The notes under the pieces: generated by a model
What the model saw: the letters and a program-made list of their open reading frames with translations, nothing else
What the model was told of the DNA's origin: nothing
Database searches by the model: none
Position numbers and translations under genes: made by a program
Shown: one piece after another, positions 1 to 64,000 of the stretch
Position numbering within the stretch: position 1 is the stretch's first letter
How the letters are laid out: the number at the start of each line of letters is the position of its first letter
NCBI GenBank assembly: GCA_012960305.1
Contig: DUBM01000009.1
Span: forward strand, 66,413-130,412
Length of the DNA stretch: 64,000 bases
Reading direction: 5' to 3'
Origin: Gammaproteobacteria bacterium
GTDB taxonomy: Bacteria > Pseudomonadota > Gammaproteobacteria > Pseudomonadales > Pseudohongiellaceae

Positions 1-1347
1 CTCTTCTCCTTAGCTGGTCCCGATCGCATTGTTATCGATATCGATGATTCTGAACTAAGTGGGAATTTCACTAACCTAGATTTTTCAGACAGTTCTGTCG
101 ATGGTATCCGTAGTGCAGTGAGAAACGGCAACACGCTTCGCGTCGTACTGGACCTCAATCAAGCAATGAAGCCAACCAGCTTTACTCTGGAGCCTAATTC
201 GGAATTGGGCCATCGTCTGGTCGTTGATCTCTATGGAGAATCATCGGTAACTTCAATGCCTCCGAGGATAGTTAACACAGTTGAGCCACAGTCTGATGAG
301 AAGAGAGACATTGTCGTGGCAATCTCAGCAGGTCATGGTGGAGAAGACCCTGGCGGTATTGGCTATGACGGAAGGCTTAAAGAGAAGAATGTAACTCTGG
401 ATATTTCCCGTGCTCTTTTTGATCGGCTGAATATTATTCCAGGATACCAGCCGATCATGATCAGAGACGGCGACTATTACGTAGAACTTAAGCGTCGTCC
501 AGAAATTGCCCGTAACAAAAGAGCTGACCTTTTTGTTGCGATTCACGCCGATTGGTATCGAAATGCCAATGCTAACGGTCTCACTATTTATGCTCTTTCC
601 GGTGACCGAGCTGACAGGGAAAATGCGCGTAGGATTTCCGAGAAGGAAAATGGTTCTGATTTATTGGGCGGAGTTGGTGGTGATTTGAATTTAGATGTTT
701 GGGATGACGATGTCGCTCTAACATTGGTGTCATTGCAAATGGCCTGGAGCATGGAGCAGAGCCTAATTGCTGGTACCAGTTTGCTCGCCTCTTTAGATGG
801 AGTTACCCGGCTGCGGAGAGATAAAGTTCAACAAGCTTCACTGCAAGTATTGAACTCGCCGGATATTCCCTCGATTTTGGTAGAGACTGGTTATCTAACA
901 AACCCAAATGAAGCCAAAAAATTAAATTCTTCAAAATTTCAACGGCAGATTTCAGCGGCTCTTGCCCAGGGTGTAATGAACTATTTCTATGATGCTCCCC
1001 CGAAGGGAACTCTAGTGGCTTGGCAAAAGGAGAATGGTGTTGTCCCCGGCTCTTATACAGTTAAGCGTGGTGATGCTCTCTCAGTTATTGCGGAACGATT
1101 TGGCGTGCTAATGAATGCACTCAAAGCTGAGAACAATCTGCGCTCTAATACCATTCATATAGGTCAAGTTCTCACCATTCCTGGCGGAGTAAATCTTAGA
1201 ATTTCCGAGCACACAATTAAGCGTGGTGAAACTCTCTCTGAAATCGCTGTCCGTTACCAGATTAGTCTTTCCAGTTTGCGGGGAGCCAATGAAATAAATG
1301 GTGATCGAATAATGGTCGGTCAAATACTGTATATCCCAGCGTCCTAG
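1..1347 (+). CDS. amiB: N-acetylmuramoyl-L-alanine amidase, AMIN (partial) + Amidase_3 + two LysM domains; 5' end outside window
   Basis: Frame 1 is open from base 1 (LFSLAGPDRIVIDIDD...). Amidase_3 motifs AISAGHGGEDPGGIG, FVAIHAD and SILVETGYLTN; two LysM repeats (YTVKRGDALSVIAERF, HTIKRGETLSEIAVRY); lies directly upstream of mutL as in E. coli. Confidence 0.93.
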   Translation, partial: LFSLAGPDRIVIDIDDSELSGNFTNLDFSDSSVDGIRSAVRNGNTLRVVLDLNQAMKPTSFTLEPNSELGHRLVVDLYGESSVTSMPPRIVNTVEPQSDEKRDIVVAISAGHGGEDPGGIGYDGRLKEKNVTLDISRALFDRLNIIPGYQPIMIRDGDYYVELKRRPEIARNKRADLFVAIHADWYRNANANGLTIYALSGDRADRENARRISEKENGSDLLGGVGGDLNLDVWDDDVALTLVSLQMAWSMEQSLIAGTSLLASLDGVTRLRRDKVQQASLQVLNSPDIPSILVETGYLTNPNEAKKLNSSKFQRQISAALAQGVMNYFYDAPPKGTLVAWQKENGVVPGSYTVKRGDALSVIAERFGVLMNALKAENNLRSNTIHIGQVLTIPGGVNLRISEHTIKRGETLSEIAVRYQISLSSLRGANEINGDRIMVGQILYIPAS

Positions 1348-1480
1348 TTTTCTTCATCCCATAACTCCGGAATTTGCAAATTCATCGGATCACTCAAAGC
1401 GTCAACTCAATTGTTAGTGCTACAATGACCTCCTTGTTGCGTCCCAAATTCAGTTTTTCCTCGTGGTGGTGTGTCCCGGT

Positions 1481-3427
1481 ATGACCCGTATTAACCTCCT
1501 CAGTCAACGACTCGCGAATCAGATTGCGGCTGGAGAAGTCGTGGAACGACCAGCATCTGTTATTAAAGAACTTCTGGAAAATAGCCTCGATGCAGGTGCT
1601 TCCCGAATCGAGGTCGAGATTGAGCAAGGCGGTGTCAAGCGCATGCGCATTCGCGATAATGGTCAGGGCATCCACAAAGACGATTTGGCGCTGGCACTGA
1701 GTCGCCATGCGACTAGTAAGATCGCAGAATTGAATGATCTGGAGAATATCGCCAGCCTTGGTTTTCGCGGTGAGGCACTTGCCAGTATTAGTTCAGTTTC
1801 GCGCTTAAGCATGACCTCGAAAACTCCAGTCCATGAACAAAGCTCAAACCAAACCGCTGCTAACAAGGCCGAGGAAAATGCCTGGAAAGTCGAAGTTGCC
1901 GGTCAGGAAATGGAGACTAGCCTCGAACCTGCGGCCCACCCTCAAGGCACAACTGTTGAAGTAAGAGATTTATTCTTTAACACCCCTGCCCGCAAGAAGT
2001 TTCTAAAAACAGAAAAGACTGAATTTTCCCGGATTGACGAAGTGGTGAAACGAATTGCCTTAAGTCGCTTCGATGTACAGTTTTCTCTGGATCATAATCA
2101 TCGGGCAATTCACAAATTATTGCCGGCCAATTCAGAACAAGAGCAACAACGACGTGTTGCTTTAGTGTGCGGTCCGGCATTCGCTGAGAATTCCGTATTC
2201 GTCGAAATGGAAGGTCCGGGGTTAAAACTATGGGGTTGGGTTAGCCTACCTACTTTCTCTCGCAGCCAAGCTGACTTGCAGTATTTTTACGTTAACGGCA
2301 GAATTATTCGCGACAAGCTCGTAACCCATGCGGTTAAGCAAGCTTATCGTGATGTGCTGTTCCATGGACGTCACCCTGCCTATGTTCTCTATTTAGAATT
2401 GTCGCCAGCAACAGTCGATGTAAATGTCCATCCAACCAAGCACGAAGTCAGGTTTCGTGATGGCCGTTTGGTACATGATTTTCTTTTTAGTTCCCTACAC
2501 AAGGCGTTGGCTGCTGTAACACCAGACCAACAAATGGGGGATGCTCAAGTGGGAGATTCCCCAGCAGGGCTATCACCACTGAGCGGCAATGAGTTTGGCT
2601 TCGGAGGAAACCTCCATCCTGGAGGGGTAGGAATCACGTCATCGGATTCTCTAACCAATCAACCTTTTTTGACTCTTAGGCAGGGGCCGGTGCTGGCCGA
2701 AAGTGATAGTAATTATTATCCCAGTGGTTCTAGTTCTTATAAGAGTTCTAACTATCACTCGGTCAATGCACCAACTGCTGATTTGATTCAAGAACAACTC
2801 GCTGCCTACGTAAAACTGAATGTTGATGGTGACGGTGAAGAATTTCCACCGTTAGGTTTTGCTGTCGCTCAAATTCACGGCATCTACATTTTATCTCAGA
2901 ACAAAGGCGGTATGATTATCGTCGACATGCACGCCGCTCACGAGCGGATAACTTATGAACGTATGAAACTAGCTTGTCAGAATGAAGAGCTGAAGATGCA
3001 GCCTCTGCTAGTTCCGCTCTCGATTGCTGTCAGCCAATCGGAAGCAGAATTGGCGGAATCTCAACAAGAGGCCTTATTGAGTCTGGGCATCGAACTCGAA
3101 AAAGTGGCAGAGGAATCAATAATTGTTAGACAGATTCCATCTATTCTTCGCGATGCAAATATCGAACAATTAGTGTGTGATGTGCTTTCGGATATTTTGG
3201 AGTATGGCAGCAGCGATCGCATTCAAGCACACCAAGATGAACTATTATCCACCATGGCCTGTCACGGATCAGTTCGAGCAAATCGTCATCTTACGGTTCC
3301 AGAAATGAATGCATTGTTGAGGGATATGGAAGCGACAGAACGTAGCGGTCAATGCAATCATGGGCGTCCAACTTGGGTTTATCAAAGCCTGCAAGAATTG
3401 GACAAGTTGTTTCTTCGTGGGCAGTAG
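1481..3427 (+). CDS. mutL: DNA mismatch repair protein MutL
   Basis: [54 protein letters not shown]-terminal [12 protein letters not shown]. Start moved to ATG 1481. Confidence 0.97.
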
Positions 3428-3453
3428 CTGTTCTTTGGTTCAACTCAGTCATT

Positions 3454-4425
3454 GTGAATAATTCCAATAATAAAGCCGATGTCATTTGCTTGATGGGCCC
3501 AACCGCTGTAGGTAAAACAGCTTTGGCCGTTCAACTCTGTCAGTATTTCCCTTTTCAGATTATCAATGTGGACTCGGTGCAAATCTACAAAGGTATGGAT
3601 ATCGGCACGGGTAAACCTGATGCCGAGACTTTGTCCCTAGCACCTCACCGCTTACTGGATATTCGCGATCCAGCAGAATCGTACTCTGCTGCTGATTTTC
3701 GCAGTGATGCACTGTCAGAAATCGAAGATATTGTTCAAGCTGGGAGTACGCCTTTGTTGGTGGGCGGCACAATGCTGTACTTCAAGGTACTCCGCGATGG
3801 TCTGGCGGATATGCCTCACGCCGATAAAATAATTCGCGATGAAATTGAAGCTATAGCCAGGGCGGAGGGCTGGCAGCGAGTCCATGACCTGCTAGTAGAG
3901 GTTGATCCTGAATCCGCTAATCGGATTCATCCTAACGACCCGCAAAGATTGCAGAGGGCCCTAGAAGTTTACCGTGTATCGGGAAAAACTATGACTCAGT
4001 TACATGTGGAGGAAAGAAGTCAGCAGGCTGCGGGTCTAAATATTCCTTTCAATTTACATTTTTTTGCTCTGCAATCTGAGGATCGGCAACAGCTCCACCA
4101 ACACATAGAAAAAAGGTTTCTTCAGATGATTGAAGATGGTCTGGTGGCTGAAGTGAGGTCATTGCTCAGCAGAGGTGATCTGAATTTAAACCTTCCTTCA
4201 ATAAAATCAGTAGGATACAGGCAAGTTTGGCAATATTTGAAGGGAGATTTAAGCTTTGATGGTATGGTAGAAAAGAGTATCATTGCTACTCGGCAACTCG
4301 CGAAAAGGCAGCTTACCTGGCTGCGCAGCTGGGAAAACCTTCACAATTTGGGTAATCCATTGTCAAATTCCAGAGCAGAACCCCTTGAACTGGTCTTGAA
4401 TTACATGGAATCCACCTCAATATAG
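3454..4425 (+). CDS. miaA: tRNA dimethylallyltransferase MiaA
   Basis: CLMGPTAVGKTALAVQL P-loop, NVDSVQIYKGMDIGTGKP; probable GTG start at 3454; synteny. Confidence 0.95.
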   Translation: MNNSNNKADVICLMGPTAVGKTALAVQLCQYFPFQIINVDSVQIYKGMDIGTGKPDAETLSLAPHRLLDIRDPAESYSAADFRSDALSEIEDIVQAGSTPLLVGGTMLYFKVLRDGLADMPHADKIIRDEIEAIARAEGWQRVHDLLVEVDPESANRIHPNDPQRLQRALEVYRVSGKTMTQLHVEERSQQAAGLNIPFNLHFFALQSEDRQQLHQHIEKRFLQMIEDGLVAEVRSLLSRGDLNLNLPSIKSVGYRQVWQYLKGDLSFDGMVEKSIIATRQLAKRQLTWLRSWENLHNLGNPLSNSRAEPLELVLNYMESTSI

Positions 4426-4518
4426 AACTTTAGAGAGCTTTGTGAAGTCAAATAGAATCTTAAGGTGATTATTCTATGCACCAGGTATCTCGATTTGTAG
4501 ATTACAAGGAGAAGTACA

Positions 4519-4788
4519 ATGTCCAAAGGGCACACACTGCAAGACCCATTCCTAAACGTACTGCGGAAGGAGCGGATCCCTGTTTCCATTTATTTGATGA
4601 GCGGGATAAAATTGCAAGGTCAAATTGAGTCCTTTGATCAGTTCGTTATCTTGCTTAAGAGTGCAGTAAGTCAGATGGTATACAAACATGCCATCTCCAC
4701 AGTAGTTCCCACACGTATGGTGAAGATTCCTATGCACAATACAGGCGATGCGCAAGAAGAAAAAGGAAGTGATCCTGACAACGTCTAG
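4519..4788 (+). CDS. hfq: RNA chaperone Hfq
   Basis: [44 protein letters not shown]...[11 protein letters not shown]; upstream AAGGAG. Confidence 0.98.
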
Positions 4789-4802
4789 ACTGAGGTACTT
4801 GA

Positions 4803-6134
4803 TTGTTTTTTGACCGGCCAGAATCTGGCGAAGTTTCCATCCTTGTTCATATCTTGATTGATTCGGAAATTGAGCGGGAGGATCCAACTGAATTCGAAGA
4901 ACTAGCTCTTTCCGCAGGTGCAATGCCAGTAGATTACATTACCGGCTCGCGCAAGCAGCCTTCATCCAATTATTTTGTTGGTACTGGTAAGCTTGAAGAA
5001 ATCGCTGCTGCTGTTCATGCACACAAAGCTGAACTGGTGTTGTTTAACCACGCACTTTCGCCTAGTCAGGAAAGAAATCTTGAAGCTCATTTAGAATGTC
5101 GCGTTTTAGACCGGACTGGACTCATTCTAGATATTTTCGCGCAGAGGGCTCGGAGCCATGAGGGGAAATTACAAGTTGAATTAGCTCAGTTGAAACACAT
5201 GAGCACCAGGCTTAAGCGAGGCTGGGCTCATCTCGACAGACAGAAAGGTGGCATCGGCTTACGTGGTGCTGGTGAAACTCAGCTAGAGTTAGATCAGCGG
5301 ATGATCGGACAACGAATTAAGTCCATCAATAAAAGTCTGACAAAAGTCCGCAGTCAGCGTGAACAGGGGCGACGATCAAGACAGCGAGCTGAAGTATCTA
5401 CGGTTTCTTTGGTGGGTTATACTAACGCCGGCAAGTCTTCTCTTTTCAATAAAGTTACATCAGCCAATACCTATGCTGCAGATCAATTGTTCGCCACACT
5501 GGATTCGACGCTACGCAAAGTTAATTTGCCCAATTTTGGTCAGGCGATAATTGCAGACACGGTAGGTTTTATTAGTCATCTTCCTCACCAATTGGTGGAA
5601 GCGTTTCGTGCGACATTGGAAGAGACTGCCTCGGCCAACTTACTTTTACATGTAGTTGATGCCGCAAATGACTTGAACATTGAATTTATGCAACAGGTAA
5701 ATTTGGTACTGAAGGAGATTGGCGCGAAAGATGTTCCGCAATTAGAAGTTTTCAACAAGATTGATTTGATACCCGGTTGTGAGCCTCATCTGCAAAGAGA
5801 TGAAAAAGGTAAACCATGGAGAGTTTGGGTTTCAGCGAAAACAGGAGCAGGTTTAGATTTACTCCAAGAATCAATAAGCGAACTGCTGGCAGGCACGATG
5901 GTTTCTGAAACACTAGAACTGTCGCCACAAAATGCCCGCTTACGAAGCAAGCTTTATGAAAACGGATTTGTCCAGACTGAGGTGGTTGATGAGCGTGGAT
6001 ATTATCAATTGGGCGTTAAATTGCCTCTGCTGGATTTCACCCGAATTATTGAAGACGGTAATGCAGTTGCTCTGAACCAAGGGATTGCAAAAAGGAAAAA
6101 TCAAAGATCTGAATCAATATCAAGAAGCACGTAA
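4803..6134 (+). CDS. hflX: GTPase HflX
   Basis: VGTGKLEEIAAAV, GGIGLRGAGETQLELDQR, SLVGYTNAGKSSLFN, DTVGFISHLPHQLVEAFRATLEE; TTG start likely. Confidence 0.95.
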   Translation: MFFDRPESGEVSILVHILIDSEIEREDPTEFEELALSAGAMPVDYITGSRKQPSSNYFVGTGKLEEIAAAVHAHKAELVLFNHALSPSQERNLEAHLECRVLDRTGLILDIFAQRARSHEGKLQVELAQLKHMSTRLKRGWAHLDRQKGGIGLRGAGETQLELDQRMIGQRIKSINKSLTKVRSQREQGRRSRQRAEVSTVSLVGYTNAGKSSLFNKVTSANTYAADQLFATLDSTLRKVNLPNFGQAIIADTVGFISHLPHQLVEAFRATLEETASANLLLHVVDAANDLNIEFMQQVNLVLKEIGAKDVPQLEVFNKIDLIPGCEPHLQRDEKGKPWRVWVSAKTGAGLDLLQESISELLAGTMVSETLELSPQNARLRSKLYENGFVQTEVVDERGYYQLGVKLPLLDFTRIIEDGNAVALNQGIAKRKNQRSESISRST

Positions 6135-6295
6135 TGACTGGGCAACGGATAAGTCTGTGGAGGCTAAAGCCCGCATGGTTAAATGGCAGCAGTTAGAGTC
6201 GATTTAGTGTTACTTGATTACTCAAAGTGCTGTGTAGATTGTTAATTATTCGCTAAAATCGTTGTTCAATGACCGATTTAGCTACGGAGAAGCCA

Positions 6296-7513
6296 ATGGC
6301 TTGGAATGAACCTGGAAATAACGGTAACGACAATGATAATGGTAATGACCCTTGGGGTGGTGGCGGCCGGAAAGGTGGTGGAGGCCAGGGGCCACCTGAT
6401 ATTGATGAGGTCATTAAGAATGTGACTAAAAAATTCAATAGTTTGTTTGGTGGTTTTGGTGGATCCAGTTCTAACTCTGGTGGCTCGAAAGCAGCCGGTG
6501 GAGGTTTCAACAGAGGGCTCATTGTTGCTCTTATGTCAGTACTCGCAGTAGTTTGGGGGTTTATGGGCTTCAGAATAGTTGACGAAGCAGAACGCGGAGT
6601 GGTGCTGAGGTTTGGTAAAGCTCAAGACGACACTCTGACACCAGGTTTACGTTGGAATCCACCTATTATTGATGATGTTACCTTGGTGAACGTATCGCAA
6701 TTGAATGCTAAGACTTATCCCAGCGAAGCGATGCTCACCACCGATGAAAATATCATCGATATCGATGTTACTGTTCAGTATCGAATCTCTGACCCGGTCA
6801 AGTATGTTATTGCGGTGCAAGATCCAGAATTAAGCTTAGATAATGCATCGCAATCTGCAATTCGTCACGTAGTTGGCGGTGTGTCAATGGACCTTATTCT
6901 GACCACCGGTCGAAGCGCATTGGCCGATGACGTTGAAGAGCGTTTGCAAAATTATATGGACGTTTACGATACCGGTATTTTTATTAGTCAGGTTAACGTT
7001 ATCGATGCGCAACCTCCAGCAGATGTCAGGCCCGCTTTTGATGACGTGATTCGTGCACGGGAAGATGAAGAAAGAGCGCAGAATCAGGCTAACCAATACG
7101 CGAATCAGGTAATTCCTGAGGCTCGCGGTGAGGCTCAGCGACAAATGGAAGAAGCGAATGCCTACAAAGAAGAAGTTATAGCTAGGGCGACTGGTGATGC
7201 CTCTCGATTTAATTCTTTGCTTTCTGAATATCTCAAAGCGCCAGAAGTTACTAGACAACGAATTTACATTGAGTCTATTCAAGATGTAATGGTCTCGAGC
7301 AGTAAAATCATGATTGATGTCGAAGGTGGTAACAACATGTTGTATGTGCCGCTGGATAAAATTATGGAACAAAGTGGAGCTGGTAACGGCAGGGGTGGAT
7401 CCACTCAAGAATTGCGCGACCTTGCTAATCAATTGGCTCCCTATCTACCCGGACCAAATTCAGTTAATACTGCCGATCGATCGCGGATTAGCACCGGAAG
7501 AGGTAATCGTTAA
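6296..7513 (+). CDS. hflK: FtsH protease modulator HflK
   Basis: MAWNEPGNNGND...; prohibitin/SPFH domain (AERGVVLRFGK); canonical start at 6296; synteny with hflC. Confidence 0.95.
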   Translation: MAWNEPGNNGNDNDNGNDPWGGGGRKGGGGQGPPDIDEVIKNVTKKFNSLFGGFGGSSSNSGGSKAAGGGFNRGLIVALMSVLAVVWGFMGFRIVDEAERGVVLRFGKAQDDTLTPGLRWNPPIIDDVTLVNVSQLNAKTYPSEAMLTTDENIIDIDVTVQYRISDPVKYVIAVQDPELSLDNASQSAIRHVVGGVSMDLILTTGRSALADDVEERLQNYMDVYDTGIFISQVNVIDAQPPADVRPAFDDVIRAREDEERAQNQANQYANQVIPEARGEAQRQMEEANAYKEEVIARATGDASRFNSLLSEYLKAPEVTRQRIYIESIQDVMVSSSKIMIDVEGGNNMLYVPLDKIMEQSGAGNGRGGSTQELRDLANQLAPYLPGPNSVNTADRSRISTGRGNR

Positions 7514-8382
7514 TGAAAAATATTCTAAGTGTTGGGGTGCTATTTCTCGTTGTTTTCCTCGCTGGAAACACACTCTTCGTAGTTAAAGAAACTGAACGTG
7601 CTGTGAAGTTGCAGTTTGGCCAATTGATTGATGCCGATATTGCACCTGGTCTGCATTGGAAGCTCCCTTGGGTGAATACAGTCCGAAAGTTTGATGCGCG
7701 CATTCAAACTGAAGATTCTTTACCAGAGCGATTCTTAACTTTGGAGCAGAAAGCTTTAGAAGTTGATTCCTACGCAAAATGGCGAATCATTGATGTTGAG
7801 AAGTTTTATGTCTCAACACGTGGAGATGTCAGAACCGCAGGTAACTTGTTGGCGACACGTATCAACGATGGCCTCCGTGACCAGATTGGTTCTAGAAACC
7901 TAGTAGAGGTCGTAGCCGGCGAACGTGACCAGCTCATGCTCGATTTGACTGCTGAACTCAATGAATCCACTGCCGCAGATATTGGAATCGAAGTTATTGA
8001 TGTGCGAGTTAAGCGTATCGATCTTCCTGATGATGTAAGATCCTCGGTATATGATCGAATGATTACTGAACGTAATCGAGAGGCTCAGGCGTTACGTTCA
8101 TTCGGTGAAGAACTGGCAATAGGAATTCGCGCTGATGCTGATCGTCAGGCCGTTATTTTCGAGGCAGAAGCTTATCGTGATGCTGAGCGCATTCGAGGTG
8201 AAGGTGATGCAACGGCCACAGCTATTTACGCAGACGCCTATACTAAAGACCCTGAATTTTATGCATTCACCAGAAGTCTGAATTCGTATCGTGAAACTTT
8301 TAATTCAAAAAGTGATGTGTTGCTGCTAGATCCTAACAGTGACTATTTTAAATATTTGAAAGGCGGTCTGACCCCACTATAG
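7513..8382 (+). CDS. hflC: FtsH protease modulator HflC
   Basis: ERAVKLQFGQLIDADIAPGLHWKLPWVNTVRKFDARIQT; ATG overlaps the hflK stop. Confidence 0.95.
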   Translation: MKNILSVGVLFLVVFLAGNTLFVVKETERAVKLQFGQLIDADIAPGLHWKLPWVNTVRKFDARIQTEDSLPERFLTLEQKALEVDSYAKWRIIDVEKFYVSTRGDVRTAGNLLATRINDGLRDQIGSRNLVEVVAGERDQLMLDLTAELNESTAADIGIEVIDVRVKRIDLPDDVRSSVYDRMITERNREAQALRSFGEELAIGIRADADRQAVIFEAEAYRDAERIRGEGDATATAIYADAYTKDPEFYAFTRSLNSYRETFNSKSDVLLLDPNSDYFKYLKGGLTPL

Positions 8383-8443
8383 TATTTGAATTTTTGTTGG
8401 CTGCATAAGAGAATTAATTAGCTAAATATTTATCGAAATATGT

Positions 8444-8494
8444 AATACAAAGCAGAATCACTAGCAAGCTCAGTGATTCTGCTTTGTATTTTTT
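8444..8494 (+). terminator. Rho-independent terminator, 19-bp perfect stem plus T-run
   Basis: AATACAAAGCAGAATCACT-(agcaagctc)-AGTGATTCTGCTTTGTATT followed by tttt. Confidence 0.88.
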
Positions 8495-8535
8495 GAAATT
8501 CATCATTGCTGTAATCGAAATGGGGAAAACCATTT

Positions 8536-8721
8536 ATGTGGCATGAACTGGCAATGGCATTTTGTCTGATGCTAGTAATTGAAGGCATAATGCCGTTCTT
8601 AGCTCCCCATCGATGGCGTAATATGGTGTTATTGTTAGGTGAAGTCGATGACAATACGATGCGTTATATTGGTCTCGGAAGTATGCTTACAGGCACTGCG
8701 CTGCTCTATCTAATTAACTGA
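8536..8721 (+). CDS. DUF2065 (YjeT-like) small membrane protein
   Basis: MWHELAMAFCLMLVIEGIMPFLAPHRWRNMV...; conserved position between hflC and hisZ/purA. Confidence 0.9.
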   Translation: MWHELAMAFCLMLVIEGIMPFLAPHRWRNMVLLLGEVDDNTMRYIGLGSMLTGTALLYLIN

Positions 8722-8779
8722 ACTTATTTATTAGAGCCCACTAACTAATTTTAATTAACCTAAACTTGATCAAACTATC

Positions 8780-9967
8780 ATGACTTCTGCAAAACGCTGG
8801 TTGCTGCCCGATGGTGTCGAAGAGATTCTGCCACGGGAAGCACACAAGTTGGAATCGCTTCGCCGGAAGCTTCTTGATCTCTATGAGTCTTGGGGCTATC
8901 AATTGGTAATTACCCCACTTATTGAATACCTCGATTCGCTGCTAGTGGGCTCTTCCCATGACTTGGATTTGCATACCTTCAAGATTACTGACCAATTGAG
9001 CGGCCGTATGATGGGGATACGAGCAGACATTACTCCGCAAGCTGCCCGCATAGATGCCCACTGCTTGAATAAGGAAGGTCCGGTTAGGCTCTGTTATGCA
9101 GACAGCGTTCTACATACTAAACCAAGAGGCTTAATGACGTCTCGTGTTCCGATTCGTGTTGGCGCAGAACTTTATGGGCACTCTGGTGTTGAATGCGATA
9201 TCGAATTGATTTGCTTGATGCACCAAACTTTGGGTGCAGCAGCTATTGGCGATATCCATATCGTTCTTGGGCACGTAGGTATATTTCGAACATTAGTGAA
9301 AGAAGCGAATCTTTCTACTGATACTGAAACACTTTTATTCGAAGCAGTGCAGCGAAAAGCCTATGGTGAAATTGACGAAGTTTTGGACGCCGCTGTGCAA
9401 GAACAAGCTATTAACAATATGATAAAACAGTTGGCAAGATTGAGTGGCGGCGAAGCTACTCTGTCTGACGCAATTGGAGTTTTTGCTGCTGCTCCCGTGA
9501 CGGTCCAGTCTGAATTGGCAGAACTCGTCGCAATCGTTGCTGGAGTTAAGAAACGAATCCCTGATATCACACTTTGTTTCGATCTTTGTGAGCTTCGCGG
9601 CTATGAATATCACACTGGTATTGTGTTTGCCGCATACACTCCCGATTACGGGAGAGCAGTAGCCAAAGGTGGGCGTTATGATGACATTGGTGAAGTATTT
9701 GGGCGAGCTCGACCGGCATCGGGATTCGATAGTGATCTTAAAACACTGGCCAAACTGACCACTCGTGAATTCAATTTGAAATCAGCTATTGCCGCACCTT
9801 ATGATGATAGTGATGAGTTGTTGGCACTGTTAGAAAAATTGCGGGATGAAGGGGAAGTGGTAATTTCTAGTTTTAATCAAGAGCTAAGCGAGCAAGATCA
9901 ACGAGAACTAGATTGTGATCGAAGAATTGTTCAACGTGGCGGAATGTGGGTAGTAGAAAAATTTTAA
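8780..9967 (+). CDS. hisZ: ATP phosphoribosyltransferase regulatory subunit HisZ
   Basis: RWLLPDGVEEILPREAHKLESLRRKLLDLYESWGYQLVITPLIEY; class II aaRS-like fold; located before purA. Confidence 0.92.
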   Translation: MTSAKRWLLPDGVEEILPREAHKLESLRRKLLDLYESWGYQLVITPLIEYLDSLLVGSSHDLDLHTFKITDQLSGRMMGIRADITPQAARIDAHCLNKEGPVRLCYADSVLHTKPRGLMTSRVPIRVGAELYGHSGVECDIELICLMHQTLGAAAIGDIHIVLGHVGIFRTLVKEANLSTDTETLLFEAVQRKAYGEIDEVLDAAVQEQAINNMIKQLARLSGGEATLSDAIGVFAAAPVTVQSELAELVAIVAGVKKRIPDITLCFDLCELRGYEYHTGIVFAAYTPDYGRAVAKGGRYDDIGEVFGRARPASGFDSDLKTLAKLTTREFNLKSAIAAPYDDSDELLALLEKLRDEGEVVISSFNQELSEQDQRELDCDRRIVQRGGMWVVEKF

Positions 9968-10005
9968 TTCATCAGTGCGAGAAAATTTAAAGAAGTTCCC
10001 ATTAA

Positions 10006-11328
<1,323 letters not shown>

Positions 11329-11343
11329 TAGGCAGAAGTGGTT

Positions 11344-12258
11344 TCAAACGACAGGCCATAAACAGGCCGCACCTATAGCTCCGCTAGCATCACCAAAAGT
11401 TGGTTTGGCTAGTTTGGTTTGCATGATGTTGGTAAAAACGATGCCACTCAGTAGTTCTGGAACTTTCTCATAGAGATAATCTATATTAGACAGCCCCCCG
11501 CCTAGAACAATCATGTCGGGGTCAAGTAGATTCACTACAGTAGATAGACATTGCGCCAGCTGCAGACAATAAATGTCGAGACATCGCTGTGCGTTGGCAT
11601 CACCTCCTTTGGCATTGTTGGCGATTTGCACGGCTTCATATTCCAGGCCTTGGGAATCATGATAGGTCTGTTTAAGACCCCGTCCCGAAAGTACTGTTTC
11701 AATGCAATTAGTTCTACCGCAGTGACAGTGACGGTTACTGCCAATGGAATCTCGCACAGATGAGGGAATACAATTGTGCCCCCATTCGCCAGCGATGCTG
11801 TTTGGGCCCGTGTGCAGCTCCTTGTTAATTGCAATACCGCCACCTGTTCCTGTGCCGATGATTACACCAAATACAGTCTTAGAGTTTACACCAACACCGT
11901 AGTTAGCTTCTGATAACACGAAGCAATTCGCATCGTTCTCTATGTGCACTTCATAACCAAGCTTCGCTTCGATATCTTTTTTCAACGGTTGGCCGTTGAG
12001 GCTCACAGAATTGCTGTTCTTCATCAATTCTCCCGAAAATGACAAAGCGCCAGGTGTACCTATTCCTACTGATAATCGAGTTCCGGCTGTCCCCTGTAAA
12101 TTACCTATAAGAGCACAAAGACTGAATACAGTGTCCTTGTAATTATCCGTGGGAGTATCGACTCGAATTTTCTCGGTAACTCCGCCTTGATTATTAAGAA
12201 TGATTCCTTCTATTTTTGTTCCGCCCAGATCTACCCCAATCCTCATTGTTATCCTCAA
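11344..12258 (-). CDS. ROK family sugar kinase (fructokinase/N-acetylglucosamine kinase-like)
   Basis: MRIGVDLGGTKIEGIILN; IGTGTGGGIAINKELHTG; zinc motif CHCGRTNCIETVLSG. Confidence 0.9.
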   Translation of the reverse strand: MRITMRIGVDLGGTKIEGIILNNQGGVTEKIRVDTPTDNYKDTVFSLCALIGNLQGTAGTRLSVGIGTPGALSFSGELMKNSNSVSLNGQPLKKDIEAKLGYEVHIENDANCFVLSEANYGVGVNSKTVFGVIIGTGTGGGIAINKELHTGPNSIAGEWGHNCIPSSVRDSIGSNRHCHCGRTNCIETVLSGRGLKQTYHDSQGLEYEAVQIANNAKGGDANAQRCLDIYCLQLAQCLSTVVNLLDPDMIVLGGGLSNIDYLYEKVPELLSGIVFTNIMQTKLAKPTFGDASGAIGAACLWPVV

Positions 12259-12408
12259 GCTGATCTATTCTAAAATTAGTGCTATGTGTCAGTGTCACTA
12301 TGAGTGAATCTTACATTTAAGTTGCATAGTACTACAAACACTCTAAAATCTTCGGTCCGCCTGGATTGTGTGGCCAGACGAAATACGCTAATAAAGATAA
12401 AAAATACA

Positions 12409-13503
12409 ATGACTCGTGCTAGATATCAGCAAGTATCTCTTCAGGATACGCCTTACTACCACTGTATTTCACGTTGTGTAAGGCGTGCATACTTATGTGG
12501 TGATGATCCAGTTAGCGGTCAAAATTTTGATCATCGCAAACAATGGCTAGTGATTAAAATCAAACAGTTGGCTGCTCAATTCTCAGTAGATGTCTGTGCC
12601 TACGCCATTATGAAGAATCATTATCACCTTGTTCTTCATGTTGATGAGACTGCTGCCAAAGAATGGCCTGAGGAAGAAGTTATCAAGCGTTGGACTGAAC
12701 TTTTCCCGCGTAACGCAGCTTTGATCGCAACCCTTCGCAAGAATACAGCCACTAGAGCCGCACGAAAACAACTTGCTCAACACGTTAGCGTGTGGCGAGA
12801 TCGCTTAACTGACATTAGTTGGTTTATGCGCTGCTTGAATGAATCTACCGCTCGGCGAGCAAACAGGGAAGACAAATGCAGGGGACGTTTTTGGGAAGGG
12901 CGCTTCAAAAGTCAGGCATTATTAGATGAAAGAGCTTTAGTGACTTGTATGGCTTATGTGGATCTAAATCCAGTAAGAGCCGGACTTGCAGAATCTTTGG
13001 CAAATAGCGATTTCACTTCTATCCAAGAACGGTTAATTGAGCAAGCCAAAAAATCTAAGAGTCGGTCTTACAAACAACACCGACTATTAACTCGTCGTAG
13101 CTCTAAGCATCTAGTAGGACGCCAGTCTCCCCTGAAACAAGGAAAGCTGAAGTCACTTTCCGCCTTAGAGTCATTCGGTAATTCTACGTTGTCTATTACC
13201 CAACAAAGTTATTTTGATTTATTGGACCTCACCTGTAAGGCTCTGCGCTTGGATTCCATTGATCACGGCAAAGCAACGCGGGTTCTAGAAGAAAAGCAAC
13301 ACGCGCTGCCAATATTAGGAATCGGTTCCGAGGCATGGTTAAAAGGGGTAAGCTCTTTTCATAGATACTATTCTCTGGCCGCAGGTTCAGAATCTTCCCT
13401 TATTCGATTTCACAAAAGTAGAATTAAAAATGGGGTAGATCTAAAGTTTCCAAACAAATGGATTCGTGGGATGCATTCTGCGAAAACGTTGTACGGTACT
13501 TGA
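12409..13503 (+). mobile_element. REP-associated tyrosine transposase (RAYT)/IS200-like Y1 transposase-like protein
   Basis: MTRARYQQVSLQDTPYYHCISRCVRRAYLCG; VCAYAIMKNHYHLVLHVD (HUH-type); RFWEGRFKSQALLDERALVTCMAYVDLNPVRAGLAES. Confidence 0.9.
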
Positions 13504-13709
13504 CCAACTCATTCAGCAATAATCCCATACCTTAAGTTAGCCCATCTCCTTTCTTGTTAATACCAAGCACTTCTTAAGATCTGCTAATAGCTAATTTTAA
13601 CAACCTTTAGCAGAAACTGGTCTATTTGCTCTGCAAATTAATACTTAACTCTAAATCATATTGAATATTCGAAAGAACATTTCTGTTTTAGCGCTACTAT
13701 TATCCTTGA

Positions 13710-13754
13710 TTTAATAAATTGGATGTCCTTTGTTTAATAACTGGATGTCCTTTG
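13710..13754 (+). repeat. Two-copy tandem direct repeat (22-23 bp) downstream of the RAYT gene
   Basis: tttaataaattggatgtcctttg / tttaataactggatgtcctttg adjacent to each other. Confidence 0.8.
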
Positions 13755-14176
13755 TTAGGTTCGTGAACTCTGTGAACTGTATTTGCTAAGTATCAGATAT
13801 TTGAGAACTTATTTTTCTCGTTGCAATCTAATTGAGTAAAAAGGGGCTGGTCTACCACTTTAACATGTCAAAAATTACTATAGTGAGGGACCTTTCAAAT
13901 TACTATATATTGTTTGACTTTGGTTTATTTACACTATATGTTGCGCTTCATTAAGGTTGCTAACTTATTGTTTCTTTAGGTAAGAATAAAAAAAGCGAGA
14001 AAAATAAAAGTAATCATTTTTACCTTAAAAGCCGCAGAATTTTCTGGAAATGACAGTAAGTATGGAGAAATTTAAGAAATCGGTGCATATCAGAGTAAGA
14101 AAATGCACAGAGTAACAATAAAAAGTCACGTTTCCGGAAAGGCGAAAATTTTTTACAAAAGCTGGGGTTATAAAGA

Positions 14177-14353
14177 ATGAATAAACTCGCTAATGTTGCA
14201 GTCGAAGAACCTTTTAATGAGACAGCTCAAGAGTCATTAGTCGACGGTGATGAACTCTACGTAAAAAGACAGAAAGAAAATGAGATCAGGATGAAGCTTG
14301 CGCAATTTGCCAAAGAGCTATCCCAGATCGAAAAAAAGCGAAGCGATCACTAA
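14177..14353 (+). CDS. Small uncharacterised 58-aa protein
   Basis: ATG ORF MNKLANVAVEEPFNETAQESLVDGDELYVKRQKENEIRMKLAQFAKELSQIEKKRSDH*; charged, amphipathic C-terminal helix; below the size cut of the supplied ORF track. Confidence 0.5.
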   Translation: MNKLANVAVEEPFNETAQESLVDGDELYVKRQKENEIRMKLAQFAKELSQIEKKRSDH

Positions 14354-14585
14354 ACAGAAAACGTTCCGTTGTACCCTTCCCGCGTTAATCAATCGATTAT
14401 TTGGCGACTTATCCGTCTCTTTCTCAATCAATCCAAAGTAAAGTCGTCTAGCGCTACTTGTTGTAGTTTATTGTTGTGCTCGTGATACTGAGACAGCAGG
14501 TGAAATTTACTAGGAGGAGAGTTACCATTGTCGGCGTTGGAGAACTCAGGTTCTTCATATCTAATCTTAGGTGTCGGGAGGAAAT

Positions 14586-14957
14586 ATGTTGATTAGAACT
14601 ATTCGATTAGTTGGCGGGTTCATTCTGTTGCTTATGCTCTTCAACAGCTGCGCATCTAACTCAGCTTATACTCCCCTCTTGAAGGCAGAGCCAGAGATTG
14701 GTTCTGCGGTGACTCGAGTACCCCGTACTTTGCGACTTTACTATGATGCACTCCCAGATGTTGAGCGCAGCGCAGTTACGCTAATAGGTCCTACAGGGGA
14801 GCATACCTTGCGTGGTCTGCATACGATGGCATCTGATGATTTGATGATGGAAATAATGGATCCACTAACTCCTGGCCAGTACACGGTTGAATGGACCACT
14901 ATAGTAGGCGACGATCCCATGGTTCATTCAGGATCTTTTAACTTTAGTGTTCCGTAA
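14586..14957 (+). CDS. CopC-like domain lipoprotein
   Basis: Lipobox LLLMLFNSCAS; CopC-like beta-sandwich (RVPRTLRLYYDALPDVERSAVTLIGPTG...LTPGQYTVEWTTIVGDDPMVHSGSFNFSV); upstream GGGAGGAAAT. Confidence 0.75.
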   Translation: MLIRTIRLVGGFILLLMLFNSCASNSAYTPLLKAEPEIGSAVTRVPRTLRLYYDALPDVERSAVTLIGPTGEHTLRGLHTMASDDLMMEIMDPLTPGQYTVEWTTIVGDDPMVHSGSFNFSVP

Positions 14958-15018
14958 GAACAGTTGATTGCAAGTGAGGGCTAAAAGATCGAAAAGTAAG
15001 GCCAATGTTTATTCGTCG

Positions 15019-15798
15019 CTAGCCACGCCTGATAGTTAATCCACCATCTACTGCAAGAGCCACGCCGGTAATATAAGACGAAGCCGGCAAAGCAAGACTC
15101 AGACTTGCATGGGCTACTTCTTCAGGATCACCATAGCGTCGTAAGGCGATTCGTCGGCGTGAATAAATATCTCTTTCCTCCTCCGGAATCCAATCGGTCA
15201 TACCAGTAAGTATTGGACCCGGGCAGATTGCATTTACCGTTATACCCTCCTTGCCAAGCTCTGTTGCCAGTGATCGAGTTAATCCAATAACGCCATGCTT
15301 CGCAGCCGTGTAAGGGCTGTTCCCAGGAATGGCCCCCAAGCCTTCAGTGGACGCGATGTTGATAATTCGAGGTGATTCTGACTTTCTAAGATGGGGAAGA
15401 GCAGCCCGAATCGAAGATGATTGAGCCGTTAATAAAATACTCAAACTAGTCGCCCAACGCTCATCATAGTCTTCACTATCAATTGCAGTGCGCAGTGAGA
15501 CACCAGCATTGTTTATGAGAATATCCAATCCTTGATAATATTCTGCCGCTGCCTCGATCACTTGTTTAATCATTCCACCATTAGATACATCTAGTTCCCA
15601 CGCTGTCGCATTACAACCAGCTGCTTGAATTTGCTCTACGGTTTCATTCACCGCAGCAAGCTTTTTATCAGTAGCCGCGACCTTGGCACCCTGTTCAGCA
15701 AATAGCTTTGCTGTCGCTCGGCCCATGCCACTGCCAGCGCCAGTAATGAACACCACTTTATCTTTTACAGAACGACTGAGTTTCGATAATTTTTCCAT
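15019..15798 (-). CDS. SDR family NAD(P)-dependent oxidoreductase
   Basis: VFITGAGSGMGRATAKLFAEQGAKV; NNAG; YTAAKHGVIGLTRSLA; GPILTGM; GVALAVDGGLT. Confidence 0.95.
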   Translation of the reverse strand: MEKLSKLSRSVKDKVVFITGAGSGMGRATAKLFAEQGAKVAATDKKLAAVNETVEQIQAAGCNATAWELDVSNGGMIKQVIEAAAEYYQGLDILINNAGVSLRTAIDSEDYDERWATSLSILLTAQSSSIRAALPHLRKSESPRIINIASTEGLGAIPGNSPYTAAKHGVIGLTRSLATELGKEGITVNAICPGPILTGMTDWIPEEERDIYSRRRIALRRYGDPEEVAHASLSLALPASSYITGVALAVDGGLTIRRG

Positions 15799-16086
15799 TG
15801 GTTAACTTTCCAAGAATTTTAGAATGATTCTATTCTACATTTTAGTTCACTTGTTTCGGGTATCAATGTGTTTATATTGTAATCAGGCGCATTTCGCAGT
15901 TTTTCCACTTCTCCAAAATACGTTTAACTAATCAATACTCATGACGTGCTGCATTTTTAACTCAATAAAAACTTAATCCCAACACCAACTGTATATTCAG
16001 TATCCGGTTATGACGAGCAAGCCTTTTAATTTTATCATTTACCCCAATAGATGAGACAAACTAATAAAAGCCTTATGAGGTATTCC

Positions 16087-16593
16087 ATGTCTTTAACTAT
16101 GCACGAATGTTCCATCCCGGTTTTTCTTCGATATTTAAACAATCTATCCGCACTTCTTGAAAAGGGCACAAGCTATGCCAGCGAGAAGGAAATAGAGTAT
16201 TCGATACTGGTTAATGCCCGGCTTTATCCAAATATGTTGTCCTTATCCCGACAGGTGCAAATAGCATGTGATGTGACCAAGGGTGCTGCCGCCAGATTAT
16301 CAGGCGTCGAGTCTCCAAAACATGAAGATAAAGAAACGACTTTTGAAGAACTGCAGGATCGCATCGCGAAGACCAAGAGCTTTCTTGAATCTATTGACGA
16401 AGCAGACATCAATGGTACAGAAGACAAAGAGATCCTCCTGCAAGCTGGACCTAAAGAATTTAAGTTCACTGGGCGAATATTTTTAACTACGTTCGCCTTG
16501 CCAAACCTACTTTTTCACGTGAGCACGGCCTATAACATTCTGCGTCACAATGGTGTGGATATTGGCAAAATGGATTATCTTGGCGGTGCGTAG
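16087..16593 (+). CDS. DUF1993 family protein
   Basis: HECSIPVFLRYLNNLSALLEKG...LVNARLYPNMLSLSRQVQIACDVTKGAAARLSG...FHVSTAYNILRHNGVDIGKMDYLG. Confidence 0.88.
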   Translation: MSLTMHECSIPVFLRYLNNLSALLEKGTSYASEKEIEYSILVNARLYPNMLSLSRQVQIACDVTKGAAARLSGVESPKHEDKETTFEELQDRIAKTKSFLESIDEADINGTEDKEILLQAGPKEFKFTGRIFLTTFALPNLLFHVSTAYNILRHNGVDIGKMDYLGGA

Positions 16594-16920
16594 ATTAATA
16601 AGAGATGCAGTGAGCGCGATTAGATTAAGAATTAGAGCACGATGAATTGCGCGCGGAAAGGGCAGAACTGTATAGCTCGTATGTTACCACTTAGAGTCCT
16701 CATTGCCTCATTAATACTCTTTATATTCATTAGATGGAATCTATCTGATAAAAGGAGCTCCTCGCCCTCCTGGGGCCTAGATAGCGAATATTACACAGAT
16801 GATTTACTGTAAAATCATGCAAACTATCAATGGCACAGATCAATGATTTGTGGAAGAGGCTAAGAATGGCAAATATCGTAGGCGGAGCAGGTGCCATTGT
16901 CAGTGTTTCGGTGATGGGGC

Positions 16921-18483
16921 TTAGGGAACTCTGGTCGCAGTATCTGATCGATGGGGCCGTTTGATGGCTTCCATATGTAGCCCCTTGTTGAGTCCAAAAC
17001 ACATGAGAAACATAACGCAGGCGAAGGGTAGTGCGCTGATGATTGAGCCCGATTGCAGCGCTGGCAGTCCTCCCGCAAGTAGCAGTGCTGCGGCGACGAC
17101 GCCTTCGGTCACGGCCCAGAAAATTCGCTGCCACACAGGCGGGTCTTCATTGCCGCCGGAGGTAATAATGTCTATTACCAGTGAGCCCGAGTCCGATGAG
17201 GTGACAAAGAAAGTCATAATCAATAAGGTGGCGACCAGTGACATTAGAGTGGACCAAGGCAGCTGCTCTAGCATCATAAATAGTGCGGTTGGTGAGTCTG
17301 CCAATGCGGTATTTACTAGGCTGATGCCATTGTCGGCCAGCTCCATGGTTAGTGCCATGTTGCCGAAAAAGCTAAGCCATAAAAAGGTGAAGCCAGCGGG
17401 CACCAAGAGCACGCCAACGATGAATTCGCGAATAGTGCGGCCGCGGGAAATGCGTGCGATGAACATGCCTACAAACGGTGACCAGGAGATCCACCAGGCC
17501 CAGTAAAACAGCGTCCAGTCCCCCATCCATTCGATAGGTTCGTAAGCATAAAGGTTGAAAGTCATATCTACCATGCTCGAAAGGTAGCCGCCGATATTTT
17601 GTATCAGGGCTCCCAACAGAGTGGCAGTTGGGCCTGCGAGTAAGATGAACACTAGCATCACGATGGCAAGCAAAAGATTGAGCTCGCTGATGCGGCGGAT
17701 GCCAGCATCGAGGCCAGTAACTACAGAGATTGTCGCTATGGCAGTAATGAAGACGATGAGAAGTATTTGCACAAAGGTAGACACTTCTACGTCAAACAAC
17801 AAGCTCAACCCCGCGTTCACCTGCATTACACCAAGCCCTAATGACGTGGCCACGCCGAACATGGTGCCTAGCACTGCAAATATATCGACGGCGTGACCGA
17901 TGGGTCCGTAGATGCGATCGCCGATGAGCGGGTAAAGCGCGGATCTAATCGACAAAGGTAGGCCGTGACGGAAGGAGAAATACGCCAGTGAAAGGCCTAC
18001 CACGATGTATACCGACCAAGCCTGTAGTCCCCAGTGAAAGAAGGTAATTTCCATCGCACGACCTGCCGCGTCGGCAGTGCCGCCGATGCCAGATGGTGGC
18101 TGGGCGAAATGGGTGAGCGGTTCAGAGACGCCAAAAAACAAAAGACCGATGCCCATGCCAGCACTGAATAACATGGAAAACCAACTGACGTAACTGTATT
18201 CCGGAACGGAATCGTCGGCTCCGAGTTTGATATTGGCGAAGCGACTAAAAGCGAGGTAGACCACGAAGCCAAAAAAGAAGGCAATTGACGCCATGTAGAA
18301 CCAGCCAAAGTTAGTCACCAGCCAGCTCTGAATAGAGCTAAACGTCACCATTGCGTGATCGCTGAATCCGGCCCCGTAGACACACACCAACACGATGAGG
18401 CCGGCCGAGATAAAGAACACCGGACGACAAATACTGGTGAACAGTTTAGAGTCGGCTTTTCCTTCTGGAATGTGTTGGTCCAT
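16921..18483 (-). CDS. BCCT family (betaine/carnitine/choline) transporter
   Basis: SWFSMLFSAGMGIGLLFFGVSEPLTHF; WGLQAWSVYIVVGLSLAYFSFRHGLPLSIRSALYPLIG; YWAWWISWSPFVGMFIARISRGRTIREF. Confidence 0.95.
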   Translation of the reverse strand: MDQHIPEGKADSKLFTSICRPVFFISAGLIVLVCVYGAGFSDHAMVTFSSIQSWLVTNFGWFYMASIAFFFGFVVYLAFSRFANIKLGADDSVPEYSYVSWFSMLFSAGMGIGLLFFGVSEPLTHFAQPPSGIGGTADAAGRAMEITFFHWGLQAWSVYIVVGLSLAYFSFRHGLPLSIRSALYPLIGDRIYGPIGHAVDIFAVLGTMFGVATSLGLGVMQVNAGLSLLFDVEVSTFVQILLIVFITAIATISVVTGLDAGIRRISELNLLLAIVMLVFILLAGPTATLLGALIQNIGGYLSSMVDMTFNLYAYEPIEWMGDWTLFYWAWWISWSPFVGMFIARISRGRTIREFIVGVLLVPAGFTFLWLSFFGNMALTMELADNGISLVNTALADSPTALFMMLEQLPWSTLMSLVATLLIMTFFVTSSDSGSLVIDIITSGGNEDPPVWQRIFWAVTEGVVAAALLLAGGLPALQSGSIISALPFACVMFLMCFGLNKGLHMEAIKRPHRSDTATRVP

Positions 18484-18498
18484 GTGTGCTGCTTCCTA

Positions 18499-18810
18499 TT
18501 AGTGTTCGAGTCGCGGCGCTTGTCTAAACGCTTCATCGCTCTGCGATAGTGCAACCAGTTCGGAGCCCAGTGATTGTTTAAGTGGTTCTAGAAAGGAGCT
18601 GTATTTTTGCCACTGTCCTACGCCTGAGTTGTTCACTGGTCTGCGTACTTGTTCAGACCTAGGTGTTCTTACGCTGCGTTCGGTCTTGTGAAAATTCAGA
18701 CAGGTTAGCTCAAACGGTAGACCGCAGAACTTCAGCAAGCGGCGAACCTCACTCTCTAAGTCCGCGATCACGTCCTCATTCATCACCTGTAGCACACTAT
18801 ATCGCATATT
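18499..18810 (-). pseudogene. C-terminal remnant of a sulfotransferase family protein, truncated next to tRNA-Leu
   Basis: VLQVMNEDVIADLESEVRRLLKFCGLPFELTCLNFHKTERSVRTPRSEQVRRPVNNSGVGQWQKYSSFLEPLKQSLG matches the typical C-terminus of TPR/sulfotransferase proteins; the catalytic N-terminal part is absent. Confidence 0.78.
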
Positions 18811-18832
18811 TTTTGGGAGCTTAAAGAATAGT

Positions 18833-18919
18833 TGGTGCCCAGAAGAGGACTTGAACCTCCACGACCTTTCGATCACTAGCACCTGAAGCTAGCGTGTCTA
18901 CCAATTTCACCACCTGGGC
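18833..18919 (-). tRNA. tRNA-Leu (anticodon CAG), encoded CCA end
   Basis: Reverse complement GCCCAGGTGGTGAAATTGGTAGACACGCTAGCTTCAGGTGCTAGTGATCGAAAGGTCGTGGAGGTTCAAGTCCTCTTCTGGGCACCA; acceptor stem pairs; anticodon loop TTCAGGT; long variable arm. Confidence 0.95.
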
Positions 18920-19074
18920 ATATCGAGGCAATTTCTAGCTAGAATGTCCGCACAAATCACCGGAGCGAAACTCTATCCAGTGCCAGTTAAACTGTCAACA
19001 GGCGACTGTCGTCGCATACAAGTCATCATTATAAGTGTATACTTACCGTCGAATGTTAGTTACGTCCTCCTTTA

Positions 19075-21576
19075 ATGCCTAAATCTCGGAAGCCCAATGA
19101 TCCCTTCGCTCAGCGCGAAGCGGAAAACTATTCCAATCCGATTCCCAGTCGAGAGCACATTCTTGAGCATCTTGAACGCCTTGGCGAGCCTGTTAGTCAT
19201 GCAGGTTTGTGTGAACAACTTAATCTAGTCGAGGAGGAGCTAGTGGAAGCTTTGCGCCGCCGCTTGATAGCCATGAGTCGAGATGGGCAAGTAATTTCTA
19301 ATCGAAGGGGTGTGTATGGTCTGGCTGCACATATGGACCTCAGCAAGGGTCGTATTCAGGGTAATAAAGATGGTTTTGGTTTTTTTATTCCTGATGACGG
19401 CTCTGATGATCTGTTCTTAAATGCTAGAGAGATGGAAAAGCTGTTCGATGGTGATCGTGTTCTAGCGCGCTTGGCTGGATTTGATAGTCGAGGGCGCAAA
19501 GAAGGTATTATCGTCGAAATATTGGAACGACGTTATTCGCAATTAGTGGGTCGCTTTTATCAGGAACAAGGTTTTGGTTTAGTAGTTGCAGATAGCAAAC
19601 GCATTACTCAAGAAATACTTATTCCAGAAAAAAATATTGGGAGTGCAAAGGATGGCCAATTCGTCGTTGCGCAATTAACCGAATATCCGAGTCGACGTCG
19701 TAAAGCCATCGGTGCAATTGTTGAAGTGTTAGGTGACAGCAGAACGCCAGGATTGGAAATTGAAGTTGCAGTTCGTAGTCATGACATTCCTCATTTCTGG
19801 CCCGGCGAGGTAGTCAAAGAAACCAAGCGTTTCGCTGATCATATTCAGGACGAGGATTTGGTTGGTCGATTTGACCTTCGACATATCCCTTTTGTTACTA
19901 TTGATGGTGAAGATGCCAAAGATTTTGATGATGCGGTGTTCGCCCATCGCCATCAAAGAGGAAACTGGACTCTCTACGTAGCGATAGCGGACGTATCCCA
20001 CTATGTTTCTGTTGACAGCGCTCTTGATCAGGAAGCCGCAAACCGCGGCACATCAGTTTATTTCCCCGGCCACGTTATTCCCATGCTGCCAGAGAAATTA
20101 TCCAATGGCTTATGTTCCTTAAAGCCGAATGTTGATCGATTGACCATGGTTGCCGAGATGGATATCTCGCCTGATGGAGAGATGACTGATTACTGCTTCT
20201 ATGAGGCGGTTATTCATTCCCATGGCAGGATGACCTACACAGAAGTAGCTAATATTGTGCAAGATCCAGAAAATCCTACTCAAGAAAATCTCCGCGAAAA
20301 GCTCAGAGAGCGTCATGGAGCAGTTGTTGAACATTTAGAAAATCTGCATGGACTCTACCGAGCTTTTCGTCGAGCACGAGAAGCAAAAGGTGCAATAGAT
20401 TTTGACAGTACTGAAACGCGCATAGTTTTCAGCGAAGATAGAAAGATTCGTGAAATTGTTCCTGTTGAAAGAAATGATGCCCATCGGATGATCGAAGAGT
20501 GCATGCTCTGTACGAACGTAGCGGCAGCACAGTTACTGGAAGCATCCGAATTGCCTGCGCTTTATCGTGTCCACGAAGGACCGAATCCAGATAAGTTGGG
20601 CAATCTAAGGGAATTTCTCACTGAGTTGGGCTTGTATCTGCCCGGCGGCGAGAAGCCCCTGCCAGCTGATTATTCGAAAGTTTTGCAGCAAATCGTTCAG
20701 CGTCCAGATCGACATCTTCTGCAAATGATGTTGATTCGCTCGATGATGCAAGCGGTATATCAACCAGAAAATCTCGGGCACTTCGGTCTTGGATTTCCTT
20801 CTTACGCACATTTCACGTCTCCAATTCGTCGCTATCCTGATTTGCTGGTTCATCGTGGTATTCGTTATTTGGTGCGTAACAAAGCCTATGCCAATTTAAG
20901 AAAAGAAAAAACCGCAATGAAATTGAATAAGAATTCTATCTACCCCTATTCATTTAATGATATGGAGAATCTCGGACAAAGTTGCTCCACTGCAGAACGG
21001 CGAGCTGATGCTGCTAGTTATTCAGTGCTGGACTGGTTGAAATGTGAATACATGCAAGAGCGAGTAGGGGACGAGTTTACCGGCACTGTATCTTCTGTAA
21101 CCAGCTTTGGCTTATTCGTTGAGCTAAATGATATTTACATAGAGGGTTTGGTGCACATTACTGAACTGAGTAACGACTACTATCATTTCGATCCGGTGCA
21201 CCACGTTTTAGAAGGTGAGCGAACTCGAAAAACTTATCGTCTTGGTGATAGTGTCGAAGTAAAACTAGTTAGAGTAGATTTGGATGACAAGAAGATTGAT
21301 CTGCAAATGGTAGGCGTGACTCGAGAAGAAAATAGTGGCCGCAGAAAATCTTTCGATTCTAAGAAGCGAAAAGCAAATGATAAGAAAGTTACAAAACCAA
21401 AATTAAAATCAAAATCGAATAATTCGAACAAAAATGAAAAGAAAGCTCCTGGAAATTCTAATAAAAAAACCACTAAGACAGCGGCCAATAAGAATAAAAA
21501 AAGTAAAAAAACAGAAAGTAAAAAGAACTCGAATCCCAATAAATCCAGACCCAAGAAGAACAAGAGCCGTAATTAG
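19075..21576 (+). CDS. rnr: Ribonuclease R
   Basis: RNB motifs IDGEDAKDFDDAV, FPGHVIPMLPEKLSNGLCSL, HFTSPIRRYPDL; S1 domain; Lys/Asn-rich tail; followed by rlmB. Confidence 0.95.
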   Translation: MPKSRKPNDPFAQREAENYSNPIPSREHILEHLERLGEPVSHAGLCEQLNLVEEELVEALRRRLIAMSRDGQVISNRRGVYGLAAHMDLSKGRIQGNKDGFGFFIPDDGSDDLFLNAREMEKLFDGDRVLARLAGFDSRGRKEGIIVEILERRYSQLVGRFYQEQGFGLVVADSKRITQEILIPEKNIGSAKDGQFVVAQLTEYPSRRRKAIGAIVEVLGDSRTPGLEIEVAVRSHDIPHFWPGEVVKETKRFADHIQDEDLVGRFDLRHIPFVTIDGEDAKDFDDAVFAHRHQRGNWTLYVAIADVSHYVSVDSALDQEAANRGTSVYFPGHVIPMLPEKLSNGLCSLKPNVDRLTMVAEMDISPDGEMTDYCFYEAVIHSHGRMTYTEVANIVQDPENPTQENLREKLRERHGAVVEHLENLHGLYRAFRRAREAKGAIDFDSTETRIVFSEDRKIREIVPVERNDAHRMIEECMLCTNVAAAQLLEASELPALYRVHEGPNPDKLGNLREFLTELGLYLPGGEKPLPADYSKVLQQIVQRPDRHLLQMMLIRSMMQAVYQPENLGHFGLGFPSYAHFTSPIRRYPDLLVHRGIRYLVRNKAYANLRKEKTAMKLNKNSIYPYSFNDMENLGQSCSTAERRADAASYSVLDWLKCEYMQERVGDEFTGTVSSVTSFGLFVELNDIYIEGLVHITELSNDYYHFDPVHHVLEGERTRKTYRLGDSVEVKLVRVDLDDKKIDLQMVGVTREENSGRRKSFDSKKRKANDKKVTKPKLKSKSNNSNKNEKKAPGNSNKKTTKTAANKNKKSKKTESKKNSNPNKSRPKKNKSRN

Positions 21577-21618
21577 ACCATAAACAGGCGCGCCGAAGGC
21601 CTTCAATAGAAAACTTCA

Positions 21619-22380
21619 ATGCCCTCATCAGAAAATAATGTAATTGGTATACATCCCGTCACCGAGTTGATCCGTCAACAGCCTGATTCTATTCAGCAAT
21701 TGATTATATTAGCTGCCCGCACAGATAAGCGGCTCGGTAAAGTTTTAGAGAAGGCCAGTGAATTGCAAATACCAACCGACGAACTCTCACGAAAAGAGAT
21801 GGATCAAAGGTTTGGCGGAGTGCATCAAGGGGTTGTGGCAATCTGTAGTTTTAGCTCTTCGACCAAATCCGAAAAAGATCTTGTCGTAATTCTTAATGGA
21901 TTGGATCGTCCTCCACTGCTGCTAATATTAGATGGTATTACCGACCCGCATAATTTGGGAGCCTGTTTACGCACTGCCGATGCTGCCGGTGTTGATGCTG
22001 TCATCGTCCCAAAAGACAAATCTGCGCCATTGAATGCGACTGTTAGAAAAGTGGCTAGCGGGGCAGCCGAGTCAATAAATCTCATTACCGTAACCAATTT
22101 AGTCCGTTGTCTACAATCGCTGCAGGAAAGGGGGATTTGGTTGGTGGGAACAGCTGATGGGACGGGGAAAAATCTGTTTGAGCAAGACCTGACGGGCCCC
22201 ATTGCTTTGGTTATGGGGTCAGAAGGCTCTGGGTTGAGGCGTTTGACTAGAGAATGTTGTGATTTTGTCGTTGCCATACCGATGGAGGGCTCAGTTAACA
22301 GTCTCAATGTGTCAGTAGCCACAGGAGTGGCGCTATTCGAGGCCTCTCGGCAAAGGTCAACGGCAAAACCGCTGAAATAA
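21619..22380 (+). CDS. rlmB: 23S rRNA (guanosine-2'-O-)-methyltransferase RlmB (SpoU family)
   Basis: LILDGITDPHNLGACLRTADAAGVDAVIVPKDKSAPLNATVRKVASGAAE; LVMGSEGSGLRRLTRECCDFVVAIPMEGSVNSLNVSVATGVALFE. Confidence 0.96.
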   Translation: MPSSENNVIGIHPVTELIRQQPDSIQQLIILAARTDKRLGKVLEKASELQIPTDELSRKEMDQRFGGVHQGVVAICSFSSSTKSEKDLVVILNGLDRPPLLLILDGITDPHNLGACLRTADAAGVDAVIVPKDKSAPLNATVRKVASGAAESINLITVTNLVRCLQSLQERGIWLVGTADGTGKNLFEQDLTGPIALVMGSEGSGLRRLTRECCDFVVAIPMEGSVNSLNVSVATGVALFEASRQRSTAKPLK

Positions 22381-22535
22381 GCTCTTATTTCTTGTGAATT
22401 AAGTTGCATCAAGGCCCCAGTTTCTCTAGAATTCCGGCTCTTTTATTGGCGGAGCACGTTTCCGTCCGACATAACTCCTTGTCTTACCACGCACACCTTG
22501 TGTTGGATGGAAGGCATAATCCAAGAGGAGTCTCT

Positions 22536-23117
22536 ATGAGACACTATGAAGTAGTATTTCTGGTGCATCCCGACCAGTCTGAGCAGGTCCCCGGGATGAT
22601 CGAACGTTATACCCAGTTAATGAATGAAAGCGGCGGCAAGATTCACCGTTTGGAAGATTGGGGCCGACGTCAATTAGCCTATCCGATAAACAAAATTCAT
22701 AAAGCCCACTATGTTCTATTGAACATCGAATGTGGTAGCGAAGCGTTGGACGAGTTGACCACTCTGTTTCGTTTTAATGACGCTGTTTTACGTAATTTGG
22801 TTATCAAATCCAAAGAGCCGGTTACTGAAGAATCGCTGATCCTTAAGGGTGAGCGTGAAAACAAAGAGCGTAAACAAAGGTCGGAACAAAAACGCAAGTT
22901 GGAAGAAGACGCGGCAGCAGCTGCACCAAAGCCTGAAGTTGCGGAAGCGGTTGACGCTAAAGAAGCAGCAGCCGAGGAAGCGCCAGCGGAGGAAGCGCCA
23001 GCCGAAGAAGTAGCGGGTGAAGAAGCACCTGCTGAAGAAGCTCCTGCTGAAGAAGCTCCTGCTGAAGAAGAATCAAGTGCTGAGGAAATAACAACCGAAA
23101 GCGAAGAAGGAAAATAG
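22536..23117 (+). CDS. rpsF: 30S ribosomal protein S6 with long Ala/Glu-rich C-terminal tail
   Basis: [28 protein letters not shown] at 22536 preceded by AGAGGAG; tail with APAEE repeats. Confidence 0.97.
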
Positions 23118-23158
23118 TCGCTTACTTTTCCCCAACAATTTAATACAGGATATTAATC

Positions 23159-23383
23159 ATGGCTCGTTATTTTCGAAGACGTAAATTCTGCAAGTTTACT
23201 GCAGAAGGAACGAAACAAATCGATTACAAAGATTTAGAAACATTGAAAGCCTATGTTTCTGAAACAGGTAAAATTGTTCCTAGCCGAATTACTGGCACCA
23301 AGGCCCGCTATCAGCGACAGCTTACAACAGCCATTAAGCGTGCTCGATATCTGGCATTGATTCCCTACACGGATAGCCACTAA
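23159..23383 (+). CDS. rpsR: 30S ribosomal protein S18
   Basis: [74 protein letters not shown]. Confidence 0.99.
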
Positions 23384-23400
23384 GTATAGAAAGGTAAATT

Positions 23401-24228
23401 ATGCGCGGCCTTGCTGAATTCGTAATGAGAGGGCGCAAGCAGGCCATTATTGCAGTGCTAGGCCTAGGGCTTATTCCGCTGCTTAACTTTCTCAGTCCTA
23501 TAATTGTTGGATTGGTATTTCTGAGAAAAGGCTTGCACGAAGCGAGTGTTGTATTTGCTTGGGCCATATTGCCAATCGGTGCTTTGTTTGTTATAGGCGA
23601 TCCTATTCCACTGTTTATGCTTATCGGCGTTAGCGGGCTGGCAGTAGTGTTACGATCGTCAGAGTCTTGGGAACTTACTCTGCTGGCTGCGATAGCAGTA
23701 GGTTTAGGAATAGAGTTTTACTTTAGATTCGAAACCGAAAATTTAGATTTAGTTTTACAACAAGTAAGAGTCTATATAGAAGCGAATAATATCCAAGGAT
23801 TCGTTTTCGAAGATCTGCGGGAATTCATGATCAGCTTTATTGGGGCGGTCTATATGTTTCTGGCAATTGTTCTTTTAATGGCATCCCGATGGATGCAAGC
23901 AGTATTGTTTAACCCTGGCGGATTTCAGGTTGAATTTCATCAATTGCGAATTCGACAAAAAGTTGCCCTTGGTTTATTGGGGCTAATGTTCTTAGCAAAT
24001 TTTGGCTTCTTATTACTGGAGTCATGGGTAATGTATTTTAGTTTACCGCTAGTGTTTTCTGGAGTTGCTCTAGTTCATGCAGCGGTGGCGAGAAAGAAGC
24101 TTTCCACAATGTGGTTGACCGCTTTCTACGCTTTACTGGTGTTACCAATATCACTAGAGCTATTGGTGCTGCTAGCGATAGTCGATAGTTGGTATAATTT
24201 CAGAAGCCGCCTATCCAGTTCGGGTTAA
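23401..24228 (+). CDS. Multi-pass membrane protein, DUF2232-like, between rpsR and rplI
   Basis: Several hydrophobic segments; position conserved in pseudomonad-like genomes. Confidence 0.8.
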   Translation: MRGLAEFVMRGRKQAIIAVLGLGLIPLLNFLSPIIVGLVFLRKGLHEASVVFAWAILPIGALFVIGDPIPLFMLIGVSGLAVVLRSSESWELTLLAAIAVGLGIEFYFRFETENLDLVLQQVRVYIEANNIQGFVFEDLREFMISFIGAVYMFLAIVLLMASRWMQAVLFNPGGFQVEFHQLRIRQKVALGLLGLMFLANFGFLLLESWVMYFSLPLVFSGVALVHAAVARKKLSTMWLTAFYALLVLPISLELLVLLAIVDSWYNFRSRLSSSG

Positions 24229-24269
24229 GAAACTGGAGGTGCAAAAGAATTGAAAATGAGGAAGAAATC

Positions 24270-24878
24270 ATGAACGTTATCTTGCTGGAAAAAATAGGCA
24301 AGCTAGGTGGAATTGGCGATACTGCCAGTGTTAAATCTGGTTATGCTCGCAATTTTTTGTTTCCCCAAGGAAAAGCTATACCTGCGACCAGGCAAAACTT
24401 AACTGAATTTGAGAGTCGTCGTGCTGACCTTATGGCCTCGCATGATAAGAACATTGCCGCTACGCAAAAGCGTGCTGACAAAGTTACAGGGCTAAGTTTA
24501 AGCATCCAAGTAAATGCCAGTGATGAAGGCAAACTATTTGGTTCTGTGGGCACCAAGGATATTGCCGATGCCATTAACGCGGAAGTAGGTAGTGATGTCA
24601 CCAAAGCGGAGGTTCTCCTTCCTCACGGCGTTATTAGAGAATTGGGAGATTTCAATATCGCTCTGGATCTTGGCTACGAAGTGGGTGCATCTATCAAAGT
24701 GTCTGTGCAAGGACTGGATGCTGTTGCAGGTGTCAGTGCCGATGGATCAATGATTGAAGAAATTGATGAGGCTGAAGCCGCCGCAGCTGCTGTTGTAGAA
24801 GAACAGGCTGGAGCAAATTCCGAGGAAGTTGCTGCGCCTACTGCTGAAGAAACAGAAGCGAAGTCTGAAGACGCTTAA
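24270..24878 (+). CDS. rplI: 50S ribosomal protein L9 with acidic C-terminal tail
   Basis: MNVILLEKIGKLGGIGDTASVKSGYARNFLFPQGKAIPAT. Confidence 0.98.
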   Translation: MNVILLEKIGKLGGIGDTASVKSGYARNFLFPQGKAIPATRQNLTEFESRRADLMASHDKNIAATQKRADKVTGLSLSIQVNASDEGKLFGSVGTKDIADAINAEVGSDVTKAEVLLPHGVIRELGDFNIALDLGYEVGASIKVSVQGLDAVAGVSADGSMIEEIDEAEAAAAAVVEEQAGANSEEVAAPTAEETEAKSEDA

Positions 24879-24935
24879 GCGCATTCTGAAAACTTAGCTG
24901 AAGCTAAAAGTACTAGCCCCAGCTAGCAACATTAA

Positions 24936-24969
24936 GCGCCATTCTGTACACTCAAATGGTGCTTTTTTG
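24936..24969 (+). terminator. Probable Rho-independent terminator after rplI
   Basis: AGCGCCATT-loop-AATGGTGCT followed by TTTTTT; one G-U wobble position. Confidence 0.7.
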
Positions 24970-24989
24970 TGACCTAGTTTTGAAATTCC

Positions 24990-26510
24990 ATGGCCAAACC
25001 ATTTGAACCCGACAGCCCGCTGCCTTTCGATGATCAGGCAAATAAACTGGCTACCCTTAAAGTTCCGCCTCATTCAGTAGAGGCAGAACAGGCTGTGCTC
25101 GGCGGTTTAATGCTGGATAACAGAGAATGGGAAAATATCGTTGAAGTTCTTCTTGCTGAAGACTTTTACCGTTCCGAACATCAACTTATTTTTCAGGTAA
25201 TGACTCAGCAGAATGAGGGCAACAGTCCGATCGATGTGGTAACACTGGTTGAATCTCTTAATTCCTTAAATGAGCTAGACAACGCCGGTGGCATAGATTA
25301 TTTAAGCGAGTTAGCGGGCAACGCTCGCGGCACTGCCAATATCATGGCTTATGCCGACATCATTAGTGAGCGCGCGATCTTGCGTTGCCTGATTGGCGCA
25401 GCCAATACTATTGCCGACAGCAGCTATAACACCGGTGGTAAGAAAGCCAAACAAGTCTTGGATAATGCCGAATCGCTGGTCTTTAATATTAACGACGAAA
25501 GGGCAGGGGACCAGGGTCCATTGCATATCAATCCCCTAGTTACTCAGGCAGTTGATCGCATTGATGAGTTAGCTGGTCTTGACGGGGCCCTCACCGGACT
25601 TAGCAGTGGTTTTAGAGACCTCGATGCCATGACCTCTGGATGGCAGAAATCTGACCTAGTCATTGTGGCTGGCAGGCCTTCAATGGGTAAGACCGCCTTT
25701 GCCATGAATCTGGTAGAGAACGCCATAATGACGAGCGAAGACGCCGTCGTCGTGTTTAGCCTAGAGATGCCCGCTGAAAGTTTGATTTTCAGAATGCTTT
25801 CCTCAATTGGTCGGATTGATCAAACCAAATTACGTACTGGGCAACTAACCGACGAAGACTTTCCTGGTTTCAATAGTGCTGTCGCGAAATTGAAAGATCG
25901 ACCGCTTTATATAGATGACAGTGCCGCTGTAACTCCGATGGAAATGCGTGCCAGATTGCGACGGGTTGACCGCCAATTAGAAAGAGAAAAGAATCAATCA
26001 GCTGCCTCTGGTGGCGACGGCGATGATGGGAATGCATCTGAGAGTATGGTTCAAAAGATAAAACCCAAGGACGACAGAAAAACGAATATAGGTATGGTTG
26101 TAGTCGACTATTTACAACTTATGCAATTAAAGGGAACAAGTGAAAATAGAGTGGGAGAGATTTCAGAAATTTCCCGCTCGCTTAAATTGTTAGCGCGAGA
26201 TTTTAAATGCCCAGTTATTGCTCTTTCACAGCTGAATCGTGGATTGGAACAGCGCCCAAATAAGCGTCCGGTAATGTCAGACTTGCGAGAATCTGGAGCT
26301 ATAGAGCAAGATGCCGATGTCATCGTATTCATCTACCGAGATGAGGTCTACAATGAAGATTCTCCGGACAAAGGTATGGCGGAAGTCATAATCGGCAAGC
26401 AGCGTAACGGACCAATTGGTACCGTTCGCCTAAGCTTTCAGGGGCAATTCACTCGCTTCGAAAATTATGCACAACCTCGCTACGACGATAGCTACACCCG
26501 CGGTCAGTAG
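24990..26510 (+). CDS. dnaB: Replicative DNA helicase DnaB
   Basis: LKVPPHSVEAEQAVLGGLMLDN; VAGRPSMGKTAFAMN; VVDYLQLMQ; LSQLNRGLEQRPNKRPVMSDLRESGAIEQDADVI. Confidence 0.97.
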   Translation: MAKPFEPDSPLPFDDQANKLATLKVPPHSVEAEQAVLGGLMLDNREWENIVEVLLAEDFYRSEHQLIFQVMTQQNEGNSPIDVVTLVESLNSLNELDNAGGIDYLSELAGNARGTANIMAYADIISERAILRCLIGAANTIADSSYNTGGKKAKQVLDNAESLVFNINDERAGDQGPLHINPLVTQAVDRIDELAGLDGALTGLSSGFRDLDAMTSGWQKSDLVIVAGRPSMGKTAFAMNLVENAIMTSEDAVVVFSLEMPAESLIFRMLSSIGRIDQTKLRTGQLTDEDFPGFNSAVAKLKDRPLYIDDSAAVTPMEMRARLRRVDRQLEREKNQSAASGGDGDDGNASESMVQKIKPKDDRKTNIGMVVVDYLQLMQLKGTSENRVGEISEISRSLKLLARDFKCPVIALSQLNRGLEQRPNKRPVMSDLRESGAIEQDADVIVFIYRDEVYNEDSPDKGMAEVIIGKQRNGPIGTVRLSFQGQFTRFENYAQPRYDDSYTRGQ

Positions 26511-26561
26511 GTTTTAATTCGTATAGCAATATCCTCGTAGCATCTGATCTGGAACCAAGGC

Positions 26562-27728
26562 ATGGCAGAAGTTAACAAGCGAACTTGGGTAACCATCGAT
26601 CTGCAAGCCTTGCGCAAGAATCTGTCTCAGGTAAGCGCTCACTGCCCCAATTCAACAATCTTCCCAATTATTAAGTCCAGCGGCTATGGCCATGGCATGG
26701 TTTCAGCGGCACGGGCATTGTTAGAAAGTCGCGGAAAAATTCAGGGGTTTGGGATTGCTGCCCTAGAAGAAGCCTTGGAGCTGAATCGTGAACTAAAACC
26801 CAGAGAGATAGGCCTCGATCTCTTGCTGCTGCCTGGCTTTGCTTCCGCAGGCGAGTTATCAGCCTGTCTTGATGCCGGTATCAGTTCGGTCATTCATTCT
26901 GAGTATCAAGTACAACTGTTGCGAGACGCTGCAGAAAAAAACCTTGACCTTCCTGCTACCAAGCTATGGATAAAATTGAATACTGGAATGAATCGCTTGG
27001 GTTTGAGTTCAGATGCCTGTATCGACGTATTCAAAGAATTTTCAGATAGTTCAAAATTTTCGAATATTGAGCTGATTCTTATGTCTCATCTAGGCTATGC
27101 AGATGACATGGAATACGGTCCGTCTTATGATTTCACGCAAAATCAGCTTGCTGAATTTGCAAAGATTCGTGAAGCAGTGCAACTGCTCAGTAATAAGAAA
27201 ATTGAAAGTAGCATAGCGGCATCAGCCGGAATATTAACCCTGCCCCAATCTCATTACGAAATTGTGCGGCCCGGCGTGATGTTGTATGGCGCGTCTCCTC
27301 TGGCAAAAAAAACCGGAGAAGAGTTGGGTTTGCTGCCGGTCATGACATTGCACTCTCGGCTTATTGCAATTAATGAAGTAAGCGCAGGTTCTTGTATTGG
27401 TTATGGTGCAACTTATATCTGCGATAAAGACACTCGGGTCGGCGTTGTCTCGATCGGCTACGGTGATGGCTATCCTCGGTCTGCAGCCAATGGAACGCCG
27501 GTCTTGATAAAGACAGCTTCCGGTGCTTTGAGAGCGAGGCTTATTGGTAGAGTTTCTATGGATATGATTACTATCGACCTGAATGGAATCGCTGATGCGC
27601 AGATAGGCGATGATATTGTGCTCTGGGGCGAAGATCTTTGTGCTGATGAAGTGGCCCATCATGCGGGCACGATTTCTTACGAACTTTTTTGTCAGGTTAC
27701 CAAGCGTGTAATCTATGAATACATTTGA
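26562..27728 (+). CDS. alr: Alanine racemase
   Basis: TWVTIDLQALRKNL...IFPIIKSSGYGHGM; LWIKLNTGMNRLGL; RPGVMLYGASP; RVSMDMITIDL. Confidence 0.95.
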   Translation: MAEVNKRTWVTIDLQALRKNLSQVSAHCPNSTIFPIIKSSGYGHGMVSAARALLESRGKIQGFGIAALEEALELNRELKPREIGLDLLLLPGFASAGELSACLDAGISSVIHSEYQVQLLRDAAEKNLDLPATKLWIKLNTGMNRLGLSSDACIDVFKEFSDSSKFSNIELILMSHLGYADDMEYGPSYDFTQNQLAEFAKIREAVQLLSNKKIESSIAASAGILTLPQSHYEIVRPGVMLYGASPLAKKTGEELGLLPVMTLHSRLIAINEVSAGSCIGYGATYICDKDTRVGVVSIGYGDGYPRSAANGTPVLIKTASGALRARLIGRVSMDMITIDLNGIADAQIGDDIVLWGEDLCADEVAHHAGTISYELFCQVTKRVIYEYI

Positions 27729-27758
27729 TCACTGAGTGTTGGAGTAACTAACAAGCCA

Positions 27759-29132
27759 ATGGCTAAAACAAAACTAGCATTTGTCTGCACCGACTGCGGA
27801 GCAGAACACGGTCAGTGGCAAGGGCAGTGCGCTTCCTGCAAAGCTTGGAATACTCTCTCTCAGATAAACTTAGGCACCAGCAATTCACCGGCAACCAGGG
27901 CTGATTTTCGCAAGCAGGGCTACGCTGGCGATCAATCCAACGTGCAAAAATTATCCGATCTTGATCTAGAAGCACTGCCGCGCTTTTCTAGTTCCATTGG
28001 AGAATTAGATCGTGTGCTCGGTGGTGGCTTGGTGCCGGGTTCGGTTGTCCTTATTGGTGGCAATCCTGGAGCAGGCAAGAGCACTTTGCTTCTTCAGATA
28101 ATGTGTTTGTTAGCTAGCGGTGGCAGGCCCTCGTTGTATGTCACTGGTGAAGAATCACTGCAGCAAGTCGGTATGCGTGCACAGCGGCTCGAACTTCCTG
28201 TAGAAAATTTAAAAATGTTGGCAGAAACCAACGTTGAACAAATTTGCAATGCAGCTCAGCAACATAAACCAGAATTGCTAGTAGTAGATTCGATTCAGGT
28301 TATGCATAGTGCCGATGTGGCTTCTGCGCCCGGCAGCGTTTCTCAAGTAAGAGAGTGTGCCGCATATCTTATTCAATACGCCAAGCAAACCAACACGGTT
28401 CTATTTTTAGTTGGACATGTAACGAAAGAAGGAAACCTCGCGGGTCCGAAGGTTCTTGAACACATGATAGATTGTTTTATTATGTTGGAAGGGGGTAATG
28501 ATACTAAGTATCGAATTTTGCGTGGTCAGAAAAATCGGTTTGGTGCGGTGAATGAACTTGGTGTATTCGCAATGACAGAGCAAGGCTTGAAAGAAGTGAA
28601 GAATCCTTCAGCAATCTTCCTTGCAAGAACTGAAGAAGATACGCCCGGCTCAATTGTTATGGTTTTATGGGAAGGAACTCGACCTTTATTGGTTGAGATT
28701 CAAGCCTTGGTGGACAGCAGTCAGTTGGGTAATCCTCGACGGGTAGCCGTAGGCTTGGAGCAAAATCGTCTGGCTATGTTGTTGGCTATACTGCATCGGC
28801 ATGGTGGACTCTATATGGCGGATCAAGATGTCTTCGTTAACGTAGTCGGTGGAGTAAAGGTAACTGAAACCAGTGCTGATCTTGCTCTTTTGTTGGCAAT
28901 TGTTTCCAGTTTTAAAGACCGATCGTTACCAAAAGATTTGGTGGTGTTTGGTGAAGTAGGATTGGCTGGAGAAATTAGACCAGTGCCTGGCGGCCAAGAG
29001 CGCTTACAAGAAGCTGCAAAACATGGATTTACCCGCGCCATTATTCCGAAGGCTAACGCGCCTAAAAGAAAGATCAACGGCCTCGAGGTGGTTGGTGTGA
29101 CCAAAATAGATCAAGCTTTAGATGCTCTTTAA
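27759..29132 (+). CDS. radA: DNA repair protein RadA
   Basis: FVCTDCGAEHGQWQGQCASCKAWNT zinc finger; IGGNPGAGKSTLLLQ; KNRFGAVNELGVF. Confidence 0.97.
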   Translation: MAKTKLAFVCTDCGAEHGQWQGQCASCKAWNTLSQINLGTSNSPATRADFRKQGYAGDQSNVQKLSDLDLEALPRFSSSIGELDRVLGGGLVPGSVVLIGGNPGAGKSTLLLQIMCLLASGGRPSLYVTGEESLQQVGMRAQRLELPVENLKMLAETNVEQICNAAQQHKPELLVVDSIQVMHSADVASAPGSVSQVRECAAYLIQYAKQTNTVLFLVGHVTKEGNLAGPKVLEHMIDCFIMLEGGNDTKYRILRGQKNRFGAVNELGVFAMTEQGLKEVKNPSAIFLARTEEDTPGSIVMVLWEGTRPLLVEIQALVDSSQLGNPRRVAVGLEQNRLAMLLAILHRHGGLYMADQDVFVNVVGGVKVTETSADLALLLAIVSSFKDRSLPKDLVVFGEVGLAGEIRPVPGGQERLQEAAKHGFTRAIIPKANAPKRKINGLEVVGVTKIDQALDAL

Positions 29133-30481
29133 TCTGGTGCTCGCTCAAAATCTGTTCTTATGGTTTTCGTCGCGAGATAATAATGAGTTGCACACCAAAG
29201 ATTTACCAAGACAGTTATGGACATGGCAACGCGCAAGCTGTCATCTCCGTATCTAGGCTCTAAATAGTCACTCATAAATCCAGTTACCATTGGGCCCAAG
29301 CCCAAACCAATCAAATTAAGTACGAATAACAGGATGGCCGAAGCCATGGCGCGCATGCGCAGTCCCACGAGAAAATGAGTGGAGGCAATGCAGGGCCCGA
29401 GATACCAGCCTCCAAAAAACACTGGTAAAAAATAGGAATAAACGGCGAGGTATCCGTTGGGCATGATCAGAAAAGTATTCAGGGCCAGAGGTACGGCCGC
29501 AATGGTGGATATAAAAGGAATCCATACATACCATGTTTTATCTCCAGTTTTGCGGTTCATTCGATCGGAAGCCCAGCCGCCGAAATAGGTACCTGCCAGC
29601 CCTCCTATGCCCGCAATCAGGCCGTAGTACCAACCCACGTCAAGAATTGACATGTCGTGTGTACGTCCTAAGAACAAAGGCATAAAATTACCCATGCCAT
29701 AGGTCACGAAAGCATGCAATGCACAGGCGAAAGAGAGGTGTCGAAAAGATTTGCGTTCCCAGAGGAACGTCACCACCCGCCAGAATCCAGGTGGCGCCAC
29801 GTCGCTTTTTGCCTCTGCCATTCCTCGCGGGGGTTCCTTGATGACTAGGCGAACGATTAGTGCAAGTAGAATGCCAGGTAAACCCACTACTATGAAGGCA
29901 ATACGCCAGTCGAAGTATTGTACTAGGTAGGCCCCACCGACGGTTCCAACTAGGACTCCGCCATACACTCCCAGCGAGTATGTAGACAACGCCGTGGCCC
30001 GCTGTTCCGCAGGAAAGATATCAGAGACAATGGAATGGGAAGGTGGAGAGCCGCCCGCTTCGCCTACACCGACACCGAAACGAGCAATAAAGAGCTGAGT
30101 AAAATTTTGGGCATAACCACAGAGTGCTGTCATCACGCTCCATATAACCGCTGAGACGGCAATGATGTTGCGGCGATTGCTTATATCAGCCAAGCGGGCA
30201 ATCGGGATTCCGAGCGTTGTATAAATAATCGCAAAGGCAGCGCCCGACAACATGCCAAACTGACCGTCAGATATTTGCAGATCATCGATGATGTACTGCG
30301 CGAGAACATTGATGACCTGGCGGTCGACAAAATTTGAGACGTAAACCGTTGTTAAAATGCCTAAGACTAGATAACGATAGTAAGGGTTCTTATAGGCTTG
30401 GATGATTGAAGCGCGTTCGGAGTCTTCTTTCGAGGCTTCAGTAGATTCAACTGCACCAGAAACTTCTGTGCTATCGGTCAT
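29129..30481 (-). CDS. MFS transporter (spinster-like)
   Basis: YLVLGILTTVYVSNFVDRQVINVLAQYI; RNIIAVSAVIWSVMTALCGYA; ARFGVGVGEAGGSPPSHSIVSDIFPAEQRATALS. Confidence 0.92.
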   Translation of the reverse strand: MTDSTEVSGAVESTEASKEDSERASIIQAYKNPYYRYLVLGILTTVYVSNFVDRQVINVLAQYIIDDLQISDGQFGMLSGAAFAIIYTTLGIPIARLADISNRRNIIAVSAVIWSVMTALCGYAQNFTQLFIARFGVGVGEAGGSPPSHSIVSDIFPAEQRATALSTYSLGVYGGVLVGTVGGAYLVQYFDWRIAFIVVGLPGILLALIVRLVIKEPPRGMAEAKSDVAPPGFWRVVTFLWERKSFRHLSFACALHAFVTYGMGNFMPLFLGRTHDMSILDVGWYYGLIAGIGGLAGTYFGGWASDRMNRKTGDKTWYVWIPFISTIAAVPLALNTFLIMPNGYLAVYSYFLPVFFGGWYLGPCIASTHFLVGLRMRAMASAILLFVLNLIGLGLGPMVTGFMSDYLEPRYGDDSLRVAMSITVLVNLWCATHYYLATKTIRTDFERAPD

Positions 30482-30557
30482 CAGTTAACTCCAGTTGGTC
30501 TTAATATTCGCGTTGTTTTTATAGTTTTGAAATCTACTTTATGCCGCATGAGAACAT

Positions 30558-31867
30558 TTATTCGGCAGCCAGTCTACGTATAAGTACTGCGCTCAATTTT
30601 GCTCTTTCGACGAGTGAGCTAACTCCCGCTTTTTCTTGATTAGAGTGCGCTCCTGTTCCGGCAACGCCCAAAGAATCAAGAGTTGGAAGTCCCATAGCTT
30701 GAGTGAGAGAGCCATCAGTTCCTCCGCCTGAGTTTACTACGCCAAGCTCTTGTCCTAAGAGGCGCCCAATCGCCAGAGTCTTCTCGAGTAAGTGTTCCGA
30801 TTCTGCTGTAGGTACTTTTGGTGGTCGATGAAGATTGATCCAGCTTTCAGCACTGATTTCGCTAGAGTCGATAGGGTAACTCATGACAGAACCAAATATT
30901 TTTTCGAATTGAGCAACAGCATCTTCGCCCTGTTGTGGCTGGGGGTACCGCAAATCAACCATCGCTTCCGCACAGGGTGCGATCGTGTTGCGCGCTTCAC
31001 CGCCGCTGATAACACCCACGTTAACAGTTACTCCAGATTCGTAATCAGTCATTTTTTCGACTTCGACAATTTTGTAAGCCAGTTCTTTTATTCCAGATCT
31101 ACCCTGCTGATGAGCACCACCAGCATGGGAGGCAAGGCCATTAACCACTATTCTTGCTTGCCCAAGACCTTTGCGCTGGCGCACTAGATTGTTGGTACCG
31201 CTAGATTCGTAGACAAGCCCGTAGTCGTGAATTAGAGCTTGTTCTTCTAAGTATTTGCGCGATGAGAGTGAGCCGATTTCTTCATCGCTATTCAGCAAAA
31301 TTGTGAGGGTTTTATTATCCAATTCTCCCGCTTGCGCTAAAGCCTTTAGCGTATAAAGTAGCACGACGAGGCCACCTTGCATGTCGGCGACGCCAGGGCC
31401 GTACATCATATCTCCTTCACGGTAAAATTCTTGAAAGGAATTATTAAGAGGAAATACGGTATCCAGGTGTCCCATTAAAAGTAATCGTTTCCCGCACCTT
31501 CTTTCTGAGCTAATAAATGGTCAGTAACATCTATATTGTAATTACTACCAGGGCAGCTGGGCATTTCGATAAAGTTCCCGGGAAGTCGAGACATCATAAA
31601 ACCCAATGAGCGGAGCTCCTGACTAAAAATATTACTGACTTCGCGTACACCTTTCTTATTGAGAGTGCCGGAATTAATATTGGTAATCCGCTGGAGTAAG
31701 GTGAGCATATTCTCTTCCTGAGAATCTAACCAACTGGTTAAAGCTAGCTCATCGACACTTAATGATGGCTCTATGTTTTTGGCAGAGTCTTCAGTAGCAA
31801 AACTCAAACTGAGGAAAAAGGTAAACACCAGAATTTGTAAGCGAGGAAGTTTCTGAAAACACAGCAA
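30558..31867 (-). pseudogene. M20 family carboxypeptidase (glutamate carboxypeptidase-like), interrupted by a 1-nt frameshift
   Basis: ORFs 31475..31867 (N-term, signal peptide) and 30558..31475 (GHLDTVFP..., DEEIGS) abut in different frames. Adding one A to GGGAAACG restores ...KEGAGKRLLLMGHLDTVFP... Confidence 0.85.
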
Positions 31868-32081
31868 AAAATGGACATTAGATTAGGCATCAATAGTTCC
31901 TGCAGGAATTAGCTCTTGCCTTAAAATATTGGCTAAATTACCACTCGCAGCTATCTAGAAGCTAGACTTAGCTCGTGAACCCTTAGTACTAAGAAATTGT
32001 AACCTATAACCCTAGTCTAGTGACTACTTGCCATTTCTCCACTTGGCGTGGAATGTTTTCCTACAGCCGAAGTTCAGCGAG

Positions 32082-32612
32082 TCAGTTACTGGGGCCTTGA
32101 TCAATGATCAAAATTCTCTTTTTTATACGCCAACCTACTTTGGTTTTAACCCAGGTATTTCGGTAAATCCCAGAACTACGAATAACCGGTGCAAGATCAT
32201 CCACCGTCTGATGAGTAATCAAGGCCATATTTTCTGTGATCGCTAAATTTTCAGTAAGTTCAAGAAAAACTAGCGCGGAAAAATGATGTCGGCTCTGACG
32301 ATCTGCTAGGCGCCCTCCATGTGCCTGCAGTGCGTAGGCATAAATAGCAGCTCTTCCTACAACTTCTGAGCCTGGCACTACAACGTTATCGGTCCAACGT
32401 TCCATGCTTCCATCTTCAGTGAACAATTCTGAGAAGGACTTGGATGCCTTTCCATCCCAGCGATATGAGTATTGAGTTAGCATTTCAGCAATGGCCAGAC
32501 GATTGCCTAACTCAGTAAGTTCGTCTGCTCTTGCAGCAAGACTGGAGAAAAGTAAGATGAGCGAGAGAAGTAAAAGACAGGTTTTGTGAATTAAGGTATT
32601 AGCAGGAGTCAT
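32082..32612 (-). CDS. Secreted SnoaL-like/NTF2-like domain protein
   Basis: Signal peptide (LLLLSLILLFSSLAARA), then ELGNRLAIAEMLTQYSYRWDGK...FTEDGSMERW...HHFSALVFLEL...RNTWVKTKVGWRIKKRIL. Confidence 0.75.
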   Translation of the reverse strand: MTPANTLIHKTCLLLLSLILLFSSLAARADELTELGNRLAIAEMLTQYSYRWDGKASKSFSELFTEDGSMERWTDNVVVPGSEVVGRAAIYAYALQAHGGRLADRQSRHHFSALVFLELTENLAITENMALITHQTVDDLAPVIRSSGIYRNTWVKTKVGWRIKKRILIIDQGPSN

Positions 32613-33051
32613 TGCAAGTATCTCCATAGTTTAGGGTTCGGCTCTTACCCGAAAAACCTAGATTAGCAGAAACAGATAGGCGTTGCGTTCCTATTTGCTT
32701 TAAGATTTAGCTAGGCTATTAAGGTAGGGGGATGTTGCCGGATTTGGCTACTTCGGAGAATGCAGCGAGCCAAAGATTGGGCAAGAAACACAATGAATAA
32801 GCCCCAAATTAGACCGATCAAATGATCACTTTTAAAACAACTCATGGTAGTCTACTGAGATAGCAGGTCTTTACACGATCTACGTCTACTGTCATGGTCA
32901 CAAACTCTGGGAGATGTAGCCACCGCCCGCTCAGAGTCTCGTTCAGAGACCTAAATAGGAATTTGAAATAGAGTTTAAAATAAGAGCTCAACAAATAATC
33001 TAATAAAGAGTCCAATAGCAGCTGCTTTTAGTTGCCCCTGAGGAAACAATA

Positions 33052-34437
33052 ATGACAACTTTTGCCATCGTCAATCTAGTTCTATTTACAGCACTGATTA
33101 GCTTGCTCTATCAGCTGGCAGGCAAAGAAATTGGACTATCAAAGAGAGTATTATTAGGCTTAGTGGCCGGTAGTCTTTTTGGTTTTTATCTGCAGGCAGT
33201 ATATGGCTTAGCATCTCCTGTTGCCGCGCAAACATTGGAATGGACTAATGTTATTGCTAATTCCTATGTGAACCTTTTGCGCATGTTAATCATGCCCCTA
33301 ATTTTGGTAACTATGATTGCAGCTGTATTGCGGGTGGGAGAAATCAGGTCCCTCGGGAAAATTGGTGGATCGGTTATAGGTATACTAATTGTAACGACTA
33401 TGATCGCCGCTTTAGTTGGTATTTTTATGGCGAGCATTTTCGGTTTGAATGCTGGCGAACTCGCCAGAGGTGCGGAAGAGCTGGCGAGAGCTGAAGTCCT
33501 TGAAGCTCGGCAAAGTGGAGCAGCGAGTCAGAGTATTCCCCAATTGCTGCAAAGCTTTATTCCACGGAATATTTTTGCTGATTTAACCGACGCCAGGGCC
33601 ACTTCAATAATCGCTGTAGTCGTTTTTGGTTTACTGTTCGGTATCGCTTCCTTGCTCGTAAGTGAAGAAAATTCAGCTCATAGTCAAAGAATTTCTAGCT
33701 TTATCGACACGGCTCAGGCAATCATCATGAAACTGGTGAAGGTTGTTATGAGCCTCACTCCTTACGGAGTTTTGGCACTGATGACCAGAGTGATTGCTAC
33801 ATCTGATGGAAGTGCCATCGTCACACTGATTAGCTTTGTTATAGCCTCTTATATTGCAATTGCGATCATGTTCGCTGTCCATGCTTTGCTCATAGGATTG
33901 ATCGGCGCAAATGTCAAAACCTATTTCCAAAAGGTTTGGCCAGTACTCACCTTTGCCTTCGTGACCCGCAGCTCCGCAGCTACTATCCCATTAACAATAC
34001 GTGCGCAAATCGAGGAGTTAAATGTTCCAGCCCCGATTGCCAATATTGCCGCCTCTTTTGGTGCCACGATAGGGCAAAATGGCTGCGCGGGAATCTATCC
34101 CGCCATGCTTGCAGTTATGGTAGCGCCAACGATGGGTGTCGATATCGACTTGGGATTTATATTAAGCCTTATATTAATCATCGCGATTAGCTCATTTGGA
34201 ATCGCCGGAGTAGGCGGCGGTGCTACCAATTCTGCCCTTGCTGTGCTGCCGGTGATGGGATTTCCAGTAACGGTGGTGGCACTTCTGATTTCTATTGAGC
34301 CATTAATAGATATGGCGCGAACAGCTTTAAATGTTAATGGCGCCATCACCACTGGTATGATTACGACAAGATTTCTGGGCGACCAAGTTGAGGCACCAAC
34401 TCCTGACTTGGTTAATCGAAATTTACAAGAAAACTAA
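33052..34437 (+). CDS. Dicarboxylate/amino acid:cation symporter, L-cystine transporter TcyP-like
   Basis: Family motifs NSYVNLLRMLIMPLILVTMIAAVLRVGE; FVTRSSAATIPLT; GATIGQNGCAGIYPAMLAVMVAP. Confidence 0.88.
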   Translation: MTTFAIVNLVLFTALISLLYQLAGKEIGLSKRVLLGLVAGSLFGFYLQAVYGLASPVAAQTLEWTNVIANSYVNLLRMLIMPLILVTMIAAVLRVGEIRSLGKIGGSVIGILIVTTMIAALVGIFMASIFGLNAGELARGAEELARAEVLEARQSGAASQSIPQLLQSFIPRNIFADLTDARATSIIAVVVFGLLFGIASLLVSEENSAHSQRISSFIDTAQAIIMKLVKVVMSLTPYGVLALMTRVIATSDGSAIVTLISFVIASYIAIAIMFAVHALLIGLIGANVKTYFQKVWPVLTFAFVTRSSAATIPLTIRAQIEELNVPAPIANIAASFGATIGQNGCAGIYPAMLAVMVAPTMGVDIDLGFILSLILIIAISSFGIAGVGGGATNSALAVLPVMGFPVTVVALLISIEPLIDMARTALNVNGAITTGMITTRFLGDQVEAPTPDLVNRNLQEN

Positions 34438-34476
34438 TTACAACGATTGTTATAGGCTAATAAAGGATAGAGAATT

Positions 34477-34953
34477 ATGATCAAGATTTCAAAGACAGCT
34501 GTTATTATGGGTTTATTGTCAGTCTTCGGTATTACCGCAGCTGTTAGTGCCGCTGAAATTGTTCGCACCGGCGAAGGGCGCAATTTTTATAATAATATTT
34601 TTATTCCAGCAGGTGCGGAAACGCTCTATCTAAGTGGTTCGGGTGCCAGCCAACAGGCAGATGGCAGCTGGGGCGATATGGAGCAGCAAACTATTAATAC
34701 GTTTAGTAAGTTTCAAGAAACTCTGGAATCCCAGGGCTGGTCTTTAGAGGATATTATACAAGTAAGAGCTTTTGCAGTTTCTGGGCCAGGCGGTGAATTA
34801 GATTTTTCTGGATTTAATGCTGGCTATCAGCAATTTTTCGGAACAGATGAAAATCCAATGAAGCCAGTGAGATCATTTGTACAAATTGCAGGTTTGGTTG
34901 TCGATGGCTGGTTGATCGAGATAGAAATTCGCGCTGCACGTGTTCCAGACTAA
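34477..34953 (+). CDS. RidA/YjgF family protein with signal peptide
   Basis: Signal peptide (LLSVFGITAAVSAAEI); NNIFIPAGAETLYLSGSGA...QTINTFSKFQETLESQGWSLEDIIQVRAF...RSFVQIAGLVVDGWLIEIEIRAA. Confidence 0.85.
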   Translation: MIKISKTAVIMGLLSVFGITAAVSAAEIVRTGEGRNFYNNIFIPAGAETLYLSGSGASQQADGSWGDMEQQTINTFSKFQETLESQGWSLEDIIQVRAFAVSGPGGELDFSGFNAGYQQFFGTDENPMKPVRSFVQIAGLVVDGWLIEIEIRAARVPD

Positions 34954-35022
34954 ATCATGCACAGTAAGCAAAAGACTGTTAATTAAAGACAGCAAAGAAT
35001 AAATCTATAGTAGTTGCTCTGG

Positions 35023-35068
35023 AAAGGTCGGTCACGATAATCTAATTAAATCGTGACCGACCTTTTTT
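35023..35068 (+). terminator. Rho-independent terminator with 16-bp perfect stem
   Basis: AAAGGTCGGTCACGAT-(11 nt)-ATCGTGACCGACCTTT TTT. Confidence 0.9.
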
Positions 35069-35108
35069 GATATCTAGTAAGTGACTTTTAAGACAGAGGT
35101 GATCAGAA

Positions 35109-35363
35109 ATGTTTATACGAATAAAGAATCTATTGTCTGATGAGCATCTGGCTTTCATAGAAAAAATAATTGTCGTTAGCGACTTTACTGGCGGTCCTGC
35201 TATGACTGGAGATCTTACCAATGTTGTTAAAAAGAACCTCCATATAGAAGTGGTAAAACGCCCTAAACGAGATAAGTTTTTGGGCATGAGCAGTTTTGAG
35301 ATTAACAGTCATAGCTTGGTTCGCTTGTTGGCACTGAATGACTTTCTCCAGGATAAATCATGA
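35109..35363 (+). CDS. Small 84-aa protein resembling the N-terminus of PKHD-type 2OG-Fe(II) hydroxylases
   Basis: MFIRIKNLLSDEHLAFIEKIIVVSDFTGGPAMTGDLTNVVKKNLHIEV; ATGA overlap with the next gene. Confidence 0.5.
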   Translation: MFIRIKNLLSDEHLAFIEKIIVVSDFTGGPAMTGDLTNVVKKNLHIEVVKRPKRDKFLGMSSFEINSHSLVRLLALNDFLQDKS

Positions 35364-36427
35364 GACTCTGGCGCCTACTAATCTTTTTTCTCCTGCTGCT
35401 GTCTGTCACAGTGCAAGCTCAATCTACTCTCGAACTTCAGGAATTCAATGCTGCCTATTTACAGTACGGTAACAATTTGCATTCCAATCCTGGTTTGGCG
35501 AGAGAATCGGCTAGAAGAGCCTTCGGTCTAGGAAAACAAATATTTGGCGATGAAAACGAACGCACTGCTATGCTAGCCATCAATTATGCTAATCTCTTGC
35601 AAGATGAGGCTCAGTCACAGGATCTTTTTGACGAGGCAGTAACGATCTACCAAGCGGTTTTTGGATTTGGAAGCGAAGCGATGATTGATCCGCTCATGCG
35701 TCTTGCCCGATCGCTAACAGATACCAACAAATATTCTTTGGCTAATGTCTACTATCGAAGAGCATTAGGCCTAAGTAAGGATCACTTTGGTGTAGATGCT
35801 AGTAAAAGTGGTGCCATACAATTGGAACTTGGTTCAATAGCGCTAACTCAGAATAATGTAGAAAGTGCATTCCCATTGCTACGCAGTGCCTTTGAAACCT
35901 TCAGCCAATATGATGATGCAGGTTCAGTATCTAATCGTGCGCGGACAGGTCTCTTACTTGGAGACTATTATCTCCGAACAGAAAACTATGAAGAAGCCTT
36001 GTCAATTTTATTGCTTGCTTTGGAAACGCTTTCTACCTACCCTCATGCCGATGTCACTCAGCGAAATAGAATTGCGTTGATAGAAGTTTATGAAAAACTA
36101 GGCAGAAGCGAAGAGGCTACAGCTCATTGTTTGGCCATCGGTGCGATAAGAAGGATTGGTAACGAAGGCAGTTTGCGACCTCTGTATACTGTCATCCCAG
36201 ACAGTGAACAGATAATAGGTACCCCAACCGAACAATATGGCGTACGAGTTGGCTACACTATTGATGCGAATGGTTATGTGGTAAACCCAATATTAATGAG
36301 CACTATCGATAGTGATGTTCTTTCCCAAGTTTTCCTCTCAGCGATACAACAATTTCGCTTTGCTCCTAGATTTGAAAATGGGGACCCTGTTGCTTCTCTC
36401 AATCAACAATATGTTTTTCGTTACTAA
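35360..36427 (+). CDS. Secreted TPR protein with TonB-like C-terminal domain
   Basis: Signal peptide; helical TPR repeats; C-term YGVRVGYTIDANGYVVNPILMSTIDSDVLSQVFLSAIQQFRFAPRFENGDPV typical of TonB C-terminal domains. Confidence 0.75.
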   Translation: MRLWRLLIFFLLLLSVTVQAQSTLELQEFNAAYLQYGNNLHSNPGLARESARRAFGLGKQIFGDENERTAMLAINYANLLQDEAQSQDLFDEAVTIYQAVFGFGSEAMIDPLMRLARSLTDTNKYSLANVYYRRALGLSKDHFGVDASKSGAIQLELGSIALTQNNVESAFPLLRSAFETFSQYDDAGSVSNRARTGLLLGDYYLRTENYEEALSILLLALETLSTYPHADVTQRNRIALIEVYEKLGRSEEATAHCLAIGAIRRIGNEGSLRPLYTVIPDSEQIIGTPTEQYGVRVGYTIDANGYVVNPILMSTIDSDVLSQVFLSAIQQFRFAPRFENGDPVASLNQQYVFRY

Positions 36428-36487
36428 GTTTTACCAATTCAGCATTAATCAAAACTATTTCTCTGGCGACGATTGAGGAACTAAATT

Positions 36488-38353
36488 ATGAGAGCAATTT
36501 TTCTTGTTTCAATTTTGCAATGTCTGGTTATATTTTCGCGTGTTGTTTCAGCTCAGTCTTCATTCGAAGTGATGGAGGTTAACATTTCAGAGTTGCAGAA
36601 TGCTTTGTCAGAAGGAAGAGTCAGTTCAGTAGAGTTGGTGGATAGTTATCTCGAGCGAATATCTGCCTACGACAAGCAAGGTCCGGCATTGAATAGCATA
36701 ATTCGAATCAATCCTGAGGCGCGGAGTATTGCTGCGCAACTTGATGCGGAACGAGAAACCTCTGCGATTAGAAGCCCTCTTCACGGTATCCCTATACTGG
36801 TAAAAGATAATTACAACACTACAACTATGCCCACCACCGGTGGTTCCGTTGCCTTGGCAGATTTCATTCCCAGTGAAAATTCTACTCAGATTAATAGATT
36901 GATCGAAGCTGGAGCGATCATTTTGGCTAAAACCAATTTGCATGAGTATGCCTATGGCATCACTAGTGTTGGTTCACTGGTCGGTCAAACTCGCAACCCC
37001 TACGACATAAGGAGAGTCCCAGGTGGCTCCAGCGGGGGAACGGGGGCTGCGGTGGCAGCCAGTTTTGGGGCGATCGGCTTGGGTTCAGACACTTGCGGTT
37101 CAATTCGTATCCCTTCGGCCTTTAACAACTTAGTTGGGCTTCGACCAACCAAAGGCTTATCCAGTATTTATGGAGTTATGCCTCTGTCCCATACTCAGGA
37201 TGTGGCCGGTCCACTGGCAAGAAACTCAACAGACTTGGCGATTTTATTGGACGTCGTTGTGGGCTATGACGAGAAAGATGAGGCAACGAGTATCATGTTA
37301 TTTCAGGAATCGCCGGAATTTGTCCGGAACCTGAATAGTGTTAATTTGGAAGGGCTGCGCATCGGCAAGCTGCAAAGTTATTTTGATCGAGCCGATACAG
37401 TCACCAGGCGGATGATAGAGTCTACTCTCGAGCATCTAGAGCAACAAGGCGCTGAAGTTGTGGAAATTGAAATTTCCGAAGCTGAAAGTTTAATTGGTCA
37501 GTCGGCTCTCATTGGTCACGAATTTAAGAACGATCTCAATCAATATCTATCGTTGTTTATCAGCGATAAAATAATGAGCCTGGACGACATCGTTGATCTG
37601 GGGTTGTTTCATGAAGCAGTAGAAGGGGCGCTTTCTCGCAGTCATGCTTCGGTTTTCAATGAAACAGAGTACAATCAGGCTGTTGCGGTTCGTATTGAGC
37701 TCCGCGAGTTAGTGGAATCAGTGCTGATGGAAAACCAGTTAGATGCATTGGTCTATCCAACAATAGCTGAGCTTCCAGTAATAATTGGAGAATCTCAGCC
37801 GGGAAATAACTGCAGCCTCAGTGCGAATTCTGGTCTCCCCGCAATATCGCTTCCAGCTGGCTTCTCGGACTCGGGTTTACCAGTGGGGATGGAATTGCTA
37901 GGAGCTTATCTTAGTGATGTGCGCTTGGTTTCGATCGCCCATGCTTTGGAGCAGTCTAAGCAGAGTCGACAGCCACCTTCTGTTACACCACCATTAGAGA
38001 ATGGAGAGGCACCGTCCGCGCGAAAAATAGAAATAGCGTTCAATGACGCAGGGGCTCAATTTTCTGCCAGTTTCGAAATAAACATGCTATTCAATACCCT
38101 TGCTTACCAAATTCAAATCGATCCTGCTGGTTCAGCTGAAATATACGCTATCACACTCATAATAGATGACCCTGATGCCTTGGGGCTAACGGACCCTATT
38201 ATTGCGAATTTCCTCGGTCCCAATATGGATTTAGCGGCGGGCGAAGTCTTCATGAGCCCGCAATTACGTATGGCTATTCACGAAAACCGAGCTTACTTAA
38301 AAATATTCGCAGATTCCCTGCCTCCGGTGGGCGCAATTCGGCGGCTGGACTAG
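36488..38353 (+). CDS. Secreted amidase (amidase signature family) with extra C-terminal domain
   Basis: IPILVKDNYNTTTMPTTGGSVAL; VPGGSSGGTGAAVAASFGAIGLGSDTCGSIRIPSAFNNLVGLRPTKGL; about 110-aa C-terminal extension. Confidence 0.92.
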   Translation: MRAIFLVSILQCLVIFSRVVSAQSSFEVMEVNISELQNALSEGRVSSVELVDSYLERISAYDKQGPALNSIIRINPEARSIAAQLDAERETSAIRSPLHGIPILVKDNYNTTTMPTTGGSVALADFIPSENSTQINRLIEAGAIILAKTNLHEYAYGITSVGSLVGQTRNPYDIRRVPGGSSGGTGAAVAASFGAIGLGSDTCGSIRIPSAFNNLVGLRPTKGLSSIYGVMPLSHTQDVAGPLARNSTDLAILLDVVVGYDEKDEATSIMLFQESPEFVRNLNSVNLEGLRIGKLQSYFDRADTVTRRMIESTLEHLEQQGAEVVEIEISEAESLIGQSALIGHEFKNDLNQYLSLFISDKIMSLDDIVDLGLFHEAVEGALSRSHASVFNETEYNQAVAVRIELRELVESVLMENQLDALVYPTIAELPVIIGESQPGNNCSLSANSGLPAISLPAGFSDSGLPVGMELLGAYLSDVRLVSIAHALEQSKQSRQPPSVTPPLENGEAPSARKIEIAFNDAGAQFSASFEINMLFNTLAYQIQIDPAGSAEIYAITLIIDDPDALGLTDPIIANFLGPNMDLAAGEVFMSPQLRMAIHENRAYLKIFADSLPPVGAIRRLD

Positions 38354-38386
38354 TTCCGAAATAGTTTGGAGTGAGTTTAGAATCAG

Positions 38387-38545
38387 TTAAGGAATAATGA
38401 CTGACGCAGCGATATTGTGGTCACTGATTTCGTTAGCGGTGAAGCTGGAGATTGCCAACCAGTACTTTCCCTGAGCCAAAGTTTGTTCAATTCTCGAATT
38501 CGTTTCTACATCACTGTCATCACCTTCCACAACTAGAAACAGCCC
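38387..38545 (-). pseudogene. Remnant of a pre-peptidase C-terminal (PPC)-like domain
   Basis: Minus-strand frame between two stops: GLFLVVEGDDSDVETNSRIEQTLAQGKYWLAISSFTANEISDHNIAASVIIP*; no start codon or catalytic domain. Confidence 0.55.
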
Positions 38546-38644
38546 CTATGATAAATTCAACAAAGGACTGGTTAGATCACAGCTCGTCGATTAAACAAAA
38601 TATGTTCCTTCCTCGCCATCCTTTCGAATTGTGAGGCTTCTAAC

Positions 38645-38755
38645 ATGAACATTTTTCCTAATGTATGCGCTGCCCATGAATTTGAGCTCAATAGAGTTGA
38701 CGCTGCAATCGCCTTTGAATACATCGAAAAGCGAAAACGTAATAACGTAATATAG
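38645..38755 (+). pseudogene. C-terminal remnant resembling zinc-type alcohol dehydrogenase/quinone reductase (MDR)
   Basis: MNIFPNVCAAHEFELNRVDAAIAFEYIEKRKRNNVI* resembles the MDR C-terminus (H-x-F-x-L...AxxAFxYxExGxxxGKxVI). Confidence 0.45.
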
Positions 38756-38845
38756 GTGCTAATAATTTCGGAGCCGCTATGTTTAGAAGAAAGAATTTCT
38801 ATGAGCGCGTATTTTTATAAATTAAATCAGGTTTCTAACAGAGTG

Positions 38846-39244
38846 TCAGAAACTAGCAGTGTCCACAGGGTACAAGATCACTGGTATCATTTCGCTTTGT
38901 TGGAACCAGTCACCATCTATGCGAATATAATTTTCTTCATTCTCGTCCAACCTCAATGTGCCCGTAAATTCCAGATCGATGCGGGGAATTCGGATCAGGA
39001 TATTCAAACCGTTTATTCTCACCGTATCTGCTGGCATACCGTAGATTCCTTTTGCTCCATTAATCAAGGTCGCTGAGTAAGCGCCGTCGGTCTCAGTAAA
39101 AGTGAAAGACATTGTCATGTCGTCACGTCCAATTACTAACGGGCCCTCCCATGCACCAACAAAAGTGGGTTGCATCTTTTGCTGAGCCACAGAGTTGGTG
39201 ATTATTAGCGCCAATATAAATACGGTTGCTAGAGTTTTGAGCAT
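38846..39244 (-). CDS. Secreted small beta-rich protein (hydrolase-associated N-terminal domain-like), standalone
   Basis: Signal peptide; GAWEGPLVIGRDDMTMSFTFTETDGAYSATLINGAKGIYGMPADTVRINGLNILIRIPRIDLEFTGTL...DGDWFQQSEMIPVIL. Confidence 0.6.
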   Translation of the reverse strand: MLKTLATVFILALIITNSVAQQKMQPTFVGAWEGPLVIGRDDMTMSFTFTETDGAYSATLINGAKGIYGMPADTVRINGLNILIRIPRIDLEFTGTLRLDENEENYIRIDGDWFQQSEMIPVILYPVDTASF

Positions 39245-39343
39245 GAGATAGATATTAGTTCAGCTGATCGAGGGAGTGCAAGCAGTCTTAGAGGTCGATT
39301 AATAACCCAGTCATCAGTAATTTAGATTCTAGCAGGTAGGTAG

Positions 39344-39538
39344 TCTTTTGAAGAGGAAATACAAAAGAAAATTGGGGTTGGAGCATGGGCTAAGACGGAA
39401 GAATTTCATGAGACCCGCTATCAATGTAATTCCGCCCTCCTCGAAGCTCTCAGCGAGAAAGGCATCATGATTCTCTATTCGCAGCGAGAAGTCAGGATGT
39501 TGCAACAGCAATCTATCGAAACAAATTCAAATCGATAG
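39344..39538 (+). pseudogene. C-terminal remnant of an MscS-family mechanosensitive channel
   Basis: Frame between stops: SFEEEIQKKIGVGAWAKTEEFHETRYQCNSALLEALSEKGIMILYSQREVRMLQQQSIETNSNR*; cf. MscS C-term WAKTxDYWxxRxxxNExLxEAxxExGIxIPxPQRxVxx; no start or TM region. Confidence 0.6.
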
Positions 39539-40772
39539 CGTCTGCCATCACAGCATAACCTGCATCGTTGGGGTGTAAGTTGTCCTCTGTGAATGCAGGC
39601 AGTAAATGGATCGGATTGTTTGGGTCTTGTACAACCTTGTCAAAATCGATAACGCCGTCAAACTCTCCACTACTTCGAATAAATTGATTAACAGCCTGCC
39701 GGATTATTTCGCCTTCTGGAGTGAAATACACAGCTCCTTGAAAAGGAGTTAGAGTGGCCCCAATAATCTTTATTTCATTCATGTGAGCTCGATTAATAAT
39801 TTGTCTGTAACCGGCGATGATATCTGCGGCAGGAGTAGGAGCACTGCCTTCCATCGTGGGCATTCCGATATCATTAATGCCTTCCATTAACACCATGTGG
39901 GTAACATCACTAAGTGCTAGCACATCACGTTCAAATCTTGCCTGTAAATTCTGGCCGAATATTACATTGCCTTCTGAGGTGACTCGGTTACCACTGATAC
40001 CGGCATTGATCACTGCATAGTTATCTATTGATTCATCTGCGAAGAGGCGCCTGGCGAAATGATTTGGCCACCTTTGATTGCCTGAAAGGCTGGAGCCCCA
40101 GCCATCAGTTATAGAGTCACCAACGGTGGCGATGGCGGAAATACCAGTGTCATCGATTACATCAATTGCTGTAAGTAAACTCCAGGCAGGTGTTTCCTTG
40201 GCATTGCTCAGTTCAGTGCTGGTCGTATAGTCACCGATTAAAGATGTATAGTTAGTTTGATTAGACAGCGAGTGAGCAGTGACGAAACCCGTATCGTTGG
40301 GCAGATATAGGCTTACACTTAAATTGCTTAATGGAGGTACCAGATAACGGATAGGATCACTAATAATTACCCCACCTCTTGGGACACGCACTGAATCCTC
40401 GCCGCCAAACGTTATAGCTGTTGAAGTCCCAATTTGAATAGAACTCCCTTCAGATTGTAAGGCTATGGCAGTGCGGCCAATATCAATAGCTTGTTCACCA
40501 TGATAATTAGCCAAGCGAATACGCAGGCTGCTGCCGCCGACACTGGTGTGAGTTATTAACCTGATCGTTTGGTCCTGGAGTGCCTCTGAATCTTGTTCCA
40601 TCGGTGCCATGGTGCTTGGGCTTGCAGTCCAGGTTGTAACCCAGCGTTCGTCATCCTGAGCTTGTGCGCCTAAATCACCGGCAAGAAATAATGTAGTCAC
40701 AAAAAGAGGTAATGTGATGAATAGGATCTGGCGAGCTGACTGTCTGCTGGTATCGACGATAAAATTATTCAT
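39513..40772 (-). CDS. Secreted SGNH/GDSL-family hydrolase
   Basis: WVTTWTASPSTMAP; ATVGDSITDGWGSSLSGNQRWPNHFARRL; NAGISGNRV; LMEGINDIG; LHPNDAGYAVMADAI. Confidence 0.92.
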   Translation of the reverse strand: MNNFIVDTSRQSARQILFITLPLFVTTLFLAGDLGAQAQDDERWVTTWTASPSTMAPMEQDSEALQDQTIRLITHTSVGGSSLRIRLANYHGEQAIDIGRTAIALQSEGSSIQIGTSTAITFGGEDSVRVPRGGVIISDPIRYLVPPLSNLSVSLYLPNDTGFVTAHSLSNQTNYTSLIGDYTTSTELSNAKETPAWSLLTAIDVIDDTGISAIATVGDSITDGWGSSLSGNQRWPNHFARRLFADESIDNYAVINAGISGNRVTSEGNVIFGQNLQARFERDVLALSDVTHMVLMEGINDIGMPTMEGSAPTPAADIIAGYRQIINRAHMNEIKIIGATLTPFQGAVYFTPEGEIIRQAVNQFIRSSGEFDGVIDFDKVVQDPNNPIHLLPAFTEDNLHPNDAGYAVMADAIDLNLFR

Positions 40773-40984
40773 GATTTGCTCTCTTAGTGTTAAATAAAAC
40801 ATCTATCTCATTCGCACATTAATCAAATTGGAGGAATAAAATAGTAAATCATAGATTTGGCTTAATGCAAATCCCGCATCCACAGTTGCGGCCTTTGGGC
40901 TGTCTTGCTATAAAAGCGTCCACATGGGATATGGCTTACCCGTAGTTGTTGATAGTGTGAGACACCGGCGATAGCTTCTGCAAT

Positions 40985-41713
40985 ATGACTATGTCCACAA
41001 CTGAATTAGAATTAGAACTCGAGGATGGGAATCAATTGATGGATTACTTGCCAGCTGTAGAAGTGGAGTTCCCGCACGAAGTGGGCGTGAACGCCTCTAT
41101 TATCTGGCTCCATGGCCTTGGCGCTGATGGTAATGATTTTGCCTCCATTGTTCCCCAATTGGACTTAAGTGCAGCCTATGGTATTCGTTTTATCTTTCCT
41201 CATGCGCCAGCAATTCCAGTCACTATTAACAATGGTCATGTGATGCCGGCGTGGTATGACATCAGGCAATTAAATATTGAGCGATCCGCAGACGAAGAGC
41301 AGTTAAGGCAGTCTGCGACTTGGGTTCATGCTCTTATCGAGAGAGAAATCGAACGGGGAGTTGATAGCAGTCGTATCATTATTGCTGGCTTCTCTCAGGG
41401 GGGAGCGGTGTCTTTCGAGGCGGCTCTTAGTTACAGTAAACCTCTGGCAGGTGTCATGGCACTATCGACTTACTTTCCTACAGCGGTAACCATCCAGATT
41501 GATATCATTAACAGTGAGCTTCCTATTCTCATTTGCCATGGCAGCTTAGACCCGGTGGTAGCCGAGGCCATGGGACTGCAAAGCCTCGCCACCTTGCAAG
41601 AAATGGGTTTTAAGCCTGAATATAAGTCCTATCCCATGGAGCATGCCGTTTGTCCTCAGGAAATCGTGGATATCGCCTCTTGGATACGGAAACTGCTCGA
41701 TCCTGTAACATAA
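40985..41713 (+). CDS. Carboxylesterase/phospholipase (alpha/beta hydrolase)
   Basis: IIWLHGLGADGNDFASIVPQL; FIFPHAPAIPVTINNGHVMPAWYDI; IIAGFSQGGAVSFEAAL; HGSLDPVV. Confidence 0.93.
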   Translation: MTMSTTELELELEDGNQLMDYLPAVEVEFPHEVGVNASIIWLHGLGADGNDFASIVPQLDLSAAYGIRFIFPHAPAIPVTINNGHVMPAWYDIRQLNIERSADEEQLRQSATWVHALIEREIERGVDSSRIIIAGFSQGGAVSFEAALSYSKPLAGVMALSTYFPTAVTIQIDIINSELPILICHGSLDPVVAEAMGLQSLATLQEMGFKPEYKSYPMEHAVCPQEIVDIASWIRKLLDPVT

Positions 41714-41744
41714 ATTAAGCGGGAATAAATAATTGGTCAAATTG

Positions 41745-41775
41745 TTGACCTTAGACCTAGCTCTAAGGTTACACT
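41745..41775 (+). promoter_or_regulatory. MerR-type promoter/operator: -35 TTGACC, 19-bp spacer, -10 TACACT, dyad in spacer
   Basis: ACCTTAGA-CCTAGC-TCTAAGGT (41748-41769) is a perfect 8-bp inverted repeat between -35 (41745-41750) and -10 (41770-41775). Confidence 0.82.
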
Positions 41776-41811
41776 GCTCTCATTCGATGGAAGCCCGGTG
41801 AGGGTAAGCAA

Positions 41812-42267
41812 GTGCTGAAAATTAGTGAACTATCCGCCAAGACTGGGCTAACCGCCCATACCTTGCGATTTTATGAGAAGCATGGCCTTATTCAGGCCAG
41901 CACCCGGAGTGAATCCGGCTATCGATATTACAATGCTGCGGATATCCGGCGGGTAGAATTCGTGAAAACAGCCCGGAGCATTGGGTTTTCATTGGAAGAT
42001 ATAAACCAGCTTCTGTCTATTCGTGTTGATAAGCTCAGTCATAGTTGCCAGGAAGTGACAGAAATAACACGAAACAAACTTGATGAAGTGAATGGCAAAA
42101 TAAATGAACTGCAATCTATGCAACAAACCTTACAAATATTGTTGGATAGCTGCTGTGGTGGACCCGAGAGAGCGATTCACTGTTCAATAATGGAAGCGCT
42201 TGATAAAGACCTATTTAGAAACCAAGACAATGAATCTGCATTACAGGCATCGGGGAGAGTAAAATGA
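41812..42267 (+). CDS. MerR family metal-responsive regulator (ZntR/CadR-like)
   Basis: LKISELSAKTGLTAHTLRFYEKHGLIQASTRSESGYRYY; C-terminal CCGGPERAIHCSIMEAL; GTG start. Confidence 0.9.
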   Translation: MLKISELSAKTGLTAHTLRFYEKHGLIQASTRSESGYRYYNAADIRRVEFVKTARSIGFSLEDINQLLSIRVDKLSHSCQEVTEITRNKLDEVNGKINELQSMQQTLQILLDSCCGGPERAIHCSIMEALDKDLFRNQDNESALQASGRVK

Positions 42268-43331
42268 ATCTGGTCAGTATTTTTTGGAATTTAGTAATTG
42301 AAAGTGCACCTTGGTTGCTGATCGGATATCTACTTGCAGGAATAATTAAGCAAGTCATCCCAAATTCCTGGGTCGAAAAACAATTGGCAAAGCCGGGCTT
42401 TGTTTCCGTATTGAAAGGCGCGTTGATTGGAGCGCCAATGCCGCTATGTTCCTGCGGTGTTATACCCACTGCGCTTGCAGTTCGAAAGGCTGGCGCATCG
42501 AAAGGTGCCACTGCTTCTTTTTTAGTTGCTACACCTGAAACTGGTGTAGATTCAATTTCATTCTCCTACGCTGTGCTAGGTCCAATTTTTGCTATTGCTC
42601 GGCCTATTAGCGCTTTGCTTAGTGCAGTTATCGCTGGTGTATTGGTGAATAGCCTGGATAAGGAATCATTCGAAGAAGAAACTGTGGCAGAGGCTAGTAG
42701 TTGCTGTCATAGCAAACTAGCAGTAGGGGTTGAGAATATTCCCCTGAGCCAGAAATTAATCGATGCTGCTAAATATGGCTATGGTCGCATGATTTCTGAT
42801 ACTGCTAAATGGCTTGTTATTGGTTTAGTTGCAGCCACGATAATAACAGCTGTTGTACCCCAGTCATTTTTCTTGCGCTGGGGAGATGGATTGCTTGCAA
42901 TGATTATCATGGTACTAATCGGACTGCCCATGTATATCTGCGCCACGGCGTCAACGCCAGTTGCAGCAGGTTTGTTATTTGCAGGTGTATCACCAGGGGC
43001 TGCATTAGTATTTATGTTGACGGGTCCTGCGACTAATATCGCCACCATGGGAGTGATTAAAGAACAATTGGGTAGTAGATCGCTAATTGCTTATTTAATC
43101 GGGGTTATCGCCACCGCTGTAATTTGTGGCCTGATACTAAACGAATTCTATGCAACCTTCGGCTGGTCCCTACAACTATCTATGATGGAGCATGGAGAGA
43201 GTCATCCCCTGTGGCGTCAATTAGCAGCGGTTCTTCTAGCGGCTCTTGTGGCAAGAGTTTGGATCCAACCATTGCTAGGGCCCAAGGTTGCGACCGACGA
43301 GTCTACAGAGAAACCAGAACTGACAGCGTAA
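42264..43331 (+). CDS. SO_0444-type Cu/Zn efflux permease (DUF318/ArsP-like)
   Basis: APWLLIGYLLAGIIKQVIP; GALIGAPMPLCSCGVIPTALAVRKAGASKGATASFLVATPETGVDSISFSYAVLGP; ATG overlaps the regulator stop. Confidence 0.88.
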   Translation: MNLVSIFWNLVIESAPWLLIGYLLAGIIKQVIPNSWVEKQLAKPGFVSVLKGALIGAPMPLCSCGVIPTALAVRKAGASKGATASFLVATPETGVDSISFSYAVLGPIFAIARPISALLSAVIAGVLVNSLDKESFEEETVAEASSCCHSKLAVGVENIPLSQKLIDAAKYGYGRMISDTAKWLVIGLVAATIITAVVPQSFFLRWGDGLLAMIIMVLIGLPMYICATASTPVAAGLLFAGVSPGAALVFMLTGPATNIATMGVIKEQLGSRSLIAYLIGVIATAVICGLILNEFYATFGWSLQLSMMEHGESHPLWRQLAAVLLAALVARVWIQPLLGPKVATDESTEKPELTA

Positions 43332-43346
43332 GAGTTTGTTTGGAAA

Positions 43347-44261
43347 TCAGCTCGGATCAATTGAGCCCGCGATTATTCTGTGATTACTATCCAGCTGATA
43401 GGTAATATCGGCAGTTGATGGCATAGTAGCTAGACCATGTCGGGTTAACCTCTCGAAATGTTGGACAAATCTTTTTAGTTCCAGTAAGTCCATTATGCCA
43501 TCTGTATTCTCAGCACTGCGGGCTTTTAGTTTATCCTCCTGCAATGTTCGCCAATGGATAATTTGCTTGAAATCCGGCGCTTGCAGTGTGACTAGAAGCG
43601 ATATATGTTGAAACAGTTCCTGGTACTCAGTTGCCAGTTTTTGGTTCACGTAAATTCGCCAGCTACAGTCAGAATCCTCATTTGCTTCTAAGTCATTTAT
43701 CGGTTCCTGCAATGCCGATTCTGATTCGGGGTAGAGTCCTACAAACCAACCTTCCAGAATGATCAGATCGATCGGGCCCTCAACTTCCGGCAAAAAAGCC
43801 TGCTCTGTTAAATCATCCTGAGATTTATCAAAGCTCGGGAGTACTAAATTTTCACCCATTCCTAGTTGTTGAAGCCGGTTCAATGTTTCTCCCATGAGCT
43901 GAGTATTATGGGTCCCAGGAACACCGCGGCTAGACAGTAAGGGGTGCACATTTTTTGCCAGGTCAAGGCGATCAGTTTTAGATAGATAAAAATCATCTAA
44001 CGATAACTGCGCCACACGAATTCCCTTTGACCGTAGCAGTAATGTTAACAAGGCCGCCACGGTGGATTTTCCTGTCCCCTGTCCCCCTTGAATACCGAGT
44101 ATGGGAAAATCGAATACAAAATTGCGAGATTCCAATTTTTTCTGTTTGAGTAATTTCTCGATATTTTTTAATAGAGGAAGAAAAAACTTTAACGCATCTT
44201 CTGCATAAGTATCAGGAAGTAATTCAGTGCTAACAAAATCGTTTATAAGTTGTTGGTACAT
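43347..44261 (-). CDS. P-loop kinase, D-glycerate 3-kinase-like
   Basis: PILGIQGGQGTGKSTVAALLTLLLRSKG; LSLDDFYLSKTDRLDLAKNVHPLLSSRGVPGTHN; LEGWFVGLYPE. Confidence 0.82.
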   Translation of the reverse strand: MYQQLINDFVSTELLPDTYAEDALKFFLPLLKNIEKLLKQKKLESRNFVFDFPILGIQGGQGTGKSTVAALLTLLLRSKGIRVAQLSLDDFYLSKTDRLDLAKNVHPLLSSRGVPGTHNTQLMGETLNRLQQLGMGENLVLPSFDKSQDDLTEQAFLPEVEGPIDLIILEGWFVGLYPESESALQEPINDLEANEDSDCSWRIYVNQKLATEYQELFQHISLLVTLQAPDFKQIIHWRTLQEDKLKARSAENTDGIMDLLELKRFVQHFERLTRHGLATMPSTADITYQLDSNHRIIAGSIDPS

Positions 44262-44396
44262 TGTTAGTAAGATCGTTTTTTCCGTATGTTAAAACTATTT
44301 TCAATGTTTTCGCTAATGTGTCAGACCGGAGCTGGGTTCAGAATTTTGCTTGTGTTACGATTCTTCTGATTGAACATCTAGCTAATTTTTCTAAAA

Positions 44397-45593
44397 ATGT
44401 CTTCATCCATGTATTCATCACTGCTAACAGAAAGACCTTTGCTTATTTCACCGACTCTGGCGGCGACAATAGGTTTGGAAGAAGCAGTTATGTTGCAGAG
44501 TCTGTCCGAATTAATTTGTTTTCGTCCCACAATAAAGAATCCCCGCAGAGCCGATTTAAATTGGATTGAGTTAACCGAACAAGAGCTTTTGGATGCCTTT
44601 CCTTTTTGGGCGACCATTGATATTAAGCGAGTGCAGACTAGTTTACAGAATCTTGGCTTAATAGTGCTAGACCAAGCAGACTCCGCGGCAGAAAATTTTC
44701 TCTGTGCAATCGATGAGGTTACAGAATTTCATGCTAAAGAGAGCTACCCCTCTCAGTTTGACACGAACAACTTGACCGCTCGTCCTGTTATTCCTCCAGT
44801 GGAGAAGAAAGCTGTAGCTCAAGTAAGCAGGCCTGCCGGCACTGCCTCATTGATTCCATCCAATTGGAAACCGGGTGTAGATTGGATCAAGCAATGTCGA
44901 CAACACAATATTCCAGAAGCTTTTATATTAGGTTTGGTGGCAGAATTTGTCGGTTATTGGCGAGAACGTGCGCAGGCACGATTCTCCTGGGGTAATGCCT
45001 TTTACAAACATGTCTTAAAAGAGTGGCGTAACGAGCAAACTCGTCAAGGCGCTTTCGAAAAAGCGAGCACCATGTCCGCTGATTGGCACCCCAGTGATGA
45101 TGCGGTGGGTATTCTGGAGAACGCTGGAATAAACCCTAGGTTCATTGAAGATGCGATTCCTGAGTTTGTCTTGTACTGGCGTGAAAGAGGGATGGTGAAC
45201 GGTGCCTGGAATACCAAATTTATAGAACATATACGTCGCCAGTGGGCAAAATTCTCCGCCGCCTTTGGTTACGATGATACACCCAAAGCGATACAAGATG
45301 ATTGGCAACCCAGTGCAGATTGTTTCGAAATTTTGCAGCTTGCAGAAATTGATGAGAATTATGCCAGAAGCAAGATTCCCGAATTCGTCATGTACTGGAA
45401 AGATAGCCAGCAAGTGAAGGCATCTTGGAATACTGTGTTTTTACAGTTCATTAAACAGGACTGGGCACGACAACTAAAACAATTAGAGACAGTGGATCTT
45501 TCTCATGCAGAAAATCAATCCCTTGTTGGATCAAACCAGCAGAGAATTAAAGAGCGATTCCAACGCATCGCTGACCGAAGTTGGGCAGAGTAG
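44397..45593 (+). CDS. DnaT-like replication protein: N-terminal winged-helix-like region plus three tandem DnaT-like domains
   Basis: Repeats WKPGVDWIKQCRQHNIPEAFI..FVGYWRERAQARFSWGNAFYKHVLKEWR; WHPSDDAVGILENAGINPRFI..FVLYWRERGMVNGAWNTKFIEHIRRQWAKF; WQPSADCFEILQLAEIDENYA..FVMYWKDSQQVKASWNTVFLQFIKQDWARQL. Confidence 0.85.
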   Translation: MSSSMYSSLLTERPLLISPTLAATIGLEEAVMLQSLSELICFRPTIKNPRRADLNWIELTEQELLDAFPFWATIDIKRVQTSLQNLGLIVLDQADSAAENFLCAIDEVTEFHAKESYPSQFDTNNLTARPVIPPVEKKAVAQVSRPAGTASLIPSNWKPGVDWIKQCRQHNIPEAFILGLVAEFVGYWRERAQARFSWGNAFYKHVLKEWRNEQTRQGAFEKASTMSADWHPSDDAVGILENAGINPRFIEDAIPEFVLYWRERGMVNGAWNTKFIEHIRRQWAKFSAAFGYDDTPKAIQDDWQPSADCFEILQLAEIDENYARSKIPEFVMYWKDSQQVKASWNTVFLQFIKQDWARQLKQLETVDLSHAENQSLVGSNQQRIKERFQRIADRSWAE

Positions 45594-46254
45594 AGATACT
45601 ACTGATTATGCTGCTACTTCCCCCCGCGACATTGCGGAGCCTAGTGTCGCTTATTCAGCGAGCCCTGACGATAGTGAAGATGCAACTGCTCAAATGGACC
45701 ATGTTGATGCTATCAACCAGGCTTTCGCTGAGTTCGAATTCGCCTACCACAATCAATTTCACAAAGCATTTTCTGATGCCGAAAGCTTGGTAATTGCAAA
45801 GAAGTACTGGTTGAGTTCGCTCGACAATTATGCGCCTAGGCAAATCGTCTTGGCCGCTAAGAAGGTAATAAAAACTCAAGACTATCTCCCGTCTATTGCT
45901 GCTCTGGTTAGAGCCTGTGAAGAAGGTCTTGATCTATTTGGCTTGCCCTCTCCCAGACAAGCCTATCTTGAAGCTTGCCGCGCTGCAGCGCCAAAACGTC
46001 TGCAGAACTGGAGTCATCCAGCCGTTTATCTAGCGGGTGTAGGTGCAGGTTGGTATTTGCTTGCCAACGAAGCTGAGGCCAGCGCATTGCCGGTATATGA
46101 ATACCACTATGGAATTCTATGCAAACAAGTGCTCGGCGGGGGAGAGCTGGGGATTATAGCCCCAGCAGCGTTGCCAGAAAAAACTAGTCGTAAGCTAAGC
46201 AAAAAAGAAACCCAAGCTCGAATAGCAAAAATGCGTTCCGAGCTAGGCTTATAA
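45505..46254 (+). CDS. Phage lambda replication protein P-like putative helicase loader
   Basis: INQAFAEFEFAYHNQFHKAFSDAESLVIAKKYWLSSLDNYAPRQIVLAAKKVIKTQDYLPSIAALVRACEEG...PRQAYLEAC; immediately downstream of and overlapping the DnaT-like gene. Confidence 0.65.
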   Translation: MQKINPLLDQTSRELKSDSNASLTEVGQSRDTTDYAATSPRDIAEPSVAYSASPDDSEDATAQMDHVDAINQAFAEFEFAYHNQFHKAFSDAESLVIAKKYWLSSLDNYAPRQIVLAAKKVIKTQDYLPSIAALVRACEEGLDLFGLPSPRQAYLEACRAAAPKRLQNWSHPAVYLAGVGAGWYLLANEAEASALPVYEYHYGILCKQVLGGGELGIIAPAALPEKTSRKLSKKETQARIAKMRSELGL

Positions 46255-46275
46255 CGGGAAATTTGATTTCCGTAT

Positions 46276-47946
46276 TTAGGCGTCCAATTTTCGATACTTA
46301 ATTCTTGTCGGCTCTGCCCCATCTCCTAATCGTTTCCTGCGGTCAATTTCATAGTCGGAATAATTCCCTTCATGCCATAACACTTCACTATCACCTTCGA
46401 ATGCCAGAATATGTGTGCAGGTTCTATCGAGGAACCAACGATCATGAGAAACCACGATTACACAGCCGGGGAAAGTCAGCAATCCTTCCTCTAGAGCTCG
46501 CAGAGTTTCCACGTCTAGGTCGTTGGTTGGCTCATCCAGTAACAACACATTGCCGCCACGCTTTAAAAGTTTCGCCATGTGTAAGCGATTTCGCTCTCCG
46601 CCGGATAAGTCTTTAACAAATTTCTGTTGATCACCACCACGGAAATTGAATCGACTGGCGTAAGCACGAGAAGAGATCTTAAATTTACCAATTTCTATCG
46701 TCTCTTGATCATCAGATATTTCCTGCCAAACTGTATTGTCGCCATTTAAATCATCGCGACTTTGATCCACATAAGCTAGATCAACTGTATCGCCCAATTC
46801 AATGGTACCGTTGTCTGCTTGTTCTTCGCCCACGAGCATTCGCAAGAAGGTTGTTTTACCCGCGCCATTGCCGCCAATTATTCCTACGATGCTACCCTTG
46901 GGTACTGAAAAACTTAAATTATCAATCAGGGTTTTATCATCAAAAGCCTTCGAGAGGTTCTTCACCTCGATAACTTTATCGCCAAGTCGAGCGCCTGGAG
47001 GAATATAAAGTTCCATGGTCTCGTTACGTTTCTGAAAATCCTGAGAATTTAATTCCTCGAATCGTGCAATTCGAGCCTTGCTTTTGGATTGCCGGCCCTT
47101 TGGATTAGAGCGTATCCACTCTAATTCTGATTTGATGCTGCGGTCATGGGCAGCTTCTTGTTTGGCTTCAATTTCGAGGCGTTTTTCTTTGGTTTCTAAC
47201 CAGGCGCTATAGTTGCCTTCGTAGGGAATACCATGGCCTCTATCCAATTCCAGTATCCAGCCAGCTGCATTGTCGAGGAAATAGCGATCGTGAGTAATTG
47301 CCACTACTGTACCAGGGTAGTCCTGCAGAAATCGCTCCATCCAGGCTACGGATTCTGCATCCAGATGGTTAGTCGGTTCATCCAACAGCAACATATCAGG
47401 CTTGGAAAGCAACAGTCGGCAAAGGGCAACTCGTCTTCTCTCTCCCCCAGACAATTTGGTCACCTCGGCGTCCCATGGAGGCAGGCGCAGAGCGTCAGCA
47501 GCACGTTCCAAAATTCGTTCGACTTCCCAGCCATTTACTTCATCAATTTGATTCTGCAGTTCGCCTTGTTTCTCCAGCAAAGCAGTCATTTCATCGTCAC
47601 CCATAGGTTCGGCAAATTTGTCACTGATGTCATTAAATTCTTCAACTAGGTTGATGATGTTTTTAATGCCTTCTTGCACATTGCCCCGCACATCTTTCTT
47701 ATCGTCTAAATCCGGTTCTTGCGGGAGATAGCCGATCTTGATATCAGCTTGTGGCCGCGCTTCGCCATTAAATTCTGTGTCTACTCCAGCCATAATTCTT
47801 AGCAGCGTGGATTTTCCTGCACCATTCAATCCCAAGACACCGATTTTGGCTCCTGGAAAGAATGAGAGTGAGATATCTTTAAGAATTTCGCGCCTTGGTG
47901 GGACCACCTTGCCAACCTGCTGCATGGTGTAAACAAATTGAGCCAT
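46276..47946 (-). CDS. ettA: Energy-dependent translational throttle protein EttA (ABC-F)
   Basis: MAQFVYTMQQVGKVVPPRREILKDISLSFFPGAKIGVLGLNGAGKSTLLRIMAG; two ABC cassettes; start set at 47946. Confidence 0.95.
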   Translation of the reverse strand: MAQFVYTMQQVGKVVPPRREILKDISLSFFPGAKIGVLGLNGAGKSTLLRIMAGVDTEFNGEARPQADIKIGYLPQEPDLDDKKDVRGNVQEGIKNIINLVEEFNDISDKFAEPMGDDEMTALLEKQGELQNQIDEVNGWEVERILERAADALRLPPWDAEVTKLSGGERRRVALCRLLLSKPDMLLLDEPTNHLDAESVAWMERFLQDYPGTVVAITHDRYFLDNAAGWILELDRGHGIPYEGNYSAWLETKEKRLEIEAKQEAAHDRSIKSELEWIRSNPKGRQSKSKARIARFEELNSQDFQKRNETMELYIPPGARLGDKVIEVKNLSKAFDDKTLIDNLSFSVPKGSIVGIIGGNGAGKTTFLRMLVGEEQADNGTIELGDTVDLAYVDQSRDDLNGDNTVWQEISDDQETIEIGKFKISSRAYASRFNFRGGDQQKFVKDLSGGERNRLHMAKLLKRGGNVLLLDEPTNDLDVETLRALEEGLLTFPGCVIVVSHDRWFLDRTCTHILAFEGDSEVLWHEGNYSDYEIDRRKRLGDGAEPTRIKYRKLDA

Positions 47947-48155
47947 TTCACTATCCTGAGTGTTATATTTAACTATCAAAGCCCCAATTATTAGTCTTGA
48001 GGAATTGAGAAAAAACCGGTCGACATTATTACATACCAAAGTCTCTTAATGTTGGGAATTGGAGTTCTCAAAACCCCAAATATTGATGCTCATTCTGGAG
48101 CCATCATGTAGAATAACGCCTTCAAAAAATCCCCAGATATGACTCGGAGTACTAG

Positions 48156-49409
48156 ATGTTTAAGAGCGATACTAGCCTGTCTGATTTTGATCCAGAAATT
48201 AGCGCCGCTATCGAAGCTGAAGGTCAACGACAAGAGCACCACATCGAATTAATCGCGTCGGAAAACCACACCAGCCCCCTCGTGATGGAAGCGCAGGGCT
48301 CCGTTCTTACGAATAAATATGCTGAGGGGTATCCCGGTAAACGCTACTACGGTGGCTGTGAACATGTTGATGTTGTCGAAGAGCTCGCTATATCCCGAGT
48401 TAAGAAGCTCTACAATGCAGACTACGCCAATGTGCAACCCCACTCAGGGTCCCAAGCTAACGCAGCCGTCTACATGGCCTTAGTTAAGCCGGGCGACACC
48501 GTATTGGGAATGAGTCTGGCAGATGGTGGGCACCTGACCCACGGGGCGAGTGTAAGTTTTTCAGGGCGAATTTATAATTCAGTTCAGTACGGATTGAAAA
48601 ACGGAACTGGTGAGATTGATTACGATCAAGTAAATGCTCTTGCTCAAGAACATAAGCCCAAGTTAATCATGGCTGGTTTTTCAGCTTATTCCCGGGTTAT
48701 TGATTGGCAAAAGTTTCGTCGTATCGCTGACAGCATCGGTGCGTATTTTGTCGTCGACATGGCTCATGTTTCAGGTTTGATCGCAGCTGGTGTTTATCCT
48801 TCTCCGGTGAATATTGCCGATGTAACCACATCCACCACTCATAAGACGCTGCGTGGTCCGAGAGGGGGTATAATCCTGGCCAGAGCTAATCCAGAACTGG
48901 AGAGGAAATTGAATTTTGCGGTGTTTCCAGAGAGCCAGGGTGGTCCTCTGATGCATGTAATCGCGGCCAAGGCTGTCTGTTTCAAAGAAGCTATGAGCGA
49001 TGAGTTTAAAACGTATCAGCAGCAGGTCTTAAACAATGCTAAATTCATGGCATCAGTATTTATGGATCGAGGCTTCGATGTAATTTCGAATGGTACTGAC
49101 GATCATCTGTTTTTGTTAAGCCTTATTAAGCAAGATATTACCGGCAAAGATGCTGATGCAGCATTAGGTCGAGCAAATATAACAGTAAATAAAAATGCTG
49201 TGCCCAATGATCCAAAACCTCCATTTGTCACTAGTGGTTTAAGGTTAGGAACTCCAGCTATTACTACTCGAGGTTTCAAAGAGAGCGAAGTTGCCGAGTT
49301 AACAAATTGGATGTGTGATATTCTCGATGATATTGAGAACGAACCGATAATCGCTGAAGTGCAGCAAAGAGTTATTGAACTTTGTTCACGCTTTCCAGTT
49401 TATCAGTAA
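48156..49409 (+). CDS. glyA: Serine hydroxymethyltransferase
   Basis: [61 protein letters not shown]. Confidence 0.98.
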
Positions 49410-49448
49410 ATTTAATTTAGATTAAAAATCTAAACGAATAGGTTTTAC

Positions 49449-49910
49449 ATGCATTGTCCATTTTGTGGTGCCGTTGATACCAAGGTTATTGACTCCAGAT
49501 TGGTGTCAGCAGGGAATCACGTTCGCCGCCGTCGCGAATGTATAACTTGTGAAGAAAGATTCACGACTTATGAATCTGCCGAATTGGTTATGCCGCGGAT
49601 TATCAAACAAGACGGAATTCGTGAACCTTTTAATGAAGATAAATTGCTAGCAGGCCTTACTAAGGCGCTGGAAAAAAGACCAGTTGGTATTGAAAAAATT
49701 GAAGAAGCCATCGTTCGGATTAAAGCGAATTTGCGTTCCACCGGTGAGCGGGAAATTCAGTCACGTGATGTTGGTGAGCAGGTAATGAAGGAGCTTCGTG
49801 ATTTAGATGAAGTTGCATTCGTTCGTTTCGCATCAGTCTATCGTAGTTTTAAAGATCTAAATGAATTCCGCGAAGAAATCGATCGCCTTTCAAAAGGCAC
49901 TAGTAAGTAA
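49449..49910 (+). CDS. nrdR: Transcriptional repressor NrdR
   Basis: [42 protein letters not shown]. Confidence 0.98.
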
Positions 49911-50043
49911 AAGCGCTATTTCTCATTTCTCCAAATTTAGACTCTCTAGTTCTATTCCTTCGCTGTATAATCGAAACCTCTAGGTCTGATAGCGAATTGG
50001 CTATTAGAAATTATTATCGTTAATTGAGTATTTTTAGTCCCTT

Positions 50044-51219
50044 ATGCAAAGATTAAGTAGTAGTCAATTAGGGTCGGAGTTTATTGACTGGCCAGTCTAT
50101 ATGCGGTGCGCGCTGGACTTAGCTGTGACCGTAATAAATACCAGTCCGAACCCTCGCGTTGGCTGTGTTATCGTGAAAGCTGGAGGCATTGTTGGGAAGG
50201 GCTGGCATGTTAGCCCTGGGAAAGACCATGCAGAAATTATGGCTTTAAAGTCTGCTGGTGAGGATGCGAAATCATCGACGGTTTTTGTTTCTCTTGAACC
50301 TTGTTCTCATATAGGAAGAACCGGACCTTGTTGTGATGCGCTCATTGCTGCGGGAATTAGTCGCTTAGTAATCGCTGGAATAGATCCTAATCCAGAAATT
50401 TCAGGACTAGGAATCAAGAAAATTGAAAGTGCGGGTATTGAAGTTTTTTATCTAGAGGATTCGGAGGCGGCAGCCCGTAAGATCAATGTGGGCTACTTCA
50501 AAAGAAGAGAGACGGGCTTGCCCTATGTGCGCTGTAAGTTAGCAGCAAGCATCGATGGGCGTACAGCCTTGTCAAATGGCGTAAGCAAATGGATTACCAG
50601 TGCAGAAGCGCGGGCAGATGTGCAATTATATCGTGCTCAGAGCAGCGCCATTATCACTGGAGTTGAGACAGTGTTAAGTGATAACCCTTCGATGAATGTC
50701 CGTTTCGATGAACTTAATTTAACAGCAGAAGCAAAACAGCAAAATTTATCGTTGAATTCGATACAACCTCTAAGAGTGATCTTAGATAGTAATTTGCGAA
50801 CACCTGGCACCGCTAAGATACTTCACGTTGATGGGGGTATTAGAATTTATGTGGCGAAGAAAACTATTGATCAGGAATTAGTGGAAAGCAAAGAGCTTCC
50901 AGATAATGTGGAATTAGTCTTCGCCGAAGAGGAGTCGCAGAGAGTAAATTTGCATTTTGTGTTAGAATCCTTGGCCTTGAATTGCGAGTGCAATGAAGTT
51001 TTTGTGGAAGCGGGACCTGCATTAAGCGCTGCATTCCTTGAAGCGGGACTTATAGATGAACTTATTGTTTATATAGCTCCTAAGCTTTTAGGAAGTGATG
51101 CCAAGCCGCTGTTCGAAATCGCAGGCCTTCAATCGATGTCAGAAAGCAGAAATTTTGCGGTGAAAGATTTGGATAAAGTTGGTGACGATATTCGGGTTTG
51201 TCTCATCCCTCAAAAATAG
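50044..51219 (+). CDS. ribD: Bifunctional riboflavin deaminase/reductase RibD
   Basis: TSPNPRVGCVIVKAGGIVGKGWHVSPGKDHAEIMAL; SLEPCSHIGRTGPCCDALI; VRCKLAASIDGRTALSNG. Confidence 0.96.
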   Translation: MQRLSSSQLGSEFIDWPVYMRCALDLAVTVINTSPNPRVGCVIVKAGGIVGKGWHVSPGKDHAEIMALKSAGEDAKSSTVFVSLEPCSHIGRTGPCCDALIAAGISRLVIAGIDPNPEISGLGIKKIESAGIEVFYLEDSEAAARKINVGYFKRRETGLPYVRCKLAASIDGRTALSNGVSKWITSAEARADVQLYRAQSSAIITGVETVLSDNPSMNVRFDELNLTAEAKQQNLSLNSIQPLRVILDSNLRTPGTAKILHVDGGIRIYVAKKTIDQELVESKELPDNVELVFAEEESQRVNLHFVLESLALNCECNEVFVEAGPALSAAFLEAGLIDELIVYIAPKLLGSDAKPLFEIAGLQSMSESRNFAVKDLDKVGDDIRVCLIPQK

Positions 51220-51283
51220 CTCTGAGGAAAAAGAGCACCTGAAAAAGAAAGCCTCTGAAGAAAATAACTGAGAATAGTAGAAA

Positions 51284-51949
51284 ATGTTTACCGGTATAAT
51301 CGAAGCAACAGGTGCAATAAATAAGCTAGAGAAAGTCGATCTGGAATGGCGTTTACACATTGATGCAGGTAACTTGAGCCTGGAAGATACAAGCATTGGC
51401 GATAGCATAGCAGTTAACGGTTGCTGTCTTACTGTCACTTCTTTATCTACCAAACATTTTAGTGCTGATGTTTCCAACGAAACAATCAGCTGCACGAGTT
51501 TAGGGAATTTAAAAACTGGAGCTCGAGTTAATTTAGAAAAAGCTATGCTTGCTAATAGTCGTTTCGGCGGGCACATTGTTAGCGGTCATGTAGACTGCGT
51601 GGGCATATTAATAAATTCTGCAGCTGATGGGCAATCCGTCAAATTGGAATTCGATGTGCCAGCTGAGATTAGTAAATACATAGCAGACAAGGGATCAATC
51701 TGTATTGATGGAACTAGTCTTACAGTTAATACGGTGAACAAAAATAAATTTTCTATTAATGTTATTCCCCACACGCAGCAAGAAACGATTATTGGAAATT
51801 ATGTAGTAGGCCAAGTAGTGAATTTAGAAGTAGATCTTGTTGCAAGGTATTTAGAAAGATTGATGACGGGGAATCACGAGCAACATAACCCTACAAAAAC
51901 AATTAGTAGTAGTTTTCTTGAGGAGCACGGCTTTAAGATAGCCAAGTAA
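51284..51949 (+). CDS. ribE: Riboflavin synthase alpha chain
   Basis: MFTGIIEATGAINKLE; IAVNGCCLTVTSL; GGHIVSGHVDCVG; duplicated lumazine-binding domain. Confidence 0.97.
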   Translation: MFTGIIEATGAINKLEKVDLEWRLHIDAGNLSLEDTSIGDSIAVNGCCLTVTSLSTKHFSADVSNETISCTSLGNLKTGARVNLEKAMLANSRFGGHIVSGHVDCVGILINSAADGQSVKLEFDVPAEISKYIADKGSICIDGTSLTVNTVNKNKFSINVIPHTQQETIIGNYVVGQVVNLEVDLVARYLERLMTGNHEQHNPTKTISSSFLEEHGFKIAK

Positions 51950-51964
51950 GAAGTAATCAGTGTT

Positions 51965-53077
51965 ATGAAACTTAATACCGTAGAAGAAATCATCGATGAT
52001 ATCCGCCAGGGGAAAATGGTGATATTGATGGATGACGAAGATAGAGAGAACGAAGGTGATTTAATAATTGCCGCGGAACGTGTGCTCACTGAAGATATTA
52101 ATTTCATGGCGACTAATGCCCGTGGTTTGATTTGTTTGACTCTGACTCGTGAGCGGTGCGAATTACTCAAATTGCCTTTGATGGTCAATGAAAATAATAC
52201 TCCCTACAACACCAATTTTACTGTATCCATTGAGGCGGCAACCGGAGTAACAACTGGTATATCCGCAGCAGATCGCGCACGCACGATACAAGTAGCTGTT
52301 GGCCGTGAGAGTCAGTTCGAGGACATAATCCAACCGGGGCACATTTTTCCTATTATGGCGCAGCCCGGTGGGGTGTTGCGTCGTGCTGGCCATACTGAGG
52401 CAGGTTGCGATCTGGCGCGAATGGCGGGATATCTTCCGGCTGCAGCGATAGTTGAAATTATGAATGAAGATGGATCAATGGCACGGCGGCGGGATCTGGA
52501 AACTTTTGCAGAGAAACATCAGATTAAAATTGGCACTATTGTGGATCTCATTCACTATCGCATCGCTAATGAACACACGGTGACCAAAACTGATTCACAT
52601 CCTGTGGAAACCAAATACGGCGAATTCATAGTACATAGTTATAAAGATTTGATTAACGGTGGTTTGCACTTGGCTTTTTCGAAAGGAGATATAGCTGCTG
52701 ATGACCCAACTTTGGTGCGAGTGCATATACCAAATACCATGCGTGATGTGTGCGAAGTCTTTAACGGAGAGCGCACAAGTTGGTCATTCAACACTGCAAT
52801 GGAAAAAATCAGCAAAGAAGGTAAAGGAGTGGCTGTGCTATTATCGGGAGATGATTATTCACAGGATACCGCAGGTAATTTGGCCTCTGTACTTGCGGTA
52901 GGGAACGAAGTTTCAGCTACAAGTCTGCCTGGGAGTGATTTAACTATTGGAACCGGTTCGCAAATTTTGCGAGATCTTGGAGTTGGGAAAATGAGATTAC
53001 TAAGCTATCCGGCTAAATATCCTGCAATATCTGGGTTCGATTTGGAAGTAGTTGAGTTTGTTCAGTTCGAAAAATAG
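51965..53077 (+). CDS. ribBA: 3,4-dihydroxy-2-butanone 4-phosphate synthase with degenerate GTP cyclohydrolase II-like C-terminal domain
   Basis: MDDEDRENEGDLIIAAE; GHIFPIMAQPGGVLRRAGHTEAGCDLARMAG; the C-terminal half lacks the zinc-binding Cys motif. Confidence 0.94.
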   Translation: MKLNTVEEIIDDIRQGKMVILMDDEDRENEGDLIIAAERVLTEDINFMATNARGLICLTLTRERCELLKLPLMVNENNTPYNTNFTVSIEAATGVTTGISAADRARTIQVAVGRESQFEDIIQPGHIFPIMAQPGGVLRRAGHTEAGCDLARMAGYLPAAAIVEIMNEDGSMARRRDLETFAEKHQIKIGTIVDLIHYRIANEHTVTKTDSHPVETKYGEFIVHSYKDLINGGLHLAFSKGDIAADDPTLVRVHIPNTMRDVCEVFNGERTSWSFNTAMEKISKEGKGVAVLLSGDDYSQDTAGNLASVLAVGNEVSATSLPGSDLTIGTGSQILRDLGVGKMRLLSYPAKYPAISGFDLEVVEFVQFEK

Positions 53078-53138
53078 CTTGTCGATGGCCCGTGAATAAT
53101 ATTCAAATATCAAAGAGTCAAAAATCGGAAAGCCAATT

Positions 53139-53615
53139 ATGAGTAACATAAAAATTATCGAAGGAAATTATAATAACGGTTCAGCGAGCTATGGAATCGT
53201 AGTCGCTAGGTTCAATAGTTTTATCGTTGATCGACTGCTCGATGGTGCGCTTGATACCTTGAAAAAAATTGGGGTGCAAGAGCGAGATATTACAATTGTG
53301 AAAGTACCGGGTGCCTATGAATTACCTCTGGCTGTGAAGAAAATGGCAATGACAGAAACTTTCGATGCAGTAATTGCTCTTGGAGCTGTCATTAGAGGGG
53401 GCACGCCACACTTTGAGTATGTGGCTGGCGAATGTGTTAAAGGACTAAGTCAGGTTAGTTTGGATAGCACGATTCCAGTCGCCTTTGGTGTTTTAACTGT
53501 AGACACAATCGAGCAGGCGATCGAAAGGGCTGGAACGAAAGCTGGTAACAAAGGTTCTGAAGCAGCGATAACAGCTGTGGAAATGCTTAGCTTGTTACGA
53601 CAGCTGGAGAGCTAA
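53139..53615 (+). CDS. ribH: 6,7-dimethyl-8-ribityllumazine synthase
   Basis: [70 protein letters not shown]. Confidence 0.97.
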
Positions 53616-54122
53616 GTGTCAGTCAGTGACAAGGCGACCAATCAACAATCGTTGGATAAAAAACAATCGAATGCAGTCAAGACCAAGCCTAAGTTGTCCT
53701 TGGCTAAACGTCGTAAAGCTAGGCGCCTAATCCTCCAGGCTCTATACCAATGGCTGATTGCCAAGGCTGACCCCTTAGATATACTTAAGGAATTCCGCGA
53801 AGAGAATGGTGGCAAAATCGATTGGGAATATTTTCAGGAAGTCTTTATCGAAATACCTAAACAAGTCGATATTCTAGATGCTCATTTACAACCACTCTTA
53901 GATCGTGATGCGAGCGCTTTGGATCCAATTGAACAAGCACTGCTCTATCTAGGCACATTTGAACTAGCTAGTCGTATAGATGTTCCCTATAAAGTTGTTA
54001 TCAACGAATGTATAGATATCGCCAAAGAATTTGGTGCTACTGATAGTCACAAATATATCAATGGCGTTCTCGATAAATTGGCTCTGACACTTAGGGCCTT
54101 AGAACATTCTAAGAACAGATAA
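53616..54122 (+). CDS. nusB: Transcription antitermination factor NusB
   Basis: KRRKARRLILQALYQWL; VINECIDIAKEFGATDSHKYINGVLDKLA. Confidence 0.95.
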   Translation: MSVSDKATNQQSLDKKQSNAVKTKPKLSLAKRRKARRLILQALYQWLIAKADPLDILKEFREENGGKIDWEYFQEVFIEIPKQVDILDAHLQPLLDRDASALDPIEQALLYLGTFELASRIDVPYKVVINECIDIAKEFGATDSHKYINGVLDKLALTLRALEHSKNR

Positions 54123-54159
54123 AATTTCTTCAGGAAATTATAGCGACACTAGTTTTCCC

Positions 54160-55176
54160 ATGAGTCAGTCTGAATTTGAAATTATCCGCCGATATTTTGC
54201 CGAGTCGGGATTGTATTTTCCCCGGTCAGGTGTAGAGCTCGGAATCGGTGATGATGGTGCGGTTTTGCAAGTACCAACGGATTCTTTGTTAACCATGTCT
54301 ATGGATATCCTCGTTGAGGGGGTCCACTTTCCTCTTTTTGCCGACCCTGCTCAAGTAGCCCATCGAGCCTTGGCTGTTAACTTGAGCGATCTGGCTGCAA
54401 TGGCAGCTGATCCCTTTTGTTTTACTCTAGGTTTAGTCTTGCCATATGCTAACGAATCTTGGTTAGCAGGATTCAGTGAAGGCTTGCTTGAGCTTGCTGA
54501 AGAGTTCAAGTGCCCTTTAGTTGGTGGAGATATCACTCGGGGACCACTTAGTATTGCTATTCAAGTTCATGGTCTTTGTAAACAGGAGCGAGTGCTGCGT
54601 CGAGATGGCGCAAAGGTGGGAGACTTAATTTATGTCACCGGAACATTAGGAGATGGAGCTATCGCTTTAGCGAGTTTAGGATTGGATAGCCATTTAGGGT
54701 CTTCCTTCGTTGTGGATGGAGAGAAACAAACTGACGCCTGCAAACAACACTTTCATAGTGCATATTATAGACCAAAACCAAGAATAGAATTCTCCAATAA
54801 CTGTGCTGACTTTATGAGTAGCGGTATCGATGTCTCCGATGGGCTTGTTGGTGATCTCGGCCATGTAATAAAAGCGAGTGGTGTTGGAGCTGTGTTGAAT
54901 ACCAAAGCATTTCCTTATTCAAACCCTGCGGCGTGTTGTGTTTCTGAATCAAATCGTCAATTAGCGGCATTATTTGGCGGTGATGATTATGAACTTTGTG
55001 TCTCAGTTCCCGCGCTTAACCGCAGAGAATTCGAAGCGGCAGCAGAAAGCGTTTCGACCCAAATAACTTGTATTGGTGAAATCGTGACTGGGTCAGCAAT
55101 TCGTTGCCTGGATTCTCAAGAGGAGGAAATCGATTTGAGTTCTGGCGCCTATATGCACTTCAGAGGAGCTAATTAA
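54160..55176 (+). CDS. thiL: Thiamine-monophosphate kinase
   Basis: GIGDDGAVLQVP; TMSMDILVEGVHF; VNLSDLAAMAADP; SGIDVSDGLVGDLGH; FGGDDYELCVSV. Confidence 0.96.
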   Translation: MSQSEFEIIRRYFAESGLYFPRSGVELGIGDDGAVLQVPTDSLLTMSMDILVEGVHFPLFADPAQVAHRALAVNLSDLAAMAADPFCFTLGLVLPYANESWLAGFSEGLLELAEEFKCPLVGGDITRGPLSIAIQVHGLCKQERVLRRDGAKVGDLIYVTGTLGDGAIALASLGLDSHLGSSFVVDGEKQTDACKQHFHSAYYRPKPRIEFSNNCADFMSSGIDVSDGLVGDLGHVIKASGVGAVLNTKAFPYSNPAACCVSESNRQLAALFGGDDYELCVSVPALNRREFEAAAESVSTQITCIGEIVTGSAIRCLDSQEEEIDLSSGAYMHFRGAN

Positions 55177-55180
55177 ATCG

Positions 55181-55654
55181 ATGGCAGCCCCAAGTTCAGT
55201 TTGGCGTAATCCCATTCACTTTTTTGCCTATGGTTTTGGCAGCGGAGCTGTTCCCAAAGCTCCGGGAACAGCAGGGACCCTAGTGGCGGTGATTATGTAC
55301 CTTCTCTTGCCTCAGATTAGCCCCTTAATCTATGTCAGCCTTCTTCTCATTAGCTTCGTTTTCGGAGTATGGATCTGCGGTAAAACCGCGCAAGATATCG
55401 GAATTAAAGACCCTAGTGGCATTGTTTGGGATGAATTCGTCGGCTATTGGATCACTATGTTTATGGCGCCATCAGGCTGGATATGGGTAATTATTGGATT
55501 TGTTTTGTTCCGGTTACTAGACATCGTCAAACCCTGGCCTATTAAATGGGCAGACAAGCAAATCGGTGGTGGTATGGGGATCATGCTAGATGATGTATTA
55601 GCAGGTATAATGGCCGCCCTGTGTATGCAAGCCATTGTGATTTTGCTCCCATAA
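55181..55654 (+). CDS. pgpA: Phosphatidylglycerophosphatase A
   Basis: FFAYGFGSGAVPKAPGTAGTL; DPSGIVWDEFVGYWITM; MLDDVLAGIMAAL. Confidence 0.94.
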   Translation: MAAPSSVWRNPIHFFAYGFGSGAVPKAPGTAGTLVAVIMYLLLPQISPLIYVSLLLISFVFGVWICGKTAQDIGIKDPSGIVWDEFVGYWITMFMAPSGWIWVIIGFVLFRLLDIVKPWPIKWADKQIGGGMGIMLDDVLAGIMAALCMQAIVILLP

Positions 55655-55789
55655 GTGCATTATTCGCCGCCCCGGCTTGCCAATCATGGGTTACTCGGGT
55701 CGAGATTATTACCTTAGACTCTAGATATAAAATCTTTGTTTAATAAGGGAGAGCTACTAGCTAAGCCCGCATGAGGAGAGGAAAGGCAG

Positions 55790-56371
55790 TTGACAGTCAA
55801 TTTTGTAGCATCTGCATCATTGCCAACTAAATGGGGTCAGTTCACCATTCATGGCTTTGAAGACAATGAGTCAGGAAAAGAACACGTGGCGCTTTCCTTT
55901 GGCGAATTAGATACCGAAAAGCCGATACTGTGTCGTGTTCACTCTGAATGTTTAACAGGTGATTGTCTTTTTAGTCTGCGCTGTGACTGCGGGGCGCAGC
56001 TGCAAACTGCAATGCAAGCAGTAGCTGAAGCTGGCCAAGGTTTAATACTTTACCTTCGCCAAGAAGGCCGAGGCATTGGACTGCTAAATAAAATTAAAGC
56101 CTATGCTTTACAAGATTCTGGCGCCGATACGGTAGAGGCTAACGTGCAACTTGGATTCGAACCCGATAGTCGGGAATATCAAATCTGTAAGCCTATGCTG
56201 GATTATTTTGATGTGCAGAATTTACGCCTAATGACAAATAATCCCCAGAAAGTTGATGCTTTAAGAAAGGCGGGGTTCATAGTACAGATCGTGCCAATTC
56301 ATACTACAGCTAATCCCCATAATGAAAGTTATCTGGCTGTAAAAGTTAATAAGCTTGGCCACATAAAATAA
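55790..56371 (+). CDS. ribA: GTP cyclohydrolase II
   Basis: [59 protein letters not shown]. Confidence 0.96.
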
Positions 56372-56420
56372 GAATTTAGGATCTCTTCCAAAATCCAAAA
56401 TCTACTCCAGCGGGCTGCTT

Positions 56421-57086
56421 GTGAGTTCTACTGCAAAAAGAATATTAATCGATATCCTGCGTCATGGTGAACCGGAAGGTGGAGATATACTCCGGGGAAG
56501 AATTGATTCCGTATTGACTCGGCTGGGTTGGCAGCAAATGCGTCGAGCGACTGCACTGGTTGATGTGGACAGCAAATCGACACTCACGCCAAACTGGACC
56601 CATATAATATCCTCACCGCTGCAACGCTGCCGGCAATTTGCAGAAGAAATCTCCCAACACACTAAAACAGATCTACAGGTGAACGATCAGTGGCAAGAAA
56701 TTGATTATGGGGATTGGGATGGAATGTTATTGAGCGAATGGCGGAAAGAAGCCGCGGATCAATTTAAGGAATTTAGAAAGGACCTTTCGAAATTGGTGCC
56801 GCCCAATGGAGAGGACTACCTTTCCTTCAAAGATAGGATTCTCACTGCCTGGCAAGAAATTTCTGAACTGGAAGACGGTAGCCATGTGCTTCTGGTTACC
56901 CATGGTGGCGTGATGCGAGTCATTCTGCCGACTATTTTAGGCATGCCACTTAATCGCAGCTCTCCGCTAATAATTCCCTTTGCTTGTTTTAGTCGCGTAA
57001 GTCTGGAAGTAAAAGAAACGACCCTTAGTGCGAGTTTGCAATTTCACAATGCAGCCGAGTATGAATCGAGGGCTCTAACAATTTAG
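56421..57086 (+). CDS. cobC: Histidine phosphatase family protein, putative alpha-ribazole phosphatase
   Basis: IDILRHGEPEGGDILRGRIDSVLTRLGWQQM; ISSPLQRCRQFAEE; LLVTHGGVMRVIL; convergent with the B12 genes. Confidence 0.8.
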   Translation: MSSTAKRILIDILRHGEPEGGDILRGRIDSVLTRLGWQQMRRATALVDVDSKSTLTPNWTHIISSPLQRCRQFAEEISQHTKTDLQVNDQWQEIDYGDWDGMLLSEWRKEAADQFKEFRKDLSKLVPPNGEDYLSFKDRILTAWQEISELEDGSHVLLVTHGGVMRVILPTILGMPLNRSSPLIIPFACFSRVSLEVKETTLSASLQFHNAAEYESRALTI

Positions 57087-57104
57087 TGCAAAGTTAGGAA
57101 TGTG

Positions 57105-58064
57105 CTAATTCTTCAATAGGCTTCTCGCTGTGTCGATATGGCGACACATTTGTTCAGCACCGTCCAGCGCCCGCGGTGTATGTCTCTGTAATAATTCTGG
57201 CGGTACAAAAAACAGATTGTTCTTCTTCACTGCGTCGATGCTGGGCCAGCGCTTCCAGTCGTCTAACCATTCCGGTCTTTCAATATCCATTCCGCTGGCA
57301 ATGATTGCCATTGGGTTTCGAACTAGCACAGCTTCTTCACTGACTTTAGGAGCTACCAGTTGTATATCTGAAAATATATTATTGCCACCACACAAGTTGA
57401 TAATGTCATTGATGAGTTCAATGCCTCCTGCAGTAATCAATGGCGTATTCCAAACTTGATAGAAGGTATCTACCGGAGTTTTAGAGCTGAATTCTTTTTG
57501 CAAAGAATCGAGTTTAAGTTTGAAAGCAACTGTTGATTTCTGAGCTAAACTCTCAGTTGCTGCCAAGATGGAAAGTCTCTCGATGTGCGAAGGGATAGAG
57601 GCAAGGCTCTTCGGCTCCGCTATGTAAACCGTCAACCCCAATTCACGTAGTCGATTAATAGAAGCCTTTGGATTTCCAGTTTTCCAGGCAACAATCAGGT
57701 CTGGTTGTAGCTCCAAAATTCTTTCCAAGTCTAATAAATCAAAGCGGCCAATTATCGGCAGAGCCTTTGCTTCTTCAGGGTAATCGCTGTATTCAACCGC
57801 TCCCACCAATCTTTCACCTGCGCCTGCAGCATAAATAATTTCAGTAAGTGATGGGGCGAGGCTGATAATTCGAGCTGCGGGTTTTACAAGGTGTACAACT
57901 GTGCCTTCATCATCTATAACGTCTGCTGCGTTGGATAGATGAACAGTGAACGAACAAGAAATTGCAGTTAGCAAGACACAGAACATTTTAAGCAATTTAG
58001 TTGAAATTCCTTTATTCATATTCATTAACAAGCGGAACAATTGCGGTGTCATTTTAGTAATCAA
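57105..58064 (-). CDS. btuF: Cobalamin-binding periplasmic protein, BtuF-like
   Basis: VVHLVKPAARIISLAPSLTEIIYAAGAGERLVGAVEYSDYPEEAKALPIIGRFDLLDLERILELQPDLIVAW; B12 locus. Confidence 0.88.
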   Translation of the reverse strand: MITKMTPQLFRLLMNMNKGISTKLLKMFCVLLTAISCSFTVHLSNAADVIDDEGTVVHLVKPAARIISLAPSLTEIIYAAGAGERLVGAVEYSDYPEEAKALPIIGRFDLLDLERILELQPDLIVAWKTGNPKASINRLRELGLTVYIAEPKSLASIPSHIERLSILAATESLAQKSTVAFKLKLDSLQKEFSSKTPVDTFYQVWNTPLITAGGIELINDIINLCGGNNIFSDIQLVAPKVSEEAVLVRNPMAIIASGMDIERPEWLDDWKRWPSIDAVKKNNLFFVPPELLQRHTPRALDGAEQMCRHIDTARSLLKN

Positions 58065-58662
58065 TGCCTTTTTGAACTTTTACCCCATCATAAAAGGCGT
58101 GCTTGGATTCGCCGAGCTCGGTTACTGTATCTGCAATTTCTATAAGCTCTTTTGAGGCACTGCGACCAGTTACAATTACATGTTGTTGGGAAGGACGGTT
58201 CTCTAATGCGTTAAGAACTCTTTCTTTATCTAAATAACCATAGGTAAGCATATATGTAAGTTCATCTAGGACTACTACTTCTACATCTTCATTTTTTAAT
58301 AATGTTTCAGCCTTTCCCCATGTAGATACAGCTGCTTCAATGTCTTTCTCTCGGTCTTGAGTCTCCCAGGTGAAGCCAGTGTTCATCACATGGAATTCAA
58401 CAAGAGGATTTTCCTGAAACAACATCTGTTCGCCGCATTCCCACTGACCTTTAATAAACTGAACTACGCCACAGTGTAAACCGTGCCCAACACTTCTAGC
58501 GAGCATGCCAAACGCAGAGGAACTCTTTCCTTTGCCATTGCCGGTTAATACCACCATCAGTCCCTTATCGATCGTTGCTTCAGCTATACGACCATCGATA
58601 TATTCCTTTTTACGTTGCATCGCTTTCTTGTGGCGCTCGTTTCTCTCTTTACTTTCGGACAC
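58054..58662 (-). CDS. cobO: Cob(I)yrinic acid a,c-diamide adenosyltransferase
   Basis: KGLMVVLTGNGKGKSSSAFGMLARSVGHGLHCGVVQFIKGQWECGEQ; VVLDELTYMLTYGYL. Confidence 0.95.
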   Translation of the reverse strand: MSESKERNERHKKAMQRKKEYIDGRIAEATIDKGLMVVLTGNGKGKSSSAFGMLARSVGHGLHCGVVQFIKGQWECGEQMLFQENPLVEFHVMNTGFTWETQDREKDIEAAVSTWGKAETLLKNEDVEVVVLDELTYMLTYGYLDKERVLNALENRPSQQHVIVTGRSASKELIEIADTVTELGESKHAFYDGVKVQKGIDY

Positions 58663-58676
58663 GATTATCTCCTGAA

Positions 58677-60686
58677 TTAAAAATTTACTCTTAAGCCTAA
58701 ATAAGAAGCCCGCTCAGGAGCTAGAAAATCTGTTACTTCTGAATAGCTTTCGTTCAAGCCATTTTCGATTCGACCATAAAGCTCCAAACGTTCGCTAACT
58801 TGATAACTGGCGGTGAGGTCTAGAACTTCGAAATCATCTAGAGGAATAGCTGATCCAAAAACCTCATCTATGGAGTTTCTAGAAACTCTATAAAAAAAAT
58901 GCACACGCAATCTATCTTTGTTATTACGATAGCTTATGCCGAGATTCGCGAGCCTCTCGGGGCGGCGCAGCCGTTGACTTCCATTCGGTCGCTCTGTTTC
59001 GTTATAAGTATAATTAGCTGAGAGCTCCCATTGGTCATCCAAAGAATAATTTCCTGACAACTCTACTCCCTCAGAAGTGCTCTTGCCAATGTCTTGTAGG
59101 TAGCCGCTAAAACCAGATAAATCGAAATAGATCGCATCTTCAATTTCCTGCACAAAAATTACTGTCTCAAGGTTTAATTGTTCACTGGCGAAAAACTCGA
59201 GACCAATTTCGAATCCTTTGCTTGTTTCTTCCTTCAAGCTAACTAAAGATGCTGGTGGAGCAGAAAAGGGGCCAGAATTGTAGGCAATTTCAAACAGACT
59301 AGGAGAGCGAAATCCTGAGCCATAACTAGCCTTCAATTTTAAGGTTGAACTCCCAAGAGCTAATAGATAAGCAGAGGAAAGGCGGTAGCTGTCGTGTTGT
59401 CCAAAATCATTATTGTCATCTTGTCGTACGCCTGCAGAGAGAAACAGGCTATCCGAGAAGTCGCTCAATAACTCCACATAAACGCCTTTGTTATCGCGCT
59501 CCATTATGCCATTTTCTTCTTGTTCCAGATCGATGCCAAATACCAAATCTACGCCAGGTAAATTGCTTGCACTAGCTACATATTCCCAACGACTTAATTC
59601 ACCTTTCGAGCTGAAGGCAAGGTTTCCTAAGGCTAAATCTTCACGATTAGTTTTTGTATTTGAGAATCCAAGAGAGTGAGTAAAGGATGGCGAAGTGTAA
59701 GCTAGAGATGCTCGGCTGGCATTAAGATCATAAACTGCAAGACAATCATAGACGGTGCTGCCGGCAAAGCAGCCGTCATATTGAGTTACTCCCTCAACAT
59801 TTCTCTGCACAATTTCTAACAGCCAATTATTACTGACCTTGAATCCAACGCGGGCATGATAAGAGATGTTTTCATAACCGTCATCATCCGCAACCTGTGT
59901 ATCGGATTCGCGGACATTGTAACCATCGCTCTTAAAATTATTAGCAATCAAGGTAAAATTTACTCTCTCAGAACCTTCCGTAACGATGGCTGATACTTGT
60001 TGAGTGCCGCGGGAACCAGATTGCCCATCTAAAGTGATATTCATGTCAGTATCAGATTGTCGCGAAGAAATATTGATGATGCCTCCGGCATCAGCGCCGT
60101 AACTTAGTCCTTGAGGACCCCGTAGTATCTCTACTCTGCCAAGACCACTGGTAAGAATATGCTCTATTGGTGTTGTGACCTGTGGTCCGCTTGGATCAGA
60201 TAACTTTAGACCATCAAAAAGAGTCAGAGTACGAAACCCTTCCTCTCCGCGTATGTGCAAGGCAGAAGTAGCACCGACTCCACCATTGCTAGTAACTCCA
60301 ATTGCCGGAGTCTGTCGTAATAGATCAGTGAGGGAAATGTTGCCTCTTGCTTGGATCTCTTCTAGATTTAGAATCGAAACAGAACTGCCTACTTTTTTTA
60401 TTGGGATTGGAACTCGATTTGCGACAATAACAATTTCTTCCAAAGACGAGGTCTGGTTTTGGGCAAAGCTCAATGAGCTGCAGAGCATAAAAGTGGAACA
60501 GCTAATCATGCCCATAGAAAGGAATCTAAAAAGCTGATTCTTCTGTATTCCAAAAGGCTCTTTAAATACAAAAGTATTTTTTCCGGGAGAGGAAGGCTGC
60601 CTTTTCGAATTTACTTGAGCATTAAGTGAGCGGAACAAACGGAATTGTTTCGGGGGTCGAGGTTTTATCGATTGAAATTTTAGCAT
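58677..60686 (-). CDS. btuB: TonB-dependent vitamin B12 receptor BtuB
   Basis: EEIVIVANRVPIPIKKVGSSVSILNLEEIQARGNISLTDLLRQTPAIGVTSNGGVGATSALHIRGEEGFRTLTLFDGLKLSDPSGPQ; beta-barrel; downstream of cobalamin riboswitch; ATG preceded by GGGAGATCCAA. Confidence 0.92.
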   Translation of the reverse strand: MLKFQSIKPRPPKQFRLFRSLNAQVNSKRQPSSPGKNTFVFKEPFGIQKNQLFRFLSMGMISCSTFMLCSSLSFAQNQTSSLEEIVIVANRVPIPIKKVGSSVSILNLEEIQARGNISLTDLLRQTPAIGVTSNGGVGATSALHIRGEEGFRTLTLFDGLKLSDPSGPQVTTPIEHILTSGLGRVEILRGPQGLSYGADAGGIINISSRQSDTDMNITLDGQSGSRGTQQVSAIVTEGSERVNFTLIANNFKSDGYNVRESDTQVADDDGYENISYHARVGFKVSNNWLLEIVQRNVEGVTQYDGCFAGSTVYDCLAVYDLNASRASLAYTSPSFTHSLGFSNTKTNREDLALGNLAFSSKGELSRWEYVASASNLPGVDLVFGIDLEQEENGIMERDNKGVYVELLSDFSDSLFLSAGVRQDDNNDFGQHDSYRLSSAYLLALGSSTLKLKASYGSGFRSPSLFEIAYNSGPFSAPPASLVSLKEETSKGFEIGLEFFASEQLNLETVIFVQEIEDAIYFDLSGFSGYLQDIGKSTSEGVELSGNYSLDDQWELSANYTYNETERPNGSQRLRRPERLANLGISYRNNKDRLRVHFFYRVSRNSIDEVFGSAIPLDDFEVLDLTASYQVSERLELYGRIENGLNESYSEVTDFLAPERASYLGLRVNF

Positions 60687-60819
60687 TTGGATCTCCCAAT
60701 GAACGTTCCGTCACTAGACACAGTTGTTGAAACAACTGTTGACTGCAAGAAAGGTTATTCATCAGGGAGGGGACAAGTAGAAGAGTCCAATAAGACTCTG
60801 CCACTGATGTAGCCCTCCG

Positions 60820-60945
60820 CTGCATCAAGGTAAAAGTAGATCAGGCTGGTATCGGACTTATAACCACGGAGGGTTCATTACCGTTGCGGGGGCAGTGTTG
60901 GAATTTCACCAACTTCCCATTGAGCCGCTAATTAGAACTTGTAGA
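60820..60945 (-). ncRNA. Cobalamin (B12) riboswitch
   Basis: Minus strand: GCGGCTCAATGGGAAGTTGGTGAAATTCCAACACTGCCCCCGCAACGGTAATGAACCCTCCGTGGTTATAAGTCCGATACCAGCCTG, with GCCCCCGCAACGGT core and B12 box AGTCCGATACCAGCC; precedes btuB. Confidence 0.96.
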
Positions 60946-61120
60946 TCGAACTACAAGGCAATTCAGCAGCACCTGAATCCACTTACTAAGTATTCCCAAG
61001 CTATAGGGAATGCGCGCAGTCTATAGAGCTGAGAAGTGGCAGTCAATTTATGTATTGGGTGGAAAGAAGGAATTCAATGAAATGTTCGCCGCGAAAGCTG
61101 AACACAATTACTTCAAAGCG

Positions 61121-63025
61121 TTACACGGCTTCAGATTGGATCTTGCAATCCGCAAGTTTTTGGCGGATTAAAGCGGCCACGCTAGAGCCATCAAGGCCAA
61201 CTGCCACCAACATATCAGGAACTTTTCCATGTTCGAGAAATTTATCAGGCAAGCCCAAGTTTAACACGGGAATCAGATAATTCGATTGGAGCAAGAATTC
61301 ATTAACAGCAGACCCAGCGCCACCGGCTAACGTATTCTCTTCTATTGTGACGATTAGTTGATGGCTGGTGGCCAAATCTCCAATCAGCTGTTCATCCAGA
61401 GGCTTAACAAAGCGCATGTCAGCGACGGTTGCATTGATTGGTTCGGCAGCTTCAAGTGCCGGGGCTAGCATACTGCCGAAAGCAAGTATGGCCACAGAGC
61501 GCCCTTGTCGTTTGGTGATCGCTTTGCCGATTGTAACTGTTGCGGTATTTTTTTGTACTGCGGCACCAGGCCCTTTACCTCTTGGATATCGAACAGCAGC
61601 AGGGCCTTTGTATTGATAAGCCGTATTCAGCAATGTATAGGTTTCATTTTCATCGCTGGGCGCTATAACTAGCATGTTCGGAATGCACCGCAGATAACTA
61701 AGATCAAAACTACCGGCATGGGTCGGGCCGTCTTCTCCAACGAGACCGGCGCGATCGATCGCGAACAATACGTTCAAATTTTGGATGGCTATGTCGTGAA
61801 TTAACTGATCATAGGCGCGTTGTAAAAACGTTGAATAAATCGCGACGATGGGTTTTAAGCCATCGCAGGCCATTCCTGCGGCAAAAGTCAGTGCATGTTG
61901 TTCAGCTATCGCCACGTCATGGAATCGGTCAGGAAAACGTTCGGCAAATTGGTTCATCCCGGAACCAGCACCCATTGCAGGAGTAATACCCACCGCAAGA
62001 GGATCGGCAGCAGCGATATTACAAATCCAATCGCCAAAGACTTGTGAATAGGTTTGTGTGACTGGCGCTGATTTGGCTGCGGGAGCACTAACACTAGCGT
62101 CTAATTTACTTATAGCATGCATGCCAAATGGATCGTTTTCCGACTCCGAATAGCCTTTGCCTTTTTGCGTAACAATGTGAAGAAGCTGCGGGCCACGGAG
62201 CGTTTTAATGTTTTTAAGTATTTCTACTAGCCCAACCGTGTTATGTCCGTCAATCAAGCCAATATAGTTAAATCCAATTTCTTCAAAAAGAGTGCCCGGT
62301 GACACCATTCCTTTCATATATTCTTCAGCGCGATGTACCGCTTTCAGCGCAGGAGGAATCTTGGAAAGCACGCGTTTTGAGCCGGTGCGGATAAAATTAT
62401 AAGGCTTGCTCGCCCACATACGAGCGAAGTAACTAGATAGTCCACCAACGTTGTCGGAGATAGACATATTGTTATCATTGAGGATTACCAAAATATTGTC
62501 GTCAAGATGGCCGGCATGATTGAGTGCTTCGAAAGCGATACCAGCTGTCATAGCGCCATCGCCAATTACTGCTATGGTGTGCTGCTCTTTATCTTGCATC
62601 TTGGAGGCTAACATCATGCCCAATGCTGCACTAATCGAAGTGCTGGAATGTCCGGCTCCAAAGGCATCAAATTCACTTTCTGCGCGATTAGGGAATGCAG
62701 TCAGACCACCGGCTTGGCGCATGGTGAGCATTTCATCCCTACGTCCGGTTAAAATTTTATGGGGATAAGCTTGATGGCCAACATCCCAAAGCAATCGATC
62801 GTTTGGTGTATTGAATACGTAGTGTAAGGCGATTGTTAATTCAACCACTCCCAAGCCAGCGCCAAGGTGCCCGCCAGTTTGACCCACGGCATAGAGTAAA
62901 AATAGCCGCAGTTCATTAGCCAACAACGACAGCTGATTCTGCTCCAGGACTTTGAGATCCTGGGGACTGTCGATCTGGTCCAACAATGGTGTATCGGGCC
63001 GAATTTTCGGTATTTCGTCTAGCAT
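61121..63025 (-). CDS. dxs: 1-deoxy-D-xylulose-5-phosphate synthase
   Basis: [89 protein letters not shown]. Confidence 0.98.
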
Positions 63026-63144
63026 GTCTTTACTTCAACTCCGGCAATCTAGATTTATGCAACAGTGATAGGGTTCTCGGATAACTTAAATCAACGTTTA
63101 TTAATGGTCAATCAAAGGCCGGGCTATGTTCTCTCATTTGACGA

Positions 63145-64000
63145 TCAGTGCGCGCGGCTTACGATAAAAGCTGCCAGATTCCTTAAAGTATCAGCAGCTT
63201 CGCTAAATTCATCCAGCGCTTTGATTGCGTTTTTAACTAATTCAGTGGCTTTTTCCTGCGCTCCATCCACACCTAGCAATGAAACATAGGTTGGCTTATT
63301 AAGTTCTCGATCTGACCCCTGTGGTTTGCCTAAGGTTTCGGTATCGCTAGTTTCATCGAGAATGTCATCTTGTATTTGGAAGGCCAATCCCAATTGCGTA
63401 GCATAAGCTTTTAGAGCTTCCAGTTGCTTTGGTGATGTTTGTGGGTAACTTAGCCCTCCCAACAAGGCACTAGTGCGTATTAATGCACCAGTTTTTAAAC
63501 TGTAGAGGATTTCTAGTTCCGCTAGAGTTGGCTGTGTACCTACTGCTTCAAAATCCAAATATTGTCCACCCACCATACCGCTTGCCCCAGCGGCCAGACT
63601 AAGTTGCTGGATCATCTCGAGCGCTTTATCTGGTGCGACAGTCTCTGCAGTGCTGAGTATTTCGAACGCCATTGATTGCAGTGCATCGCCCACTAATATT
63701 GCTGTCGCCTCGTTGAAAGCTGTGTGAACGGTTGGTCGTCCACGCCGCAAGTCATCATCGTCCATTGATGGGAGGTCATCATGCACTAGCGAGTAGCTAT
63801 GAATCAGTTCAACAGCACAAGCCGCGGCATCGCCAGCTGCTAACTCGCCACCTACAGCGAGTACACTGCCATAAACTAGGGCTGGCCTTATTCTTTTACC
63901 TCCCCCAAGTGCAGCATAAGTCATCGCCTGTTTAAGGTTGCTGCTGGGGTATTCGATATCAAATTTTTTCTCAAGAACAGCATTGACTCGCAGTTGACAT
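63145..64000 (-). CDS. ispA: (2E,6E)-farnesyl diphosphate synthase (geranyltranstransferase); 5' end beyond window
   Basis: LGGGKRIRPALVYGS; HSYSLVHDDLPSMDDDDLRRGRPTVH; LAFQIQDDILDETSD; frame stays open upstream to the window edge (...LRVNAVLEKKFDIEYPSSNLKQAM). Confidence 0.96.
   Translation of the reverse strand, partial: CQLRVNAVLEKKFDIEYPSSNLKQAMTYAALGGGKRIRPALVYGSVLAVGGELAAGDAAACAVELIHSYSLVHDDLPSMDDDDLRRGRPTVHTAFNEATAILVGDALQSMAFEILSTAETVAPDKALEMIQQLSLAAGASGMVGGQYLDFEAVGTQPTLAELEILYSLKTGALIRTSALLGGLSYPQTSPKQLEALKAYATQLGLAFQIQDDILDETSDTETLGKPQGSDRELNKPTYVSLLGVDGAQEKATELVKNAIKALDEFSEAADTLRNLAAFIVSRAH

Follow-up and report, generated by a model that had tools for sequence, protein, structure and literature searches.

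The locus raises the question of what two overlapping genes with the look of phage replication genes are doing in a bacterial chromosome. They lie in a window of 64,000 nucleotides, the whole stretch of DNA analysed, and the source genome (3.1 Mb, 97% complete) has OM182 and Pseudohongiella as its nearest named relatives. The initial annotation had suggested that they may be a domesticated, phage-derived helicase-loading module. We refer to the genes as dodA and dodB and give their coordinates in Table 1. Both frames are open on the same strand as annotated, and their overlap is conserved. Comparison with relatives gave an in-frame ATG at 44409, beside the ATG at 44397, as an alternative dodA start.

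Table 1. Features of the dodA-dodB locus, in window positions
Feature	Position	Strand	Description and basis
dodA	44397..45593	+	398 aa; winged helix of phage O/DnaD type, then three DnaT domains and C-terminal DRSWAE tail
N-terminal winged-helix region of dodA	44409..44681	+	phrog_6493, residues 5-95; phage tblastn; weak fold match
DnaT domain 1 of dodA	44865..45041 (limits approximate)	+	PF17948 and alignment with relatives
DnaT domain 2 of dodA	45069..45260	+	G000:C9:111481-111672, E 1.1e-24
DnaT domain 3 of dodA	45288..45485	+	G000:C9:111700-111897, E 4.9e-22
C-terminal tail D-R-S-W-A-E, proposed DodB-docking peptide	45573..45590	+	motif conservation in DodA and phage O
dodA/dodB overlap (dodA end, dodB start)	45505..45593	+	89 nt, different frames; ORF coordinates, conserved in relatives
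dodB, lambda P-type replicative helicase loader	45505..46254	+	249 aa; Pfam, PHROG, fold
PF06992 Phage_lambda_P region of dodB	45712..46035	+	residues 70-177

The second protein had been likened to the lambda replication protein P. In Pfam, DodB passed the PF06992 Phage_lambda_P cut-off only barely (26.6 bits against 26, E 6e-6), and lambda P was missed when PDB sequences were searched by profile, where the sole match was a weak one to G39P (E 0.11). The assignment therefore leans on PHROG and on the fold. DodB residues 54-247 matched phrog_109, the 'P-like helicase loader', at 1.3e-18. The AlphaFold model, built from 21 relatives with a mean pLDDT of 78, had as its best PDB fold the lambda P protein bound to DnaB of E. 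coli (9oa1_Z, 1.7e-4, probability 1.00). The top matches were chains Z, Y and V of 9oa1, with a global TM of only 0.31-0.34, the protein being extended. P proteins of Pseudomonas phages also matched DodB (3e-16), and the proposed resemblance was thus upheld by profile and by fold.

The DnaT-like repeats of DodA were recovered by Pfam as three PF17948 domains (210.5 bits, cut-off 25, E 2e-63). Its N-terminal region of about 90 residues, read earlier as a winged helix of replication-protein type, matched phage DnaD/O-like initiators in PHROG (phrog_6493, 1.5e-7; phrog_11233, 1.1e-6), which agrees with that reading. The predicted fold (AlphaFold) was weakly nearest to the plasmid Rep winged helices 4pql, 4pt7 and 5kbj, and phage O/DnaT-like proteins were found to be relatives of DodA by phage tblastn. 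Pfam gave no match to PF05258 (DUF721/DciA) and no DnaC-type AAA+ domain in either protein, and no defence-system match was found for the pair.

Most relatives retain the order glyK-dodA-dodB-ettA-glyA and show no phage genes there, so the absence of phage genes noted around the pair extends to them. As for the named neighbours, ettA stands, while the label 'glyK' is that of the initial annotation, whose 'glycerate kinase-like' gene upstream of dodA scored above cut-off with no Pfam model. Further upstream (window 41812-43331), genes for a MerR-type regulator and a permease are conserved beside the pair in the genus. The pair is not always linked. In three genera (g2, g3 and g8) dodA follows alr-radA, separate from dodB; at one such relocated dodA (L040) a confirmed dnaB lies immediately upstream of alr. 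Loss of dodB in these genera was ruled out, as it was found elsewhere in the genome, near ettA in most loci read. Both genes are retained where they are unlinked. Two genomes carry, besides the chromosomal dodAB, prophage O/P-like pairs amid phage genes (L121 in G033, L122 in G034), and the P proteins of these prophages branch close to DodB.

In most of the sampled families DodA consists of the winged helix and three DnaT domains. Families f6, f7 and f37 have the winged helix and one DnaT domain, and in f2, f9 and f34 DodA is a protein of about 150 residues with one DnaT domain, apparently without the winged helix. The pair may have been domesticated twice, once in f6, f7 and f37 and once in the other families. 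In one tree of DodB and phage P proteins, prophage P sequences fell between the DodB of the one-DnaT group and the rest with an SH-aLRT of 97, but a single DodB clade was not rejected by the AU test when three long branches were left out (p 0.45). We regard two domestications as a possible history, and the less probable one.

The C-terminus of DodA is conserved: all 108 distinct chromosomal DodA proteins carried [DN]-x-[SDN]-W within their last 25 residues, as DRSW in 89. With the pattern [DN]-x-[SDTG]-W in this stretch, the count was 151 of 158 DodA-like frames, duplicate loci included, against 15 of 1013 other long frames in the DNA that was read. Of the seven DodA-like frames lacking it, six were phage proteins. 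The possibility that the tail is a by-product of the dodB overlap was ruled out, since unlinked dodA keeps it while unlinked DodB is without the overlap-encoded TEAGQ. Its persistence in unlinked dodA shows that the tail belongs to the protein itself.

Phage O proteins have a comparable end. Lambda O terminates in NTDWIYGVDL, which resembles the DodA ends TDRSWA and TDTSWADSL. Among 18 phage O-type proteins encoded beside a P gene, 11 carried [DN]-x-[SDG]-W near the end and two (MD8, STDW; 24E35.2, ESDW) looser forms recognised after looking; these counts are not independent, as the sample was hand-picked from BLAST hits to annotated phages and contains several close relatives. Four others had a different tryptophan tail, W-N-[ST]-x-E-x-W, and PHB09 had none. 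In the same hand-picked set, none of the five O-like proteins without a P neighbour carried the tail. Independent support comes from the lambda Oam29 mutant, which yields 294 of the 299 residues and is defective (PMC6022878); O thus cannot do without its last five residues. The COOH-terminal region of lambda O has been described as P-binding (PMC6022878).

From these sequence comparisons we infer that the tail is the O/DodA docking peptide for P/DodB, retained after domestication. In its wider form the proposal is that D-x-[S/D]-W is a conserved O-to-P docking peptide from lambda to DodA-DodB, even where the genes are unlinked, and that O/DnaT tails are swappable adaptors which set the class of loader, D-x-S-W for P/DodB and PPGFRG perhaps for DnaC. 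We consider this wider form slightly favoured by the evidence. The DodA tail might instead bind DnaB, SSB or PriA and not DodB, given that contacts with replication hubs are often made by C-terminal tail peptides. Yet the phage tail accompanies a neighbouring P gene and is missing in the five O-like proteins without one, and in lambda O it sits at the end that holds the essential last residues, in the region described as P-binding. We think such another partner unlikely.

Tails of a second type were also seen. E. coli DnaT ends in SEPDSQIPPGFRG, and nearly the same last 13 residues are found in the O-like proteins of two coliphages, mEp460_ev081 and 640R1, neither of which shows an adjoining P gene; between 640R1 and mEp460 the match was confined to the tail in our search. 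The O-like protein of Klebsiella phage ST147 ends in PAGFRS. The loci of the DnaT/O-like proteins with PPGFRG-type tails are L205 4979-5518, L191 2507-3472, L206 1493-2563 and L192 2507-3421.

The initial annotation had called for a genome search for dciA and dnaC, and neither was recognised in the source genome. PF05258 gave no dciA match, and in place of dnaC only partial PF01695 matches were found there, in frames of about 511 and 807 residues, sizes which suggest DnaA and Lon. Full-length IstB-type PF01695 matches were sporadic among relatives. A search with E. coli DnaT across the class gave one weak locus.

We surveyed 59 genomes of the family and 296 of the order. In the family, dodB was present in 59 of 59 genomes, DnaT in 58 and dciA in one. 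We doubt that this dciA (L002, genome G039) truly coexists with dodAB: it lies, adjoining an apparent M23-type peptidase gene, on a contig of 2,078 bases in a genome of 250 contigs and is probably from a contaminant. In the order, 182 genomes had DnaT and DodB, 93 had dciA, none had all three and 21 had neither system (formal p = 8e-57, a value inflated by relatedness, although the label follows whole families). Every genome with dodA or dodB alone had dciA. These were five of the 296, with either DnaT or a weak P match, and the single proteins look like phage copies. In families f35 and f43 dciA scored weakly, which suggests a divergent form of the gene there, and part of the 21 genomes with neither system probably have a dciA missed at the thresholds used. 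Five genomes of family f34 (G170, G091, G147, G121 and G192) gave four to nine P-like matches each, probably from several prophages or duplicated loaders.

This distribution bears on whether the pair could serve replication restart only, as PriA-DodA-DodB in the manner of PriA-PriB-DnaT-DnaC, with oriC left to another factor or to DnaA and DnaB alone. DnaT domains are known from restart, and PriA is present, while PriC was not found and no PriB scored above cut-off. Against this, none of the 296 genomes sampled carries the pair along with the initiation factor dciA, and E. coli DnaC performs both jobs. A role in restart only would also leave oriC without a known loader, as the searches recovered neither dciA nor a recognisable dnaC, and we judge it improbable. 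A leftover prophage replication module, decayed or fallen silent, would suit two phage-type proteins and the true prophage O/P-like pairs elsewhere in L121 and L122, but with no adjoining phage genes, the same bacterial neighbours in most relatives, frames intact in nearly all genomes, dodB in every family genome and both genes kept after separation, synteny and universal retention rule it out for practical purposes.

We therefore favour, with a probability of roughly 0.87, that in this lineage the pair serves as the helicase-loading module of the chromosome, derived from a lambda-like O-P pair, homologous to dodA/dodB and working as follows. DodB would bind hexameric DnaB and open the ring as lambda P does, judging by its family and fold, and DodA would take the place of O. 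The DnaT domains of DodA, like E. coli DnaT, would bind single-stranded DNA or form filaments on it, and its winged helix would bind DNA or another replication protein. The D-x-S-W tail would hold DodB, and DodB-DnaB would thereby be brought to oriC and to stalled forks marked by PriA. The reading of a domesticated phage-derived module has thus held, given the lambda P family and fold of DodB, the O-type N-terminus of DodA, the lack of a prophage, the joint occurrence of the two proteins, the exclusion of dciA and the failure to find dnaC. The initial annotation had named as evidence against itself a lack of any profile or structural match to lambda P, or a prophage around the pair in related genomes; we found such matches and no such prophage.

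The layout has parallels in known systems. Like lambda O-P, the genes are adjacent and overlapping, and the loader has the P-type fold; unlike O, DodA contains DnaT domains, and its winged helix is a different one. The lambda origin lies inside O, whereas no iteron-like repeats were found in dodA, and a lambda-style origin within dodA was thus ruled out. As in E. coli dnaT-dnaC, a gene with DnaT domains directly precedes the helicase-loader gene, but DnaC belongs to the AAA+ proteins and has no relation to P, and the DnaT of E. coli, with only 179 aa, has PPGFRG as its end. A domain of SPP1 G39P superposes on the DodB model (1no1, TM 0.80 by target, 2.1 A), although G39P is much shorter and its similarity in sequence is weak, as given above. 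DciA shares the presumed role, with a distribution mutually exclusive with that of the pair, but belongs to the unrelated family PF05258. The DodA-DodB layout also has a precedent among phages: E. coli O157 typing phage 9 and ZX5 (L194, L195) encode a DnaT-like primosomal protein immediately ahead of P.

Cellvibrionales were singled out as the only order lacking both dnaC/I and dciA, and the replacement was asked for (Brezellec 2016, PMC5109545). The pair described here fits this gap. Brezellec and co-workers reportedly filled it in 2017 by the 'domestication of lambda phage genes' (GBE 9:1561, evx111). In that system dodA reportedly stems from O and dodB from P, and the hosts have neither dnaC/I nor dciA. 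We take the window pair to be this dodA/dodB, as a Pseudohongiellaceae-type member: the genes are adjacent, chromosomal and related to O and P, they co-occur strictly across the order apart from the five dciA genomes with one protein alone, the host is without dciA, and no dnaC/dnaI was found. As far as can be told, the two show no substantive difference. The pair is a member of the published system, and since it fits the gap of 2016 that was filled in 2017, the helicase-loader reading is right and not new. What appears to be new is the move of dodA behind radA in three genera and the D-x-[S/D]-W tail common to DodA and phage O, to which we add the classes of DodA architecture across families.

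Loading of DnaB is the essential commitment step of bacterial replication, and its loaders have repeatedly been replaced by phage genes. Among Gammaproteobacteria, a large and mostly marine group has this pair as its replacement. A 2026 paper on the preprimosome called the DnaT-type recruitment of the helicase-loader complex unknown (PMC13377028). For that recruitment, as for the handover from lambda O to P, the shared tail would offer a prediction the size of a peptide.
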